Shown here: piece after piece, positions 1 to 64,000 of the stretch
Numbering within the stretch: the stretch's first letter is position 1
Layout: each line of letters starts with the position of its first letter
Source of the DNA: Archangium violaceum
Lineage (GTDB): Bacteria; Myxococcota; Myxococcia; Myxococcales; Myxococcaceae
Assembly (NCBI RefSeq): GCF_016859125.1
Contig: NZ_CP069338.1
Location: forward strand, 12,279,501 to 12,343,500
Length of the DNA: 64,000 nucleotides
Direction of reading: 5' to 3'
The notes under the pieces: model-generated
Seen by the model: the letters and a program-made list of their open reading frames with translations, nothing else
The model's database searches: none
What the model was told of the DNA's origin: nothing
Program-made: the position numbers and the translations under genes

Positions 1-1262
1 AACATCGCTTGGAAGAGCGGGCTGTGGCTCAGGCCGCGCGCCGGCTGCAGGGCCTCCACCACCTTCTCGAAAGGCACGTCCTGGTGCGCGAACGCGTCCA
101 GGCACACCTGCCGCACCCGGCCGAGCAGCTCGGTGAAGGTGGGGTCCCCCTCCATCCGCGCACGCATCACCAGCGTGTTGACGAAGAAGCCGATGATGGA
201 CTCGGTCTCCCGGCGCTTGCGGCTGGCGAACGGCGAGCCGATGGGGATGTCCTCCTGCCCGCTCAGGCGGTACAGCAGGGTGGAGAAGGCCCCCAGCAGC
301 ACCATGTACAGGGTGGCCCCCGCCTGCTGGCCCACCGCCTTCAAGCCACGGGCGAGCCCGGCATCGAACTGGAAGCGATGGGTCGCGCCCCGGAAGCTCT
401 GGACCGGAGGCCTCGGCCGATCCGTCATCAGGGAGAGCTGCGGCGGCACCCCGGCGAGCTGCTGCTTCCAATAGCCGAGCTGCGACTCGAGCACCGGCCC
501 CTCCAGGTGCTGGCGCTGCCACGCGGCGAAGTCGGCGTAGTGCAGCCCCTGCTCCGGGAGCGGTGAGGGCTTGCCCGCGGAGAAGGCCTCATAGAGCGAG
601 ATCAGCTCCCGCAGGAAGAGCCCCAACGACCACGCATCCGAGATGATGTGGTGCATGGTCACCAGCAACAGGTGCGAGCGCTCCTCCAGGCGCAGCAGGG
701 TGAGCCGCAGCAGCGGGCCCCGGGCCAGATCGAACGGACGCTGGGCCTCGGCCGCCGCCAACCGCTCCGCCTCCGCCTCACGTTCCGACTCCGGCAAGGC
801 CCGCAGCTCCACCACCGGGAGGTGCACGGGCGTGGGCGGAGCAATCACCTGCCGGGCCGCTCCCTCCACCATCGGGAAGACGGTGCGCAGGGACTCGTGG
901 CGCCGGACGATCTCCGTCAGGCAGCGCTCCAGCACGTCCACCTGGAGCGGACCCCGCAGCCGCACCGCGCTCGGGAGGTTGTAGGTGGCATTGCCGCCCT
1001 CGAGGCGGTCGATGAGCCACAGCCCCTGCTGCGAGAAGGAGAGCGGCAGGTTCCCCTCCCGGGGGACCGGGGACAGCCCCTGGGCACCGGCGTCTCCGCC
1101 ACGGCCGAGCAGCGCCAGCATCTCCGCCTTGCGGCGGGCCAGCTCGTCACGCAGCTCGGGCGTCAACGCGCCCTTGGGTGCGGAGATACGGAGCTGCGCT
1201 CCCTCCGCGCGCAGCTTGATGCCTCGGGCGGACAGCTCCGCCAGGAATTGCTCTGGGCTCAC
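1..1262 (-). CDS. NRPS subunit, docking + condensation domain (3' end outside window)
   Basis: The visible 420 residues are the amino end of a non-ribosomal peptide synthetase. Residues 1-52 match a TubC-type N-terminal docking domain (LSARGIKLRAEGAQLRISAP), which receives the chain from the upstream PKS. A condensation domain follows from about residue 65, with the active-site motif HHIISDAWS near residue 203; the usual Gly after Asp is Ala here. The GTG start is chosen because its GTGA overlaps the PKS stop by 4 nt and has an upstream GAAGAGG. Domain type (LCL-like) is an inference. Adenylation and carrier domains must lie left of the window, so substrate choice cannot be read. It is the last visible gene of the minus-strand cluster. 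Confidence 0.93.
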   Translation of the reverse strand, partial: MSPEQFLAELSARGIKLRAEGAQLRISAPKGALTPELRDELARRKAEMLALLGRGGDAGAQGLSPVPREGNLPLSFSQQGLWLIDRLEGGNATYNLPSAVRLRGPLQVDVLERCLTEIVRRHESLRTVFPMVEGAARQVIAPPTPVHLPVVELRALPESEREAEAERLAAAEAQRPFDLARGPLLRLTLLRLEERSHLLLVTMHHIISDAWSLGLFLRELISLYEAFSAGKPSPLPEQGLHYADFAAWQRQHLEGPVLESQLGYWKQQLAGVPPQLSLMTDRPRPPVQSFRGATHRFQFDAGLARGLKAVGQQAGATLYMVLLGAFSTLLYRLSGQEDIPIGSPFASRKRRETESIIGFFVNTLVMRARMEGDPTFTELLGRVRQVCLDAFAHQDVPFEKVVEALQPARGLSHSPLFQAM

Positions 1263-4200
1263 AGGACAACCTCTTCCATCTCTTCAGGAGACCCGTTCGC
1301 ATCGACGGCCGGGCTCAGCTCCGGGAGCACGTCGATGACCAACCGGGAGATGCTGGGACCCTGCAGCAGGGTCACCATGGGAATGACCACGCCGAGATCG
1401 GCCTCGAGCCGGTTCCTCAAATCAATGGACATCAGCGAGTCCAGGCCCAGGTTCAGCAGGGACTGGTGGACGTCCATCGAGGCCTCGGGCAGCGCGAGCA
1501 CCCGGCCCACCTGCTGGCGCAGGTAGTCCTCCAGCAACCGGGGGCGCGCCGAGGGTTCCGCCTCCAGGAGGGTGGCACGCACCCGGCCCGCCTCCGCGCC
1601 CTGCCCACCGGACGCCGCCGAGGCCTGCTCGCGGGCGAGCTCCGAGAGCATCGGAGAGGACACCGCCTGGGGGAAGGCCAGGAAGAAGCGCCGCCAGTCG
1701 AGCGAGGCCACCGCGAGCTGGGACAGGCCGCCGGAGAGGATGGCCTCCAGCGCCTCCACGCCCTGCTCCGGCGTCATGCTGCCGATGCCCTGCCGGCCGA
1801 GCTGCTCCAGGCCTCCCTCGCGGACGGCGAGGCCGATCTGGTTCCAGGGTCCATAGTTGATGCTGACCACCGGCCGCCCCTGCCGCCGCAGGGAGTGGGC
1901 CAGCGTGTCCAGGAAGGCATTGGCCGCCGAGTAGTTCGCCGCGCCCGAGCCAATCCACCCCACCAATGCCGGGATGGCCGAGAAGAGCGCGAAGAAGTCC
2001 AGCGGGGTGCCCTCGAGCAACCGGTGGAGCAGCCACGTCCCCGTCACCTTCGGACGCAGCACCTCGGCGAGCGAGCGCGCATCGAGGTTGACCAGCGTTC
2101 CGCCGTGGATGACGCCCGCGGTGTGCATCACGCCACGCAGGGCGGGCCAGCCCTCGTCGTGGAACACCTTCAAGAAGGCGGACAGCTTCGCCTCGTCCGC
2201 GATGTCCACCGAGGCCACGTGGACGCGGGCCCCCAGCGCCTCCATCGCCTGGATACTGGAGACCTGGTGCGCCAGCCGGCTCCCCGGCTCGAGGCGCTCC
2301 CATGACGAGCGCGGTGGCAGGGGCGTCCGTCCCAGCAACACCAGATGACGGGCCCCCCGCTCCACCATCCAGCGGGCCACGCACAGGGCCAGGTCACCGA
2401 GCCCGCCCGTGATGAGGTAGCTGGCGTCCGGGCGGAGCTGGACCCTGGCGCCGGGCCGGGCCTCCTCGCTGGCGCGCACCAGACGGGGCACGCGCCGCTC
2501 TCCTCCGCGCAGGGCGAGCTGATCTTCCCCACCGGGCGAGGAGAGCACCTCCAGCAGTTGCCGGGCGGACAGCTCGACGGAGTCCCGGGGATCCAGATCG
2601 ACCAGTCCCCCCCACAACCCCGGGTGCTCGGCTCCGATGACCCGGCCCAGACCCCACACCGGAGCCTGCACCGGCGCGAGTGGCGCGGACTCCTCGCCCG
2701 CGGGCTGAGCGCCCCGGGTGACGAGCCACAACCGGGACGACTCGGCCCTCGCGCCGCCCACCAGGGCCTGTACCAGGCGCAAGGCACTGCCGAGCCCCAG
2801 CGCCTCGTCCCGCTCCAGCGTCGCCGCGGTCGTCTCCTCCCAGCTCCGGGTATCCAGGCTCCAGAGGTGCACCACCGCGCGCGGAGGAACCTCCGCCTCC
2901 AACAGCCGGCCCATCAACCGCCGCAGTTGCTCGGGATCGTCCGGACGAAGCTGGTACCGGTCCTGCCCCAGTTCCACGAAGGACTCACCCGCGAACACCT
3001 GCGTGACGTGCTCGCCCCGGTCGGCCAGCAGCGCGGCCAACCGCTGCCCGATGCCCTTCCCATCGGAGAAGAGCACCCACCCCCCCGAAGGGGCCGCCGG
3101 AGCCGGTGCCTCCTGCCGCGCCTGGAGCTGCCACCGTACCTGATAGAGCAGCTGGCCCACGCCCCTGTCGGCCGGCGCCGGACCCGCGCGATCCACGAGC
3201 TGGATGCGCAGGCCGCTGGCCTCGGCGATCAATGCCCCGGACGCGTCGAGGATTCGCACGTCTCCCTCGAGCAGCTCCCGATTGCCGGCCTTGCTCGATC
3301 GGATGACATGGCTCCACACCTGTCCCTCGGGCTGCCGGTGGATCCGGAAGCGCCGCATCCCAGTGGGCAGGGCGAGCAGCCGGCCCGCCCCATCCAGACT
3401 GTCCGGCGCCAGCGCCCCGAGCAGCAGGAAGCAGTTGTCCAGCAGCGCGGGGTGGAAGCCGTAGGCCTTCGACTCGGGCGCGAGCGCCTCGGCCAGGCTC
3501 AGCCGTCCCAGCACCTCGCCCTCCCCCAACCAGAGCCGCTCGATGGCCCGCATGTGGGGCCCGTACTCCGCCCCGGAGGCGGCCACCTGGAGGTAGAAGT
3601 CCGACCCCTCCACGCTCACCGGGCAGCGGGCCTGGACCTGCTCCGGCGCCCCGGACACCGGAGTCTCGGACACCGGCGCCACCTCGGGAGCGGCCGGACG
3701 TGCCAGCGCGGAGGGCCTCGTCGCGGGGAGCTCGGCCTGGCTGCGCTCCTTCAGCCGCTCGAGGTGGACCAGGTTCTCCAGCACCCGCTCCTGCGGCGGG
3801 CCGAAGTCGAGCAGACAGGCGATCTCATCCACTCCGCTTCCCTGGAGCTGACGCACCAGCTCCATGCAGGACGAGGGCGTGCCGATCAGCGCCCGGGTGG
3901 AGACGAAGCGCTCGAAGAGGAAGCCGACGAACTCGTCGAGCTCCGCGGGCGAGAGCCGGGTGACGTCGACCTCCCGGACGCGGCTCTGCGCCAGCCCCTT
4001 CAGCAGCCCGATGTTGGCCTTGAGGTATTCGCAGTAGGGTCCGCGCGCCTGCTGGCACACCGTGTCGAAGTCCTCTCCGACGTAGGTGTGCAGCATGAGG
4101 GTGACAGTGCCCGCCTCCGGATCGAAACCGCGCCGGGCCCGCGCCTGCCGGTAGAGGGCGATCTTCTCCGCGAGCTGCTCCACGCCCTGATCCAACAGGT

Positions 4201-4780
4201 GGGTGAGCAGGTGGGTGCCGCGCTCGCCCGCCTGGATGAAGGTCTCCGGGTTGCTCGCGGCGGTGAGCCACACCGGCAGCTCCCGCTGGACGGGCGCCGG
4301 GTACGTCCGCAGCGAGACCTGCTTGCCGTTGCCGCTCGTCACCTCGACGGTGCCACCGCGCCACAGACGCCGCACCGTCTCCAGGCTCGCGTACATCTGC
4401 GCCGAGCGGTCCTTGTAGCGCTCGGGGAAGAAGGCGAAGTCATCGGGATTCCACCCGGACGCGAAGGAGATTCCGACGCGGCCTCCGGAGAGGTTGTCCA
4501 CGACGGCCCACTCCTCGGCCACGCGCAGGGGGTTGTGCAGCGGGAGCACCACGCTGCCCGCGTTCAGGCGGATGCGGCGCGTCTCCCGAGCCAGCGCCGC
4601 GTGGAGCACGGCCGGGTTCGGGTAGAGGCACCCCAGCGGAGTGAAGTGCCGCTCCGGCACCCACACGCTGGAGAAGCCGTGCTGATCGCCGAAGCGGGCG
4701 CTCTCGATGACCAGACGATACTTGTCGTTGCCGCTCAGCGCCGTCTCGTCGCTGGCGAAGAACATCAGTCCGAAATGCAT
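1259..4780 (-). CDS. PKS subunit: luciferase-like monooxygenase - DH C-half - KR - ACP
   Basis: This 1173-residue protein starts with a flavin-dependent luciferase-like monooxygenase of the natural-product type (residues 1-355, opening MHFGLMFFAS). Residues about 395-560 are only the C-terminal hotdog of a PKS dehydratase, with HPALLD near 443; the residue four after Asp is Leu instead of the usual Gln/His. A ketoreductase follows (structural half about 570-740, Rossmann motif YLITGGLGDLAL near 787, Ser/Tyr/Asn triad with NYSAANAF near 948), then an ACP with GLDSL near 1113. The start at 4780 is preferred over 4825 because GAGGAG lies 7 nt upstream and the family begins there. The N-terminal DH hotdog is at the end of the preceding gene. 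Probable role is oxygenation and beta-processing of one polyketide unit before transfer to the NRPS. Confidence 0.92.
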   Translation of the reverse strand: MHFGLMFFASDETALSGNDKYRLVIESARFGDQHGFSSVWVPERHFTPLGCLYPNPAVLHAALARETRRIRLNAGSVVLPLHNPLRVAEEWAVVDNLSGGRVGISFASGWNPDDFAFFPERYKDRSAQMYASLETVRRLWRGGTVEVTSGNGKQVSLRTYPAPVQRELPVWLTAASNPETFIQAGERGTHLLTHLLDQGVEQLAEKIALYRQARARRGFDPEAGTVTLMLHTYVGEDFDTVCQQARGPYCEYLKANIGLLKGLAQSRVREVDVTRLSPAELDEFVGFLFERFVSTRALIGTPSSCMELVRQLQGSGVDEIACLLDFGPPQERVLENLVHLERLKERSQAELPATRPSALARPAAPEVAPVSETPVSGAPEQVQARCPVSVEGSDFYLQVAASGAEYGPHMRAIERLWLGEGEVLGRLSLAEALAPESKAYGFHPALLDNCFLLLGALAPDSLDGAGRLLALPTGMRRFRIHRQPEGQVWSHVIRSSKAGNRELLEGDVRILDASGALIAEASGLRIQLVDRAGPAPADRGVGQLLYQVRWQLQARQEAPAPAAPSGGWVLFSDGKGIGQRLAALLADRGEHVTQVFAGESFVELGQDRYQLRPDDPEQLRRLMGRLLEAEVPPRAVVHLWSLDTRSWEETTAATLERDEALGLGSALRLVQALVGGARAESSRLWLVTRGAQPAGEESAPLAPVQAPVWGLGRVIGAEHPGLWGGLVDLDPRDSVELSARQLLEVLSSPGGEDQLALRGGERRVPRLVRASEEARPGARVQLRPDASYLITGGLGDLALCVARWMVERGARHLVLLGRTPLPPRSSWERLEPGSRLAHQVSSIQAMEALGARVHVASVDIADEAKLSAFLKVFHDEGWPALRGVMHTAGVIHGGTLVNLDARSLAEVLRPKVTGTWLLHRLLEGTPLDFFALFSAIPALVGWIGSGAANYSAANAFLDTLAHSLRRQGRPVVSINYGPWNQIGLAVREGGLEQLGRQGIGSMTPEQGVEALEAILSGGLSQLAVASLDWRRFFLAFPQAVSSPMLSELAREQASAASGGQGAEAGRVRATLLEAEPSARPRLLEDYLRQQVGRVLALPEASMDVHQSLLNLGLDSLMSIDLRNRLEADLGVVIPMVTLLQGPSISRLVIDVLPELSPAVDANGSPEEMEEVVL

Positions 4781-4802
4781 GGCAGCACTCCTCGACGGCG
4801 CG

Positions 4803-7800
4803 TCAACCGGGGATGAGCCGACCACGGGCGTGCAGCGTCCAGGGCTCGGACGCGCGCTCCGCCGGTCGACTGTGGATGTGGAAGGACAGGTCCTTGTCCG
4901 GACTGCCCGTCAGGCTCACCTGGACCGACTGAGCCCCGGTATCCGGGACGAACAGCACCTTGTTGTACTCGACCTCGCCGAGCACCAATGGCCTGGACCC
5001 GAACGCCTCGGCCGCCGCGGCCAGGGCCAGTTCCAGGTAGACCACTCCGGGCACCACCACCGCGCCCTGGATGCGGTGATCATTGATGAAGGTCAGGTGC
5101 CGCTGAGCCAGCTCGGTGGCCCAGACGTGGTGCCCGGGCAGGTGCGCGAGCTCCGGCAGGCGCCGGCCCAGCAGCGGATGTCCCCGGCCATTGGGCACGC
5201 CCACCACCGGAGTGCCGGAGGACGCGGCCTGCTCGCCGGGCTCCAACCAGTAGCGCTCGCGCTGGAACGGATAGGTGGGCAGTGCCACCCGGCGGCGCGC
5301 GAACTCCGCGTCGAAGCCCGCCCAGTCCACCGCCACCCCGCGCACATACAGCTCCGCCAGGCTCGACGACAGGGGCTGCCAGTCCGGCTGCCCGGGCCTG
5401 AGACTGGGAAGCCACCCCTCCTCCACCTCGGGCAGGCAGCGGCGCCCCAGCCCCAGCAGCGTCGGGGCCGGCCCCACCTCCAGGAACACCTCGCAGCCCT
5501 GGGCCCGCAGCGTCTCCATGCCGGCCAGGAACCGCACCGGCTCCCGCAGGTGCCGGCTCCAGTAGTGGGCGTTCAGCTCTCCCGCGTCGAGCGGCTTGCC
5601 GGTGAGGTTGGAGATCAACGGCACCCGGGACGGCGCGTAGCTCACGCCAGCGGCCACCTGCTGGAACGCGTCCAGCACCGGCTCCATCAGCGGCGAGTGG
5701 AAGGCGTGCGAGACATTCAACGCCCGCGTCTTCACCCCCTCGGCCTCGAGGGCTCCGACGACGGAACGCACGGCCTCGCGCCGCCCGGAGAGGACGATGC
5801 TCTCCGGCCCGTTGATCGCCGCGATCGACACCTCGCGGGCATGGGGACGGAGCGCCTCGGCCACCCGGGCCTCGGAGGCGAACACCGTCACCATCCCGCC
5901 ATCCCGAGGCAGCGCCTGCATCAGACGGCCGCGGGTGGCGATCAGCTTCAGACCGTCCTCCAGGCTGAAGACCCCGGCGACGCAGGCCGCCACGTACTCG
6001 CCCACGCTGTGACCCATCACGCACGCCGGCTCGATGCCCCAGGAGCGCCACAGGGTGGCCAGGGCGTACTCCAGTGCGAAGAGGGCGGGCTGGGTGTAGG
6101 CCGTCTCGTGCAGCAGCGCCCCCTCCTCGGGGCCGGAGAACAGCACCGACAGGAGCGGCTGCTCCAACAGCGGACGCAGCACCTCGTCGCACCGCTCCAG
6201 GGCACGCCGGAAGACGGGCTGGGTCTCGTGGAGCCGCCGGCCCATGCCCACATACTGCGAGCCCTGCCCGGTGAACAGGAAGGCCACCTTGGGGACACGC
6301 CGCCCCGCGAGCGAGCGGCTCCACACCGTGGAGGCCTGTCGACCCGCGGCGAAGTCCTCGAGCCGCGCGCGCAACTCCGTGCCCGTCTCCGCCACCGCAG
6401 CCAGCCGGTGCTCGAACCGCGAGCGCCCGGTGTTGGCGCTGAAGCAGACATCCGCCACGGAGAGCTCCGGGTGCGCCGCCAGCCAGGTGGCATGGCGCCG
6501 CGCCAGCTCCCGCAGGGCGGACTCGCTCCGGGCGGAGAGGCCGAGCACGTGCAGCGGACGCTCCTCCGACGCCCGCGCCGGAGCCGCCGCTGGAGCGGGA
6601 GCCTCCTCCAGGATGACGTGGGCGTTGGTGCCACCGAACCCGAAGGAGCTCACCCCCGCCAGGCGCGGCGTCCGACCCGAGGGCCAGGGCTGGCGCTCGG
6701 CGGGGATGGCCAGCGGGACGCCCTCGATGGAGATGTGCGGATTGAGCTTCTCGAAGTGCAGGTGCGCGGGGATCTCCTGGTGCTTGAGCGACAGCACCAC
6801 CTTGAGCACTCCCGTGATGCCCGCCGCCGCCTCCAGGTGGCCGACGTTGGTCTTCACGGAGCCGACCCAGCAGCGTTGCTCCGGCGAGCGGCCCGGCATC
6901 AGCACATCCCGGAGCGAGTGCAGCTCGATCGGATCCCCCAGGGGCGTACCGGTGCCGTGGGCCTCGACGTAGCCGATGCGGGTGGCGTCCACGCCGGCAT
7001 CCGCCAGGGCCTGCCGGATGACCTCCTGCTGAGCGGGTCCGTTGGGGGCGGTCAGCCCGTTGCTGCGCCCATCCTGGTTGACCGCGCTGCCCCGCACCAG
7101 GGCGAGGACGGTGTCGCCATCCCGGAGCGCGTCCGAGAGCCGCTTCAGCACCACCACGCCGGCGCCCTCGGAGCGCACGTAGCCATCGGCGCTGGCGTCG
7201 AACGTCTTGCAGCGGCCGTCCGAGGCCATCATGCGGGCCTGGGAGAAGGTGACGGTCAGGTGGGGGGCCAGGAGCAGGTTCACCCCGCCGGCCAGGGCCA
7301 GCGAGCACTCTCCGCGGCGCAGGCTCTGGCAGGCCTGGTGCAGCGCCACCAGCGAGGAGGAGCAGGCGGTATCCACGGCCATGCTCGGGCCGTGCCAGTC
7401 CATCAGATAGGAGAGCCGGTTGGCGGCGATGCTGAGCGCCCCGCCGGTACCGGAGTAGGCATCGAGCGCCCCGGTCCGCGAGAACTGGAGCTGCGCGTAG
7501 TCGCTGCTGCTGATGCCGATGAAGACGCCCGTCCGGCTCCCGGCGAGCGACGTGGGCGCGTAACCCGCGTTCTCCAGGGCCTCCCAGCCCACCTCCAACA
7601 GCAGCCGCTGCTGGGGATCGATGCCCCGGGCCTCGCGCGGGGAGATGCCGAAGAAACCCGGGTCGAAGCGGTCCACCTGCTCGAGGAAGCCGCCCCACCG
7701 CGTGCTCATCTTCCCGGGCGTGGCCGGAGTGGCCGCGTAGAAGGACTCCACGTCCCAGCGCTCCGGGGGAACCTCGCGGATGACGTCCCGCCCCCCGTGA

Positions 7801-9941
7801 AGGAGCGACCAGAAGGCCTCCGGCGACTCCGCCCCGGGGAGGCGGCAACCCATGCCGATGATGGCGATGGGCTCGTCCCGGCCCGCCTGCTCCAGACGCG
7901 GCGTGGAGACCCGGGAAACGCCCCCCGCCAGGTGCAGGGCAACGGCGTCGATGGAGGGATGGTCGTACACCAGCGTGGGAGACACCGGCCGGCCCAGCCA
8001 CTCCTGGAGCTCCCCGGACAACCCCACCGCCGCCGCCGAGTCCAGCCCGTAGCGGGAGAAGGGCTCTCGCGAATCAATGGACTGGGGCCCCACCTTCAGC
8101 CGCTCGGAGAGCCGCGCCACCAGCCAGCCCCGGATGGCCTCCGCCGCCGCGGACAACCGGTGCGCCGGGGCACGCTCCTCCCCCGCTCGGACACTCCCTG
8201 AGGACTTCGTGGCGTCCGTGCCCTCGCGCCACTGCGCCAGCACCTCCAGCGTCCCGTTCAGCAGGCCGGCGCGGCAGGCGCGGCGCTGAATCTTCCCGCT
8301 GGACGTCTTCGGGATGGTGCCCGTGCGGATCAACGCGATGGCGTGGACCTGCAACTCATGCCGGGCCAGGACGGCCTCGCGGATACGCGCCATCACCTCG
8401 GGGGCGGGCAGCTTCTCCTGGGAGCCCTTCTCCACCTCAAGCACGAGCGCGAGCCGCTCCTCCCCCTCCACGTCCACCGGGAACGCGGCGCTGCAGCCAC
8501 GCCGGAGCGCGGGATGGCTCTCCTCCGCGGCCAGCTCGATGTCCTGCGGGTAGTGGTTGCGGCCCCGGATGATGATCAGATCCTTGAGGCGGCCGGTGAT
8601 GAACAGCTCCTCGCCGCGCAGGAAGGCGAGATCGCCGGTGCGAAGGAACGGGCCCTCAGCGGAGCCCGCCAGCCGGGCGCCGAAGGTCTCCTCCGTCTCC
8701 CGCGGCCGGTTCCAATAACCCTGGGCCACGCTCGGGCCGCGCACCCAGAGCTCACCCACCGCGCCCGGCGAGCAGGGCTCGAGGGTCCGCGGGTCGACGA
8801 CGAGGAAGCGCTGATCCATCCACGCCCGCCCGCAGCCCACCAGGGGATGGGCCTCGAGGTGCACGGAGGGGACGGGCCGCACCTCGTGCTGCTCGAGCGC
8901 GGCCCCGTCCACCCACTCCACCACGGGCGGCTCGGCCGCGAGCCCACCGGCGACGAACACCGTGGACTCGGCCAGGCCGTAGCACGGGTAGAAGGCCTCC
9001 TTCCGGAAGCCGTAGGGGGCGAAGGTCTCCGCGAAGCGCTCCAGCGTCTGGAGCCGGATGGGCTCGGCGCCGTTGAAGGCGATCCGCAGGTGGCTCAGGT
9101 CCAGCCCCGCGCGCTGCTCCGGAGTGGTGCGCCGGACACACAGGTCATAGGCGAAGTTGGGTGCGCCGGTGATGGTCGCCCGGTAGTGGGAGAGGGCCCG
9201 GAGCCAGCGGATGGGGGCCTGGAGGAAGGCGGCGGGCGGCATCAACACACCGGGGCGCCCGCGGTAGAGCGACTGGAGCATCATGGCGATCAGCCCCATG
9301 TCGTGGAACAGGGGCAGCCACCCCACGTGGATGCTCTCCTCCGCGTCCGCCATGCCCCGCTTGAGCAGCTCCGAGTTGTGCAGGAGGTTGCGGTGGCTGA
9401 CCATCACCCCCTTGGGCGCCCCGGTGGAGCCGGAGGTGTACTGGAGGAAGGCCACCGTCTCCCCATGGATGGCGGGCGCCCGCCACTCCGAGGCCCGCGC
9501 CGGGTCCACGCGATCCGTCCCCAGCCACAGCAGCGAGGACATCACCGCGTTCTGGGCGCCCTGCTCCATCAGGAGGGGCCGGAGGGTCTCGGTGGTGAGC
9601 ACCACCTTCGCCTCGGCATCGGTGACGATGGCCTGCAGGCGGGTGAGGTTCTTGTCCGCCCGAGGCGGATAGGCGGGCACGGCCAGCACTCCGGCGTACA
9701 GGCAGCCGAAGAAGGCGGTCACGAACTCCAGGCCCGGCTGGTACAGGAGCAGCGCCCGCTCCCCGGCGGGCACCTGGGACTGGATGAGGGCGGCGATCGC
9801 CCGGGCCTGCCTGTCCAGCTCCAGGAAGGTCAGCCGGCCCGACTCGTTCTCCCCGTCCTGCAGGAAGGTGTAGGCCCATGCCTCGGGCTGGACCGTCGCC
9901 CGGAGGCGCAACAGGTCCACCAACGTCGAGACATCCTTCAT
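4803..9941 (-). CDS. FAAL-ACP-KS-AT-DH(N-half) loading and extension PKS
   Basis: A 1712-residue loading subunit. Residues 5-575 are a fatty acyl-AMP ligase (YTSGSTG near 170; [11 protein letters not shown] lysine motif near 560), which activates a free fatty acid. An ACP carries GLDSA near 633. The ketosynthase begins near 690 ([14 protein letters not shown]) and has DTACSSS near 855, [12 protein letters not shown] and [12 protein letters not shown]. The acyltransferase has GHSVGEY near 1311 and HAFHSP near 1413, the malonyl-type signature. The last 110 residues are the N-terminal dehydratase hotdog with HxxxGxxxxP ([12 protein letters not shown]) near 1619, then the frame ends at TGA. The ATG at 9941 has GAAGG 10 nt upstream; an in-frame ATG at 9971 is less likely. 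Fatty-acid chain length cannot be read. Confidence 0.93.
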
Positions 9942-10136
9942 GCCTGGAGAGCCTTCAAAGCCTGCGGTCATGCCCCACCTGCATCAATGCCATCGAAGGA
10001 ATTCCTCGCGGGGCACACCGGTGCCGTACCGCCGCCGCGGGGAAGGAAACGAAGCTGTCGGGTATTCGCCCCGCGCACGAGCCGCCGGCGCCACCACCAC
10101 GGCCCGGCGCGAGGACGTCACGTCACCGCCTGGTGA

Positions 10137-10475
10137 CTACTTGGGCGGGAAGTAGACCACGCCGCCAGCGGACGCCCGCCTCAGGGCGCTCACCGCCTCG
10201 TCCATGGTCGCCAGGTGGTGCAGCTCGCCCTCCTCGAAGGCCCCCGAGGCGTAGCCCACCATGACGGCGGTATGGGCGGCCTCCGCGTCCGGGAAGTCGA
10301 CGATGACCAGGAAGTGCCACTTCGCACCCCGGATGAAGTACGAGTGCATCACCTTGCCGCCCACCGAGCCGTAGAACTTCTGCGCGTAATCCTCGCGTCC
10401 CTCCAGGCTGTCGGGATTCTGCAGGAGGTTCTTGAGGACTTCGGCCTTGTACCGCGCGAGGATCATGTATTGCAT
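10137..10475 (-). CDS. GYD-domain protein in the biosynthetic operon
   Basis: A 112-residue protein starting MQYMILARYKAE, a small alpha/beta ferredoxin-like fold protein of the GYD family. AAAGG sits 8 nt before the ATG, so the longer upstream frame is rejected. It lies 37 nt downstream of the cyclodeaminase-like gene and about 195 nt upstream of the FAAL-PKS gene, on the same strand. Members of this family are found near metabolic enzymes but have no well-defined reaction. Here it may assist the tailoring or precursor step, but this is only inferred from position. Confidence 0.8.
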   Translation of the reverse strand: MQYMILARYKAEVLKNLLQNPDSLEGREDYAQKFYGSVGGKVMHSYFIRGAKWHFLVIVDFPDAEAAHTAVMVGYASGAFEEGELHHLATMDEAVSALRRASAGGVVYFPPK

Positions 10476-10512
10476 GACGATTGCCTTTCGGTTGTCGGGG
10501 TGAGACGTCTGG

Positions 10513-11574
10513 CTAGGCAGCCACTTCGAGGCCGGGGCGTGGGAAGACGTAGCCGTACGGATCCAACGCACTGCCATTGATGTTCTCGAGCTGGACGACG
10601 GTCCCCAGCCCGAGCGCGAGCGCGTGCTGGAGCAGCACCTCGGTGACGACCTGGTCCTCCAGCGCGAAGCCCGTTGAATCGAACACCGTGCCGCGCTGGC
10701 GCCACGCCTGGAAGCGCGCCGGCTCCTTGGCCAGCTCGACCAGGTGGGGGCCGATCTTCTCCGGGGAGAGCTGCTGACACTCCCCCTCGACGAGCGCCTG
10801 CGCCAGGAAGTCCGGGCACACCAGGCTGCGCTCGAGCACGGCCAGCGGCAGCTCGATCTTCCCGGGCAGATCCGAGCCCACCGCGTTGATGTGGACGTGG
10901 GGCTTCAACGCCGTGCCACGGATGACGGGGCCGGCCCCCACCTCGACGGAGGTGGCCGTGCAGAGGATGTCCGCCTGGGCCTCCACCACCTCCAGTGGAG
11001 CCGGCAGCACCTCCAGTCCGAGGAAGGCCACCCGCGCGGGGAGGGACTTCTGGACGTCCGGGTCGATGTCGTAGGCGAGGACGCGCTCGATGCCGAAGAC
11101 GCGCGACAGGGCGTGCAACTGGGTGACGGCCTGGGCCCCGCAGCCCACCAGCCCCACCACGCGGCTGTCCGGGTGGGCCAGGTACTTGCTGGCGATCGCC
11201 GAAGCGGCCCCCGTCCTCAGCGCGGTGGCCAGCACGCCGTCCACCAGCGCCCTCAGGTGGCCGGTCTGGACGTCATAGAGGCTGTTGTTGGCGATGATGG
11301 TCGGGATGCCGAAGCGCCGGGGATTGGCGGGGGCATAGCTGACAATCTTCAAGGTGACCGAGTCCCCCTTGCGCATCACCGGCATCCACTCCAGGACTCC
11401 CGGCTGGGGGGCCTCGAGCAGGAAACCCTCGCGCTTGCGGACCTCGGTCTGCGTCTCGTCGAACTCTTGCAACGCCCTTTCCAGGGAGTGCAGGAGGCCA
11501 TCCATCAGCGCATGGATTCCGACCCTGGCGACGATCTGCTTCAGGTCCTGCTGCGTAATCAGTAGCGTGTCCAT
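10513..11574 (-). CDS. ornithine cyclodeaminase / mu-crystallin family enzyme
   Basis: A 353-residue NAD-dependent enzyme. The dinucleotide-binding motif VGLVGCGAQAVTQLHAL lies near residue 145, and the N-terminal substrate half precedes it, as in the family. The ATG opening MDTLLITQQDLKQIV is chosen because the homologous fold begins there; residues encoded further upstream look like read-through. The ribosome site is weak. Family members make proline or pipecolate by cyclodeamination, make diaminopropionate with a partner enzyme, or act as imine reductases. In this cluster it plausibly supplies a cyclic or unusual amino acid to the NRPS, which is an inference. It lies 133 nt after the Rieske gene. 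Confidence 0.85.
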   Translation of the reverse strand: MDTLLITQQDLKQIVARVGIHALMDGLLHSLERALQEFDETQTEVRKREGFLLEAPQPGVLEWMPVMRKGDSVTLKIVSYAPANPRRFGIPTIIANNSLYDVQTGHLRALVDGVLATALRTGAASAIASKYLAHPDSRVVGLVGCGAQAVTQLHALSRVFGIERVLAYDIDPDVQKSLPARVAFLGLEVLPAPLEVVEAQADILCTATSVEVGAGPVIRGTALKPHVHINAVGSDLPGKIELPLAVLERSLVCPDFLAQALVEGECQQLSPEKIGPHLVELAKEPARFQAWRQRGTVFDSTGFALEDQVVTEVLLQHALALGLGTVVQLENINGSALDPYGYVFPRPGLEVAA

Positions 11575-11707
11575 ACCATCCCGGTTTCTTGGCTCAACCC
11601 GTGGCAATCCACCGGAGGGCCCGTCCCCCAAGGACAGACCCCACCCGTTGACGCGCACGTCCTTCGAGGAATACGAGAGTTCGCCGCCCTGGCGAGGGGG
11701 CCAGGAA

Positions 11708-12730
11708 TTACAGACGGAACCCCACGGAGACCTGCTTGGGCATCTCCGCCGCCGGCCCTTCCAAGGCGAAGGCCCTGGCCGCGCGTGCCAACCAGAGGGA
11801 AGGGACATCCGCCTTGGTGGAGGTCAGCTTCTCGTCCGGGTACAGCCTCGCCATCTTGGACGTGTTCTCCATGATGGCCTTGTCCTGGACGAGGATCTTT
11901 TGAATCACCCGCTTGAACACGGGGAAGAGAAGAGGCGTACCCAGGGAGAAATCCGCGGTGATCCGGCAGAACATGCGTGTCTTGTGCTCATCGACCGGGA
12001 CACATACGAACTGGGACGTGGAGAGATTGCTCCCCGTGCGATAGATGAGTTTGACGACGTGGGGGACGACGAGCTCCTCGGCGTGGAACACATCCTGCTC
12101 CTCACGTCCGAAGAGCCGGTAGAGGAAGCTGCTCCTCGCCTTCTCCCCGCGGGTCTGGATATGGACTCCCGTGGGAGTGGCGTTGACCTCCGCCACGACG
12201 GCCGTCTGGGGCTCGCCTCGCAGCAGGCCGGCGTGCAGATAGCCGGCATGAGAGGCATCCACCAGGTTCTCCATGACGCGGATGTAGTCACACTCGATGT
12301 CGAGCACCGTGGTGAAGGCCTGATGCCGGGGGTATTGCCACGCCTGGGGCTCGGCCGTGTAGGGCTCCTGGGAAAGACAGACCCAGACGGCCCCCTCCGC
12401 CTCATGGACGCGATGGCAGCGCGCGGACACGTTGGGAATGGCATCCCCGGCCTCGAGCGTGGGTATCTGGACGCACTTCCCCTGCTCTCCGAAACGCCAG
12501 CCATGGTAGGGACAGCGAATACACCCATCCACGACGTCCCCCGCGGAGAGCTCGACGCCCCGGTGCGGGCAGCGATCCTCGAGGACGATGGGCGTCCCCT
12601 GTCTGCCACGAAACGCGACGAGTTGCCGACCCAGGATCCGGGCCTTCAGCGGCTTCCGCTCCAGCTCATGCGACCACGCGATGGGATACCAGCACTTCTC
12701 GAGGTGGGGCGAGATGATGGGTTCAGACAT
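11708..12730 (-). CDS. Rieske non-heme iron oxygenase, first gene of the cluster
   Basis: A 340-residue oxygenase alpha-type subunit. The Rieske [2Fe-2S] ligands are visible as CPHRG and CPYHGW in the first third. The mononuclear iron site is NLVDASHAGYLHAG, matching NxxDxxHxxxxH, with an acidic QDKAIMEN segment near the C-terminus. The start MSEPIISPHLEKCWYP fits the family; no clear Shine-Dalgarno is seen, so an upstream start is not excluded. It resembles single-component or PaO-like oxygenases and no reductase is encoded nearby. Sharing strand and order with the PKS/NRPS genes suggests a tailoring or precursor oxidation. Confidence 0.88.
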   Translation of the reverse strand: MSEPIISPHLEKCWYPIAWSHELERKPLKARILGRQLVAFRGRQGTPIVLEDRCPHRGVELSAGDVVDGCIRCPYHGWRFGEQGKCVQIPTLEAGDAIPNVSARCHRVHEAEGAVWVCLSQEPYTAEPQAWQYPRHQAFTTVLDIECDYIRVMENLVDASHAGYLHAGLLRGEPQTAVVAEVNATPTGVHIQTRGEKARSSFLYRLFGREEQDVFHAEELVVPHVVKLIYRTGSNLSTSQFVCVPVDEHKTRMFCRITADFSLGTPLLFPVFKRVIQKILVQDKAIMENTSKMARLYPDEKLTSTKADVPSLWLARAARAFALEGPAAEMPKQVSVGFRL

Positions 12731-13376
12731 AAGGATACGCGGACAGGCGGCGGGTTCTCGGGGCGGACAAAGACAGACCAGGCGCTCTCGTGAGCGCTCG
12801 GTGTCGTGATTGAACGGGTATCCCCTGGAGCCACCCCGAACCCGGACGGGCCGGAACGGCGTCATGCATGTCCCGACAAGATCGCTCGATAAGAAGGCAA
12901 GGACCGACGGGACGATGCTTCTTATGCATCAGTCCCCCCCGAACTGACAAGCAAAGAAAGTTCAATTTTCTCGTCCTCCAGGCATTCGAGTCTCAACGCG
13001 CCGCACCAAAGCACACGCATCTGACACAAGCCCGGGCCAATCAACGTCTCGCATTCGTTCGCCCATACAACCCGTGACATGAGACCGCATGTTTCGTAGC
13101 AGTAACTTCCCTCATGCCGTAATTCACAAATGAATCCCGATGCCGTGGCCGCCCACGCAGCGACGAACAGGAGAATTCCTCTCACTGTCAGTCGCGCCCC
13201 GCGCACGCCTCGAGGTTCCCAACACCAGACAACCCATTTCGCCTATATGTCGGCCTGGCGGTGTACGTGGCCGGAGCTCCCCTCTCGCCGGTGAACCGCC
13301 CCCTGCCAGGAGCGGACCTGGAGCCGGACGAGTAACGGCGGTCCCCGCCGATGAGCCTTCGAGGAGTCTGACAATA
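12731..13376. promoter_or_regulatory. divergent intergenic region, lower GC than flanks
   Basis: This 646-bp gap separates the minus-strand biosynthetic operon from the plus-strand methyltransferase. It must hold the promoters of both directions, but I could not assign convincing -35/-10 elements. Composition is visibly lower in GC than the flanks around 12930-13140. The only coding candidate is the small minus-strand frame listed separately. Confidence 0.4.
12922..13206 (-). CDS. possible small secreted Cys-rich protein (weak)
   Basis: A GTG-initiated 94-residue frame. Its N-terminus looks like a Sec signal peptide (basic start, then GILLFVAAWAATASG), and the remaining 70 residues hold seven cysteines and few low-complexity stretches. 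It ends in TAA, unlike most genes here, and its third codon positions are much less GC-rich than neighbouring genes. There is no good Shine-Dalgarno and no family is recognised. It may be a transferred gene, an orphan, or a chance frame in an intergenic region; the signal-peptide-like start is the main support. Confidence 0.28.
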   Translation of the reverse strand: MRGARLTVRGILLFVAAWAATASGFICELRHEGSYCYETCGLMSRVVWANECETLIGPGLCQMRVLWCGALRLECLEDEKIELSLLVSSGGTDA

Positions 13377-14195
13377 ATGATGATGGATGCCAATCTCGTG
13401 GCGTCGCTGCTGCGCTGCGTGCCCTGCGGCGGCGAGGAGTTCACCGTGGAGCGCAACACCTTCCACTGTGGCGGATGCGGGCGGACGCACGCACCGGAAG
13501 CCGGCGGCTACACGGACATGTTGGAGGCCGGCGGGAAGTCCCGGCCGCGGCCTCCCACCGTGGCGCAGCAGTTGATGGAGAGCGAGGTGTTCGTATCCCT
13601 GTACGAGCACGTCATGCGCCCCATCTTCGTGCGCATCTTCGCGGGCCCGGACGCCGGAGTGCCCCGGCCCGAGGGCGAGTACGCCATCTATGAGCGGTGG
13701 CTGGACGTGCCGGCTCGTGGAGGCCCGTGGCTGGATCTGTCGTGTGGCGCCGGCTTCTACACGCAGAGCCTGGTGCGGTCCGCGAAGGGCCAGCACGTGG
13801 TGGGGATCGATCTCTCGGACGCGATGCTGGAGAAGGCCGCGAAGCAGCTCGCCGGCATGCGCAACGTGGCGCTGCTGCGGGGAGACGCGAGGGCCCTGCC
13901 CTTCCGGGAGGGGACGTTCTCGGGCGTCCTCAACGCGGGCTCGCTGCACCTGTACGCGGATCCGGACGCGGCCTACCGGGAGATCTTCCGGTTGCTCCAG
14001 CCCGGGGGCACCTACGTGGCCAGCACCTTCGCCGAGTCCCCGCGCCCGCTGGGGCACCTGGGGGTGCGGATGACGGGCATCCGGCGCACGGATCTCCCGG
14101 GACTGCCCGCGGCGCTCTCCCGGGCCGGCTTCGTGGATTACGAGGAGCAGCGCTTCGGGGATGCCTTCATCTTCAAGGTCCGGCGCCCCGAGTAG
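13377..14195 (+). CDS. class I SAM methyltransferase with N-terminal zinc-ribbon
   Basis: A 272-residue protein. The first 45 residues contain two CxxC-like pairs (CVPCGG and CGGCG), like the zinc-binding knuckle of RlmA/UbiE-type methyltransferases. The SAM motif WLDLSCGAGFYT lies near residue 118 and GIDLSDAML follows as motif II. The first of three consecutive ATGs is used; GAGGAG lies 10 nt upstream, and the longer frame from 13140 lacks conserved features. It stands alone on the plus strand, facing away from the biosynthetic cluster. The substrate is unknown. Confidence 0.87.
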   Translation: MMMDANLVASLLRCVPCGGEEFTVERNTFHCGGCGRTHAPEAGGYTDMLEAGGKSRPRPPTVAQQLMESEVFVSLYEHVMRPIFVRIFAGPDAGVPRPEGEYAIYERWLDVPARGGPWLDLSCGAGFYTQSLVRSAKGQHVVGIDLSDAMLEKAAKQLAGMRNVALLRGDARALPFREGTFSGVLNAGSLHLYADPDAAYREIFRLLQPGGTYVASTFAESPRPLGHLGVRMTGIRRTDLPGLPAALSRAGFVDYEEQRFGDAFIFKVRRPE

Positions 14196-14214
14196 GCGCT
14201 CCGGCCCTGGGAGT

Positions 14215-14249
14215 CCGGGATGACAGCGGGCGCGCCGCTGCCATCCCGG
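14215..14249. terminator. bidirectional hairpin between convergent genes
   Basis: A long hairpin pairs CCGGGATG and CAGCGG on the left with CCGCTG and CATCCCGG on the right, with one mismatch and a 5-nt loop. It sits between the convergent methyltransferase and peroxidase genes. No T-tract follows, so it is a probable rather than classic terminator. Confidence 0.55.
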
Positions 14250-14264
14250 GGCGCGAGCGGACCG

Positions 14265-15377
14265 CTACGTCGGGTCCGGCTTCGGCGTGGTGCGCGAGCT
14301 GGGCGGGAGCTCGGGGGGCGTGAGCACCTCCGGCCCGGGCAGCTCGCCGGTGAGGCTCTTGAGGAAGGCCACGATGTCGTCCACCTCGGCGTCGGAGAAG
14401 GACATGCCGAGCTGGTGCTTGGCCATGAGACGCACGGCCGTGGGCAGCTCCTTCACGGAGCCGTCGTGGAACCAGGGGCCCGTCTTCTCCACGTTGCGCA
14501 GCGTGGGCACGCGGAACTTGTGCAGGTCCTCCTCGTTCTTCGTCACGTCGAAGCGGCCCTTGTCATTGGTGGGGTACTCCTCGATGAGGCCCAGCTTCTG
14601 GAACGAGGTGCCGCCCACCGACGGGCCGTTGTGGCACGTGGTGCAGCCGGAGCTGGCGAACAACTCCAGGCCGCGCCGCTCCTGCTCGGTGAGGGCCGAC
14701 TCGTCACCCGCGAGGAACTTGTCGAAGCGCGCGGTGGTGAAGAGCTTGCGCTCGAAGGCGGCGATGGAGCGCGCGGCGTTGCTCACGCTCACGGGCTTCT
14801 TGTCGCGGGGGAAGGACTCCTTGAAGGCCTTCACGTACTGCGGAATGGAGTTGAGCGTGGCCAGGATGCGCTTCTCGTCCGGCATGGCCATCTCCGTCGG
14901 GTTCAGCATCGGGCCCGCGGCCTGCTCCTCGAGCGAGGAGGCGCGGCCATCCCAGAACTGGGCGACGTGGCCCGCGGCGTGGAAGACGGTGGGCGCGTTG
15001 CGGCTGCCCTTCTGGCCCTTGTGGCCCTCGGAGGTGGTCTTGCCGTCCACGCCGAAGGTGGCCAGGTCGTGGCAGCTGTTGCAGGAGATGTCGTGGTTCT
15101 TCGACAGGCGCGTCTCGAAGAAGAGCATGCGCCCGAGCGCGATCTGCGCCGGCGTGTCCACCGGAGCCTCGGCCGCCTTCGCGGCGGCGGACAGGCGGAA
15201 GAAGGAGACGAGCTTCTCGTGGCTCATCCTCGGCTTCGGCGGCTCGGGAGCGGGGGCGGGTGCGGCGGCCACGGCGGCCGGCTTGGGCTCGGGCGGCGGA
15301 GACTCCTTGCTGCACGAGGAAGAAACGGCGCCCAGGGATACCAGTCCCGCGCCGAGCCAGAGCCGATACTGCTTCAT
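14265..15377 (-). CDS. diheme cytochrome c peroxidase, lipoprotein form
   Basis: A 370-residue MauG/CcpA-family protein that reduces hydrogen peroxide with electrons from c-type cytochromes in the periplasm. The N-terminus is a lipoprotein signal with lipobox LGAVSSSC, then an Ala/Pro linker. Two haem c sites are visible, CNSCH near residue 98 and CTTCH near 244, and WFHDGS marks the conserved C-terminal region. GGGAGG lies 7 nt before the ATG, which directly follows the stop of the upstream gene (TAGATG), so the two are co-transcribed. A paralogue with the same haem layout and C-terminal tail lies 2.3 kb away on the other strand. Confidence 0.93.
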   Translation of the reverse strand: MKQYRLWLGAGLVSLGAVSSSCSKESPPPEPKPAAVAAAPAPAPEPPKPRMSHEKLVSFFRLSAAAKAAEAPVDTPAQIALGRMLFFETRLSKNHDISCNSCHDLATFGVDGKTTSEGHKGQKGSRNAPTVFHAAGHVAQFWDGRASSLEEQAAGPMLNPTEMAMPDEKRILATLNSIPQYVKAFKESFPRDKKPVSVSNAARSIAAFERKLFTTARFDKFLAGDESALTEQERRGLELFASSGCTTCHNGPSVGGTSFQKLGLIEEYPTNDKGRFDVTKNEEDLHKFRVPTLRNVEKTGPWFHDGSVKELPTAVRLMAKHQLGMSFSDAEVDDIVAFLKSLTGELPGPEVLTPPELPPSSRTTPKPDPT

Positions 15378-15878
15378 CTACCAACCTCCCGAGAGGAACA
15401 ACATCACGGGCATATTCCTACCATTACCCGGCACTCCTTGGGGATGACCCCCCGAGTTGAGGGAGAAGGCCAGGGGGGAGCGCTGGAGTGCGGGCGTCCG
15501 GGCGGAAGCCTCCCGTTGGAAGAAGAGCCGGTCGACGGCCCAGGACAGGGCGAGCCCGGTGGCCGTCCCCAGCACGTCCCAGGTCAGGTCCTTCACCGAG
15601 AAGAAGCTCCCGCGCCCGGCGTCGTAGATTTCCTTGGCCACCCCCGCCCCGAGCGCCACCCCCGAGCCGGTGAGCCACCGCGCCTCGCGCGCCTCGAAGA
15701 AGAGCGCTCCGCCGGCATATCCCGCGCCGGCCAGACCCGCGCTGACGCCGAAGTGCAGCGCCTTGTCCCGACCGAACCAGTCATCCCGGGAGGGAATCTC
15801 ACGCACCTCGCTCCGAGCCGGGAGCGGCGCGAGCAACGACAGACACAACACGAACCACGGGATTTCACGGGCAGTCAT
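15378..15878 (-). CDS. putative exported YfiM/DUF2279-like protein
   Basis: A 166-residue protein with a signal peptide (ends near PLPARSE) followed by DKALHFGVSAGLAG, a glycine-rich hydrophobic stretch, KEIYD and DLTWDVLGTATG. This pattern of DKxxHF, a short membrane segment and KExxD resembles the YfiM/DUF2279 family, whose function is unknown. An alternative GTG at 15899 would add seven residues. It is immediately upstream of, and abuts, the peroxidase gene, so a cell-envelope role linked to it is possible. Confidence 0.7.
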   Translation of the reverse strand: MTAREIPWFVLCLSLLAPLPARSEVREIPSRDDWFGRDKALHFGVSAGLAGAGYAGGALFFEAREARWLTGSGVALGAGVAKEIYDAGRGSFFSVKDLTWDVLGTATGLALSWAVDRLFFQREASARTPALQRSPLAFSLNSGGHPQGVPGNGRNMPVMLFLSGGW

Positions 15879-16011
15879 GGCGCGGCATGACACCACCACT
15901 CGGGGCCTGCGTCAGCACCCGGGTCGCGGACGCCTCGCGGGGAGGGGTCTGGAATACCTGTCGCGTCGGTTTTCGAGACGCAGGGCCAGCTTGCACGTAT
16001 GCTCGGGCTCC

Positions 16012-17124
16012 GTGACCCGACCCGGCGCCTCGCTCTTCGATCTCAGCAAGCCCTCCTCCCGTCATCCTGGACTTGACGGGGCACGAGGCCTGGCCGTGGT
16101 GGCGATGGTGTTGGGGCACACACTGGACGCGCTGCTCGCACCGGAGTGGCGCGCCCACCCGTGGGTGCAGCGGTACTGGGAGCTGCGCGGCATCACCGCA
16201 CCCCTCTTCCTGCTGGTGGCGGGCTTCGCGGTGGTGGCCGCGCTCGGAACCTCCCAGGAGAGCGCGGGCCAGTCCTTCGGCCGCCGGTTGCGGCGCGCGC
16301 TGCTGCTCCTCTTCCTCGGCTACCTGGTGCACTGGCCGGGCTGGGACACGGCGCATGCGCTCGGCTGGGGCGAGGAGCTGCGCTCGCTCGTCTTCTCCTT
16401 CGATGCGTTGCAGAGCATTGGCGTGAGCCTGCTGGTGGGCGCGGCGGTGCTGGTGCTGGCGCGCGGAACCTGGACGCGGGCCGTGGTGCTCGCCGCGCTG
16501 GCCGTGGGCATCCCCCTGGCGAGCACCTGGATGTGGAACGCCGCCACGGGCTGGCCCATCGAGCTGCGGCAGGCGGTGGGCATGCCGGGCGCGCGCTTCC
16601 CGCTCTTCCCCTGGGCGGGCTTCTTCTTCGCCGGGGCGCTCGCGGCCCACCTGCTGCGGTTGCTGCGGCCCGGCTGGCCCCAGGGCCTGGCCCTCGTGGC
16701 GCTCGGTGGGGGGCTGGTGCTGCTCACCGGGCGGCTGCCCGCGGACTGGAGCCCCACCAGCGCGTGGCTCGTCGCCTTCCGCGTGGGCGAGGGCCTCCTG
16801 GTGCTGGGCGCCGTCAACCTGGTGCCCCAGGTGCTCTCGCGCCTGCTGGCGCCCCTGGGCCGCGCGTCCCTCTGGCTCTACGTGCTGCACCTGCCGGTGG
16901 TGTACGGCTGGGCCGGGACGGCGGGCCTGGCCGGACGCGTGGGGCCCACGCTGGGGCTGGTGCCCGCCCTGGGTGTGGGCCTGGGACTGCTCGCGGTGTG
17001 CTACGCCATCGCCCGTCTGGCGAAGCTGATCCGCGGGGGCCGCCGCGCCTCGGACACCACGAAGTGGCGCGCCCGCCCCGTGCCCATCGACGGCGCCGCG
17101 CTGCGCTCCGGCCAACGCACCTGA
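16012..17124 (+). CDS. polytopic membrane acyltransferase (DUF1624/HGSNAT-like)
   Basis: About 370 residues with around ten membrane segments. The N-terminal motif HPGLDGARGLAVVAMVLGH is typical of heparan-alpha-glucosaminide N-acetyltransferase-like and acyltransferase-3 proteins, which move acyl groups across the cytoplasmic membrane onto sugars. The exact start is unsure: a GTG at 16012 is used, and a TTG at 15991 is possible; neither has a strong ribosome site. It lies between the two diheme peroxidase loci. The acceptor is unknown. Confidence 0.75.
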   Translation: MTRPGASLFDLSKPSSRHPGLDGARGLAVVAMVLGHTLDALLAPEWRAHPWVQRYWELRGITAPLFLLVAGFAVVAALGTSQESAGQSFGRRLRRALLLLFLGYLVHWPGWDTAHALGWGEELRSLVFSFDALQSIGVSLLVGAAVLVLARGTWTRAVVLAALAVGIPLASTWMWNAATGWPIELRQAVGMPGARFPLFPWAGFFFAGALAAHLLRLLRPGWPQGLALVALGGGLVLLTGRLPADWSPTSAWLVAFRVGEGLLVLGAVNLVPQVLSRLLAPLGRASLWLYVLHLPVVYGWAGTAGLAGRVGPTLGLVPALGVGLGLLAVCYAIARLAKLIRGGRRASDTTKWRARPVPIDGAALRSGQRT

Positions 17125-17206
17125 CGTGGGTGGAGCATTTACACCGCACCTGCGCGTGCGCTAGATGCGCACCTCTCTCCCTCACAATCCGAGCAAACGA
17201 GGAAAC

Positions 17207-17542
17207 ATGCATCTGCTGCAGAAGCTCTCCGTCATCGCCGTCCTCTCCATGGGCCTGTCGGGCTGCGCGGGCGCGGCCTTCATCGGCCGTCCCGTCATCG
17301 GCACCACCACCCTCTACGCCGCCACCTCCGCCACCGAGTTCATCAACGAGCAGACGAGGCTCGGCACGAAGAGCGGCGAGGGCTGCGTGACGTCCATCCT
17401 CGGCATCGTCACCACCGGTGACGCCACCGCCACCGAGGCCGCGCGCAAGGCCGGCATCAACCGCGTCACCCACATCGATCACAAGTTCGAGAACATCCTC
17501 GGCCTCTACGCGAAGTACTGCGTCATGGTGTACGGCGACTAG
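17207..17542 (+). CDS. TRL-like family lipoprotein
   Basis: A 111-residue lipoprotein. The signal ends in lipobox LSMGLSGC, and the mature part contains GCVTSILGIVTTGDATATEAAR and ends with a lysine/tyrosine-rich segment, matching the TRL (tRNA-associated locus)-like family. GAGGA lies just before the ATG at 17207; the longer upstream frame lacks a signal at its start. The family is small, secreted and of unknown function. It is 168 nt upstream of the second peroxidase gene on the same strand. Confidence 0.8.
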   Translation: MHLLQKLSVIAVLSMGLSGCAGAAFIGRPVIGTTTLYAATSATEFINEQTRLGTKSGEGCVTSILGIVTTGDATATEAARKAGINRVTHIDHKFENILGLYAKYCVMVYGD

Positions 17543-17710
17543 CCGCCGCACCCGGTGCCGCGTCCCCGCCCACGAGGCCGAGTGACGCGGCGCTCCACAG
17601 CGTTTCCCTCCACACCCGAGAGACTGCTAATTTCCTGACGCTTCCGGCCTCCCCCCCCACTCAGACCCGAACGGGTCCCCGGCCGCGAAGCACAGTGAAA
17701 GTACAGCCTC

Positions 17711-18796
17711 ATGAAATTCAACTCGCTTGTTCGTCCCTTGTTCCTGGTCGCTGTCACCGCGGGTACCGCGGCATTCGCCCAGGCGGCGAAGCCCACCGCT
17801 GCTGCTCCGGCCGCCCCCACCACCGCCGCCCAGAACGTCGTCATCGACCGCGCCCTGCTCAAGGCGTTCAAGGTCCTGCCGACCCGCTTCGAGGATCCGA
17901 AGAACCCCATCACCCCGGAGAAGGTGGAGCTGGGGCGGATGCTGTACTTCGATACCCGCCTGTCGAAGAACCAGGACGTGTCCTGCAACAGCTGCCACGA
18001 CCTGAACAAGTTCGGCGTGGACGGCAAGCCCTTCTCCACGGGCCACAAGAAGCAGCTCGGCGGCCGTAACTCGCCCACCGTGTACAACTCCGGTGGCCAC
18101 CTCCTGCAGTTCTGGGACGGCCGCGCCGCCAACCTGGAGGAGCAGGCCAAGGGCCCCATCCTCAACCCCGTCGAAATGGCGATGCCCAGCGAGGAGCGCG
18201 TCGTGGAGACGGTGAAGTCCATCCCCGGCTATGTGACGGCCTTCCAGAAGGCCTTCCCGGGCGAGGCGGACCCGGTGACGTACGACAACCTGGCCAAGGC
18301 CATTGGCGCGTTCGAGCGCCAGCTCGTCACCCCCTCGCGCTTCGACAAGTTCCTCGCCGGTGACGACAAGGCGCTGAGCGCGGCGGAGAAGGTCGGCCTC
18401 CAGAAGTTCCTCGAGCAGGGCTGCCAGACCTGCCACAACGGCCCCGCCATCGGTGGCTCGATGCAGAAACTGGGGCTCGTGGTGCCCTTCCAGTCCAAGG
18501 ATCAGGGTCGCTTCGATCTCACCAAGAAGGAGTCGGACCGGATGATGTTCCGCGTCCCCACCCTGCGCAACGTGACCAAGACGGCGCCGTACTTCCACGA
18601 CGGCTCGGTGAAGGAGCTGCAGACGGCCGTGAAGCTGATGGCCCAGCACCAGTTCGGCAAGCAGATCTCCGATGCCGACGCGAAGTCGATCGTCACCTTC
18701 CTCGACTCGCTCACCGGCGAGCTGCCCAAGAGCTACATCGCCAGGCCGAAGCTGCCGGCCAGCGGCCCGAAGACCCCGAAGCCGGATCCGTCCTGA
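17711..18796 (+). CDS. diheme cytochrome c peroxidase, Sec-exported form
   Basis: A 361-residue periplasmic peroxidase. It has a cleavable signal (ending AAFAQAA) rather than a lipobox, an Ala/Pro linker, and haem c sites CNSCH near residue 96 and CQTCH near 239. YFHDGS and [10 protein letters not shown] mark the C-terminal half. It is a close paralogue of the protein at 14265-15377; both end in a Lys/Pro tail (TPKPDPS versus TPKPDPT). The ribosome site is weak. It probably protects the periplasm against peroxide. Confidence 0.93.
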
Positions 18797-18810
18797 CGTG
18801 AAGCACCTGT

Positions 18811-18837
18811 CCCCGCGCGCCATCGGGTGACGCGGGG
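18811..18837. terminator. GC-rich hairpin between convergent genes
   Basis: CCCCGCG at 18811-18817 pairs with CGCGGGG at 18831-18837. It lies 15 nt after the peroxidase stop and before the convergent DTW gene stop. There is no T-tract. Confidence 0.4.
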
Positions 18838-18868
18838 GCCCCACCGCCCCCCCGCCCGGCGGCCCTGG

Positions 18869-20044
18869 CTAGGAAGCCATGCGCTCGCGGGGCGGAGGTT
18901 GGGTGGCCCGGCCCCGCTCATCCAGGGCACGGACCACCGCCTCCAGGGCCGCGATGCGCCGGCCGGCGCGACCCCCGGCCCACCGCTCCGGAAGCCGCGC
19001 GCCCAGCTGCTCCGCCCCCTGCTCCACTCCGCCCGTCTTGTTCTTGAGCGCCCGCGCGCACGCGAGCCGCACGTTCAGCGCCTCGGGCACCGGGAAGCCA
19101 TCCCTGCGCAGCAGCTCCAGCGCGAACGTCGTCCACACCGCGAGCTTGTCTCCCGGGCGCAGGAAGGCCTGGAAGCGCGCGAGCCCCGTCTCCAGGGACT
19201 CGCCCGCCAGCAGAACCTCCTCCGGGAGCTCCACGTGCAGTGGCGTGCTGCGCGCCATCGGCTGCCTCGGGGCGAGGATGGCCTCGAAGCGCTCACCCGT
19301 GGCCGGGCGCATCGCCACCAGGTGCACCAGCTCGGAGGGAAGATTCTGCTCCGCGGGGTGCGCGTTGGCCTCGGCGTAGAGGAGCACGAGGTGCTCGAAG
19401 CTCTCGGCGATGGCGCGCAGCTCCAGCGGCGGCTGCCACGCGGACTTGTAGATGCGCCGGCGCGGCGGCTCCGTCCGCTTCTCCTGGCAGTCGAGCTGCG
19501 TGTCCACCATGTACTCGAAGGCGCGCAGCATGGTGTCGAAGCGCTCCTGCTCGCCCTCGAGCGCCCCCAACACCTCCACCACCGCCTCGATGGTGGAGAC
19601 GCAGTGCTCGGCCGGCTCGGCGCGGATGCGGTAGTTGCTCGGGCGGCGCGGGACGAAGCCGATGCGCGGCAACCCCGCGAGCAGGGGATTCGTCTTCACC
19701 AGCTTGCGCGCCAGCGGCCAGGTGCCGTCCACCACGATGAGCGTCTCGGGGGGATTCTCCTTCGCCTCCTCCAAGGGGATGGCCTCCTCTCCCGGGAAGA
19801 GGACGGCCACGCGCTCGGGACGCGCCGCGAGCTCCGCGAGCCGCCGATGACCGGTGAAGTCCACTCCCACGTGGAGCTCGGAGTTGGGCAGGGACAGGTG
19901 CGCCATGCGAGCCGTGCCGATGGCCACCCGGCGCTCGCGGGGGTGCTGGAGGAAGACGAGCCGCGTGCGCGAGTCCACCTGGGGCACGCGTGCGCAGTAG
20001 CACGTGGACTGGGGACGCAGGCAGCGGAGACAGAGGGAACGCAC
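18869..20044 (-). CDS. tapT: DTW-domain tRNA-uridine aminocarboxypropyltransferase with C-terminal extension
   Basis: A 391-residue protein. Residues 1-185 are a DTW domain: cysteine pairs CLRC and CYC at the N-terminus, VVDGTWPLARKL near 105 and RPSNYRIRAEP near 133. This family transfers the aminocarboxypropyl group of SAM to tRNA uridine (acp3U). The C-terminal 200 residues exceed the usual length of about 200-240 and I do not recognise them; they may be a separate domain. The gene stands alone on the minus strand, convergent with the peroxidase gene. Whether this member modifies the same tRNA position is not shown by sequence alone. Confidence 0.82.
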   Translation of the reverse strand: MRSLCLRCLRPQSTCYCARVPQVDSRTRLVFLQHPRERRVAIGTARMAHLSLPNSELHVGVDFTGHRRLAELAARPERVAVLFPGEEAIPLEEAKENPPETLIVVDGTWPLARKLVKTNPLLAGLPRIGFVPRRPSNYRIRAEPAEHCVSTIEAVVEVLGALEGEQERFDTMLRAFEYMVDTQLDCQEKRTEPPRRRIYKSAWQPPLELRAIAESFEHLVLLYAEANAHPAEQNLPSELVHLVAMRPATGERFEAILAPRQPMARSTPLHVELPEEVLLAGESLETGLARFQAFLRPGDKLAVWTTFALELLRRDGFPVPEALNVRLACARALKNKTGGVEQGAEQLGARLPERWAGGRAGRRIAALEAVVRALDERGRATQPPPRERMAS

Positions 20045-20254
20045 CCCGCCGCTTTAACGGTCCCCGAGAAAGCCGGCAAGGACTGGCGACGAGCCGCTCG
20101 AAGGTGGATGAGGGGAACCCGGAGGCCCGACTGTCTACCGAGACCCGAGAAAGCAAGGGGTTGCTCCCTACCCTGGCGACCTCTCGTGCGGCCCCTGTCA
20201 TGCTGCGCCGCCGGCGAGCGCGACCTCTCTCATCCACCGCGCCCAGGGAGCCCC

Positions 20255-21484
20255 ATGCAACAGGCCACCAATCCCCAGCCCCTCACGTTCGATCTCCTCA
20301 GCCTCGAGACCGCCCGGAACCCGCACCCGATGTACCACGCGCTTCGGACCCAGCAGCCGATCCTCTGGAGCCCCCAGCTCCACGGATGGGTGCTCACCCG
20401 CCACGCCGACATCTCCCAGGTGCTGAAGGATCCCCGCCTGGTCGCCGGGCCCATGACGGGACAGTTCGAGCGCCTCCCCGAGGACATCCGCAAGCAGCTC
20501 ACGCCCCTGCGCGACGCCGTCAACATGTGGATGGGGCACACCACCAACGAGGGCCACCTCCGCTTCCAGGCGCTGCTCAAGCGCTACTTCACTCCGCGCA
20601 CCGTGGAGAACTTCCGGCCCCGCATCCAGGCCCTCACCGACACGTTGCTCGACGCCGCCGCGGCCCGGGGCTCCTCCTTCGACATGGTGAAGGACCTCGC
20701 CATCCCCCTGCCGTCGAACGTCATCGCCGAGATGCTCGGCGTGCCGCTCGCCGACGAGTACCTGCTCCAGCGCTGGTCTCGCGATCTGGGGGGCATCTTC
20801 ACCAACTTCAATCCCGAGCAGCTCTTCCAGAGCCAGAAGAGCGTCCTGGAGATGATGGACTACATGCGCGAGGTCCTCTCCCAGTACCGCCGCGGCGCCT
20901 CGGGCGAGAACATCCTCGAGGTCTTCCTGCGCGCCCAGGACGAGGGCCTCGTCACCGAGGAGGAGATCCTCGCCAACTGCGTGCTGCTCCTGTTCGCCGG
21001 CCATGAGACCACCGCGCGGCTCATCAGCCGGGGCCTGGCACTTCTCTTCGACCACCCGGAGCAGCTCGCGATGCTGCGCCAGCAGCCCTCGCTCATTCCC
21101 CAGGCGGTGGAGGAGATGCTGCGCTACGGCGACGTGGCGGGCATGACCACCCGGCTCACCGTCGCGCCCGTGGAGCTCGGCGGCCAGACGATGCAGCCGT
21201 ACCAGATGGTGTACGTGATGCTCGCCGCGGCGAACCGGGATCCCTCGCTCTTCCCCGACCCGGACCGGTTCGACATCACCCGCAAGCCGGGCAAGCACGT
21301 GGCGTTCGGGTACGGCTCGTTCTACTGCCTGGGCGCGGCGCTGGCGCGGCTGGAGGCCCAGGTCTTCTTCGAGACGCTGCTGCGGCGCTTCCCCAACGTG
21401 CGGCCCGCGAAGGGCGCCTCGCCAGTGTGGGAGCAGCAGGGTCCCCTCAACATGCATCTGGTCACGCTCCCGGTGGAGCTGTAA
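20255..21484 (+). CDS. cytochrome P450
   Basis: A 409-residue bacterial class I-type P450 without a membrane anchor. The I-helix oxygen-binding motif AGHETTA lies near residue 250, the K-helix ExxR is EMLR near 288, and the haem-binding loop is FGYGSFYCLGAALA with the cysteine ligand near 357. AGGGAG lies just upstream of the ATG at 20255; the same frame extends far upstream but that part is non-coding shadow. No ferredoxin or reductase gene is adjacent. It is about 7.5 kb from the biosynthetic cluster on the opposite strand, so a role in that pathway is only a possibility. Confidence 0.94.
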   Translation: MQQATNPQPLTFDLLSLETARNPHPMYHALRTQQPILWSPQLHGWVLTRHADISQVLKDPRLVAGPMTGQFERLPEDIRKQLTPLRDAVNMWMGHTTNEGHLRFQALLKRYFTPRTVENFRPRIQALTDTLLDAAAARGSSFDMVKDLAIPLPSNVIAEMLGVPLADEYLLQRWSRDLGGIFTNFNPEQLFQSQKSVLEMMDYMREVLSQYRRGASGENILEVFLRAQDEGLVTEEEILANCVLLLFAGHETTARLISRGLALLFDHPEQLAMLRQQPSLIPQAVEEMLRYGDVAGMTTRLTVAPVELGGQTMQPYQMVYVMLAAANRDPSLFPDPDRFDITRKPGKHVAFGYGSFYCLGAALARLEAQVFFETLLRRFPNVRPAKGASPVWEQQGPLNMHLVTLPVEL

Positions 21485-21566
21485 CCCAGCGACTCCTCGA
21501 TGGAGGGGCTCGCCCGGCCCGGAGTCGTGTACGCTCCCGGCCCGGACGCGAGCCACGAGGGGATGC

Positions 21567-22793
21567 ATGCGATTGAGGTGTCTGGCGGTGGTGTTGCTCC
21601 TGAGCGGCTGTCAGCAGTCCGCCCGGCCCGAGCCCGTGAACGAAGCCGGGCACCCCGCCAGCCCCGGGAAGGAGAAGGACCCCGGCGCGCAACCCATCGC
21701 GCTGGAAGCTCCCGGTGCGCCCCAGCCCTCCGCGGCGGAGGAGCTTCCCGAGCAGACATGGTCGGCGCGTTCCGCTGATGGGAGAGCGGAGGTCCGGCAG
21801 GCCGCGCACCGGAACGGGACGGCCCCACGCTGCACGACCACCTCGACGTTGTCGCCACCGGGTGATGAGCCGAGCGTGGTCTGGGAGTGGAACACCTGCA
21901 TCGCGACCCGGGAGCAGCTCAAGTTCGTCTCCCCGGACGGAAAGCGGGTGCTCGTGCTCGAGCCGCTCCCCGCCTCCCCCCAGGGAAACTGGAAGGGCGT
22001 GGAGGTGGCCGCGCTCTATGAGCACGGCGTGCGCATGAAGGGCGCGAAGGCCGGGGCCCTCGTCAACGCCCCCCTCCAGGCGCGGGAGCCCTTCCTCCAC
22101 TTCAGCTGGGTGAAGGGCCAGGGGGGCCTCGAGGGAGCTCCACCGCGCTACACCTCCGACGGGAAGGCCGTCGAGCTCGAGACGGTGGACGGGCGCTCGT
22201 TCCGCCTGGACTTCACGGGTGGGGGCTTTCCGGCCGCGTCCGAGGAGCAGCAGGCCTTCGCCGAATCGGCGGAGATGTACCGGTACAAGGACGACAAGGG
22301 GACGGTCCATTTCGTGGGTTCTCGCGAGGAGATTCCGGACCGTTACCGGGCCCGGGCCATGCGCGTGGAAGCCGAGGTGGGCGTCCTCACCATGCGCGGC
22401 CCCCTCGCGGGAGAGGAGCCGACGTCCTCCGCCCCCACGCCGGAGCCCCAGTCCCCGTCCGGTGCGGGAAGGGAGCCAGCTCCCAAGAAATCCCTGGAGA
22501 ATCCCCAGCTCGCCACGCCCGCCGAGCTCATCGAGAGGGCCCGCGACACCGTGAAGCAGCTCGAGGAGTCCCAACGCGGCCGGGAGAAGCTGGCGGACTC
22601 GCAACTCGGAGTGACGACGCCTTCCGAGCCCGGCTCCGCGCCCGCGGCCAACAAGGACCCGAGTCCCAAGAGGCCCCTGGACGCTCCCGGGCTCGCCAAT
22701 CCCACGGAATTGCTCGAACGGGCCCGCGAAGCCGCGAAGAAGCTCGAGGCGGCCCAGGGCGAGCGGGACAGGCTGATGGAGGAGAAGCCATGA
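21567..22793 (+). CDS. lipoprotein with DUF4124-like segment
   Basis: A 408-residue exported protein. The signal MRLRCLAVVLLLSGC carries a lipobox. Residues near 238-262 (YRYKDDKGTVHF, then IPDRYR) resemble the DUF4124 motif found in envelope proteins. The C-terminal third is rich in Pro, Ser, Glu and Lys and contains two similar helical segments (ELIERARDTVKQLEESQ and ELLERAREAAKKLEAAQ), an internal duplication. GAGGGG precedes the ATG. The stop overlaps the next start by ATGA, so they form an operon. Function is unknown. Confidence 0.8.
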   Translation: MRLRCLAVVLLLSGCQQSARPEPVNEAGHPASPGKEKDPGAQPIALEAPGAPQPSAAEELPEQTWSARSADGRAEVRQAAHRNGTAPRCTTTSTLSPPGDEPSVVWEWNTCIATREQLKFVSPDGKRVLVLEPLPASPQGNWKGVEVAALYEHGVRMKGAKAGALVNAPLQAREPFLHFSWVKGQGGLEGAPPRYTSDGKAVELETVDGRSFRLDFTGGGFPAASEEQQAFAESAEMYRYKDDKGTVHFVGSREEIPDRYRARAMRVEAEVGVLTMRGPLAGEEPTSSAPTPEPQSPSGAGREPAPKKSLENPQLATPAELIERARDTVKQLEESQRGREKLADSQLGVTTPSEPGSAPAANKDPSPKRPLDAPGLANPTELLERAREAAKKLEAAQGERDRLMEEKP

Positions 22794-23251
22794 AGGTGGA
22801 CGACTTCCTCCCCGAGCTCATCGAGGGCTTTCGCAGCGCGGGCCGCAAAGGAGGCGTGGTGGCGGTCCTGGTCGGTGCCGTCTTCCTGGCCGGGGGTCTG
22901 TCGCTCGCGAAGGATGCGAAGGAAGACCCCAGGCACCACGGCGCCGGGTTCGCCGCAGCCGGCATCCTCATCGGAGCGGGGGCCATCCTGGGTGGACTGT
23001 GGCTCACCGTCACGGGAGGCTCGAACGAACCGGTGAGCCGCGAAGAGCCGAACGAGCCCCTCGCATCCGTTCCACTGCCCTACGCGCTCTGCCTCCAGTG
23101 TCCGCGGGTCGTGAAGAGCTGGCGCGTCGTGGCGTGCACGCGCTGTGGCGGCGACCTGGTGGACATCCGGAGCGAGGAAGACGAGCAGTGGGCTCGGGAG
23201 GCGCTGGCCGCTTCCCGGAAGCCCTCGAAGGCGCCACGGCACAGGAGATGA
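22790..23251 (+). CDS. small two-TM protein with zinc-ribbon tail
   Basis: A 153-residue protein overlapping the previous gene by 4 nt. Two hydrophobic segments (residues about 23-40 and 52-72) are followed by a cytoplasmic tail with CLQC and CTRC, a probable zinc ribbon, and a basic C-terminus. I do not recognise the family. Co-translation with the lipoprotein suggests a shared envelope role. Confidence 0.72.
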   Translation: MKVDDFLPELIEGFRSAGRKGGVVAVLVGAVFLAGGLSLAKDAKEDPRHHGAGFAAAGILIGAGAILGGLWLTVTGGSNEPVSREEPNEPLASVPLPYALCLQCPRVVKSWRVVACTRCGGDLVDIRSEEDEQWAREALAASRKPSKAPRHRR

Positions 23252-23264
23252 CCGGAGTGCGTGC

Positions 23265-24014
23265 TTGAACCTCCTCCTCCTCCAGGACTCCGACTTCCTC
23301 CCCGACGGCACCGTGCGGATGACCGGCCGCCGTGCCCAGCACGCCCGCGAGGTGCTCCGCGCCGAGCCCGGGGAGACCCTCCGCGTCGGGAAGCTCGGCG
23401 GGCTCGTGGGCACCGGTGCGGTGCTGGAGAACACCCCCGGCCTGCTGCGGCTGCGCGTCACCCTCACCGACCCGCCTCCGCCTCGGGCGGGCGTGGATCT
23501 GCTGCTCGCCATCCCCCGCCCCAAGGCCCTCAAGCGCGTGCTGCCCGCCGTGGCCCAGCTCGGCGTGGACCGCGTGGTGCTCGTCAACGCCGCGCGCGTG
23601 GAGAAGAGCTATTTCGACTCCAAGGTGCTCGCCCCCGACTTCGTCCAGGAGCTCCTCCTCCAAGGGCTCGAGCAGGCGCGCGACACCCGGCTCCCGGAGG
23701 TGCTCGTCCGCGAGCGCTTCCGCCCCTTCGTCGAGGACGAGCTGGACACCGTCTTCGGGACCGAGGCCCTCCGGCTCCTCCCCCACCCGCCCGCACGGCA
23801 GCCACTCACCCGGGCAGGCGTCCATGACGCACCGCGTGTGGTGCTGGCGGTTGGACCTGATGGCGGCTGGGTGCCCTTCGAGACGGAATTGCTCGAGGCC
23901 CAGGGCTTCCGCCCGTTCTCGCTGGGCCCTCGGATCCTCCGGGTGGAGACGGCCGTTCCCGTCCTCCTCGGACAGTTGGCGCTGCTACGGGAGGACACTG
24001 AGCGCACGACGTAG
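23265..24014 (+). CDS. rsmE: 16S rRNA (uracil-1498-N3)-methyltransferase
   Basis: A 249-residue SPOUT methyltransferase. The trefoil-knot SAM site is clear near the C-terminus: LAVGPDGGWVPFE and LGPRILRVETA. The N-terminal PUA-like domain precedes it. The start is a TTG at 23265 with GGAG 7 nt upstream; the alternative longer frame begins inside the preceding gene. Family members methylate N3 of U1498 in 16S rRNA. It lies 13 nt after the previous stop and may be part of that operon. Confidence 0.92.
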   Translation: MNLLLLQDSDFLPDGTVRMTGRRAQHAREVLRAEPGETLRVGKLGGLVGTGAVLENTPGLLRLRVTLTDPPPPRAGVDLLLAIPRPKALKRVLPAVAQLGVDRVVLVNAARVEKSYFDSKVLAPDFVQELLLQGLEQARDTRLPEVLVRERFRPFVEDELDTVFGTEALRLLPHPPARQPLTRAGVHDAPRVVLAVGPDGGWVPFETELLEAQGFRPFSLGPRILRVETAVPVLLGQLALLREDTERTT

Positions 24015-24060
24015 CGCATCGGGCTTGAAGGGGCTCGTTGGGTTGTTCAAGAGTCGTCCC

Positions 24061-25596
24061 ATGGCGAAGACGACCCGATCCAAAGCCCAAGCCGTCGCAG
24101 TGAACGCGCCTCAGCAGGACGAAGCGCCCGAGCAGCAGCCCCTCGTGACTCCCGAGTCCGAGGCGAAGGGGAAGCCAGCCAGCCACGACACGGCGCCTCC
24201 TCCCGCGTTGCTCGACTTCATGATGCAGGGGTGGAAGCCGCAGAGCGAAAAGGCCCCGCCGAAGTTGAAGAACGCGGATGCCTTCGAGGCCCGCCGCCGG
24301 GCGCTCTCCAAGCTCTTCCCGGGCGAGACGCTCGTCATTCCCACCGGCCACGAGAAGGTGCGCGCCAACGACACCTACTACCGCTTCCGGCCGGGCACGG
24401 ACTTCTACTACCTCACGGGCAACATGGAGCCCGACTGCGTGCTGGTGCTCCAGCCGAGGGAGGACGGTGGCCACACGGACATCCTCTTCGTGGAGCCGAA
24501 CCCGGGCCGAAGTGACTCCACCTTCTTCACGGACCGGGTGAAGGGCGAGCTGTGGGTGGGCCCGCGGCTGGGCGTGAAGGAGAGCCAGGCGCGCTTCGGC
24601 GTGCACGAGGCCCGTGGCCTGCCCGAGCTGCCGGGATTCCTGGAGAACCTGAAGGGCGCGGCGGCGATGCCCACGCGCGTGCTGCGCGGCCACTCCGCGA
24701 AGGTGGACGGCGCACTGCCCGAGCACGCCGAGCGCGACAAGCAACTGGCCACGGCGCTGTCCGAGATGCGGCTCATCAAGGACAAGCAGGAGGTGCGAGA
24801 GCTGGAGGCGGCCATCGACTCCACGCACCGGGGCTTCGAGGACGTCATCCGCCGGCTGAAGCAGGCCCGGAGCGAGCGCGAGGTGGAGGGAGTCTTCAAC
24901 CTGCGCGCGCGGGTGGAGGGCAACGACGTGGGCTACGGCACCATCGCCGCGGCGGGCCACCACGCGTGCGTGCTGCACTGGACGCGCAACGACGGCGACA
25001 TCAAGAAGGGGGAGCTGCTGCTGCTGGACGCGGGAGTGGAGGGCAACAGCCTCTACACGGCGGACATCACGCGCACGCTGCCCATCTCCGGGAAGTTCTC
25101 CAAGGAGCAGCGCGAAATCTACGAGCTGGTGCTGGAGGCGCAGGAGCGGGCCATCGACGCGGTGAAGCCGGGCAACGACTTCATGGAGCCGAACCGGGTG
25201 GCGATGCGCGTGCTGGCCGAGGGCCTGTACGAGCTGGGCATCCTGAAAGTGAAGCCGGAGGAGGCGCTGAAGGACGAGCACCAGTTCTACAAGCGCTACT
25301 CGTTGCACAACGTCAGCCACATGCTGGGCCTGGACGTGCATGACTGCGCGCAGGCGAGGCAGGAGGCATACAAGTACGGCAAGCTGAAGGCGGGCATGGT
25401 GCTGACGGTGGAGCCGGGCCTGTACTTCCAGAAGGACGATCTGACGGTGCCGTCGAAGTACCGGGGCATCGGGGTGCGAATCGAGGACGACGTCCTGGTG
25501 ACGAAAACAGGCTGCCGGGTGCTGTCCGAGGACATCCCGCGCCAGTCGAAGGACGTAGAAGCCTGGATGAAGCAGATCTGGAGCGAAAAGCGTTAG
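24061..25596 (+). CDS. pepP: M24B Xaa-Pro aminopeptidase
   Basis: A 511-residue metallopeptidase that removes an N-terminal residue preceding proline. The dimetal ligands are visible in order: LLLDAGVE (Asp), YTADITRT (Asp), HNVSHMLGLDVHD (His), VEPGLYF (Glu) and GIGVRIEDDV (Glu). The N-terminal creatinase-like domain covers residues about 70-210. The first 65 residues are Gln/Pro/Lys-rich and unusual for PepP. The ATG at 24061 is the first sensible start; its ribosome site is weak. It lies 46 nt after rsmE on the same strand. Confidence 0.92.
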   Translation: MAKTTRSKAQAVAVNAPQQDEAPEQQPLVTPESEAKGKPASHDTAPPPALLDFMMQGWKPQSEKAPPKLKNADAFEARRRALSKLFPGETLVIPTGHEKVRANDTYYRFRPGTDFYYLTGNMEPDCVLVLQPREDGGHTDILFVEPNPGRSDSTFFTDRVKGELWVGPRLGVKESQARFGVHEARGLPELPGFLENLKGAAAMPTRVLRGHSAKVDGALPEHAERDKQLATALSEMRLIKDKQEVRELEAAIDSTHRGFEDVIRRLKQARSEREVEGVFNLRARVEGNDVGYGTIAAAGHHACVLHWTRNDGDIKKGELLLLDAGVEGNSLYTADITRTLPISGKFSKEQREIYELVLEAQERAIDAVKPGNDFMEPNRVAMRVLAEGLYELGILKVKPEEALKDEHQFYKRYSLHNVSHMLGLDVHDCAQARQEAYKYGKLKAGMVLTVEPGLYFQKDDLTVPSKYRGIGVRIEDDVLVTKTGCRVLSEDIPRQSKDVEAWMKQIWSEKR

Positions 25597-25597
25597 A

Positions 25598-25632
25598 CCC
25601 TCTCCCCCTGGGAGAGGGCCGGGGTGAGGGTA
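25598..25632 (+). repeat. dispersed hairpin repeat, copy 1
   Basis: Arms CCCTCTCCC (25598-25606) and GGGAGAGGG (25610-25618) around a 3-nt loop, followed by a GGGGTGAGGGTA tail. It starts one base after the pepP stop codon. Four related copies occur elsewhere in the window. It may serve as a terminator or be a REP-like element. Confidence 0.75.
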
Positions 25633-25669
25633 TCGAAGCCCCCGGATTCCCCCCTGTGAGCCCCCGCCC

Positions 25670-26173
25670 CTACTTCAGGGAGCCGGGGGCCCGGTCGTAG
25701 CACCCGAGCAGCCGCTGCACGCGAGCGGGCCCGGGCCGATGCCCCCACTGCACCACGGGGGCACCCAGGAGATACGCCTGTATCTCCACCACCTGAGCGC
25801 GCGACACGAGCCCCTGGCGCTTCAAGAGCTGAAGAGCCCCGCAGTCCGCGCCCTCCTCGTTGGAGCCGTTCGCGAGCACCGCGTGCGTGCACGCATGGCC
25901 GAACCAGAAGAGCTGCACCGGGGGAGGCAGCCGCGCGAGCAACGCGGGGTTGTACTCGACGTGCGCCGGCACACCGGGCCACGAGGGAAACCACAGCCCG
26001 ACGTCCGCGAGTGAGGAGTTCGGGACGAAGGCCACCGGCCCGCCCTCAGGGGACGAGCAGGACACGGGCACGCCCGCGACGCGGGGGTTGTACGGAGTCA
26101 CGGGTTGGGCTCGCACGAAACCCGGGAGCCCCACGAGCACGGTTGTGAGGCCCAGGAAGAAGTCACGCGTCAT
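25670..26173 (-). CDS. exported zincin-like protein lacking the catalytic Glu
   Basis: A 167-residue protein with a cleavable signal (MTRDFFLGLTTVLVGLPGFV). The core FWFGHACTHAVLANG followed by NEEGADCGALQLLKRQGL resembles small zincin-type proteins that have HECxH and ExxAD motifs, except that the Glu of HExxH is Ala here. GAGGG precedes the ATG at 26173; six residues upstream are probably not translated. Loss of the catalytic Glu suggests a non-peptidase or structural role. Family assignment is tentative. Confidence 0.72.
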   Translation of the reverse strand: MTRDFFLGLTTVLVGLPGFVRAQPVTPYNPRVAGVPVSCSSPEGGPVAFVPNSSLADVGLWFPSWPGVPAHVEYNPALLARLPPPVQLFWFGHACTHAVLANGSNEEGADCGALQLLKRQGLVSRAQVVEIQAYLLGAPVVQWGHRPGPARVQRLLGCYDRAPGSLK

Positions 26174-26197
26174 CACGCACCCTCGCACCACGGAGGC

Positions 26198-27475
26198 CTA
26201 CCCCGCGTCCACCTTGAACTCGCGTTGCGCCGTACTCTTGTCCGGCGTGACGGAGAAGGACAGGCGGCCGATCTCCCGCCCGTCCTCGGTCTCCATGGAG
26301 ACGCGCCAGTCCCCGGGCTTCGGGTTGGTCACGTACGCGAAGGTCCGGAAGCCCCGCTCGCGCCCGCCCTGCTCCAGGTACAGGTCGTCGTAGGCGTGGA
26401 ACTCCGACCAGCCCTTCTCCGGGTCGTCGCGGTACCAGCGGATGACGAGCCGGGTGCCGCGATCTCCCGCGCGTTGGGGCTTGAAGCTCGTGGGCGCGAA
26501 GACGCTCGCGAAGAAGTAGACGCGGTCCCCGGGGCGAGCGCGGAAGTCCTGGTCCCCGCGCTCCCACAGCTTCCACTCGGAGCGCTCGTGGAGCAGCCGG
26601 TAGTCCTTGCCCCTCGGGCCCTTCACCACCTCCACGCCGTGGTAGATGCCGCTGGCCAGCATGGACAGGGGCACCGGGGGAATGGCCTTCAGCAGGTACA
26701 ACCCGAGCAACAGCACCTGGACGCCGAGGCCCGGCAGCGCCACGTGACGCAGCGTGCTCCGCCCGTCCCCGCTCCACCACCGCGCCAGCAGCGAGAGGAC
26801 CAGGGTCGCCGCGCAGGACAGGCCCGCCGCGGCCATGAACAACGTCCCGCTGTAGTAGCCGAGCAGCACCGGCAGCAGGTACGCGAAGTACGAGGTGACA
26901 CAGAAGCTGTAGAGCGCCACGCGCACCACGGGCCCCCGCGCCCGGAAGCGCGGCAGCTCGTTGGCCACCAGCAGCCCGAAGACACCACTGAGGAACAGGA
27001 ACGCCGTCAGCCCGGAGGCGCTCTTGAAATAGAAGAGCGTGTAGGGGCTCAACAGGCCGCCGAGGAAGAAGTGCAGCGCGTCCTCCCGGAAGCGCCACAC
27101 GCGGGCCACCCAGCGAGGTGGCTCCTCGCGCCAGTTCCAGCGCAGCTCCACCAACAGCAGCAGCGACAGCACTCCCAGGTACACGCCCTGCTTGGTGAGC
27201 ACGAACCGGTTGTCGATGCGCGGCAGCGTGGCGATGTCGTAGGCGAAGCTCGCGAAGAAGAAGAGCGCCAGCTCCCACTTCGCGTGGCGGGCGCGGAAGT
27301 CCTTCACCCGCGCCCTCAGCGTGGGCGCCTTCCGCGTCGAAATCAGGTCGTCCGGCGCGGCGATGCCGGCGGGCGCGGAGACGATGCCGAGCGGACCCAC
27401 GGGCTCCGGGGCCGGCTCCACCGGCTCAGGCGTAGCGGTCGTCTCTCCAGGGGTGCGCGGTGTTGCTGTAGCCAC
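26198..27475 (-). CDS. multi-pass membrane protein with C-terminal DUF2914 domain
   Basis: About 425 residues. A Pro/Ala-rich N-terminus is followed by seven or eight membrane segments (residues about 70-300), then a soluble DUF2914-type domain ending GRLSFSVTPDKS. The start is uncertain: GTG at 27475 with GGGA upstream is used; it overlaps the previous gene by 50 nt. A GTG at 27421 just after that gene's stop is an alternative. It is the last gene of the operon beginning with yqgE. Function is unknown. Confidence 0.78.
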   Translation of the reverse strand: MATATPRTPGETTATPEPVEPAPEPVGPLGIVSAPAGIAAPDDLISTRKAPTLRARVKDFRARHAKWELALFFFASFAYDIATLPRIDNRFVLTKQGVYLGVLSLLLLVELRWNWREEPPRWVARVWRFREDALHFFLGGLLSPYTLFYFKSASGLTAFLFLSGVFGLLVANELPRFRARGPVVRVALYSFCVTSYFAYLLPVLLGYYSGTLFMAAAGLSCAATLVLSLLARWWSGDGRSTLRHVALPGLGVQVLLLGLYLLKAIPPVPLSMLASGIYHGVEVVKGPRGKDYRLLHERSEWKLWERGDQDFRARPGDRVYFFASVFAPTSFKPQRAGDRGTRLVIRWYRDDPEKGWSEFHAYDDLYLEQGGRERGFRTFAYVTNPKPGDWRVSMETEDGREIGRLSFSVTPDKSTAQREFKVDAG

Positions 27476-28124
27476 ATCGTTCCCAGAAGCCTGGCGAGTC
27501 GTACCGGAGGAATTCGATGCGGCGGATCCACTTCGCCCCCTTCCAGGCATAGAGCTGGGGCGTGATCATCCGAACCGGGCCGCCGTGCTCGCGCGGCAGC
27601 GGCTTCCCATTGTACGTGTGGACCAGCAGCACGTCGTCCTTGAGGGCCTCCTCGAGCGACACGTTGGTGGTGTAACCGTCATAGGCGTGCGCGAGGATGA
27701 ACGCCGCCTCGGGCAGCGGCCGGGCGAGCGCCGCCAGCGTGGACAGCTGCACCCCCACCCACCGCACGTCCATCAGGCTCCAGCCCGTGACGCAGTGGAA
27801 GTCGCTGATGTCCTCGTGCTGGGGCAGCGCCCGGAAGTCCTTCCAGCTCAGCGTGACGGGCTGCTCCACCGCGCCGTTGATGCGCAGCTCCCACGTCTCC
27901 AACGTGGGATGCTCGAACGACGCGCCCAGATCCAGCACCGGCCACTTGCGCGTCTCGGTCTGCCCCGGCGGAAGCCTGGGCATCCCGTGCCGGTTGGGCG
28001 GGCCGCTTCCCTGAGGGCGCTCGTCACTCACGCCCGGCGTGCGCTCCATCTTCTCCAGGAAGCGCGCCCTCAGCTTCAGACGCGCCTCCACGATTCGCTG
28101 GAGCTTCTCGTCCTCGGCGGACAT
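27426..28124 (-). CDS. sulfite-oxidase-like molybdopterin oxidoreductase
   Basis: A 232-residue protein of the sulfite oxidase/YedY fold. The molybdenum cysteine is in HCVTGWS, and GGPVRMITPQLYAWKGAKW marks the C-terminal cofactor-binding part. There is no Tat or Sec signal, so it is probably cytoplasmic, unlike MsrP. It lacks the haem and dimerisation domains of full-length sulfite oxidases. It lies 36 nt downstream of the glutaredoxin gene. The substrate is not known. Confidence 0.87.
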   Translation of the reverse strand: MSAEDEKLQRIVEARLKLRARFLEKMERTPGVSDERPQGSGPPNRHGMPRLPPGQTETRKWPVLDLGASFEHPTLETWELRINGAVEQPVTLSWKDFRALPQHEDISDFHCVTGWSLMDVRWVGVQLSTLAALARPLPEAAFILAHAYDGYTTNVSLEEALKDDVLLVHTYNGKPLPREHGGPVRMITPQLYAWKGAKWIRRIEFLRYDSPGFWERCGYSNTAHPWRDDRYA

Positions 28125-28160
28125 GCGGCGCTCCTCGGGAAGACCTCGGGCAGAGGGAGC

Positions 28161-28481
28161 TCAGACCGGCGTCTTGCCGGCGATCAGGTCCGCCAGCTCG
28201 CCGCGCTCTTCCAGCTCCATGAGGATGTCCGAGCCCCCCACGAACTTCCCGTTGATGAACACCTGGGGAATCGTGGGCCAGTTGCTGTACTCCTTGATGC
28301 CCTGGCGCACCTCGGGATCGGCCAGCACGTCCACCGTGTGCACCTCGCCGTGCTGCTGCAGGATCTGCAGCGCGCGCGCGGAGAAGCCGCACTGCGGGAA
28401 GAGCGCGTTGCCCTTCATGAAGAGGACGACCTTGTGGTTGCGGATGTCGTTGTCGAAACGAGCCTTGAGTTCCGGAGTCAT
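28161..28481 (-). CDS. grxD: Grx4-type monothiol glutaredoxin
   Basis: A 106-residue protein with the CGFS active site near residue 31, followed by WPTIPQVFING and GGSDIL. This family binds a [2Fe-2S] cluster with glutathione and passes it to partners such as BolA proteins. It starts 14 nt after the bolA-like gene, its classic partner, so they are surely co-transcribed. Confidence 0.95.
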   Translation of the reverse strand: MTPELKARFDNDIRNHKVVLFMKGNALFPQCGFSARALQILQQHGEVHTVDVLADPEVRQGIKEYSNWPTIPQVFINGKFVGGSDILMELEERGELADLIAGKTPV

Positions 28482-28495
28482 CGTCAGCTACCTCG

Positions 28496-28753
28496 TCAGC
28501 GAGACCCGAGCTTCTTCCACTGCTCGGGTGAATAGGTCTTGAGCGCGAGCGCGTGCAGCTCGCCGGTCTTCAGCCAGTCCTGGAGCGGCGCGTACACCAT
28601 CTGGTGCTGTTCCACCATGGACTTGCCAGCGAAGGAGGGGCTCACCACACGCGCCTCGAAGTGGTCTCCGGTCCCGGTGGTGTCGCGCACCTCCACCTCC
28701 GAGCCGGGAAGCGCGCCGAGAATCCGCTGGTGGATGGCATTCGGATCGAGCAT
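28496..28753 (-). CDS. BolA/IbaG-family iron-sulfur partner protein
   Basis: An 85-residue BolA-fold protein (DHFEARVVSPSFAGKSMVEQHQMVY, in which the conserved His and FxGK region are visible). BolA proteins form cluster-bridged complexes with monothiol glutaredoxins. Its ATG overlaps the yqgE stop by one base (TGATG), indicating coupled translation. Confidence 0.93.
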   Translation of the reverse strand: MLDPNAIHQRILGALPGSEVEVRDTTGTGDHFEARVVSPSFAGKSMVEQHQMVYAPLQDWLKTGELHALALKTYSPEQWKKLGSR

Positions 28754-29298
28754 CAGTTCAGTCCCTTTCCCTTCAGGAGCATCGCGGGATCCACGCCCAT
28801 ACTCTTGAGCGTGTTGTCCCAGAGCAGGCCGGGGTCGCCTTCTAGCACGGGCCGGGCGGACGCCTCGGCATAGAGCCAGGAGCCGGAGGCGAGCTCGCTC
28901 TCCAGTTGGTTGGGGCCCCAGCCGGCGTAGCCCAGGCAGAAGCGCAGGTGGACCCCCGGGTCCTTCAGCAGGGGCCCGAGCGTGTCCAGTGTGAGACTGA
29001 GGTAGAGGCCGGGCACCACCTCGTGCTTCTCCGTCACACGCTCGTTGTCGTGGAGGAGGAAGCCCCGGTGGTTCTCCACGGGGCCGCCCATGAAGACGGG
29101 TTGGCTCGTGCGCTCGGGGGCGATGGAGAGGGACTGGTTCTTCGCCAGGTCCCCCAGCGTCAGGGACGCCCCCCGGTTGATGATCAACCCCATGGAGCCG
29201 GACTCGCCGTGCTCGAGCATGAGGATGACCGACCGCCGGAAGTTGGAGTCCGTCAGTTGTGGCATGGCCACGAGAAGGCCGGGAGCGAGTGTCTGCAC
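28753..29298 (-). CDS. YqgE/AlgH family protein
   Basis: A 181-residue protein matching the YqgE/AlgH family: it begins LAPGLLVAMPQL, has GSMGLIINR near residue 40, VFMGGPV near 68 and GYAGWGPNQLESEL near 125. Length is typical. It is the first gene of a five-gene minus-strand operon. The biochemical role of this family is unknown. Confidence 0.92.
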   Translation of the reverse strand: MQTLAPGLLVAMPQLTDSNFRRSVILMLEHGESGSMGLIINRGASLTLGDLAKNQSLSIAPERTSQPVFMGGPVENHRGFLLHDNERVTEKHEVVPGLYLSLTLDTLGPLLKDPGVHLRFCLGYAGWGPNQLESELASGSWLYAEASARPVLEGDPGLLWDNTLKSMGVDPAMLLKGKGLN

Positions 29299-29379
29299 AG
29301 AGGAAGTCTCGGCGCTTCGTCCCCTCCGCGCAACCGATTCGTACCCGAGCCTCGGACCACTGACAGACGGCTTCCCGCC

Positions 29380-29835
29380 TCAGTGCCAGCTGGTGTGCCG
29401 GGACTGCAGCGCCTGGGCGAGCTTCTCCGGCGCCAGCGGCTTGCCGATGAACAGATCCGCTCCCAGACCCTTGCACTTGCGAGCCATGGACGCATCGCTC
29501 ATGGCGCTCACGCCGATGAGAACGGACTGGGGGAACTTCTCGCGCAGGCGGGCCATCAGGTTGGTGCCGCTGCGTCCGGGCAGGAAGACGTCCACGATGG
29601 CCGCGTCCATGCGCTTGTTACGCACGGCGAACTCGGCCTCCTCCGCGCTGCCCACGGGCAGGGGCGCGTAGCCCCACTGGGTCAGCAGCTCCACCAGCAG
29701 CTCACGGTGCGCGGGATCGTCCTCGACGATCAGGACCGAGCCCCGGACCGGCTCCAGCTTCAGGCTGTCGTCTTCTCGGGTCCTGGAGCGGGCGTGACCC
29801 GTGGCGATGGGAAGCTCCTCGTTGGAGATGGACAT
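29380..29835 (-). CDS. single-domain response regulator
   Basis: A 151-residue protein. A 30-residue polar N-terminus precedes one receiver domain: acidic pair in LIVEDDPAHRE, phospho-acceptor Asp in AAIVDVFLPG, SAMSD, and FIGKPLAP with the conserved Lys. No output domain is present, so it acts through another protein. GAAGG lies 6 nt before the ATG at 29835. No kinase gene is next to it. Confidence 0.88.
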   Translation of the reverse strand: MSISNEELPIATGHARSRTREDDSLKLEPVRGSVLIVEDDPAHRELLVELLTQWGYAPLPVGSAEEAEFAVRNKRMDAAIVDVFLPGRSGTNLMARLREKFPQSVLIGVSAMSDASMARKCKGLGADLFIGKPLAPEKLAQALQSRHTSWH

Positions 29836-29938
29836 GGCAACCTTCAGTAGGAAAGGGGTGTTGGTGTGGTGGCAACGGCCACACCCGTGCTCGAAATTCC
29901 ACACTCGCATCGGCTGGAAGGGCGAACCGCCGCCCCCT

Positions 29939-30754
29939 TCAGACGCGGCGCGTCCCCGCCCCGAGCGCCTGGGAGGCCAGCGAGGCGCCAAGCACGAGCA
30001 ACACCAGCAGTCCCCATGCGGGCAGCACCACCCGTGAACCGCCTTCGTAGATGAGGGCCGCGTAGCTGGTGCCGAGGTAGCGGCCGAGCGACATGGGCTC
30101 CATCCGCGCGATGCCGAAGAAGCTGACGGTGGACTCGGTGAGGATGGCGGTCGGCAGGCGGCTGAGGAAGACGGCGAGCACGAAGGGGCGCAGCGCGGGC
30201 CAGAGGTGCACGCGCAGCAGGTGCCAGCGTCCGGCGCCGAGCGCCCGTGAGGCGGCGATGAACTCCTGGCCCTCTAGCGAGGCCAGACGGTTGCGGAACA
30301 TGCGCGCCGGGCCCGCCCAGCCCACCAGGGCCAGGGACACCACCATGAGCCCGAAGGGGCCCAGGCCCCCCGCGTGGCCCGCGTCCAGCATCGACTGGCC
30401 GGCGAGCTGCAGCACCATCACCACCAGGACGTCCGGCAGCGCGAAGACGGCGTCCACCACGCGCAGTAACTGGTGCTCCAGCGTGCCTCCCGCCGCGCGC
30501 GCCGCCATGGCCACACCCAGCCCCAGCAGGGTGGAGAGCGCACCGGCGGCCAGTCCCACGGCCAGGGAAACCCACAGGCCCCCGAACGCCAGCTCGCACA
30601 CCGTGCGATCGGGGTGGGTGGGGTCCATGCCCAGCGGACAGGTGCGGGCGAGCGCCTCGGGGAAGACGCGGGCGGCGAGCCAGCTCGCGAGGCCCAGGCC
30701 CACGAGCAGCACGAGTCCCACCCAGGCCCGCCTGGGTACGCGGCGCGCGCTCAT
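29939..30754 (-). CDS. DppC/OppC-type ABC transporter permease
   Basis: A 271-residue inner-membrane permease with about six segments. The cytoplasmic EAA loop EFIAASRALGAGRWHLLRVHLWP matches the peptide/nickel permease family. It overlaps the DppB-like gene by ATGA. Third gene of the binding protein-permease-permease operon; no ATPase gene follows before 29835. Confidence 0.88.
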   Translation of the reverse strand: MSARRVPRRAWVGLVLLVGLGLASWLAARVFPEALARTCPLGMDPTHPDRTVCELAFGGLWVSLAVGLAAGALSTLLGLGVAMAARAAGGTLEHQLLRVVDAVFALPDVLVVMVLQLAGQSMLDAGHAGGLGPFGLMVVSLALVGWAGPARMFRNRLASLEGQEFIAASRALGAGRWHLLRVHLWPALRPFVLAVFLSRLPTAILTESTVSFFGIARMEPMSLGRYLGTSYAALIYEGGSRVVLPAWGLLVLLVLGASLASQALGAGTRRV

Positions 30755-31635
30755 GTCCGGGCCTCCCGCGCACGAGGGTCCACGAGGAGCCGCACGAGCT
30801 CCACCACGAGCCCGACGACGACGAGCAGCGAGGCGAAGACGGTGGTGGCCACCACCACCACGGCCACCTGCTTCTGCAGCACGGCGAGGACGTAGAGCTG
30901 GCCGAAGTACGGCAGGCCGAAGACGCGCTCGGCGGCGAAGGAGCCGGCGAGCAACGCGGTGGCCACGGGGCCCACGGCATCCAGGAGCGCGGGCAGCACG
31001 TTGGGCAGCACGTGACGCCACAGCACGGCGCGCGGGGACAGGCCCTTGCCGCGAGCGGTGCGCACGTAGTCCCGGGCCAGCTCCGTCTCGAGCGCATCCG
31101 CCACCAGGGTGCCGAGGAAGATGCCCGGCCACACGGAGATGACGAGCGCGGCGGACAACTCGGGCAGCAGGTGCCCGCGCTCCACGACGGCGGGAGCGAG
31201 TAGCAGCGCGGGGATGAACACGGGGGTGCCGAAGGCCACGGCGGGCAGCGCGTCCCCGAGGAGCGAGAGGCGGCCGCGCTTCCACCGGGAGCGGAGCAGC
31301 GCGAAGGCCAGGGCCCACCCGAGCGCGAGCACCAGGGCCACCAGGCCCACGCCCACGCTGCCGGAGAGCTTCCACAGCAGCTCGTCACCGGTGACGCCCT
31401 GGGCGCTGGTGCCCAGACGCTCGCCCCGGAAGAGCTTCTCCCACGGGCGCAGGAAGCCGAACGGCTGTCCCAGGCCGAGGTCCCTCCGGTACGAGGCGAG
31501 CACCTCCGGGGCCACCTGGCGCTTGGCGTCGTCCGCGGTGGTGAGCGGCAGCGCGGCCATGAGGAAGTAGGAGGCGATCGCGACGATGGGCACGAGCACC
31601 AGTTGCCGGCCGAGGCGGACGAGCGCGGGAGACAT
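30751..31635 (-). CDS. DppB/OppB-type ABC transporter permease
   Basis: A 294-residue permease with about six membrane segments and an EAA loop (DYVRTARGKGLSPRAVLWRHVLP). It starts 3 nt after the substrate-binding protein stop and overlaps the second permease by 4 nt. It forms the membrane channel with the DppC-like subunit. Confidence 0.88.
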   Translation of the reverse strand: MSPALVRLGRQLVLVPIVAIASYFLMAALPLTTADDAKRQVAPEVLASYRRDLGLGQPFGFLRPWEKLFRGERLGTSAQGVTGDELLWKLSGSVGVGLVALVLALGWALAFALLRSRWKRGRLSLLGDALPAVAFGTPVFIPALLLAPAVVERGHLLPELSAALVISVWPGIFLGTLVADALETELARDYVRTARGKGLSPRAVLWRHVLPNVLPALLDAVGPVATALLAGSFAAERVFGLPYFGQLYVLAVLQKQVAVVVVATTVFASLLVVVGLVVELVRLLVDPRAREART

Positions 31636-31638
31636 GAC

Positions 31639-33333
31639 TCAGCGAGCCTCCGCTACGGTCCCATCCAGGCGCAGCTCGCTGAGGGAGAGGAAGTTGAAGG
31701 GGTCCACGTCCACGCCGTGCAGGGAGGCCCGTGCCCGGAAGTAGCGGTCCGGGTGGTAGAGCGGCGCGATGACGGCCATCTCGTCGAGGAGCACCGCCTG
31801 GGCCTGGCCATAGAGGGCGCGCGAGCGGGCCTCGTCGGGCTCGGCGTCGGCCTCGTCCAGCAGCTTCTCGAAGCGGTCCATGGGCTCGCCGCCCTTCTGC
31901 GTCTCCCAGCCCGACTGGTGCAGCCCGGTGCGCTCGAAGAGGGTGAAGAAGGTGTTGGGGTGCGCGTAGTCCGCGCCCAGGCGGCGCAGGTAGAGATCGT
32001 AGGCGCGCGGGCCCTCGGCGGTGCGGCGGGACACCTCGGCGGTGAAGTCCGAGCGGGCATCCACCGTCACCCGAACGCCCACCGCGGCGAGCTGCGCGGC
32101 CAGGCGCTCGGCGATGGCCACCTCGGGCACGAAGGAGTCACCCGCCTTGTAGACGAGCCGCAACGGCCGATCCAACCCGGGGACTCCGGCCAGCTCCGCG
32201 CGGGCCCGCTCGGGCTCGAAGTGGGGCAGGCGCGCCGCCTCCTCGGGTGTGGCGGCGCCGGGCAGCTCGGGCGGGAGGAGGACGTGGCTGGGGCGCGCGG
32301 CGGGCAGCAGGCCCTTCATGAGGGCCCCGCGATCGATCGCCCGTGCGATGGCTCGGCGCACCTCGGGCCGATCGAGCGGAGGGCGCTCGGTGTTGAAGAC
32401 GAGGAAGTAGGTGGAGAGGAGCGGCTCGCGCTGGAGGTCGTCGGGACGGCGGCCCTGGAGGGCCACGGCGCTGTCCACGAAGACGAAGTCCACCCGACCG
32501 CGCTCGTAGAGGGCGGGACCGATCTCCGACTTCAGCAGGGTGAGCACGGGCGCGGGACGCTCGCCGGGTCCGAGCGGCGGCTGGAAGGAGGAGTGCGGAT
32601 TGTGGACGAGCCGCACGCGCTCGCCGGCGCGATCCCAGTTCTCCACGCGGTACGGACCGAGCGCCAGGGGGTGACCGTCTCGAGGCCGATCGAAGTAATC
32701 ACGCACCTCTTCCTCGGACTTGCCGGCGAGGACGGCGGAGGGCGTGGGGAAGAACAGGTAGACGTTGGCGAGCCGCGCGAGGAAGTAGCTGCGGGGCCGG
32801 GCCAGGATGACGCGCAGGGTGTGCGGATCGACGGCCTCGACACCGACGCGGGCCAGGGCCGCCTGGAGCTGCTCGGAGGAAGCGCCCTGCTCCTGGAGGG
32901 CGAACACCTCCTCGGCGCCGGCGAGGTCCCCCATCTCGCCGCGCTCGCGGCCCTGGAGGGCACGGTGCCAGCCCAGGACGAAGTCCTGGGCGGTGAGCGG
33001 GGTGACACCATCGGACCAGCGCACGTCCTGGCGGAGGTGGAAGGTGTAGACCTCCTGACCATCGGGGCGGAGGGAGCGCTCCCAGCGCTCGGCGAGCCCG
33101 GGCTGGACGGAGTGATCCGGCGCGAGCGTGGTGAGCCCTCGCTGGGTGGCGAGCATGATGGGGTAGTTGGCCCAGCTGACGGGGTCGGAGAAGCTCCAGT
33201 CGAGCGTGGTGGGCATCGCGGGGACGACGACCTTGATACCGGGGTCGGGCTGGAAGCCGCACCGGCAGCCGCCGGCCACGAGGACCAGGACGAGCATCAA
33301 GGCGAGTCGGGACGAGCGCACGAGGGGGGCCAC
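31639..33333 (-). CDS. peptide/oligopeptide ABC substrate-binding lipoprotein
   Basis: A 564-residue SBP family 5 protein. The signal ends in a lipobox (LVLVLVAGGC) and the mature part has TFHLRQDVRWSDGVTPLTAQDFV, typical of OppA/DppA proteins. GTG at 33333 is taken as start; GTG at 33321 is an equal alternative, and the frame upstream of these runs through a repeat and is not coding. It leads the operon with two permeases. The ligand is probably a peptide, inferred from family. Confidence 0.87.
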   Translation of the reverse strand: MAPLVRSSRLALMLVLVLVAGGCRCGFQPDPGIKVVVPAMPTTLDWSFSDPVSWANYPIMLATQRGLTTLAPDHSVQPGLAERWERSLRPDGQEVYTFHLRQDVRWSDGVTPLTAQDFVLGWHRALQGRERGEMGDLAGAEEVFALQEQGASSEQLQAALARVGVEAVDPHTLRVILARPRSYFLARLANVYLFFPTPSAVLAGKSEEEVRDYFDRPRDGHPLALGPYRVENWDRAGERVRLVHNPHSSFQPPLGPGERPAPVLTLLKSEIGPALYERGRVDFVFVDSAVALQGRRPDDLQREPLLSTYFLVFNTERPPLDRPEVRRAIARAIDRGALMKGLLPAARPSHVLLPPELPGAATPEEAARLPHFEPERARAELAGVPGLDRPLRLVYKAGDSFVPEVAIAERLAAQLAAVGVRVTVDARSDFTAEVSRRTAEGPRAYDLYLRRLGADYAHPNTFFTLFERTGLHQSGWETQKGGEPMDRFEKLLDEADAEPDEARSRALYGQAQAVLLDEMAVIAPLYHPDRYFRARASLHGVDVDPFNFLSLSELRLDGTVAEAR

Positions 33334-33382
33334 TGGGACGGGGTTGTACCGCGTCAGTGCAGGGACGTGGGTTCCCGAATGA

Positions 33383-33425
33383 GCCCCCTCCCCTCGCCCC
33401 CCGGGAGAGGGACGGGGTGAGGGTA
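33383..33425 (+). repeat. dispersed hairpin repeat, copy 2
   Basis: Same design as the copy at 25598, with GGGAGAGGG and a GGGGTGAGGGTA tail; the left arm is slightly diverged. It lies upstream of the substrate-binding-protein gene and forms an inverted pair with the copy at 33511. Confidence 0.65.
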
Positions 33426-33510
33426 ACTCGCTTCCCTGGTTGCCCAGGTGGTCCCCATGGAGGCCCGGACTCACGTCACCGTGGGGCCCGAGAGGGAACA
33501 CGGAACCGGA

Positions 33511-33545
33511 TACCCTCACCCTGACCCTCTCCCGGAGGGAGAGGG
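33511..33545 (-). repeat. dispersed hairpin repeat, copy 3 (inverted)
   Basis: TACCCTCACCCTGACC followed by CCTCTCCC and GGGAGAGG; opposite orientation to copy 2, 85 bp away. It lies just beyond the lon terminator. Confidence 0.7.
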
Positions 33546-33550
33546 AAGGA

Positions 33551-33584
33551 AGAAAAAAGGGCCCCAGGGAAATCCCCGGGGCCC
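33551..33584 (-). terminator. rho-independent terminator of lon
   Basis: On the minus strand GGGCCCC pairs with GGGGCCC around a short inner loop (stem 33559-33584), followed by TTTTTTCTT. It lies 30 nt after the lon stop codon and is the clearest intrinsic terminator in the window. Confidence 0.85.
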
Positions 33585-33613
33585 GCGAATCACTTCACCG
33601 ACTCATCCCGTCA

Positions 33614-36046
<2,433 letters not shown>

Positions 36047-36246
36047 GTATTCGCCACCTGCCTGCTTGCCACCCGTGGGCGCAAGCCCCTGGAATGTTGC
36101 CCGCTCGCACCACGAGAGCACGAACAGGGTTGAAGACGGTCTCTATAACACGGCCCCTTCCGCGGCCGTTCCCCGCGTGAAAGATGGGGAACGTTGGCCT
36201 GCAAGCAAGGGAACACCCTGGGGCCTTCGCGTGTCCGGCCGGTGCT

Positions 36247-38322
36247 TTAGCGGCCCCGCGTTTCGCTCGCAGCGGATGCAATGATGTCCGCCTGGACACC
36301 AAGTACACCGAAAAGAAAGCCGTAGAGGTCCACGCTGGACTCGATGGCCTTGGCCACCTGGTCCGCACCGCCGTGGCCCGCGTTGGCCTCGATACGTAAC
36401 AGCGCGGGAGCCTCCTGGCCCGTGTTCTGCACGGCCGCCACGAACTTGCGCGCATGCAGGGGATCCACCCGGTCGTCGTGGTCCGAGCCCATCATCAGAA
36501 GGGCCGGGTAGCGCACGCCGGTCCGCACGTGGTGGTAGGGCGAGTAGGCGTGAAGCACCTGGAAATCCTCGGGGTTTTCAGCGGAGCCGTACTCGGGAAT
36601 CCACGTCTTGCCGCTGCCGAACAGGTGATAACGCACCATGTCCAACAGGGGCACCTGGCACACCACCGCGCCGTACAATTCCGGGCGCTGGGTCATCGCG
36701 GCCCCCACCAGCAGGCCGCCGTTGCTCCCCCCGGCGATGGCCAGCCTGCCGGGCCGGGTGTAGCCCTCTCGGATGAGGAACTCGGCCGCCGCGTGGAAGT
36801 CATCGAAGACGTTCTGCTTGCGGTGCAGGCGTCCGGCGTCGTGCCAGTCCTTGCCGTACTCCCCGCCGCCCCGCAGGTTGGCCACGGCGTACACGCCCCC
36901 CGCGTCCAGCCACGGGTAGATGCTGGAGCGGAAGCTCGGCAGCAGGCTCACGTTGAAACCGCCATACCCGTAGAGCAGCACCGGGTTGTCGCCGTTCTTC
37001 TTCAGGTCCTTGCGGTGCACCAGGAAGAGGGGCACCCGCGTGCCGTCCTTGGAGCGGAAGAAGGCCTGCTCGACGGTGTAGCGCTCCGGCTGGATGGGCA
37101 GCTCCACCCGGGCCCAGAGCTCCACCTGCCCCGTGGACACGGAGGCCTTGTAGACCTGCGGCGGGGTGCTGAAGGAGCTGAAGACGAACCAGGCCTCGTC
37201 CCGGTCCTCCAGGCCGTACAGGTTGCTCGCCGCCCCAACGCCCGGGAGCGCCACGTCGCGCACCGGCTGGCCCTCCAGCGTCACGACGCGCACCCGGGTG
37301 GTGGCGTCCTCGAGGTATTCCAGCGCCAGGTGGCCGCCCACGATGTTGACGCCCTGCAGCGACGCCGAGGGGTCCTCGGGGACGAGCTCCCTCCAGGCCG
37401 AGCGCTCGGGCCGCTCGGGAGACACCTTGAAGACGCGCTGGAGGGGGGCGCCCTCGTCGGTGAGGACATAGAACCCGTCCTCCCAGACGTCGACCGAGTA
37501 CTTCGCGCCCTCGCCCTTCACCAGCAGACGGAAGTCCTTCTCCCCTACCCGCTTCCACCAGACGTCGTTCTCGTTCCAGCCGCGGGTGACGTAGACGAAG
37601 AGGTACCTGCCATCCCGGCTGACGCCTCCATTGAGGAACGTCTTCGGATCTCCGGTCCGCGGGTGCACCAGGGGATCGGAGCGAGGGTCCGTGCCCAACC
37701 GGTGCAGGCGTAGCTCGGTGTAGCCGGGCCGCTCGGCCACGGGGATGGACGGGTCCGTGGGCAGCCACGCGTAATAGAAGGACTCGTTGTCGGGCGTCCA
37801 ACTCGGCGAGGCGTACCTGGCCCCCTCGATGACGTCCACCTCGCTCCACGTCCCCGAGTCCACGTCCAGCACATGGAGGATGGCCTCGTCCGCCGCGTTG
37901 GGCTTGCGCGAGAAGGCCAGCTTCCGGCCGTCCCACGAGGGCGCCCACACGCCGAGCGACACCGTGCCGTCCGCGCTCCAGGTGTTGGGGTCGAGCAGCA
38001 CCCGCTCCTCCCCCTTCTCCCCCTCGCGCCAGTAGAGGACGGCCTTCTCCTTGTCCTTGTGGGTGCGGACGTAGAAGTAGCGGTTGCCGCGCACGGCCGG
38101 CGCGGACATCGACTCCACGTAGAAGAGCTCGGTGAAGCGTTTGCGCAGCGCCTCGCGGCCGGGGAAACGGGAGAGGTACTCCCGGGTGAAGGCGTCCTGC
38201 GCCTTCATCCACGCCTGGACCTCGGGGGACTTCTCGTCCTCGAGCCACCGGTACGGGTCCGGCACCTTCACCCCGTGCAGGGTGTCCACCACCGCCTCGG
38301 CCCTCGTGGGCGGGTAGTTCAT
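36247..38322 (-). CDS. prolyl oligopeptidase (S9A)
   Basis: A 691-residue serine peptidase that cleaves short peptides after proline. The catalytic triad is visible: Ser in GGSNGGLL near residue 534, Asp in SDHDDRVDP near 619 and His in GHGGADQ near 654. The N-terminal two thirds is the beta-propeller gate. There is no signal, as in cytoplasmic family members. MNYPPTRAE at 38322 has GGAG upstream; an ATG five codons earlier is possible. It sits between lon and clpX on the same strand. Confidence 0.94.
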   Translation of the reverse strand: MNYPPTRAEAVVDTLHGVKVPDPYRWLEDEKSPEVQAWMKAQDAFTREYLSRFPGREALRKRFTELFYVESMSAPAVRGNRYFYVRTHKDKEKAVLYWREGEKGEERVLLDPNTWSADGTVSLGVWAPSWDGRKLAFSRKPNAADEAILHVLDVDSGTWSEVDVIEGARYASPSWTPDNESFYYAWLPTDPSIPVAERPGYTELRLHRLGTDPRSDPLVHPRTGDPKTFLNGGVSRDGRYLFVYVTRGWNENDVWWKRVGEKDFRLLVKGEGAKYSVDVWEDGFYVLTDEGAPLQRVFKVSPERPERSAWRELVPEDPSASLQGVNIVGGHLALEYLEDATTRVRVVTLEGQPVRDVALPGVGAASNLYGLEDRDEAWFVFSSFSTPPQVYKASVSTGQVELWARVELPIQPERYTVEQAFFRSKDGTRVPLFLVHRKDLKKNGDNPVLLYGYGGFNVSLLPSFRSSIYPWLDAGGVYAVANLRGGGEYGKDWHDAGRLHRKQNVFDDFHAAAEFLIREGYTRPGRLAIAGGSNGGLLVGAAMTQRPELYGAVVCQVPLLDMVRYHLFGSGKTWIPEYGSAENPEDFQVLHAYSPYHHVRTGVRYPALLMMGSDHDDRVDPLHARKFVAAVQNTGQEAPALLRIEANAGHGGADQVAKAIESSVDLYGFLFGVLGVQADIIASAASETRGR

Positions 38323-38444
38323 CCGCTTCGTCTCCATGGTGGGACAGCAGATAAAGGCAACGCCCCCGCCCGTCCCACGAAAAGCGTGGGAGGAACGAGG
38401 GCGTCCGCGAGGGGCAGTGGGTACGGGCCCGGATTGGGGGCACA

Positions 38445-38480
38445 TACCCTCACCCCGACCCTCTCCCAGGGGGAGAGGGA
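38445..38480 (-). repeat. dispersed hairpin repeat, copy 4
   Basis: TACCCTCACCCCGACC, then CCTCTCCC and GGGAGAGG. It ends 6 nt from the clpX stop codon, on the 3' side of clpX, so a role in 3'-end formation is possible. Confidence 0.75.
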
Positions 38481-38486
38481 GGGTTA

Positions 38487-39767
<1,281 letters not shown>

Positions 39768-39975
39768 GTAAGCCCTCGCTGCAACTGCCTGGAGGTGCGC
39801 TGTCCAACCGGCCCCGCCCCCCCTGCCTACAGCCAATCTAGTCAGCCCCCTTCCGGGGCGTCCACGCGCTTGCGGGGTACTTAACACCCCAAAACATCCA
39901 GCGCAGAAAACAGAAGCCGGAGACGCGGTGCATCATTCCCCGCGGCCCCGGCCCGTATGCCCCACGAGGGGGCCG

Positions 39976-40593
39976 TTACTTCCGCTCGCCCGGAGGCGCC
40001 AGGACCTTCCGGGGGTTCTGCACCTCGTCGAGGATGCCGTAGGCCTTGGCCTCGGTGGCACCCATGAAGAAGTCGCGATCCGTGTCCTTCTCCACACGCT
40101 CGATCGACTGGCCGGTGTGCTTGACGATGAGCTCGTTGAGCTTGGCCCGCATGCGGAGGATTTCCTTGGCCTGGATTTCGATGTCCGTGGCCTGACCGCG
40201 CACCCCGCCGAGCGGCTGGTGGATCATGATGCGCGAGCTGGGCAGGGCGTAGCGCTTGCCCTTGGCGCCGGCCAGCAGCAGGACGGCCCCCATGGAGGCC
40301 GCCTGCCCCACGCAGATGGTGGACACCTGCGGCTTCACGTACTGCATGGTGTCGTAGATGGCGAGGCCCGCCGTCACCGACCCGCCCGGCGAGTTGATGT
40401 AGAGGTTGATGTCCTTGTCCGGGTCCTCGGACTCCAGGAACAGGAGCTGGGCGACGATGACGTTGGCGACGTCATCGTCGATCTCCGTTCCCAACATGAC
40501 GATCCGGTCCTTCAGGAGCCGGCTGTAGATGTCGTACGAGCGCTCCCCGCGGTGGGTCTGCTCGATGACGTAGGGAACGGGCATGAAGGGCAT
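39976..40593 (-). CDS. clpP: ClpP protease subunit
   Basis: A 205-residue serine protease. The catalytic residues are Ser in [10 protein letters not shown] near 100, His in MIHQPLGG near 125 and Asp in DTDRDFFM near 174. The N-terminus is short, so little propeptide is present. GAGG lies before the ATG. It is 35 nt downstream of the trigger factor gene and is probably co-transcribed with it. Confidence 0.97.
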
Positions 40594-40628
40594 GACAACC
40601 TCGCGAAGGGTCTAAGGAGAATGAACTC

Positions 40629-41909
40629 CTAGGAATACTTCGCCTGACCCTTCAGGAATTCAATCGTCTTTTCTTCACGGAGTCGAAGGCTCAACCCCTG
40701 ACGCTCTTCCGGGCCCTTGAAGTACGTGCGGACGACGGAGACGGCCTGGTTGGCCTCCTTGGCCAGCTCCTCGATCTTCTTCTCCACGTCCTCGTCGGAG
40801 ACCTGGATGTTCTCCTTCTGGGCAATGGCCTCGATGAGGAGCGCGCCCTTCACTTCCTTGATGGCCTCCTCACGCAGGTCCTCGCGCAGCCGGTTGAAGT
40901 CCAGGTTGAGCTGGCGGGGATCCATTCCCATGCGGGCCATGGCGCGCAGCCGGTTCTCCAGCATGTTGTCGATGGTGCGGTCCACCATGCCGCGGGGAAC
41001 CTCGAAGGCGTTGCGCTCGATGAGGCCCTTGAGGATGGCGTCGCGCTCCTCGCCCTGGGCCTTGTTGCGCTTGCCCGTCTCCAGGTCCGCGCGGACCTTG
41101 GCGCGCAGCTCCTCGAGCGTCTGGGCCTCGCCGCTCTCCTTGGCGAACTCGTCGTTGAGCTCGGGGACAACCTTCTTCTTCAGTCCCTTGACGGTGAACT
41201 TGAAGCGGGCCGTCTTGCCCTTGACGTCCTCGACCCGGTAGTCGGCCGGGAAGGTGTAGTCGACTTCCTTGGTCTCGCCGACCTTGGCGCCCTCGAGCGC
41301 GGCCACGTTGGACTCCACCAGCTCGCCGGGGGCCAGCTCCACCGTCACGCCCTCGGCCTTGCTGCCGGGGAACTCCTTGTCGTCCACGGTGGCCACGTAA
41401 TCCACCGTGGCGAAGTCGCCCATCTGGGCCGTGTCACGGCCCTCCACGGGCTCCAGCCGGGCCATGCCCTGACGCAGCTGCTCCAGGCGGTCGTCCACCT
41501 CCTTGTCCTCGACCTGGGTCTCGGAGCGGGTGAGCGGCAGGCCCTGGTAGTCCTTGGCCTCCACCTTGGGCTTCACCTCGACGCGGGCCTCGAAGGAGAA
41601 GGGGGCGTCGGCCTTGAGGCCCGAGTTGTTGGTCACCTGGGGAGGAGCCACCGCCTCCAGCTTGTGCTCCCGGACGGCCTCCATCCAGGCGCTCTGCATC
41701 ACGCGCTGGATGACCTCGTCCTCCACCTGCTCCCGGTAGCGCTGCTCGAGGAGCCGGCGGGGAACCTTGCCCTGCCGGAAGCCGGGCATTTTCACCTGCT
41801 TGCCAAGGGCCGAATACGCACGCGTCAATTCCTCGGCCACGCGGGCGTTCTCGACCTCAATGGAGAGCTTCTTCTCGATGGGAGAGAGCTCCTCGACCTG
41901 GACCTTCAT
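40629..41909 (-). CDS. tig: trigger factor
   Basis: A 426-residue ribosome-bound chaperone. The ribosome-binding signature GFRQGKVP lies near residue 42, the FKBP-type prolyl isomerase domain is about 155-240, and the rest is the helical C-terminal chaperone domain. GAGG lies 6 nt before the ATG at 41909; 36 residues upstream in frame are not conserved. It heads the tig-clpP-clpX gene order common in bacteria. Confidence 0.95.
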
Positions 41910-42033
41910 GGGATGCCTCGCTCGCGCCGGGCGCACCGTGGACGCCGGCGTGTCGGTTGGGTGAAGACGTGAAAATGTGGGACGTGCGCCTTTAGGAGAT
42001 AGGTCCTGTCCGGTCAACGCGAAATGGCCGGAA

Positions 42034-42115
42034 TGGGCGAGGAGGGACTCGAACCCTCACACCTTGCGGTACCAGATCCTAAGTCTGGCGCGTCTACCAG
42101 TTTCGCCACCCGCCC
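42034..42115 (-). tRNA. tRNA-Leu(TAG)
   Basis: The 82-nt cloverleaf has a GGGCGGG/CTCGCCC acceptor stem with A as discriminator, anticodon stem CCAGA/TCTGG with loop CTTAGGA, a long variable arm and a normal T-arm. CCA is not encoded. It lies 124 nt upstream of tig on the same strand. Confidence 0.95.
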
Positions 42116-42176
42116 GGGCACACGGCGTGCGTTCTACCTCGAAACCGGAGTCCGGCACACGCGAATCCAGGACCCC

Positions 42177-42218
42177 AAAAAGGAACCGGGGCTCCCTCAT
42201 TGCTGAAGGAGCCCCGGT
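42177..42218 (-). terminator. rho-independent terminator after tRNA-Lys
   Basis: ACCGGGGCTCC and its complement GGAGCCCCGGT form an 11-bp perfect stem with a 12-nt loop; on the minus strand TCCTTTTT follows. It starts 3 nt after the tRNA-Lys gene, so tRNA-Leu further downstream needs its own promoter. Confidence 0.8.
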
Positions 42219-42220
42219 GT

Positions 42221-42293
42221 TGAGAGCGGAGGGAATCGAACCCACAACCTATGGATTAAGAGTCCATTGCTCTACCAATTGAGCTACGCTCCC
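42221..42293 (-). tRNA. tRNA-Lys(CTT)
   Basis: A 73-nt tRNA with acceptor GGGAGCG/CGCTCTC, anticodon stem ATGGA/TCCAT with loop CTCTTAA, and T-loop GTTCGATT. Discriminator is A; CCA is not encoded. Confidence 0.95.
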
Positions 42294-42562
42294 GACTCTT
42301 GTGCGCCGTCGCGGCTTCGTCACCGCGCGTCGACGGGGACGGCTTGTACGAGGCCTCGCCGTCCACGTCAAATGCTTTTTTTCGCGTAGCCGCGCAACCC
42401 CTCTGAACCCCCGCTGACGCGCCCGCCTGCCCTCCGGGCTAGCCTGGACGGATGTTCAGTCCGGGGGATGCCAACGCGATCCGTCCAGGGTTGAATCAAC
42501 CCCGAGGTGCGGGCGGACGGAGGTCGTCCGCCCTTTTCGAAGGCGGAGAACAGAGCAGCGGC

Positions 42563-43735
42563 ATGGAAGCACACAACAAGGCGGAAACAGCGTCGGGCCA
42601 GTGGAGCTCCGAGCGCGTGGAACTCATCAAGCGGACCATCTGCCCCAAGGGCATCGGGGAAGACGAGTTCGCCCTCTTCATCGAGCAGTGCAAACGCTCC
42701 GGGTTGGATCCGCTGCTGAAGGAGGCCTTCTGCGTGGCCCGCCGGCAGAACGCGGGCAACCGGGAGAGACCCAACTGGGTGACTCGCTACGAGTTCCAGC
42801 CCTCGGAAGCGGGGATGCTGGCGCGCGCGGAGCGCTTCCCGGACTTCAAGGGCATCCAGGCGAGCGCGGTGTACGCCGAGGATGAGATCATCGTGGACCA
42901 GGGCAAGGGCGAGGTGGTGCACCGCTTCAACCCGGCCAAGCGCAAGGGCAGCCTGGTGGGGGCCTGGGCGCGAGTGGTGCGCGAGGGCAAGCTGCCCGTG
43001 GTGGTGTGGCTGGACTTCGCGGGCTACGTCCAGCAGACGCCGCTGTGGGCCAAGATTCCCACGACGATGATCGAGAAGTGCGCGCGCGTGGCGGCGCTGC
43101 GCAAGGCGTACCCCGAGGCCTTCGGCGGCCTGTACGTGCGCGAGGAGATGCCGGCCGAGGAGTTCGAGCCGCAGCCGGAGCCCGCGCCCTCCACGGGGCA
43201 CGGTGGCTACGAGGTGCTCGGCGCGCGTCCCGGCCCGGTGAAGGCGTCCTTCCCTCCCCTGCCCACGGCACCTCGTGAGGCTCGCGAGGAGAAGGAGCCC
43301 GCGCCGGCGCAGATGCACGCCCAGGAGACGCCCCGGGACTCCGTGCGTGAACCGGAGCCGGCCGCGGAGTCCGTGAAGGCGCGGCCCGCGACCCGGTCCG
43401 CCAAGGAAGTGCGCGAGCCCGCGGCCAAGGAGCCCGTGGCCAAGGCCAAGGAGCCCGTGGTCAAGGAGACCGCTCCGGCCCCCGAGCCGGCCCCCGAGGC
43501 CCCGGCGAAGCTGAAGAGCTCGTCCGTGGTGGTGGCCTTCGGTCCGCACAAGGGCAAGACGGCCTCGGAGCTCGGCGACGAGGAGTTGGCAGAGACGATC
43601 GACCTGGCTCACGAGAAGCTGATGGAGCAGCCCAAGGCGAAGTGGGCCCGGCCGATGCGCGAGAACCTCGCGGCGCTCGAGACCGAGGCCGAGCTGCGCT
43701 GCCGCGTCCCCGCGGCGGACGGAGCCAAGGCCTAG
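42563..43735 (+). CDS. Bet/RecT-family single-strand annealing protein with C-terminal extra domain
   Basis: A 390-residue protein. Residues about 15-205 match the phage Bet/RecT annealase (ERVELIKRTICPKG, DEFALFIEQCKRSGLDP, and WAKIPTTMIEKCARVAALRKA), which anneals complementary single strands in homologous recombination. A 120-residue Pro/Ala/Glu/Lys-rich linker follows. The last 65 residues contain VVAFGPHKGKTASELGDEEL, similar to the FGxxKGK motif of DUF3820-type and exonuclease-associated domains. The ATG at 42563 matches family starts. No exonuclease or SSB partner is adjacent. The gene lies among tRNA genes next to a decayed island, suggesting a phage origin, but codon use is host-like. 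Confidence 0.88.
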   Translation: MEAHNKAETASGQWSSERVELIKRTICPKGIGEDEFALFIEQCKRSGLDPLLKEAFCVARRQNAGNRERPNWVTRYEFQPSEAGMLARAERFPDFKGIQASAVYAEDEIIVDQGKGEVVHRFNPAKRKGSLVGAWARVVREGKLPVVVWLDFAGYVQQTPLWAKIPTTMIEKCARVAALRKAYPEAFGGLYVREEMPAEEFEPQPEPAPSTGHGGYEVLGARPGPVKASFPPLPTAPREAREEKEPAPAQMHAQETPRDSVREPEPAAESVKARPATRSAKEVREPAAKEPVAKAKEPVVKETAPAPEPAPEAPAKLKSSSVVVAFGPHKGKTASELGDEELAETIDLAHEKLMEQPKAKWARPMRENLAALETEAELRCRVPAADGAKA

Positions 43736-43793
43736 TCAGGACGGGAGGAAGAAGTCCCCGGCGCGGCGGCACCCTCGAGAGGGGGTGCTGCTG

Positions 43794-43867
43794 CGCGCCC
43801 GGAGGGACTTGAACCCCCAACCCTTGGCTTCGAAGGCCAATGCTCTATCCAGTTGAGCTACGGGCGC
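43794..43867 (-). tRNA. tRNA-Arg(TCG)
   Basis: A 74-nt tRNA with acceptor GCGCCCG/CGGGCGC, anticodon stem TTGGC/GCCAA with loop CTTCGAA, and discriminator G. It is 22 nt downstream of tRNA-His on the same strand. Confidence 0.95.
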
Positions 43868-43889
43868 AGAAAGCGGGGGATTCAGAGAG

Positions 43890-43964
43890 GGCGGCCAACC
43901 GGGATCGAACCGGTAACCTCAGGAGTCACAGTCCTGCGCTCTAACCAGTTGAGCTATGGCCGCC
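43890..43964 (-). tRNA. tRNA-His(GTG)
   Basis: A 75-nt tRNA with acceptor GCGGCCA/TGGCCGC plus the histidine-specific extra G(-1) paired with C73. The anticodon stem CAGGA/TCCTG carries loop CTGTGAC. Confidence 0.96.
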
Positions 43965-44049
43965 GTTACGTCGAACAACCGCGCTGAAACGTGGCGGCTT
44001 CCCTACCGTGGAAACCGTTACGGTTCAAGCCCTTTGTCACAGCGGAGCC

Positions 44050-44098
44050 TGGTACGCCAGGCGGACTCGAACCCGCGGCCCTCGGCTCAGGAGGCGGA
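44050..44098 (-). pseudogene. tRNA-Arg 3'-half remnant (possible att site)
   Basis: On the minus strand this reads from the anticodon loop (CTCCTGA, anticodon triplet CCT) through the T-arm to acceptor CTGGCGT, discriminator A and an encoded CCA. About 40 of 48 bases match the 3' half of the tRNA-Arg(TCT) at 54604-54677. One base is missing in the T-stem, and the 5' half of the tRNA is absent, so it cannot fold. Such halves are typical attachment-site duplications. Confidence 0.7.
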
Positions 44099-44222
44099 GG
44101 GGTGAATCCTCCAACGGTCAGCAGGCCTTCGTAAACGCCCGTAACCACTGAGACTCCGACTGCTGGCTCCTTCCAACATCCACCCCCGTCTCCAGAGGTC
44201 TACCAAGGTTCTTGCTGCCTCC

Positions 44223-44408
44223 TTGCCGCAAGATGTGGCATCGGGCCCTGGAGCGAGGCTCCTCACCGTCCGGGAGGTGGCCGCCCGGCTGTCGGTCTGT
44301 ACCGCGACCGTCTACTCGCACTGTTCACGTGGGCTACTTCGACTCATCCGCGAGGCAGGGGCCCTCCGCATCGGCCCGGCGAGCGTGGAGGCGTTCATCA
44401 CGGCTGGT
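44223..44408 (+). pseudogene. excisionase-like HTH gene fragment
   Basis: About 62 residues remain, with LLTVREVAARLSVCTATVY, a turn, then LRIGPASVEAFI: the helix-turn-helix of MerR-like excisionases found beside integrases in phages and integrative elements. The frame then runs into antisense of a glucose dehydrogenase fragment at about 44410, so the 3' end is lost and no integrase follows. The TTG start at 44223 is tentative. Position next to the tRNA half supports an integrative element. Confidence 0.65.
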
Positions 44409-44411
44409 CTG

Positions 44412-44584
44412 TCCCGGAGGCGCCTGGCCATACGGGCCCTGGACGATTTCGACGTCCGTGCCGCACACCCCGATGGGATGGCCTGTGTCTGGACGAGCAC
44501 CGGGCCGACCTCGCGCGGCGGCTCTGGCACATCCTCGAGGCGCGCCGACTGGAGCTGGCCGGGCTGGACGATGAGGGCGCGCAT
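44412..44584 (-). pseudogene. N-terminal fragment of zinc glucose dehydrogenase-like gene
   Basis: The start is intact, with GAGGAG before ATG and then MRALIVQPGQL and LEDVPEP. Around 44476 a frameshift moves the coding frame; GVCGTDVEIVQGPYGQAPPG, with the conserved Cys-Gly-x-Asp, continues in the next frame. Only about 58 of an expected 350 residues remain before the sequence abuts the opposite-strand excisionase fragment. It resembles glucose 1-dehydrogenase-type zinc alcohol dehydrogenases. Confidence 0.7.
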
Positions 44585-44630
44585 GGGCGTCTCCTCGCTT
44601 CACGTCCCGGGGCGTTCGGCCGCCGGGGTG

Positions 44631-44897
44631 GAAGGAGCACGCGAGGAAGGCGCCATCGCCGGGGGGAAGCCCATCCACGTTGCCCGGGTCCCCGGTCGCG
44701 TAGCGCAGCACGAAGCCGTCGCGCAACAGCTCGTGCTCGATGGCCGCCACGGTGCCCCGCACGCCCAGGAGGGCCGCGAAGCACGCGCCCGAGTCGAAGC
44801 GCGGAAAGCAGAGCCAGTCCAGCGAGCCATCACGCCCCACCAGGCCCACGGTCTGAGTATCTCCAATCAGGGCGTAGTCTTCGATTCGCAGTGGCAT
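44631..44897 (-). pseudogene. internally deleted GH15 glucoamylase/trehalase-like gene
   Basis: The first 45 residues (MPLRIEDYALIGDTQTVGLV, then DGSLDWLCFPRFDSGACFAALLG) are the N-terminus of bacterial GH15 enzymes. They are joined directly to a C-terminal segment (HELLRDGFVLRY and DGLPPGDGAFLACSF), so about 400 residues, including the catalytic domain, are deleted in frame. The last 80 or so residues are also missing. It precedes the glucose dehydrogenase fragment, suggesting a former sugar-metabolism operon. Confidence 0.7.
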
Positions 44898-45157
44898 ACC
44901 CGCTCGTCAGGGAGGCGCCGTGGAGCCGGACATGTGCTCTGGCCCGCCAGGCGAGCAAGTAGCGCCGGGGTTCCTTCCCTGGCCGCCTGCCTCGAAGTGT
45001 CCGCCGGAAGTGGGCCTCGAACCCGAAGACAGTACCTACCTTGTGCCCCATCACACCCGAAGCACCACCCCGAGATTCCGCCTTCCTTGGAGCGGGAGAC
45101 CCATCCCCATCTTCGGAGGTACCGCATCGACATGAGCGGGTTCGAGCCGCGCGACTG
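44898..45157. other. no gene seen
   Basis: This 260-bp stretch inside the island holds no supported coding sequence, RNA or repeat. It is the gap between the glycoside hydrolase and glycosyltransferase remnants. Confidence 0.5.
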
Positions 45158-45346
45158 GCTGGGGATGCGCAGGCAGCGCGCCATGGCGAGCAGCCGCCGC
45201 TTGCGCGCGCTCCCGAGTGGCCCGAGGAAGCGCCGCCACGGGTCCAACCGCGGGTGCAGGGTGTCGCGGAAATACTGCTCGTGCGCGGGATAGGGGAACA
45301 CCTGCCCGCCGATGAACAGCGGCATGTCCGCGCGGCGGGCCGCAGC
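45158..45346 (-). pseudogene. GT4-type glycosyltransferase fragment
   Basis: About 62 residues containing PLFIGGQVFPYPAHEQYF, RLDPWRRFLGPLG and KRRLLAMARCLRIPS. This matches the stretch before the donor-binding EX7E motif in GT4 glycosyltransferases. Both the N-terminal half and the following ETSSLVAMEAL region are missing. There is no plausible start. It lies 3' of the intact 283-residue gene. Confidence 0.6.
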
Positions 45347-45380
45347 CGCGAGAGGAGGCTCGCGGGGAATTCCCGGCCGC

Positions 45381-46232
45381 TCACCCATGCACCACCGGGC
45401 TCTCGGAACCAGGAGGCTCTTGGGGCACGGGAAGCCCCACGAGGGAGTAGAGCGTAAGGCGGTGCCGCTCCCAGTGCTCGCGCACGCACTCCTCCGCGGG
45501 CCTGTCGTAGTAGCGCCAGGGGAAGCGCCTGGCGTTGAGGCCGCAGAAGTGGGCGCCGCGGCGGCCGAGCTGGGGCAGGTGCGGTGGGAAGGGCGAGCAG
45601 ATGCTCACCTCCTCCACCCTCACCACGTGGGCCGGCCGCTGACGCGAGAGGGCCGCCACCTGCATGCCCTGCTCATCCAGCTCCGAGGAGAGGATGCCGG
45701 GCGTCTGCTCCAGCACCTCGCGCAGCGCCACCTCCAGATCGAAGCCCGGCGGCAGGCCGCGGATGCCCAGGTTGCGCGGCTCGGGCCCGCCGAGCGGGGC
45801 GAAGCGGCCGAAACAGGCGCGCACGTCCTCCGCCATCAGACAGGCGGCGTCCTTCTCCTCGGCGAGCCACCGCCCCATCCCCACCGGCAGGTCCCAAAGG
45901 ATGCAGTCATTGTCGAGCGAGAGCTCGTGCCGGTCCGGGAAGACGCGTAACGGGGCGAGCTTCCAGCCCACGCCCTCCGCCATTCCCGCGTCGAAACGCT
46001 CGCGGAGGAACGCGGGCACCTGCGCCGACGCGTCCATCCACTCCACCTCATCCGGCACGGGGCCGGTGAGCGCACGCGCCCGCTCGAGCGGGATGGAGTT
46101 GACGCACACCGCGTAGCAGGCCGTGCGCCCCCACAGCCACCAGGCCCCCCAGATGGAGAGGCGGAGCGCCTCGAAGCCCCGCTCGCTCACGTCGCCGATC
46201 GTCCACCGCACACCGAGCCTGCTCCACCTCAT
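45381..46232 (-). CDS. conserved protein of unknown function, glycosyltransferase-like DxD
   Basis: A 283-residue protein. Visible features are VNSIPLERARAL near residue 45, WKLAPLRVFPDRHELSLDNDCILWDLP near 90-115 (an Asp-Asn-Asp that could bind a metal-nucleotide sugar), GIRGLPPGFD and ELDEQGMQVAALS. I recall similar proteins in myxobacteria only as hypothetical ones. GAGG lies before the ATG at 46232; an ATG six codons upstream is possible. It is intact although both neighbours are broken. A nucleotide-diphospho-sugar transferase-like fold is a guess. Confidence 0.7.
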   Translation of the reverse strand: MRWSRLGVRWTIGDVSERGFEALRLSIWGAWWLWGRTACYAVCVNSIPLERARALTGPVPDEVEWMDASAQVPAFLRERFDAGMAEGVGWKLAPLRVFPDRHELSLDNDCILWDLPVGMGRWLAEEKDAACLMAEDVRACFGRFAPLGGPEPRNLGIRGLPPGFDLEVALREVLEQTPGILSSELDEQGMQVAALSRQRPAHVVRVEEVSICSPFPPHLPQLGRRGAHFCGLNARRFPWRYYDRPAEECVREHWERHRLTLYSLVGLPVPQEPPGSESPVVHG

Positions 46233-46552
46233 GCCGCGCCTCGCCGCCATCCAAAGCCGTGGGACCGCACACGCAAGAGGAGACAGCGCCTGCCTTGGAC
46301 ACTCGTGCGTCTGGCGCTCCCTCCTGGTTGCCCACCCGGAAGGTAGGTTCGGGAAGATGACCGCGCAAGTCATGCTCCCCGCGAGAGGAAACGCATCCCA
46401 CCGCTGACAGCACCTTTTGAGATGATCCGCCTGCTCTGGCGCGTCGGCTCGTGGTCGGAACTCAGCGGTGTCACAAGAGCGCTGGAGCGATTGTGACCCC
46501 GGCCTGGTCGCCTTTGCCCTGCCTGGCCGCGACATCAAGGCCACGATTCCCG

Positions 46553-46837
46553 CTCACACCAACAGTGGCCTCCTCCGCCTTCGAGGCAGGCCACAACACG
46601 CCACCGGACGGGCGCTTTGGCCATGAGTGGTTCACCTGGGCACCCTGTAGCTATCCGTTTGACCTGACGCTCCAGCCGGCCGCGACCGTGCCCTGCGGCC
46701 GGACCCGGGCTGGACTGCCCGTCGGCCTTCACATCGTCGCTCCCTATCTCCGAGACGATCTCGTGCGCAGGGGGGCGCGGGCCTTCGAAAGCACCCGGCC
46801 CTGGCCGTCGATCGCGGAGCCGCGTCCCCTCGCCTGA
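46553..46837 (+). pseudogene. amidase C-terminal fragment
   Basis: About 94 residues: LTPTVASSAFEAGHNTPPDG, then SYPFDLTLQPAATVPCG and AGLPVGLHIVAP, ending ARAFESTRPW. This is the C-terminus of amidase-signature (GatA-like) enzymes. The catalytic Ser-Ser-Lys part is upstream and absent, and no start or ribosome site is seen. The normal stop is kept. Confidence 0.7.
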
Positions 46838-46923
46838 ACAGTGCGTACCTTCTCCCGCGTGCGCGGGCGCTTCAGCTTGAGCAACTGAACCTACACCTTC
46901 GTGAAGCACGGAGGACACCCAGC

Positions 46924-47242
46924 ATGGCCGAGCAACGGGAAGTACAGCAGACGCGGACGGCAGCCGATTCACGCGAGGAGCGGCGCCGCCAGCGCAGCGA
47001 GATGCGCCAGTCGCAGACGTACAAGTCGTTCCTGAAGTACCTTCAGGACGTGGGCCCGTTCCAGAACGAGCAGGCCGCCGAGAACGCGGCGGTGTCGGTG
47101 CTCTGTGGGCTCCGAGCAGCGCATCTTCGGCGAGGAGGCGCGCGACATGGAGGCGCAGTTGCCCCAGAAGCTGCGCGAGCTGCTGGTGCGCTGCGATCGC
47201 CACGAGGCAGGCCCGCCCCCCAACAAGTTCGGCCGCGACGAA
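46924..47242 (+). pseudogene. DUF2267 gene with frameshift and lost 3' end
   Basis: An intact start (MAEQREVQQTRTAADS) leads to SQTYKSFLKYLQDVGPFQNE. Near 47100 the frame shifts and the family sequence continues as SEQRIFGEEARDMEAQLPQK and LRELLVRCDRHEAGPP. It stops abruptly near 47242, 12 bp from the stop of the convergent outer-membrane gene. About 105 of 140 residues are represented. Confidence 0.7.
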
Positions 47243-47254
47243 CGCCGCGCGAAG

Positions 47255-47866
47255 TCAGAAACGGGCACCCAGGTTGACGCTGGCGCCGATCTGATCGGCG
47301 CCACGGCCTCCGTCCACGTCGCCAAGGGCGGGCGTCCGGAGCAGGAAGTGGTAGGTACCGCGGGCGCCGAGGAGCAACGAGGGACCCACCTCCCCCAACA
47401 CCGCCACCCGGGCCAACGGAATCCGGACGTCGAAACCAGCACCGACCGGCGCCTTGGCGAGGGCGCCGTCCTGGAGCACCCCAGGACCGCCCTCGCGTGC
47501 CCGCACGTCGCGGTGGGAGACGGCGAGACCGCCGAGCGCGTACGGCTCGAACCGGCCCAACCGCGGGCCGACCTTCACCACGGCCTGGGCGCCATTCTCG
47601 AGGACCTGGTCCTGCACCGGTGAGAGGGCCTCATCCGTGCGGTAGATGGCCCCCTGATAGGAGAGCTCGACACCGAGCGCGGGCCAGGGCGCGAGCCCCA
47701 GGAGCACGCCCCACTGAGCACCCGCCGTGGTCACCGCCGCCGCCTCCCCTGGAAACGTGAGGACCCCCCCCTGACTCTGGACCTCGAGCTCGAGGGCCGC
47801 CGCCGTCCGAGACGTCAGGAGCAGAAGTCCCGTCACCGTCACCGTCATCATCACGCGCGCTCTCAT
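47255..47866 (-). CDS. outer-membrane beta-barrel protein
   Basis: A 203-residue exported protein. The signal peptide ends near SRTAAALE. Alternating hydrophobic strands with glycine and aromatic residues follow, and the protein ends in Phe (NLGARF), the usual outer-membrane barrel signature. An ATG six codons upstream (47884) is possible. Size suggests an eight-stranded barrel. No function is known; it is one of the intact genes in the island. Confidence 0.75.
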   Translation of the reverse strand: MRARVMMTVTVTGLLLLTSRTAAALELEVQSQGGVLTFPGEAAAVTTAGAQWGVLLGLAPWPALGVELSYQGAIYRTDEALSPVQDQVLENGAQAVVKVGPRLGRFEPYALGGLAVSHRDVRAREGGPGVLQDGALAKAPVGAGFDVRIPLARVAVLGEVGPSLLLGARGTYHFLLRTPALGDVDGGRGADQIGASVNLGARF

Positions 47867-48011
47867 GCCCAAGAACATCACCATGTCGCGGCGTGCGGGC
47901 AAGAACGCACCACTCCTGGATGAGCTAGCCGGCCACCGAAATGCTCGCACGCAAGGTCCTCGCGCAGCCCGACCTGGAATTGCCAGGGGGGTGCCGTCTC
48001 CAGCTTGAGCA

Positions 48012-48122
48012 TGGCCGGATGTGGTCGGGCGCCGCGTGCTTGCCGCCCTGCTGAAGACAGTACGTCACCGTCCGCGGGCACACGGCCGCGCATGACATGC
48101 AGTTGCTGATACAGCCCTTCAT
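48012..48122 (-). pseudogene. N-terminal fragment of a four-helix-bundle copper-binding protein
   Basis: About 37 residues: MKGCISNCMSCAAVC, then TVTYCLQQGGKHAAPDHIR. This matches the first helices of the Csp-like/DUF326 copper-storage family, with its regular CxxxC spacing. After DHIR the frame is lost and the later Cys-rich helices are missing. Confidence 0.65.
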
Positions 48123-48764
48123 CTGCTCGGAGAGCTGGATGCCGCCAGGCGGCAGGAAGGGCTGAACCGAGGACTTCCGCGGCTCCACCTGCCCCCGGCG
48201 GGCGCGGCGCGCGTCGAGGCCTCGCGCAACGCCCAGCTCGTCTCGGTGGATGCCATGCGCGTCGTGGTCGGCCTCTTCAACCGGGATGCGGACGGGCTGC
48301 CCCTCGGGGACAGGCGCGCGCGGCTGATGCGCGAGGCCTTCGCCGGGCAAGCCCGCGCGCTCGGAGGGCTCGTCCCCCCTCGGCGCTCACCCTCCTGCCG
48401 CGTGCACCGCGCTTCGGGTACCGCGAGCGGCGGCGCACCCGTCCGGCCCCTGCGCCTCTCCGCCCCCCAGTCGCTCGAGGTGGTGGCCCACCTCGTGGCG
48501 GCCGATGTGCACGAGGCGCTCGGCCTCGAGGTCCAGGCGCAGCGAGCCCCCGTTTCCGGCATGCCGCCCAATGGGCGCAGTTTCCGCGAAACCATGCGAG
48601 CTCGACCTGGGCCGGCTGACCGAAGTCAGGACCCGGCGCCGGCGCCCCCCCGGCCCGCCGGGCTGGCGTCCGAACCCCTTCCTCCGTGCGGCCACTCGCG
48701 CGGCCAGCATCTAGCTTGAGGAGGGCAGCACCCGAACCACCTCACACTCCACGGGGAGCAGACG
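48123..48764. other. non-coding or decayed stretch
   Basis: This 642-bp region has several overlapping open frames on both strands but none with a recognisable family, start site or typical codon pattern. It probably contains further unrecognised gene remnants. Confidence 0.45.
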
Positions 48765-48908
48765 ATGAACTTCAAACGCGCGAGCAAGAAGGCGCTCAAG
48801 GGGTACGCGGGCCTGAAGACATTTACCGGTGTGACGAAACTGGCCGTGATCGCCGCCGCGGGATTCGGGGCGTACCGGCTCATCCAGAGCCGCAGGAGCG
48901 CCTCCTGA
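48765..48908 (+). CDS. small single-TM basic protein
   Basis: A 47-residue protein with a good ribosome site (GGGAG, 6 nt before ATG). The first 20 residues are basic (MNFKRASKKALKGYAG), followed by a short hydrophobic segment (LAVIAAAGFGAY) and a basic end. It resembles short membrane-anchored stress proteins but no family is assigned. Transcribed toward the DUF4145-like gene. Confidence 0.6.
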   Translation: MNFKRASKKALKGYAGLKTFTGVTKLAVIAAAGFGAYRLIQSRRSAS

Positions 48909-49026
48909 ACGACCGCTCATGAATCGCGTCCGGACCACTTGATGGTTCGGATGTCCGAGCTCCTTCTCGCCGGCCCGGGCGTGCACGAGCGAAAGCGCGT
49001 GCAGCCAGGAAGGACGCGTCATTGAA

Positions 49027-49626
49027 ATGGATTCCGGTACGAAGACCCAGGTCGCCAAGGTATGCGTCTCCCTGGGCGCCCTCGCGTTGCTCCTGCTACG
49101 AATCCTCGTGCCGGACCTGAAGATAGATGCGACCTCCCTGGGGCTGTTCATCCTGGCCGCGCTGCCCTGGCTGTCGGAGCTCATCAAGAGCGCGAAGCTG
49201 CCCGGTGGCCTCGGAGTCACGTTCCGGGACGTGAAGGAGGCGGGAGACAAGCTGATGAAGAGCGCCGGTCCACAAGCGGAGTCCGGCACGAATTCCATGT
49301 CCGGATACCTGGGCAACCCGGATCCCAATCTGGCCCTGGTGGGATTGCGCATCGACATCGAGAGGCGGTTGCGCACCCTGGCCGACAAGAAAGGCCTCCA
49401 GGGTCCCCAGCCGCTCTCGGACATCGTGGAGGGGCTTCGCGGCCTTGGCTTGCTCGATGGATCAGCGACCTATGGGCTCAGTGAGCTCATCGCGGCCGGG
49501 GACCGAGCGGCCCACGGGGCCCGGGTGGAGCCGAGCGTGAGGGACTGGGCCATCACGAATGGGCCACGAATCCTTCGCATCCTCGATGCGAAGCTGAAGG
49601 GGCACGAGCCGCCGGAGCGCGAGTGA
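49027..49626 (+). CDS. membrane protein with DUF4145-like C-terminal domain
   Basis: A 199-residue protein. Two hydrophobic segments occupy residues about 10-50. The C-terminal half (GLRIDIERRLRTLADK, SDIVEGLRGLGLLD, and GDRAAHGARVEP) resembles the helical DUF4145 or HEPN-like fold, where Arg and His residues recur. HEPN-type proteins can be RNases or regulatory partners, but the RxxxxH motif is not clearly present. Function unknown. Confidence 0.65.
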   Translation: MDSGTKTQVAKVCVSLGALALLLLRILVPDLKIDATSLGLFILAALPWLSELIKSAKLPGGLGVTFRDVKEAGDKLMKSAGPQAESGTNSMSGYLGNPDPNLALVGLRIDIERRLRTLADKKGLQGPQPLSDIVEGLRGLGLLDGSATYGLSELIAAGDRAAHGARVEPSVRDWAITNGPRILRILDAKLKGHEPPERE

Positions 49627-49730
49627 AGGCGAAGCCCCCCACCTGGCTGTTGGCCAGGCCCTTGTTGCAAGCACGAACCATCGTCACCTGCTTTGTCGCA
49701 AGTCCAACCCATTCAGCCCGGAGGAAGACG

Positions 49731-49982
49731 ATGAAGCGGCTCATTCTGCTGTCGATGCTGGTGACGTCTGGATTGCTGGTGACCGCTTGCGAGGCCGAGC
49801 GCGAGGAGGCCGTGGACGAGCAGGAAGGAATCGGCGGCGCGGGCCTGCGTGAGGAGCCGGGGGAGGAGCGCCTCCTGGAGGTGGAGCCCGGCGTGCAGGA
49901 GCGGGAGGGCATCCAGGAGCGGGAGGGCGTGCAGGAGCGGGAGGGCATCCAGGAGCGGGAGGGCGTCCTCGAGAACGACTAG
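49731..49982 (+). CDS. small lipoprotein with QEREG repeats
   Basis: An 83-residue lipoprotein. The signal MKRLILLSMLVTSGLLVTAC carries a lipobox and GGAGGAAG precedes the ATG. The mature protein is Glu-rich and acidic, and its C-terminal third is four copies of a six-residue unit QEREG(V/I). Low-complexity acidic tails like this are not known to have an enzymatic role. Confidence 0.75.
   Translation: MKRLILLSMLVTSGLLVTACEAEREEAVDEQEGIGGAGLREEPGEERLLEVEPGVQEREGIQEREGVQEREGIQEREGVLEND
49893..49964 (+). repeat. 18-bp tandem repeat, four copies, in the lipoprotein gene
   Basis: Unit GTGCAGGAGCGGGAGGGC alternates with ATCCAGGAGCGGGAGGGC, so the pattern is also two copies of a 36-bp unit. It stays in frame, so slippage would change protein length without a frameshift. 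Confidence 0.9.
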
Positions 49983-50145
49983 GAATCCGCCGGTGGGCCC
50001 TCACCACCTGTCCCTGCATCGGGCGATCCCGGAGTCCTCCTCCACGAGCTTCGTTCCCGACCCCCGAGCGCCTGACAGGTGCCTCTGGGCCGCCCATGGG
50101 CAACGTGTGCGGCGTCAACCCCAACTCAACGAGCGAGGTAGCGAC

Positions 50146-51369
50146 ATGCGAGCCGTCGTGCTGAAGGAGAACCGCGAGGTGCGGGTGGAGGAAGTGGAGG
50201 ATCCCCGCATCGAGAGCCCCACGGACGTCATCGTCCGCATCACCTCCACGGGTATCTGCGGCAGCGACCTGCACATGTACGAAGGCCGCACCGCCGCCGG
50301 CCCCGGCCTGGTGATGGGCCACGAGAACATGGGCGTGGTGGAGCAGGTGGGCCCCGGCGTGGTGAACATCCGCAAGGGAGACCGGGTGGTGCTCCCCTTC
50401 AACATCTCGTGTGGCAGTTGCTTCAACTGCGCCCGGGGGGAGACCCACTCGTGCCTGGTGGCCAACCCGGAGCAGCCGCACGCCGCCTACGGCTACGCGG
50501 GGATGGGACCCTACCGCGGCGGGCAGGCCGAGTTCCTCCGCGTGCCCTTCGCGGACTTCAACTGCCTCAAGCTACCGGGCCAGCCGGGCGACGAGCTGGA
50601 GGACGACTTCCTCCTGCTCTCCGACGTCTTCCCCACCGGCTATCACGCCACGGAGCTGGCGCGCGTGGGGCCCGGCTCCACCGTGGCCGTCTTCGGCGCG
50701 GGCCCGGTGGGCCTGCTGGCCGGCTACAGCGCCTTGCTGCGCGGGGCGGCCGAGGTGTACGTGGTGGACAGCGTCCCCGAGCGCCTGGCCCAGGTGAAGC
50801 AGATGGGCGCCACCCCCATCGACTTCACGAAGGGAGACCCGGTGGAGCAGATTCGCGAGCTGCGCCGCCGCAACCCGCTCATCACCGGCGCCATGCGCCC
50901 GGGCGAGGAGAAGATGCTCGGAGTCATGTGCGGCATCGACGCCGTGGGCTACCAGGCACGCGACACCCGCCGCGCCGACGCGCATGGCGGGCCGGAGCGC
51001 CCCACGCAGGTGCTCGAGCAGCTCGTCGAGCTCCTCAACCCCACCGGCACCCTGGGCATCGTGGGCGTCTACATGTCGCCGGACCCGGGCGCCGCGGATG
51101 AGGACGCCAGGCAGGGACGGTTCCCGCTGCCCTGGGGCAAGGTGTTCGACAAGGCCCTCACCATCGGCACCGGGCAGTGCCCGGTGAAGCGCTACAACCT
51201 CTTCCTGCGCGACCTCATCATCTCGGGCCGGGCCCGCCCCAGCTTCATCGTCAGCCACCGGCTGCCGCTCGACGAGGCCGCGAGCGCCTACCGCAAGTTC
51301 GACGAGCGCCGCGACGGCTACACCAAGGTCATCCTCAAGCCCGGCGAGCGCCCCATCGCGCGCGCCTGA
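50146..51369 (+). CDS. zinc-dependent alcohol/glutathione-independent formaldehyde dehydrogenase
   Basis: A 407-residue medium-chain dehydrogenase. The catalytic zinc ligands are in GICGSDLH and GHENMG. The structural zinc lobe is CGSCFNCARGETHSC, and the NAD-binding motif is VFGAGPVGLLAG near residue 187. An extended loop after residue 245 with RPGEEKMLGVMCGIDAVGYQ is typical of the FdhA-like group, which is glutathione-independent. GAGG precedes the ATG. Substrate (formaldehyde or other aldehyde/alcohol) is inferred from family. Confidence 0.88.
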   Translation: MRAVVLKENREVRVEEVEDPRIESPTDVIVRITSTGICGSDLHMYEGRTAAGPGLVMGHENMGVVEQVGPGVVNIRKGDRVVLPFNISCGSCFNCARGETHSCLVANPEQPHAAYGYAGMGPYRGGQAEFLRVPFADFNCLKLPGQPGDELEDDFLLLSDVFPTGYHATELARVGPGSTVAVFGAGPVGLLAGYSALLRGAAEVYVVDSVPERLAQVKQMGATPIDFTKGDPVEQIRELRRRNPLITGAMRPGEEKMLGVMCGIDAVGYQARDTRRADAHGGPERPTQVLEQLVELLNPTGTLGIVGVYMSPDPGAADEDARQGRFPLPWGKVFDKALTIGTGQCPVKRYNLFLRDLIISGRARPSFIVSHRLPLDEAASAYRKFDERRDGYTKVILKPGERPIARA

Positions 51370-51411
51370 GCCCGGGGATTGCCGCGGCCGTCGGAGACGC
51401 CGAAAATCTGG

Positions 51412-51455
51412 CCGGTGGTGGAGCTCGCCGCGGGACTGGCGAGCTCCACCACCGG
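51412..51455. terminator. 18-bp perfect hairpin after the dehydrogenase
   Basis: CCGGTGGTGGAGCTCGCC pairs perfectly with its complement at 51438-51455 around an 8-nt loop. It lies 43 nt after the dehydrogenase stop. No T-tract follows. Confidence 0.6.
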
Positions 51456-51661
51456 TCACCTGGAGGGGCAAGGAGGTGGATCAGGCAACCTGGCCAGGCC
51501 CCCCGCCTGACCATCAGGCCAGGAACCGGGTGCTTGCCTATGCTCCTGACCGCCTTGTCGGCCCCGGGAAGCAACCCCAGCTTCCACCCATCCCCTCGGG
51601 GGGCCCCTACGTCTGGCGCGTGCCAGGACGTGACACCTCCTGGGCGCGGTGGAGGGCGTGC

Positions 51662-52534
51662 ATGGCGAAGATGAGACTCCCGGTGCTCGGGCTCGCCCTC
51701 ACGCGGTGGGAGCATGCGCTCATGGCGGGTGATGCCGGGACATACTCCGGCCACGTGGCCAGCCGGTGGACGCGCGTGGACGGGCGGCGCGTTCACGTGC
51801 GCGTCTCCACGCACCCGGTGCCCCCGGACGCGCCCACGGTGGTGCTGGTGCACGGGCTCGTCGTCTCCAGCCGCTACATGGTCCCCACCCTGCTGCGGCT
51901 CGCCCGCACCTGCCGGGTGCTCGCACCGGACCTGCCGGGCTTCGGACGCAGTGACGAGCCGCACCGCCCGCCGGACAGCATGTCCGACCTCGCCGACGCG
52001 CTGGCCGGCTGGATGGAGGCGGCGGGACTGGAGCGGGCCATCCTCCTGGGCAATTCGTTGGGGTGCCAGACCGTGGCCGACTTCGCGGCACGCTACCCCG
52101 AGCGCACCGGGGGCCTGGTGCTCCAAGGGCCCACGATGGATGCCGAGGCCCGCTCCGCGCGGGAGCAGGTCTGGCGCTGGCTGATCAACTCGCTGCGGGA
52201 GCGCTCCGCGCAGCTCCCCCTCATGCTGCACGACTACTGGGAGGCGGGCCTCCGGCGCTTCCTCGACAGCTTCCGGATGGCGCTGAAGGACCGTATCGAG
52301 GACAAGCTGCCTCACGTCCAGGCGCCCACGTTGGTGGTGCGGGGCAGCCGCGACCCCATCGTCCCCCAGCGCTGGGCGGAGCGGGTAACGGAGTTGCTGC
52401 CGCGAGGTCGGCTCGTGGTGATTCCCGGAGGAACCCACACGTTGAACTTCGCCGCGCCGCTCGAGCTCGTCCGCGTGGTCGAGCCCTTCCTGCGAGAGCT
52501 CCGGGCTGACTCCGTGAGGACCCCGCACGCATGA
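51662..52534 (+). CDS. alpha/beta-fold hydrolase
   Basis: A 290-residue hydrolase. The oxyanion strand VVLVHGLVVS is near residue 65, the nucleophile elbow GNSLG near 127, the Asp in GSRDPIVP near 230 and the His in GGTHTLNF near 261. GGAGG lies 6 nt before the ATG at 51662, which fixes the start. The stop overlaps the next gene by ATGA. Ester or epoxide substrate is unknown. Confidence 0.88.
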   Translation: MAKMRLPVLGLALTRWEHALMAGDAGTYSGHVASRWTRVDGRRVHVRVSTHPVPPDAPTVVLVHGLVVSSRYMVPTLLRLARTCRVLAPDLPGFGRSDEPHRPPDSMSDLADALAGWMEAAGLERAILLGNSLGCQTVADFAARYPERTGGLVLQGPTMDAEARSAREQVWRWLINSLRERSAQLPLMLHDYWEAGLRRFLDSFRMALKDRIEDKLPHVQAPTLVVRGSRDPIVPQRWAERVTELLPRGRLVVIPGGTHTLNFAAPLELVRVVEPFLRELRADSVRTPHA

Positions 52535-53979
52535 AACCTTCCCAGTACGTCGCTGACTTCGACTCCTCCACGGGCTGCCTCCGGGCGCTCTCGCGCTTCC
52601 TACACGGCAAGGACTTCCCCGCGCTGGGCGCCCGGGGGGGAAACGCGCTGCTGCCCCTCGTGCGGCTCGTCAGCGCCCTGCCCCGCCGGCTGCGCGAGGA
52701 GGTGTACGCCTGGTCCGGCTGGGCCGAGGCCATCCAGGCACGCCACCTCACCCAGGTGGGCTCGGAGAAGATGGCGCGTTGGACGGTGGACCAGTACCCG
52801 AGGCGGCGCTACCCGGCGGTGGCGATCGGCTCCTCGGGAGGCGCGGTGGTGCACCTGTGCGCGGCGCTCGGCATTCCGTGGTTGCCGCAGACCTTCCTCA
52901 TCCCCGTGCGCGCGCACTTCTCTCCGGACGAGCCCCGGCACGCGCTGCGCTTCGGCGAGGAGAAGGCCCCGCTGCTGCTGGAGGGCAACCCGGACCTGGT
53001 GCTTCACCACATGCACGACGCGGCGCAGGACCGGCTGATGCTCGCCCACATGACGTACTTCCGGGTGAAGCGCCTGGGTCTGGGCCGGGCCTTCTCCGAG
53101 TTCCTCGAGGACGCACTGGAGCCCGGAGGCACGCTCTTCCTGGTGGAGTGCGAGCGGCGCTGGCCGACGCGGCGGGTGGGGCCGCGCCACGTCTTCCAGC
53201 ACGGCGCCGTGGGAGGCCTCTCGCCCGAGGAGTACGAGCACGGCGGCGAGGCCGTGGAGGAGTACCTGCGCCGCTACGGCATTCCCAAGCAGCGCTGGGA
53301 CACGCCCACGCCGGACGGAGACTCGCCCGAGGCGGAGTGGGGCTTCGAGCCCGCGCTGCGCGACGACGTGGAGGAGTTCGCGCGGCGGCGGGGCTACCGG
53401 GTGCGGCGCCTCGTCTACACCGAGCCGAGGGACCTGAGCCCGCTGGTAGCGGACCTGTACCGCTGGTGGTACCGGCAGCGACGGATGAGGGTGAGCCGGC
53501 TGCTGGTGGAGTCCTTCATGACGATGGAGCCGTGGTGGACGCTGCGCACGGGCTCGGTGCCCTTCTGGATGACCTTCAACGAGGACACGTCCGCGGACGC
53601 GCTGGAGGCGTACCTGCGGGACGCGGAGCCCTTCGACTTCATCCACCTGATGCTCTTCCAGCACGGCACGGAGGGCCCAAGGCTGGCATCCATCGAGCGG
53701 TGGCGGGAACTGCTGGGGATGGCGCGCCAAGGGGGTGACTTCCTGGGCCTGGACCCGAGAAAGCACCCGAGGGACTTCGCCGCCCTCGTGCGCTACCACA
53801 CGGACTTGAGGAAGATACCGGCGCGCCATCCCATGCCGGGGCCACTCTCGCTGAGCCAGCTCGAGCGTTTCCTGGAGGAGGCGGGCGACAACTACCGGGT
53901 GCGGTGGGAGGAACTGACGCCACCGCGCCGCTCCAGAGCGGGCTCCCTGGACGAGGAGCAGCACGGGTTGGACTCGTGA
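52531..53979 (+). CDS. conserved protein of unknown function, coupled to the hydrolase
   Basis: A 482-residue protein with no signal peptide. It contains [20 protein letters not shown] near residue 90, which looks like a nucleophile-elbow GxSxG after a beta strand, and many conserved-looking Trp and His residues ([31 protein letters not shown]). I do not recognise the family. Its start overlaps the hydrolase stop by 4 nt, so the two proteins are made together and probably act in one pathway. Confidence 0.75.
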
Positions 53980-53997
53980 CCGCGAGCTGGAGGCCCC

Positions 53998-54568
53998 ATG
54001 GCTTTCCAGCGTCACAACGGGCCCGGGGGGAGAAGACGATACCGCGCTGGCGCGCGAGCAGGGCCATTCCGACGCGGCTCCGCACTCCCAGCTCGCGGCC
54101 GAAGGGGGCGGCTTCGAGGAGCGCTACTGGAGTCCCATCAACACCCCCGTCCTCTCTCCCGAGGGCGAGGTGCTCTACCTCCTCCACCGGGTGGAGGACG
54201 TGACGGACTTCGTGCGCCTGTCCCGCCGGGGCGAGGATTCGCTGTTCATGCAGGCCCCCACCGCCATCGCCATCTTCCGGGGGCAGGTGGAGGCCGTCAT
54301 CGCCGTCGCCTCGGACGTGACGGAGTTGGTCCAGGCGCGCCGGCGGATGGAGGCGCTCGCCGCCGAGGAGCGGCTACGCCTGGCCACCGAGGCCATGGGG
54401 ATGGGGACGTGGGAGATGGACCCCACCACGGGGGCGCTGGAGTGGGACGCACGCATGCGCGCCCTCTTCCTTCTGACGCCGGGCGGGGTCCGGACGGAGA
54501 ACGGGGCGGCTCCCGCGACGGGCATGGCACCCGAGAAGGCGAACAGCGAAGGGGCCGGAATCCAGTGA
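53998..54568 (+). pseudogene. multi-PAS histidine kinase remnant
   Basis: The piece [18 protein letters not shown] and [14 protein letters not shown] is the end of one PAS domain. It continues to [14 protein letters not shown], the start of a next PAS, then jumps to [20 protein letters not shown], which is the end of such a domain: an internal deletion of about 80 residues. A further short PAS start follows ([18 protein letters not shown]). Frame changes near 54030, and no kinase domain is left. Confidence 0.65.
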
Positions 54569-54603
54569 GGAAGATCCCCAAGGATTCCGGCCCCTTGGAG
54601 ATG

Positions 54604-54677
54604 TACGCCAGGCGGGACTCGAACCCACGACCCTCGGCTTAGAAGGCCGATGCTCTATCCAGCTGAGCTACTGGCGC
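54604..54677 (-). tRNA. tRNA-Arg(TCT)
   Basis: A 74-nt tRNA. The acceptor GCGCCAG pairs with CTGGCGT (G-U at the end), the anticodon stem TCGGC/GCCGA has loop CTTCTAA, and the T-arm is GTGGGTTCGAGTCCCGC. Its 3' end faces the decayed island. Confidence 0.93.
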
Positions 54678-54707
54678 CCAGTTCACTCCGTTACCGCGGT
54701 ACTGCTG

Positions 54708-54783
<76 letters not shown>

Positions 54784-54847
54784 ATAAAGGCCGACATTGT
54801 TGAACCATCTGGAACGGACGTGCAAGGCCAACGTTCCTGACGCCTGC

Positions 54848-55456
54848 TCACCCTCCGACAGGTGAGCCGCCGGCCAGGGCCAACAGATGGGACTTCATCT
54901 TCTGGAAGGCAACGCCCCGGTGCGAGATTCCGGCCTTCTCCTCGGAGGTCAGCTCCGCCATCGACTTGCCCCCCGGCAGGATGAAGACCGGGTCGTAGCC
55001 GAAGCCGTGCGAGCCCCGCGGTGCGTGGCCGATGCGACCCTCGCAGCGACCCACCTCGATGAAGGCGCGGCCCTTCCCCGGAAACGCCAGGCAGAGAGCG
55101 CACACGAAGGCGGCCGTGCGCTTCTCGTCCGGAACGCCCGACAGCTCTCCGAGCAGCTTCTCGTAGCGATCCTTGTCGCTCCCCTCGGCATAGCGCGCGG
55201 AGTAGACGCCGGGACGGCCATCCAGCGCGTCCACGCACAACCCCGAGTCATCCGCCAGGGCCGGCAGCCCCGTGGCCTCGGCGTAGGCGCGAGCCTTGAG
55301 CTCGGCGTTCTCCTCGAAGGTGGCTCCATCCTCGACGGGCTCGGGGATGGGGGGCAGGTCGCTCAGGGCGAGCACCTCCACCACGTCTCCCACGAGGCCA
55401 CGCAGCTCGCGCAGCTTGCCCTTGTTGGTGGTGGCGAAGAGCAGGCGGGGCTTCAT
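54848..55456 (-). CDS. rdgB: RdgB/HAM1 non-canonical purine NTP pyrophosphatase
   Basis: A 202-residue enzyme that hydrolyses dITP, XTP and related nucleotides to the monophosphate. TTNKGKLRELR near residue 9, ADDSGLCVDAL near 68, and SHGFGYDPVF near 147 are the family motifs. It starts 1 nt after the RNase PH stop, the common rph-rdgB pairing. Confidence 0.96.
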   Translation of the reverse strand: MKPRLLFATTNKGKLRELRGLVGDVVEVLALSDLPPIPEPVEDGATFEENAELKARAYAEATGLPALADDSGLCVDALDGRPGVYSARYAEGSDKDRYEKLLGELSGVPDEKRTAAFVCALCLAFPGKGRAFIEVGRCEGRIGHAPRGSHGFGYDPVFILPGGKSMAELTSEEKAGISHRGVAFQKMKSHLLALAGGSPVGG

Positions 55457-55457
55457 G

Positions 55458-56177
55458 TCAGGAACCTCCCAGCGCCTTCTGCTGGGCCTCGATGAGCTGG
55501 CGGATGGCGGCCAGTCCCGCGTCCAGCATGGAATCCAGGGCCTTGCGGTCGAACAGCTGGTGCTCGGCGGTGCCCTGCACCTCGACGATGCGGCCGTCGC
55601 CGGTGGCCACCAGGTTCAGGTCCACGTCGGCGGTGGAGTCCTCGTCATAGTCGAGGTCCACCCGCACCTCGCCCTTCACCACGCCCACGGACACGGCGGC
55701 CAGCGGGGTCAGCTTCGGCATGCGCGGCATCACCCCGTCCTTGTGCAGCTTGCGCAGGGCGAGCACCAGGGCCACGTAGGCTCCGGTGATGGAGGCGGTA
55801 CGGGTGCCGCCATCCGCCTGGAGGACGTCGCAGTCCAGCGTGAAGGTGCGCACGCCCAGGCCGGGCAGATCCACCGCGGCGCGCATGGAGCGGCCGATGA
55901 GCCGTTGGATTTCGAGCGTGCGCCCGGTCTGCTTGCCCTTGGCGGCCTCGCGCTGCGTGCGGGTGTGCGTGGAGCGCGGCAGCATGCCGTACTCGGCCGT
56001 CACCCAGCCGGAGCCCTTGCCCATCAGGTGGGGCGGAACCCTGTCCTCCACCGAGCAGGTGACGAGCACGCGGGTGTGGCCGAACTCCACCTGGGTCGAG
56101 CCCTCGGCGTGACGGGTGATACCAGGGGTGAGGGTAACGGGGCGCAGGTCCAGCGCCCCACGATTGAAGGACCGCAT
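55458..56177 (-). CDS. rph: ribonuclease PH
   Basis: A 239-residue phosphorolytic exoribonuclease that trims tRNA 3' ends. [26 protein letters not shown] at the N-terminus, [17 protein letters not shown] near 78 and [19 protein letters not shown] near 115 are typical. Translationally adjacent to rdgB, with four tRNA genes and three more in the window also on this strand. Confidence 0.97.
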
Positions 56178-56259
56178 GGGAGGCTCCTCGGCAAGGGAAT
56201 AGGGGCCGCCTCTCTAGCAGACGAAGGGCCCCGCTGTCCGTCCAGAGTGTTGTCCCGTG

Positions 56260-57069
56260 TCAGGGCGTGGCGGGAGCCGCCACCCTGGCGGGCTTCGGAG
56301 CGTCGCGCTTGCGCACCTCGGCCAGGAAGGCGCGCACTCCCTCGGTGATGGCGATGGCGAGCTTCTCCTGGTGCTCGGCCCGGCCCAGGCGAGCCCCTTC
56401 TTCCGGATGCGAGATGTACCCCACCTCGATGAGGACGGCGGGAGCCTCCACGCCGTTGAGGACGTAGAAGGGCGCCTGCAACACGCCCCGGTCCGAACCA
56501 CCCGTGGCGGCGATGAGCTTCTGGTGGATGGCGTACGCCAACCGCGAGGAGTCCTGGTGCGCCTCGGTACGCGCCAGGTCGTGGAGGATGAAGGCCAGCG
56601 TGGAGTCTCCCCTCGCCTCCCGCGCCGCCGGAGCCTCGGCGTTCTCGCGGTCCGCGGCCGCTCTCGCGGTGGCGTTGGAGGCGTTGGCGGAGAGGAAGTA
56701 CGTCTCGATACCTTGGACACGCGCGCGCGTGCGCCTGGTGGGCATCGCGTTGCAGTGGATGGACAGGAAGAGGTCCGGCCGCTGCTTGTTGGCGAACTCC
56801 ACCCGCTCGGGCAGCGGCATCGACTGATCCTCGTCCCGCGTCATCAGCACCTGCGCCCCGAGTTGCTTCTCCAGGTGCGCCCGCACCCGGTGGGCGATCT
56901 GGAGCGAGACTTCCTTCTCGAGGAGACCGGTGGGGCTCGTCGCGCCCTCCTGGGCGCCGCCGTGGCCCGGGTCCACCACGATGCGTGCGGGGCGCTCGGC
57001 CGCGAGCGCGGACGCGGGCAGACAGAGGAGGACGAGCACACGGGCCAGTGTGAGGAATCGGAGCGTCAT
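56260..57069 (-). CDS. N-acetylmuramoyl-L-alanine amidase (Amidase_3)
   Basis: A 269-residue exported zinc amidase that cleaves the amide bond between MurNAc and the peptide stem. Signal peptide ends LPASALAAE. Zinc ligands: His in VVDPGHGGAQ, Glu in LLEKEVSL, His in LFLSIHCNA; catalytic Glu in AVLIEVGYISHPEE. No LysM or AMIN domain is present, so it is shorter than AmiC. Same strand as rph-rdgB. Confidence 0.92.
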   Translation of the reverse strand: MTLRFLTLARVLVLLCLPASALAAERPARIVVDPGHGGAQEGATSPTGLLEKEVSLQIAHRVRAHLEKQLGAQVLMTRDEDQSMPLPERVEFANKQRPDLFLSIHCNAMPTRRTRARVQGIETYFLSANASNATARAAADRENAEAPAAREARGDSTLAFILHDLARTEAHQDSSRLAYAIHQKLIAATGGSDRGVLQAPFYVLNGVEAPAVLIEVGYISHPEEGARLGRAEHQEKLAIAITEGVRAFLAEVRKRDAPKPARVAAPATP

Positions 57070-57139
57070 GCCGGCGCGGATCGTACGAGGGCAAACGGAG
57101 GTGCGCCAGCAGCCGAGCAACCGGACCGGGGACTCCCGT

Positions 57140-58192
57140 CTAACCAACGACTTCGATGCCGGGCCGACCCTCGCCCACCTCACCGATGAGGGCCACATCC
57201 ACCCCGGCCCGCTCCAACGCCCGGTACGCCTTCGCCGCGTCACGCGCCGGCACCGAGGCCAGGAGGCCCCCGTTCGTCTGCGCGTCGGCGAGCACCCACT
57301 GGATGTCCTCGGGCAGCCCCTTGGGGAAGCGCACCTTCTTCGCCACGTGGGCCAGATTCGACTTCGTCCCGCCCGGCACCACCCCCTGCTGCGCCAGCGC
57401 CGGCACCTCCGAGATGATGGGGATGCGCTCCAGGTCCAGGAAGGCCTTCGCCTTGGCCCCCGTCATCATCTCCAGCAGGTGCCCCAGCAAGCCGTAGCCC
57501 GTCACGTCCGTGAGGGCGTTCACCTTGAACTTCCCCGAGGCGAACACCTCTCCCGCCTTCTTGTTCAGCGTCGACATGAGCGCCACCACGCGCTCCGTCA
57601 GTTCCTCGGAGGCCACGCCCCGCTTGATGGCCGTGGTGGCGATGCCCGAGCCCAGCGGCTTCGTCAGCATCAGCACATCCCCCGGCTTCGCCCCGGCGTT
57701 CGTCAGCACCTTCTTCGGGTGCACCTGTCCCGTCACCGCCAGGCCGTACTTCGGCTCGGGGTCCTGCACCGAGTGCCCACCCAGGATGGGGATGCCCGCC
57801 TCGTCCGCCTTCGCCTGGCCTCCCGCGAGAATCTTCGTCAGCTCCTCCAGGGGGCGATCCTTCGGGAAGCCCACCAGGTTGAGCGCGAACAGGGGCCTGG
57901 CCCCCATGGCGTAGATGTCCGACAGCGCGTTCGCCGCCGCGATGGCCCCGAACTGGTACGGGTCGTCCACCACCGGCGGGAAGAAGTCCACCGTGCTCAC
58001 CAGCGCCATCCCCGGCGCCACACGATACACGGCCGCATCATCGTTGGTGTTGAAGCCCACCAGCGCCCTCGTGTCCTTCGCAGTCTTCAGTTGGCGCAGG
58101 ACCTGCGCCAGGTCCGCGGCCCGGATCTTGGCCGCTCAACCCGCGCAATGTGACAGTTCCGTCAGTCGGCGCGGCTTCTGATCTTCGGACAC
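57140..58192 (-). CDS. selD: selenide, water dikinase with in-frame TGA (Sec) at the active site
   Basis: The full frame starts at GTG 58192 (GAGG 6 nt upstream) and runs 350 residues to 57140 with one in-frame TGA at 58138-58136 (codon 19). The context around it is HCAG-U-AAKIRAADLAQVL, matching the Cys/Sec active-site loop of SelD. NDDAAVYRV, VDFFPPVVDDPYQFG, NALSDIYAMG, GGHSVQDPEPKYG and LTDVTGYGLLGH follow. SelD makes selenophosphate from selenide and ATP. Reading from 58060 as a shorter protein would delete the catalytic loop. It is 11 nt after the FHA gene. Confidence 0.9.
58116..58135 (-). promoter_or_regulatory. possible bacterial SECIS hairpin in selD
   Basis: Immediately after the TGA, GCGGCC (58135-58130) pairs with GGCCGC (58121-58116) around an 8-nt loop AAGATCCG. 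Bacterial SECIS elements lie directly downstream of the UGA. The fold is modest and unverified. Confidence 0.35.
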
Positions 58193-58203
58193 GGAAGGCC
58201 TCG

Positions 58204-59154
58204 TTAGCTGGCGCGCACGTACTCGCGCTTGATGAGTTGCAGCACCGCCTCGGCGGCCACCACGTCGTCCTGCTCCGAGTGGTCCAGCACCCCGCCCAGC
58301 GAGCCGTAGTTGTGCACCGCCTGCAGCACGTCCAGCAGCTCCGGCGTCAGCTCGCGCAGCGGCGCCGTCATGGGAGACGCCAACGACAGCTGCGTGCTCG
58401 TCGCCGGCAGCTCCCTCTGGATGCGCTTGTACTCGTCCAGCTGCCTCAGCGCGTCCATCAGCAGCGCCTCGGTGGACGAGTCCAGCTCCACCATGAACTC
58501 CTGGGGATCCGCCGGACGCAGCTCGAAGTCGCCCTGCTCCCAGGTGATGATGCGGTTGAAGCTCTTCTGCGGCCCCAGGTTGTGGTTGTCGTCGATGACC
58601 GCGTAGTAGACGCGGCCCTGGCGCAGGTAGATCTTCCCCTCGTTCTCGTTGCTCACCACCAGCACGCCGTTTTTCTTCGACGTGTGGAAGAGCTGGAGCA
58701 GGTCCGGCAGGGGAATCTCCTCGATCTTCCCCGTCATCGACGAGGCCTTCGTCGACGTCCGCGCCGCCTGCGCCGCCGCAGCCTCCTCCAGCTTCTGCTT
58801 GGCCATGGCGTCGTCGACCTCGCCGACACCGGCCCCCTGCTGGATGAGCTTGAGGATGGAGGTCCCGATGAGGATGCGGTCCCCCTCCTTGAGCGTCGCC
58901 TGCTTCACCTTCTCGCCGTTGACGAAGGTGCCGTTGGTCGAGCCCAGATCCTCGATGGAGATCTGCCCGGCCCCGTTGACGATGATCCGCGCGTGCTTGC
59001 GCGAGACCATGTCCTCGACGAGCACCATGTCGAGCTCGCTGGAGCGGCCGATGACGATCTGCTTCTCCGTCTTCAGCGGGAACTCACCGCCCTGGTACTT
59101 GCCGGAGATGAACTTGAGCGCGTACGTCGTCTTGCCCGGCGTCGGAGTGCTCAC
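58204..59154 (-). CDS. FHA-domain protein with DUF4388 domain
   Basis: A 316-residue protein. Residues about 20-105 are a forkhead-associated phosphothreonine-binding domain (IVIGRSSELDMVL, SRKHARI, DLGSTNGTFVNG). A DUF4388 domain follows (SMTGKIEEIPLPDLLQLFHTSKKNGVL near 140-240), and a short helical C-terminus ends the protein. This pairing is common in myxobacterial signalling proteins that respond to Ser/Thr kinases. It is upstream of and nearly touching selD. Confidence 0.9.
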   Translation of the reverse strand: MSTPTPGKTTYALKFISGKYQGGEFPLKTEKQIVIGRSSELDMVLVEDMVSRKHARIIVNGAGQISIEDLGSTNGTFVNGEKVKQATLKEGDRILIGTSILKLIQQGAGVGEVDDAMAKQKLEEAAAAQAARTSTKASSMTGKIEEIPLPDLLQLFHTSKKNGVLVVSNENEGKIYLRQGRVYYAVIDDNHNLGPQKSFNRIITWEQGDFELRPADPQEFMVELDSSTEALLMDALRQLDEYKRIQRELPATSTQLSLASPMTAPLRELTPELLDVLQAVHNYGSLGGVLDHSEQDDVVAAEAVLQLIKREYVRAS

Positions 59155-59255
59155 GGTGCTACGCCCTCGATGATGAGTGTTGCCCTGGCTCCCAGCACCC
59201 TACCGTCCATTGAACCCGACCCCGCAGCTGAGTCAGCCGATAATAGCGCCCTAGC

Positions 59256-59969
59256 CTACATGAGACCGGGCGAAAACAAGAATTCCTCTCCACTACGAAC
59301 CAAGGAGAGCCGACGCTGGCCCTTCTCGTCCACGGGACGGGAGGGCAGTTGTCCTTCCAACCGCCATTCCTCGCTGGCCACGGCATCGTCACGCTCGAGC
59401 CGCAGGTACCACGCCTCCGAGCGGTAGCGGCGCCGCTGGAGCGCCATCACCCGCTCCAGCTCCGTCTCCCCTCCCCCCGCGTCGGCCGCCCCGCCCCGCG
59501 AGAGCAGTCCCTCCAGGGCCTCGCGATTGCCCGCCTCCAGCGCCTGGCGCCGGGACTCCAGCGCCCGGACCACCGCCGCCAGCCGGGGCGCGGCCAGTCC
59601 CTCTGGAACCCAATCCCGCCCGCGGCGGACGAAGGGCACCCGCTCCACGCCCAGGGAGCTGACCGAGGTGCCACCCAGCCGGCCACTGAAGTCCAGCGTC
59701 GCCCAGGCCACCGCGCGCTCCCCGCCCGGCTCCACGTTGACGGTGATGCGCGCGAAGTGGTGCTCCCGGGACGTGAGCGGCTCGCCCACTCCTGGGAGCG
59801 CCAACGACAGCCCCTGCCGCTCCGTGCTCTTGAGGACGGTGATGATCTCCGCCTCCGGTCCGGCCGCGACGCCCAACCAACGGGGCACCAGCACCACCAT
59901 GGCGGCCCCGGCGGCCAGCACGGCGATGAGGATCCCCCCCAGCCGGCTCCATGCCTCGGAGCTGCTCAC
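59256..59969 (-). CDS. membrane-anchored hypothetical protein
   Basis: A 237-residue protein with one N-terminal membrane segment (LGGILIAVLAAGAAMVVLV) and a soluble domain without recognised motifs. GTG start at 59969; its GTGA overlaps the bamD stop, so it is translationally coupled to bamD and probably acts in the envelope. Confidence 0.78.
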   Translation of the reverse strand: MSSSEAWSRLGGILIAVLAAGAAMVVLVPRWLGVAAGPEAEIITVLKSTERQGLSLALPGVGEPLTSREHHFARITVNVEPGGERAVAWATLDFSGRLGGTSVSSLGVERVPFVRRGRDWVPEGLAAPRLAAVVRALESRRQALEAGNREALEGLLSRGGAADAGGGETELERVMALQRRRYRSEAWYLRLERDDAVASEEWRLEGQLPSRPVDEKGQRRLSLVRSGEEFLFSPGLM

Positions 59970-60745
59970 GAGCCCATCATCCTCCGGGCCCGCTCGGCGG
60001 CGGGCGTCCCCGGCAGGCGCTCGATGACCCGCTGCAGCGTCTGCTTCGCGCGCTCGGCGTCGTTGAGCTGCACGTAGGCGTCATGCAGATCGAAGAGGGC
60101 CTCCTCCTCCAGCGAGGTGCCCGGGTAGTTCTTCAGCAACCCCTCCAACCGCTGCGCCACGGCCTTCCAGCGCTTGCGCCGGGCATAGAAGTCGGCCACG
60201 TACTTCTCGTGCGCGGCCAGCCGCTGGCGCGTCTCCTCGATCTTCTGCTTCGCCTCGGGGACGTACTGCGAGTTGGGGTACTGGCGGATGAAGTCGTTGA
60301 GCGCGCTCAGCGCCGCCACCACCTCCGTCTGGTCCTTCTCCGTGGAAGGCGGCAGCAGGAAGAAGTCCGAGGGGAAGTCCTCGACGTGGGTGAGGGCCGA
60401 GCGGTACGCGGCGTAGTCCACCTTGGGATGCGTGGGGTGGAGCTTGATGAAGGACGAGAACTTCTCGCGCGCCTCCGCGAACTGCTCCTGGGCGAAGTCG
60501 AGATCCGCCAGCCGCAGCTCGGCCTCGTTGGCCACCTCGAGGTAGGGGTACTTGGTGCGAACGTGCTCGTAATACTGCTGGGCCTGGAGGAAGTCCTTCC
60601 GCTCCAGGGCCTCGTCGCCGCGTTGGAGGTTGGTTTCGGCGGCGGTGGTGAAGTCCGGCGCCGCCGTCTGGCCGGTGGAGAGGGCCGCGCAGCCAGCGGC
60701 GTTGCACAGGAAGGCAGTCAGACAGACAGCTCGAAGGAAACGCAT
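59966..60745 (-). CDS. bamD: outer-membrane assembly lipoprotein BamD
   Basis: A 259-residue lipoprotein (lipobox LCNAAGC) with TPR-like helical repeats: ALERKDFLQAQQYYEHVRTKYPY, EQFAEAREKFSSFIKLHPTHP, VDYAAYRSALTHVEDFPSD, and DFIRQYPNSQYVPEAKQKI. BamD is part of the beta-barrel assembly machine. It lies 15 nt after recX and overlaps the next gene. Confidence 0.93.
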   Translation of the reverse strand: MRFLRAVCLTAFLCNAAGCAALSTGQTAAPDFTTAAETNLQRGDEALERKDFLQAQQYYEHVRTKYPYLEVANEAELRLADLDFAQEQFAEAREKFSSFIKLHPTHPKVDYAAYRSALTHVEDFPSDFFLLPPSTEKDQTEVVAALSALNDFIRQYPNSQYVPEAKQKIEETRQRLAAHEKYVADFYARRKRWKAVAQRLEGLLKNYPGTSLEEEALFDLHDAYVQLNDAERAKQTLQRVIERLPGTPAAERARRMMGS

Positions 60746-60760
60746 GGGTAGGGAGGCAAG

Positions 60761-61267
60761 CTAATCTTCTGGAACCGAAGGTTCCAGCGTTGCGTCACCG
60801 AGTACCCGCTGGATGACGTCCGAGGAAAAGCCCCGGCTGGCCAGGAGGCGACCGGCCCGGGCCGCCTCCTTGGGCTCCAGCTTGCGGCCCAGCAGCCCCC
60901 GCCGCTCCAGCACCTGGCGCGCGGCGGCCTCGGCGTCGAACTCCACCTCTCCGCTGGCCGTGGCCACCGCCTCGCGCGCCGCCTCGCGGCTCAACCCATG
61001 GGCTTCCAGCCGCTGTTGCACCGCCCGGGGCCCATACCTGCCCCGCTGCAACAGCACCGCCGCCCGCTCCCGGGCGAAGCGCTCGTCGTCCAGGTAACCC
61101 CAACCCTCCACCTGTGCCAGTGCCTTCTCGCACACCGGCTCGGAGAAGCCCTTGCGCTCGAGCGCCATCAACAGCTCGTGCCGGCTGCGGGCACGAGCGG
61201 ATAACAGTCGCAGGCACACGTCCGTCGCGCGCCTGACTTCCTCGGGAGTGGAATCCTCGGAGTCCAT
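60761..61267 (-). CDS. recX: RecX regulator of RecA
   Basis: A 168-residue protein of the RecX family (CLRLLSARARSRHELLMALERKGF, GYLDDERFARE, RYGPRAVQQRLEAHGLS). RecX modulates RecA filaments. The ATG at 61267 gives family-typical length; 16 residues upstream in frame are dropped. It starts 34 nt from the divergent gene at 61302. Confidence 0.93.
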   Translation of the reverse strand: MDSEDSTPEEVRRATDVCLRLLSARARSRHELLMALERKGFSEPVCEKALAQVEGWGYLDDERFARERAAVLLQRGRYGPRAVQQRLEAHGLSREAAREAVATASGEVEFDAEAAARQVLERRGLLGRKLEPKEAARAGRLLASRGFSSDVIQRVLGDATLEPSVPED

Positions 61268-61301
61268 CGCCAGCTCTCTAGCATGTGGTAACAGGCGCGG
61301 C

Positions 61302-62042
61302 ATGCACCCCCTCATCGCCCGCTACCTCAGCCCCGAAGCCGCCCGCGAGACGCTCCAGAAGGAGAAGGACGGCGCGCCCCTCGAGCCCGAGGAGCGGCTC
61401 TTCGCCCAGACCGCCGCCGCCCACCCCGACAAGCGCAATGCGCTGATGGGGGGCAAGGGCAAGCGCCACCTCTCCTCGGATGCCGAGGCGGCGGTCGTCT
61501 TCCTGGCCGCCTACGCCGCGGCGCGCGCCATCGCCGAGGACCCCGCCCTCTCCACCGCCACCGCCAAGGCCCGCAAGGCCCTCGAGGAGGAGGGCGCCAG
61601 TGAGGACGAGACGGACGCCTTCATCGCCTCCATCCTGCTGGAGGAGGCCTTCGGCTACGAGGAGGAGGTGGAGTCCTTCGACCGGACGTACGTGCAGGAG
61701 ACGCTCGGCGAGGTCCCCGCCCTGGCCGCGCTCACCCGCGAGCAGGTGGATGCCCTCATCCTCGGATTCGAGAAGGCGAGCCGGGACGAGGCGGAGCGAA
61801 ACGTCCGCGCGCGCATCTCCCGGGCCCTGGTGAACACCGCCTGGGGCGAGGGGCCCACCCCCATCAACCCCGAGCACATGGAAGCGCTCTACGAAGCCGA
61901 GATCGCCGAGAAGCCCGAGGAAGAGATGGAGGCAGGCCTGCGCGCCACCGTGGACTTCCTGCAGGTGCTGGCCCGGGAGGGACTCATCGGCCCCCAGCGG
62001 CTCTCGCGCCTGCGCGCCCAGCTCGGGGACGAGGAGGCGTAG
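61302..62042 (+). CDS. conserved hypothetical protein
   Basis: A 246-residue, Glu/Ala-rich, mostly helical protein without signal or membrane segments. Visible stretches are RNALMGGKGKRHLSSDAEAAVVFLAAY and SFDRTYVQETLGEVPALAAL. I do not recognise a family. It is divergent from recX with only 34 bp between starts, so promoters must overlap. Confidence 0.7.
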   Translation: MHPLIARYLSPEAARETLQKEKDGAPLEPEERLFAQTAAAHPDKRNALMGGKGKRHLSSDAEAAVVFLAAYAAARAIAEDPALSTATAKARKALEEEGASEDETDAFIASILLEEAFGYEEEVESFDRTYVQETLGEVPALAALTREQVDALILGFEKASRDEAERNVRARISRALVNTAWGEGPTPINPEHMEALYEAEIAEKPEEEMEAGLRATVDFLQVLAREGLIGPQRLSRLRAQLGDEEA

Positions 62043-62071
62043 CGGCCCCCTCCCCGGGTGGAGGGGAGGGC

Positions 62072-62811
62072 TCAGGCGTCGTCCTTCTCCGGTCCGGCCG
62101 CCTTCCCCTCCGCCGAGCCCACCAGCGCGGTCAGTTCCTCTCCCGACATCACCTCCCGGGTCAGCAGCCGCGCCGCTCCCTCCCGGAGCAGGTCGATCCG
62201 CTCACTGAGAACCCGCGTCACCCGCGCGTGCTGCGAGTCCAGCAGGCCGCGGATCTCCTGGTCGATGCGCCGCGCCAGCTCCTCGCTGTAGTCACCGCGC
62301 GGACCCGGCACGTTCCCGTCGTACAGGGGCGAGCGGCGCTCCAGGTCGAACGTCACCGGGCCCAGCGAGTCGCTCATCCCATACCCCTTCACCATGTGCT
62401 CCGGGCGATGTCCGTGGCCTTCAGCAGATCATCCTGCGCACCCGTGGAGACCTCCCTGCAGCCGCATCATCAGGAACACGAGCCCCAGTGGCAGCAGCCA
62501 GAGGCCGAGCTGGACCCATGGGTTGCCCGGCACCGTCCCCGTCACCTGGTGCGCCATCAGCTCGCGCATCAGGTCCGATCCTCCACGCGGACCACGACGA
62601 AGGGCCGCGGCTCGCCACCCGCGGACTCGGGCGCCATCGTCCCGCTGATACGATCCTCGGAGACGGTCACCGCCTGCACCTTCCCCGTCGTCAGGGCCTC
62701 ACGGAAGTCCGAGTACGAGAAGGAGGTGCGCTCCACGCGATCCAGCAGCTGGTAGCCCAGCGCGAGCAACACCACGAACAACAACGCGTGCCACCATCGG
62801 TTGCGTACCAC
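62072..62811 (-). pseudogene. ftsH: ftsH pseudogene, AAA+ core deleted
   Basis: Read from 62811 (GTG): the N-terminal membrane/periplasmic domain (NRWWHALLFVVLLALGYQLL and YSDFREALTTGKVQAVTV) is intact up to about 62580. A one-base loss there shifts the frame, but LMRELMAHQVTGT and PLGLVFLMMR (second membrane segment) follow. Then the sequence jumps into STGAQDDLLKATDIAR, which in intact FtsH lies near the end of the protease domain, so the whole AAA+ ATPase, the zinc HExxH motif and about 400 residues are gone. A second frameshift precedes MVKGYGMSDSLGPVTF and the C-terminus. Confidence 0.85.
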
Positions 62812-63036
62812 GGGGGCTCGGGATTCATGAGCCCACGAGGAGCAAACGACGTTCCACCCAGGGAGCCCCCCACACCGCTCGCGGAGCTCCGTCAGGGGTC
62901 TGCAGAGGTGCGGTTACGACACCCGGCGCCGCAAGGATTGCGGCGTGACGTCTGGTGCTCAGGGACACCGAGCGGGGAAATACCCTCACCCCAGCCCTCT
63001 CCCAGCGGGAGAGGGGGCCTCCCGCGGACACTCCGC
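62812..63036. other. intergenic region between pilT and ftsH remnant
   Basis: 225 bp holding one dispersed repeat copy; otherwise nothing seen. Confidence 0.5.
62981..63015 (-). repeat. dispersed hairpin repeat, copy 5
   Basis: TACCCTCACCCCAGC, then CCTCTCCC and GGGAGAGG. It starts 22 nt from the pilT stop, on the 3' side of pilT. Confidence 0.75.
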
Positions 63037-64000
63037 CTAGAAGCGCTCGATCTGGAAGTCGTCGTCGGCCGGTGCCGGCGCCGGAGCCTTGGGCGCCGGG
63101 GCTGGCGCCGGAGCCGCGGGACGGGCCGCACCCACCGCCGGAACCCCCGCGCGCGAGGGGTTGGGGACAGCGGGCATTCCCGGACGGGGCACCGAGGACG
63201 GAGCCCCCGGACGGGCCACGGCGGCGGGAGCGGGCGCCGGACGCGGCGGAGTCGCCGCGGGCTGGGGCTGCTGGTTCTGGCCGAAGCTGGCCGAGCCCGG
63301 CACGGGCTTGGCGCCGTTGGCATCGAAGTTGTCCCACTTCGAGTCCGAGGTGGCGCTGATGCCCGAGAAGCGCAGCGCGAAGTCGTCCGGGTTGGTGGCC
63401 TGCCGGTGGGCCTCCTCGTAGGTGACGAGCCCCTGCCTCACCAGCGACATCAGCGACTGGTCGAAGGTCTGCATCCCGTAGGTGTCGAAGCCCTGGGAGA
63501 TGGCGTCCGGAATCTCCTTCGTCCGGTCCTTGTCCTCGATGAGCTCCTTCACGCGCGCGGTGCAGCGCAGCACTTCCACCGCGGCCACGCGGCCCTTGCC
63601 ATCCGCGCGCGGAATCAGGCGCTGGCTCACCACCGCCTTGAGCACGCTCGCCAATTGGATGCGCACCTGCTTCTGCTGGTACGGCGGGAAGGCCGAGACG
63701 ATGCGGTTGATGGTCTCCGTGGCGTCCAGCGTGTGCAGCGTGGACATCACCAGGTGGCCCGTCTCCGCCGCCGCGAGCGCCGTCTCGATGGTCTCGTGGT
63801 CTCGCATTTCGCCCACGAGGATGACGTCCGGATCCTGCCGCAGCGCGCTCTTGAGCGCCTGGGCGAACGACATCGTGTCCACGCCCACCTCGCGCTGGTT
63901 CACGATGGAGCGCTTGTCCCGGATGAGGAACTCGATCGGATCCTCGATCGTCATGATGTGGTTCGTCTCGGTGGCGTTGATGTGATCGATCATCGCCGCG
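63037..64000 (-). CDS. pilT: PilT-type type IV pilus retraction ATPase (5' part outside window)
   Basis: The visible 321 residues are the C-terminal part of a twitching ATPase. Family motifs include TIEDPIEF, the Walker B-like QDPDVILVGEMRDHETI, and LVMSTLHTLDATETINRIV with the conserved His. The AIRNLIRE-type box is replaced by other sequence near VKELIEDKDRTKEIPDAI. A 90-residue Pro/Ala-rich extension follows the ATPase fold and ends DDDFQIERF, which is unusual for PilT. PilT retracts type IV pili, the motor of social motility. The start and Walker A lie beyond 64000. Confidence 0.9.
   Translation of the reverse strand, partial: AAMIDHINATETNHIMTIEDPIEFLIRDKRSIVNQREVGVDTMSFAQALKSALRQDPDVILVGEMRDHETIETALAAAETGHLVMSTLHTLDATETINRIVSAFPPYQQKQVRIQLASVLKAVVSQRLIPRADGKGRVAAVEVLRCTARVKELIEDKDRTKEIPDAISQGFDTYGMQTFDQSLMSLVRQGLVTYEEAHRQATNPDDFALRFSGISATSDSKWDNFDANGAKPVPGSASFGQNQQPQPAATPPRPAPAPAAVARPGAPSSVPRPGMPAVPNPSRAGVPAVGAARPAAPAPAPAPKAPAPAPADDDFQIERF

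Follow-up and report, generated by a model that had tools for sequence, protein, structure and literature searches.

Does the TGA that interrupts the selD frame of this Archangium violaceum locus terminate translation, or does it encode selenocysteine (Sec), and if the latter, which element of the message directs the insertion? We examined these questions in a window of 64,000 nucleotides, the whole stretch of DNA analysed here. The features on which the argument depends are the following:

57140 to 58192, minus strand: selD, encoding a selenide water dikinase (selenophosphate synthetase) of 350 residues with one predicted Sec; begins with the GTG at 58192 and ends with the stop codon 57142-57140
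58136 to 58138, minus strand: in-frame TGA, codon 19, context CAG-U-AAKI; predicted Sec in the catalytic position that SelD fills with Cys or Sec
58199 to 58202, minus strand: likely ribosome-binding site GAGG, 6 nt 5' of the GTG at 58192
58116 to 58135, minus strand: hairpin GCGGCC-N8-GGCCGC directly after the TGA, which folds here and is not conserved
58092 to 58110, minus strand: probable SECIS hairpin UGGCGCAG-GUC-CUGCGCCA, pairing conserved in Sec orthologs with compensatory changes

The frame that opens with the GTG at 58192 runs to 57140 with the TGA at 58138-58136 as its sole interruption; the codon number and context given for this TGA in a preliminary description of the locus were exact. 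If the TGA is translated, the product matches TIGR00476 at 386.6 bits (cut-off 125; E 8e-116) over profile positions 1-310 of 311, corresponding to SelD residues 9-318, and contains the Pfam domains AIRS and AIRS_C, that is, two AIR-synthase domains. SelD homology is present on both sides of the TGA, and the catalytic position near the N-terminus reads CAG-U-AAK (codons 16-22), with a lysine close after the Sec. Upstream of the start the minus strand reads ACGAGGCCTTCC-GTG, with the GTG at 58192-58190, and the GAGG that had been reported to precede it is seen there. The gene before selD is of FHA type and has its stop codon at 58206-58204, just ahead of the GAGG; siblings in the genus carry a G-rich motif, GAGG or GGGG, at the same place.

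The TGA is kept in six of the six available genomes of the genus, and it is found at the homologous codon in many other Myxococcota. Because it recurs so widely and is flanked by homology on both sides, we do not consider it a product of chance. That SelD is made as a selenoprotein through an in-frame TGA, as had been proposed, is upheld by this conservation, by the homology that crosses the TGA and by the Sec machinery of the host. Judging from sequence, we hold it very nearly certain that the gene is selD and that its product is a selenoprotein, in which SelB and a SECIS at 58110-58092 would cause the UGA of codon 19 to be read as Sec.

The host genome, a finished sequence of 12.68 Mb, encodes the pathway that such decoding needs. 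The preliminary description had named selA, selB and tRNA-Sec in advance as the genes to look for, and all three are present: selA at 485 bits, selB by its C-terminal winged-helix domain at 65 bits, and tRNA-Sec at 73 bits, over the Rfam cut-off and called by ARAGORN as tRNA-SeC with anticodon TCA. They lie scattered at distant sites along the chromosome. Second tRNA-Sec-like matches of approximately 50-60 bits, over the Rfam cut-off, were seen in G183, G142, G048 and other order-level genomes, and in G005; these may represent either genuine tRNA-Sec or Ser tRNAs.

In at least two further host genes, those for FdnG and a peroxiredoxin, a TGA occupies a catalytic position known to hold Sec:

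C1:3765643-3768903, minus strand: formate dehydrogenase FdnG (L052), TGA in ARIUHSS
C1:986500-987600, minus strand: peroxiredoxin (AhpC-TSA; L235), TGA at the peroxidatic position, contig position 987107

The FdnG gene has a hairpin loop, GGTCT, 18 nt downstream of its TGA, and 39 genomes of the host family contain strong FdnG homologs that carry the TGA. From its context, FFPKAFTGGUTRELSAYRDRY, and the strong hairpin downstream of its TGA, we predict that the peroxiredoxin gene is a further selenoprotein gene. The selenouridine synthase MnmH, considered as a second client of SelD, was rejected because it has no match in the host genome; with no enzyme of this kind detected, Sec appears to be the only use to which SelD is put in this host.

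The catalytic and decoding steps of SelD, SelA and SelB are established for these families. To the observed frame, machinery genes, TGA conservation, Sec-tied hairpin conservation and other selenoprotein genes, we add by inference from the family the catalytic role, the identity of the inserted residue as Sec and the binding of SelB to the distal hairpin. On this scheme SelB with Sec-tRNA(Sec), bound to the hairpin at 58110-58092, would insert Sec at the UGA of codon 19, and this residue would handle selenide in catalysis. SelD would then produce selenophosphate, which SelA would use to form Sec-tRNA(Sec), and because SelD makes the selenophosphate for Sec-tRNA(Sec), it would both feed the Sec pathway and depend on it. 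The products served by the pathway would include SelD itself, FdnG and the peroxiredoxin.

Which hairpin acts as the SECIS was the point on which the preliminary description needed the most revision. A hairpin fitting the bacterial model was found on inspection, but it lies at 58110-58092, outside the interval 58116-58192 that had been described. In the bSECIS model an apical loop of 3-9 nt, with a G in its first two positions, caps an upper stem of 4-16 bp and lies 16-37 nt from the UGA, a range that holds for most bacterial SECIS elements (PMC13188914). The distal hairpin agrees with this model: its 3-nt loop, GUC (58102-58100), begins 33 nt 3' of the UGA on a stem of 8 bp. Of 54 distinct myxobacterial Sec sequences 94.4% form all seven inner pairs, against 3.6% of 55 Cys sequences, and 99.2% of the cells of these seven pairs are paired in the Sec set against 54.5% in the Cys orthologs; in g11, the sister clade with Cys within the host family, the hairpin has decayed. 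Both measures in the Sec sequences were above all of 300 shuffles that preserved the amino acids and codons of each column, a comparison that overstates significance in that synonymous shuffling ignores relatedness and in that this hairpin was picked after the sequences had been viewed. The contrast between Sec and Cys sequences, together with compensatory changes in other phyla, does not depend on that choice alone. Across phyla the distal stem pairs as GCG...CGC, GCC...GGC or GCT...AGC, giving LAQVLR, LAQVLG and LAQVLS, respectively. We conclude that the SECIS is most probably this hairpin, the next after GCGGCC/GGCCGC, and the corrected position is a by-product worth keeping.

The pairing also appears to couple a residue of SelD to the RNA, in that the third base of the alanine codon covaries with the first base four codons on. 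Whether the protein has Arg, Gly or Ser at that site follows from this covariation in the stem. Another hairpin that overlaps the distal one, GGACCUG/CAGGUCC, was rejected, as its cell-level pairing in Sec sequences did not exceed the synonymous shuffles and its fold probability was 0.01.

The strongest competing explanation accepts Sec decoding and places the functional SECIS in the GCGGCC/GGCCGC hairpin, or in an element that combines the two hairpins; we consider it unlikely. The GCGGCC/GGCCGC hairpin is indeed present at 58135-58116, as had been described, and it folds alongside the distal hairpin in the window sequence with a probability of 0.99; folded in isolation it has the same probability. 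Full pairing of another proximal stem, AGATCCGC/GCGGATCT, is seen in 41% of myxobacterial Sec sequences, above shuffles, and the f2 relatives pair it well. The significance attached to GCGGCC/GGCCGC did not survive comparison, however: it is intact in only 7 of the 54 distinct myxobacterial Sec sequences (13%) and in 0% of other Sec sequences, against 99% of cells paired for the distal hairpin. The distance from the UGA to its loop, moreover, is 6 nt, short of the range of 16-37 nt, and neither of the first two loop positions is a G (PMC13188914). With conservation absent we rejected GCGGCC/GGCCGC as the SECIS, and we believe this hairpin to be probably incidental.

Returning to the distal hairpin as the probable SECIS, the distance of 33 nt from UGA to loop is near the far end of the bSECIS range and differs from the 18 nt of the FdnG hairpin; with one SelB for both, two elements that differ in spacing would be read by the same protein. 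The proximal stem found strongly paired among the f2 relatives may help to bridge this difference. Like the E. coli formate dehydrogenase hairpins and bSECIS elements in general, that of selD is a coding-region hairpin just after the Sec UGA, with a small loop that has a G in its first two positions, at 16-37 nt; what distinguishes it is the placement of the loop at 33 nt with a variable proximal stretch between.

The two remaining explanations deny Sec decoding altogether. In one of them the TGA, a standard stop codon, is a real stop, so that selD is either a pseudogene or is restarted at the in-frame GTG of codon 45, the first start 3' of the TGA, to give an N-terminally short protein. We regard this as extremely improbable: the TGA and both its flanks are kept in the six genus genomes and far beyond, the frame downstream is intact, and a restart would lose the catalytic residue together with the start of the protein. 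The host also retains a full Sec pathway, which needs SelD, and a second SelD of the same quality was not found, the other match being a distant relative at 31%. Nor do we give any real credence to a sequencing error for TGC or TGT, the codons found at this site in sister clade g11 and in many Myxococcaceae, since every sibling species has the TGA: it is read in all six assemblies from the genus and in the records that bear Archangium names (L056-L058), and the SECIS hairpin is intact as in Sec orthologs where that of the Cys sister clade is broken. A read error concealing a sense codon at 58136-58138, which the preliminary description had named as a refutation, is for the same reason unlikely.

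We note the consequences for annotation. A naive stop-to-stop annotation of this selD would be wrong, and the earlier statement that a start would be called 44 codons late is arithmetically correct for a naive caller (GTG at codon 45). NCBI annotation, on the other hand, calls full-length Sec-SelD elsewhere, the RefSeq records of Cytobacillus and Terrisporobacter being annotated across the same TGA, and the window selD therefore need not be started late. In the test genomes of a 2025 survey, NCBI annotation was reported to be correct for 195 of 298 selenoprotein genes (PMC12013277), and with this proportion the general worry over selenoprotein misannotation is a fair one.

The gene itself is sound but ordinary, one more case of a well-documented class. 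Among bacterial selenoproteins, SelD with Sec is one of the two that are commonest and most widespread, and another myxobacterium, Anaeromyxobacter dehalogenans, was listed with it in 2006 (PMC1794560). Compared with such proteins the window SelD has the same family (TIGR00476), Sec position and Sec pathway, in a related host group, and nothing essential differs; its gene stands behind the FHA-type gene and not in a sel operon. In the collection of papers searched, none of relevance named SelD or selenoproteins together with Myxococcus.

We find the repeated change of Sec to Cys among the relatives to be more interesting than the selD gene itself. At the 188 loci whose alignment covers the homologous codon, some of which represent the same genome from two collections, the codon is TGA in 121, TGC in 58 and TGT in 9, with no other codon. 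The Cys forms occur, among others, in sister clade g11, Corallococcus and many Myxococcus; they are orthologous to the Sec forms (78-88% identity between close relatives within one family) and differ in having TGC or TGT instead of TGA and a decayed SECIS hairpin. A SelD tree of 115 different myxobacterial proteins, computed with the Sec/Cys residue masked and rooted at its midpoint, needs five Sec/Cys changes, all five of them forced by the starred branches. Because the deeper sampled branches are nearly all Sec, Sec to Cys would be the simpler direction, in agreement with Zhang et al. (2006), who saw Sec-to-Cys changes in SelD and no change from Cys to Sec (PMC1794560). This mosaic among close relatives constitutes a natural experiment: the hairpin is kept with TGA and decays with a Cys codon, a contrast by which bacterial SECIS elements can be cleanly tested.

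Most of the genomes with Cys-SelD retain selB and tRNA-Sec. As one exception we point to the complete genome G096, which is without SelB and tRNA-Sec matches and has TGC at the selD codon. No genome of the host family has a TGA-containing selD without a SelB match; elsewhere in the phylum three do (G015, G031 and G036), and these are draft assemblies, 75-92% complete.

Several genomes with Cys-SelD, SelB and tRNA-Sec were searched for other clients of the pathway. No in-frame TGA was found in the molybdopterin-domain genes of G090, G051, G027, G086, G091, G097 and G104, or in the AhpC-TSA genes of the first three. When the surroundings of selB, tRNA-Sec and selA in the relatives were screened for in-frame TGAs that are conserved, non-coding frames overwhelmed the result at this G+C content; filtering by G+C at codon positions yielded no clear candidate, and also missed selD itself.

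Three Myxococcus-type genomes, G059, G082 and G080 (L236, L237 and L238), combine Cys-SelD with SelB and tRNA-Sec, and a Sec formate dehydrogenase was not found in any of them. They share a TlpA-like lipoprotein with a TGA in WAPGUHACARELPELEALR, a UxxC motif, and a hairpin after the TGA. The Sec pathway of these genomes is apparently kept for this predicted selenoprotein. If true, the lipoprotein would break the published rule by which all bacteria that use Sec carry it in FdhA or SelD (PMC1794560). Taken as a whole, the proposition that SelD changed from Sec to Cys repeatedly (approximately five times) in the host family, that the pathway was mostly kept, in some genomes for a TlpA-like client, and that the SECIS constrains the protein is one that we judge evenly balanced between being right and wrong.
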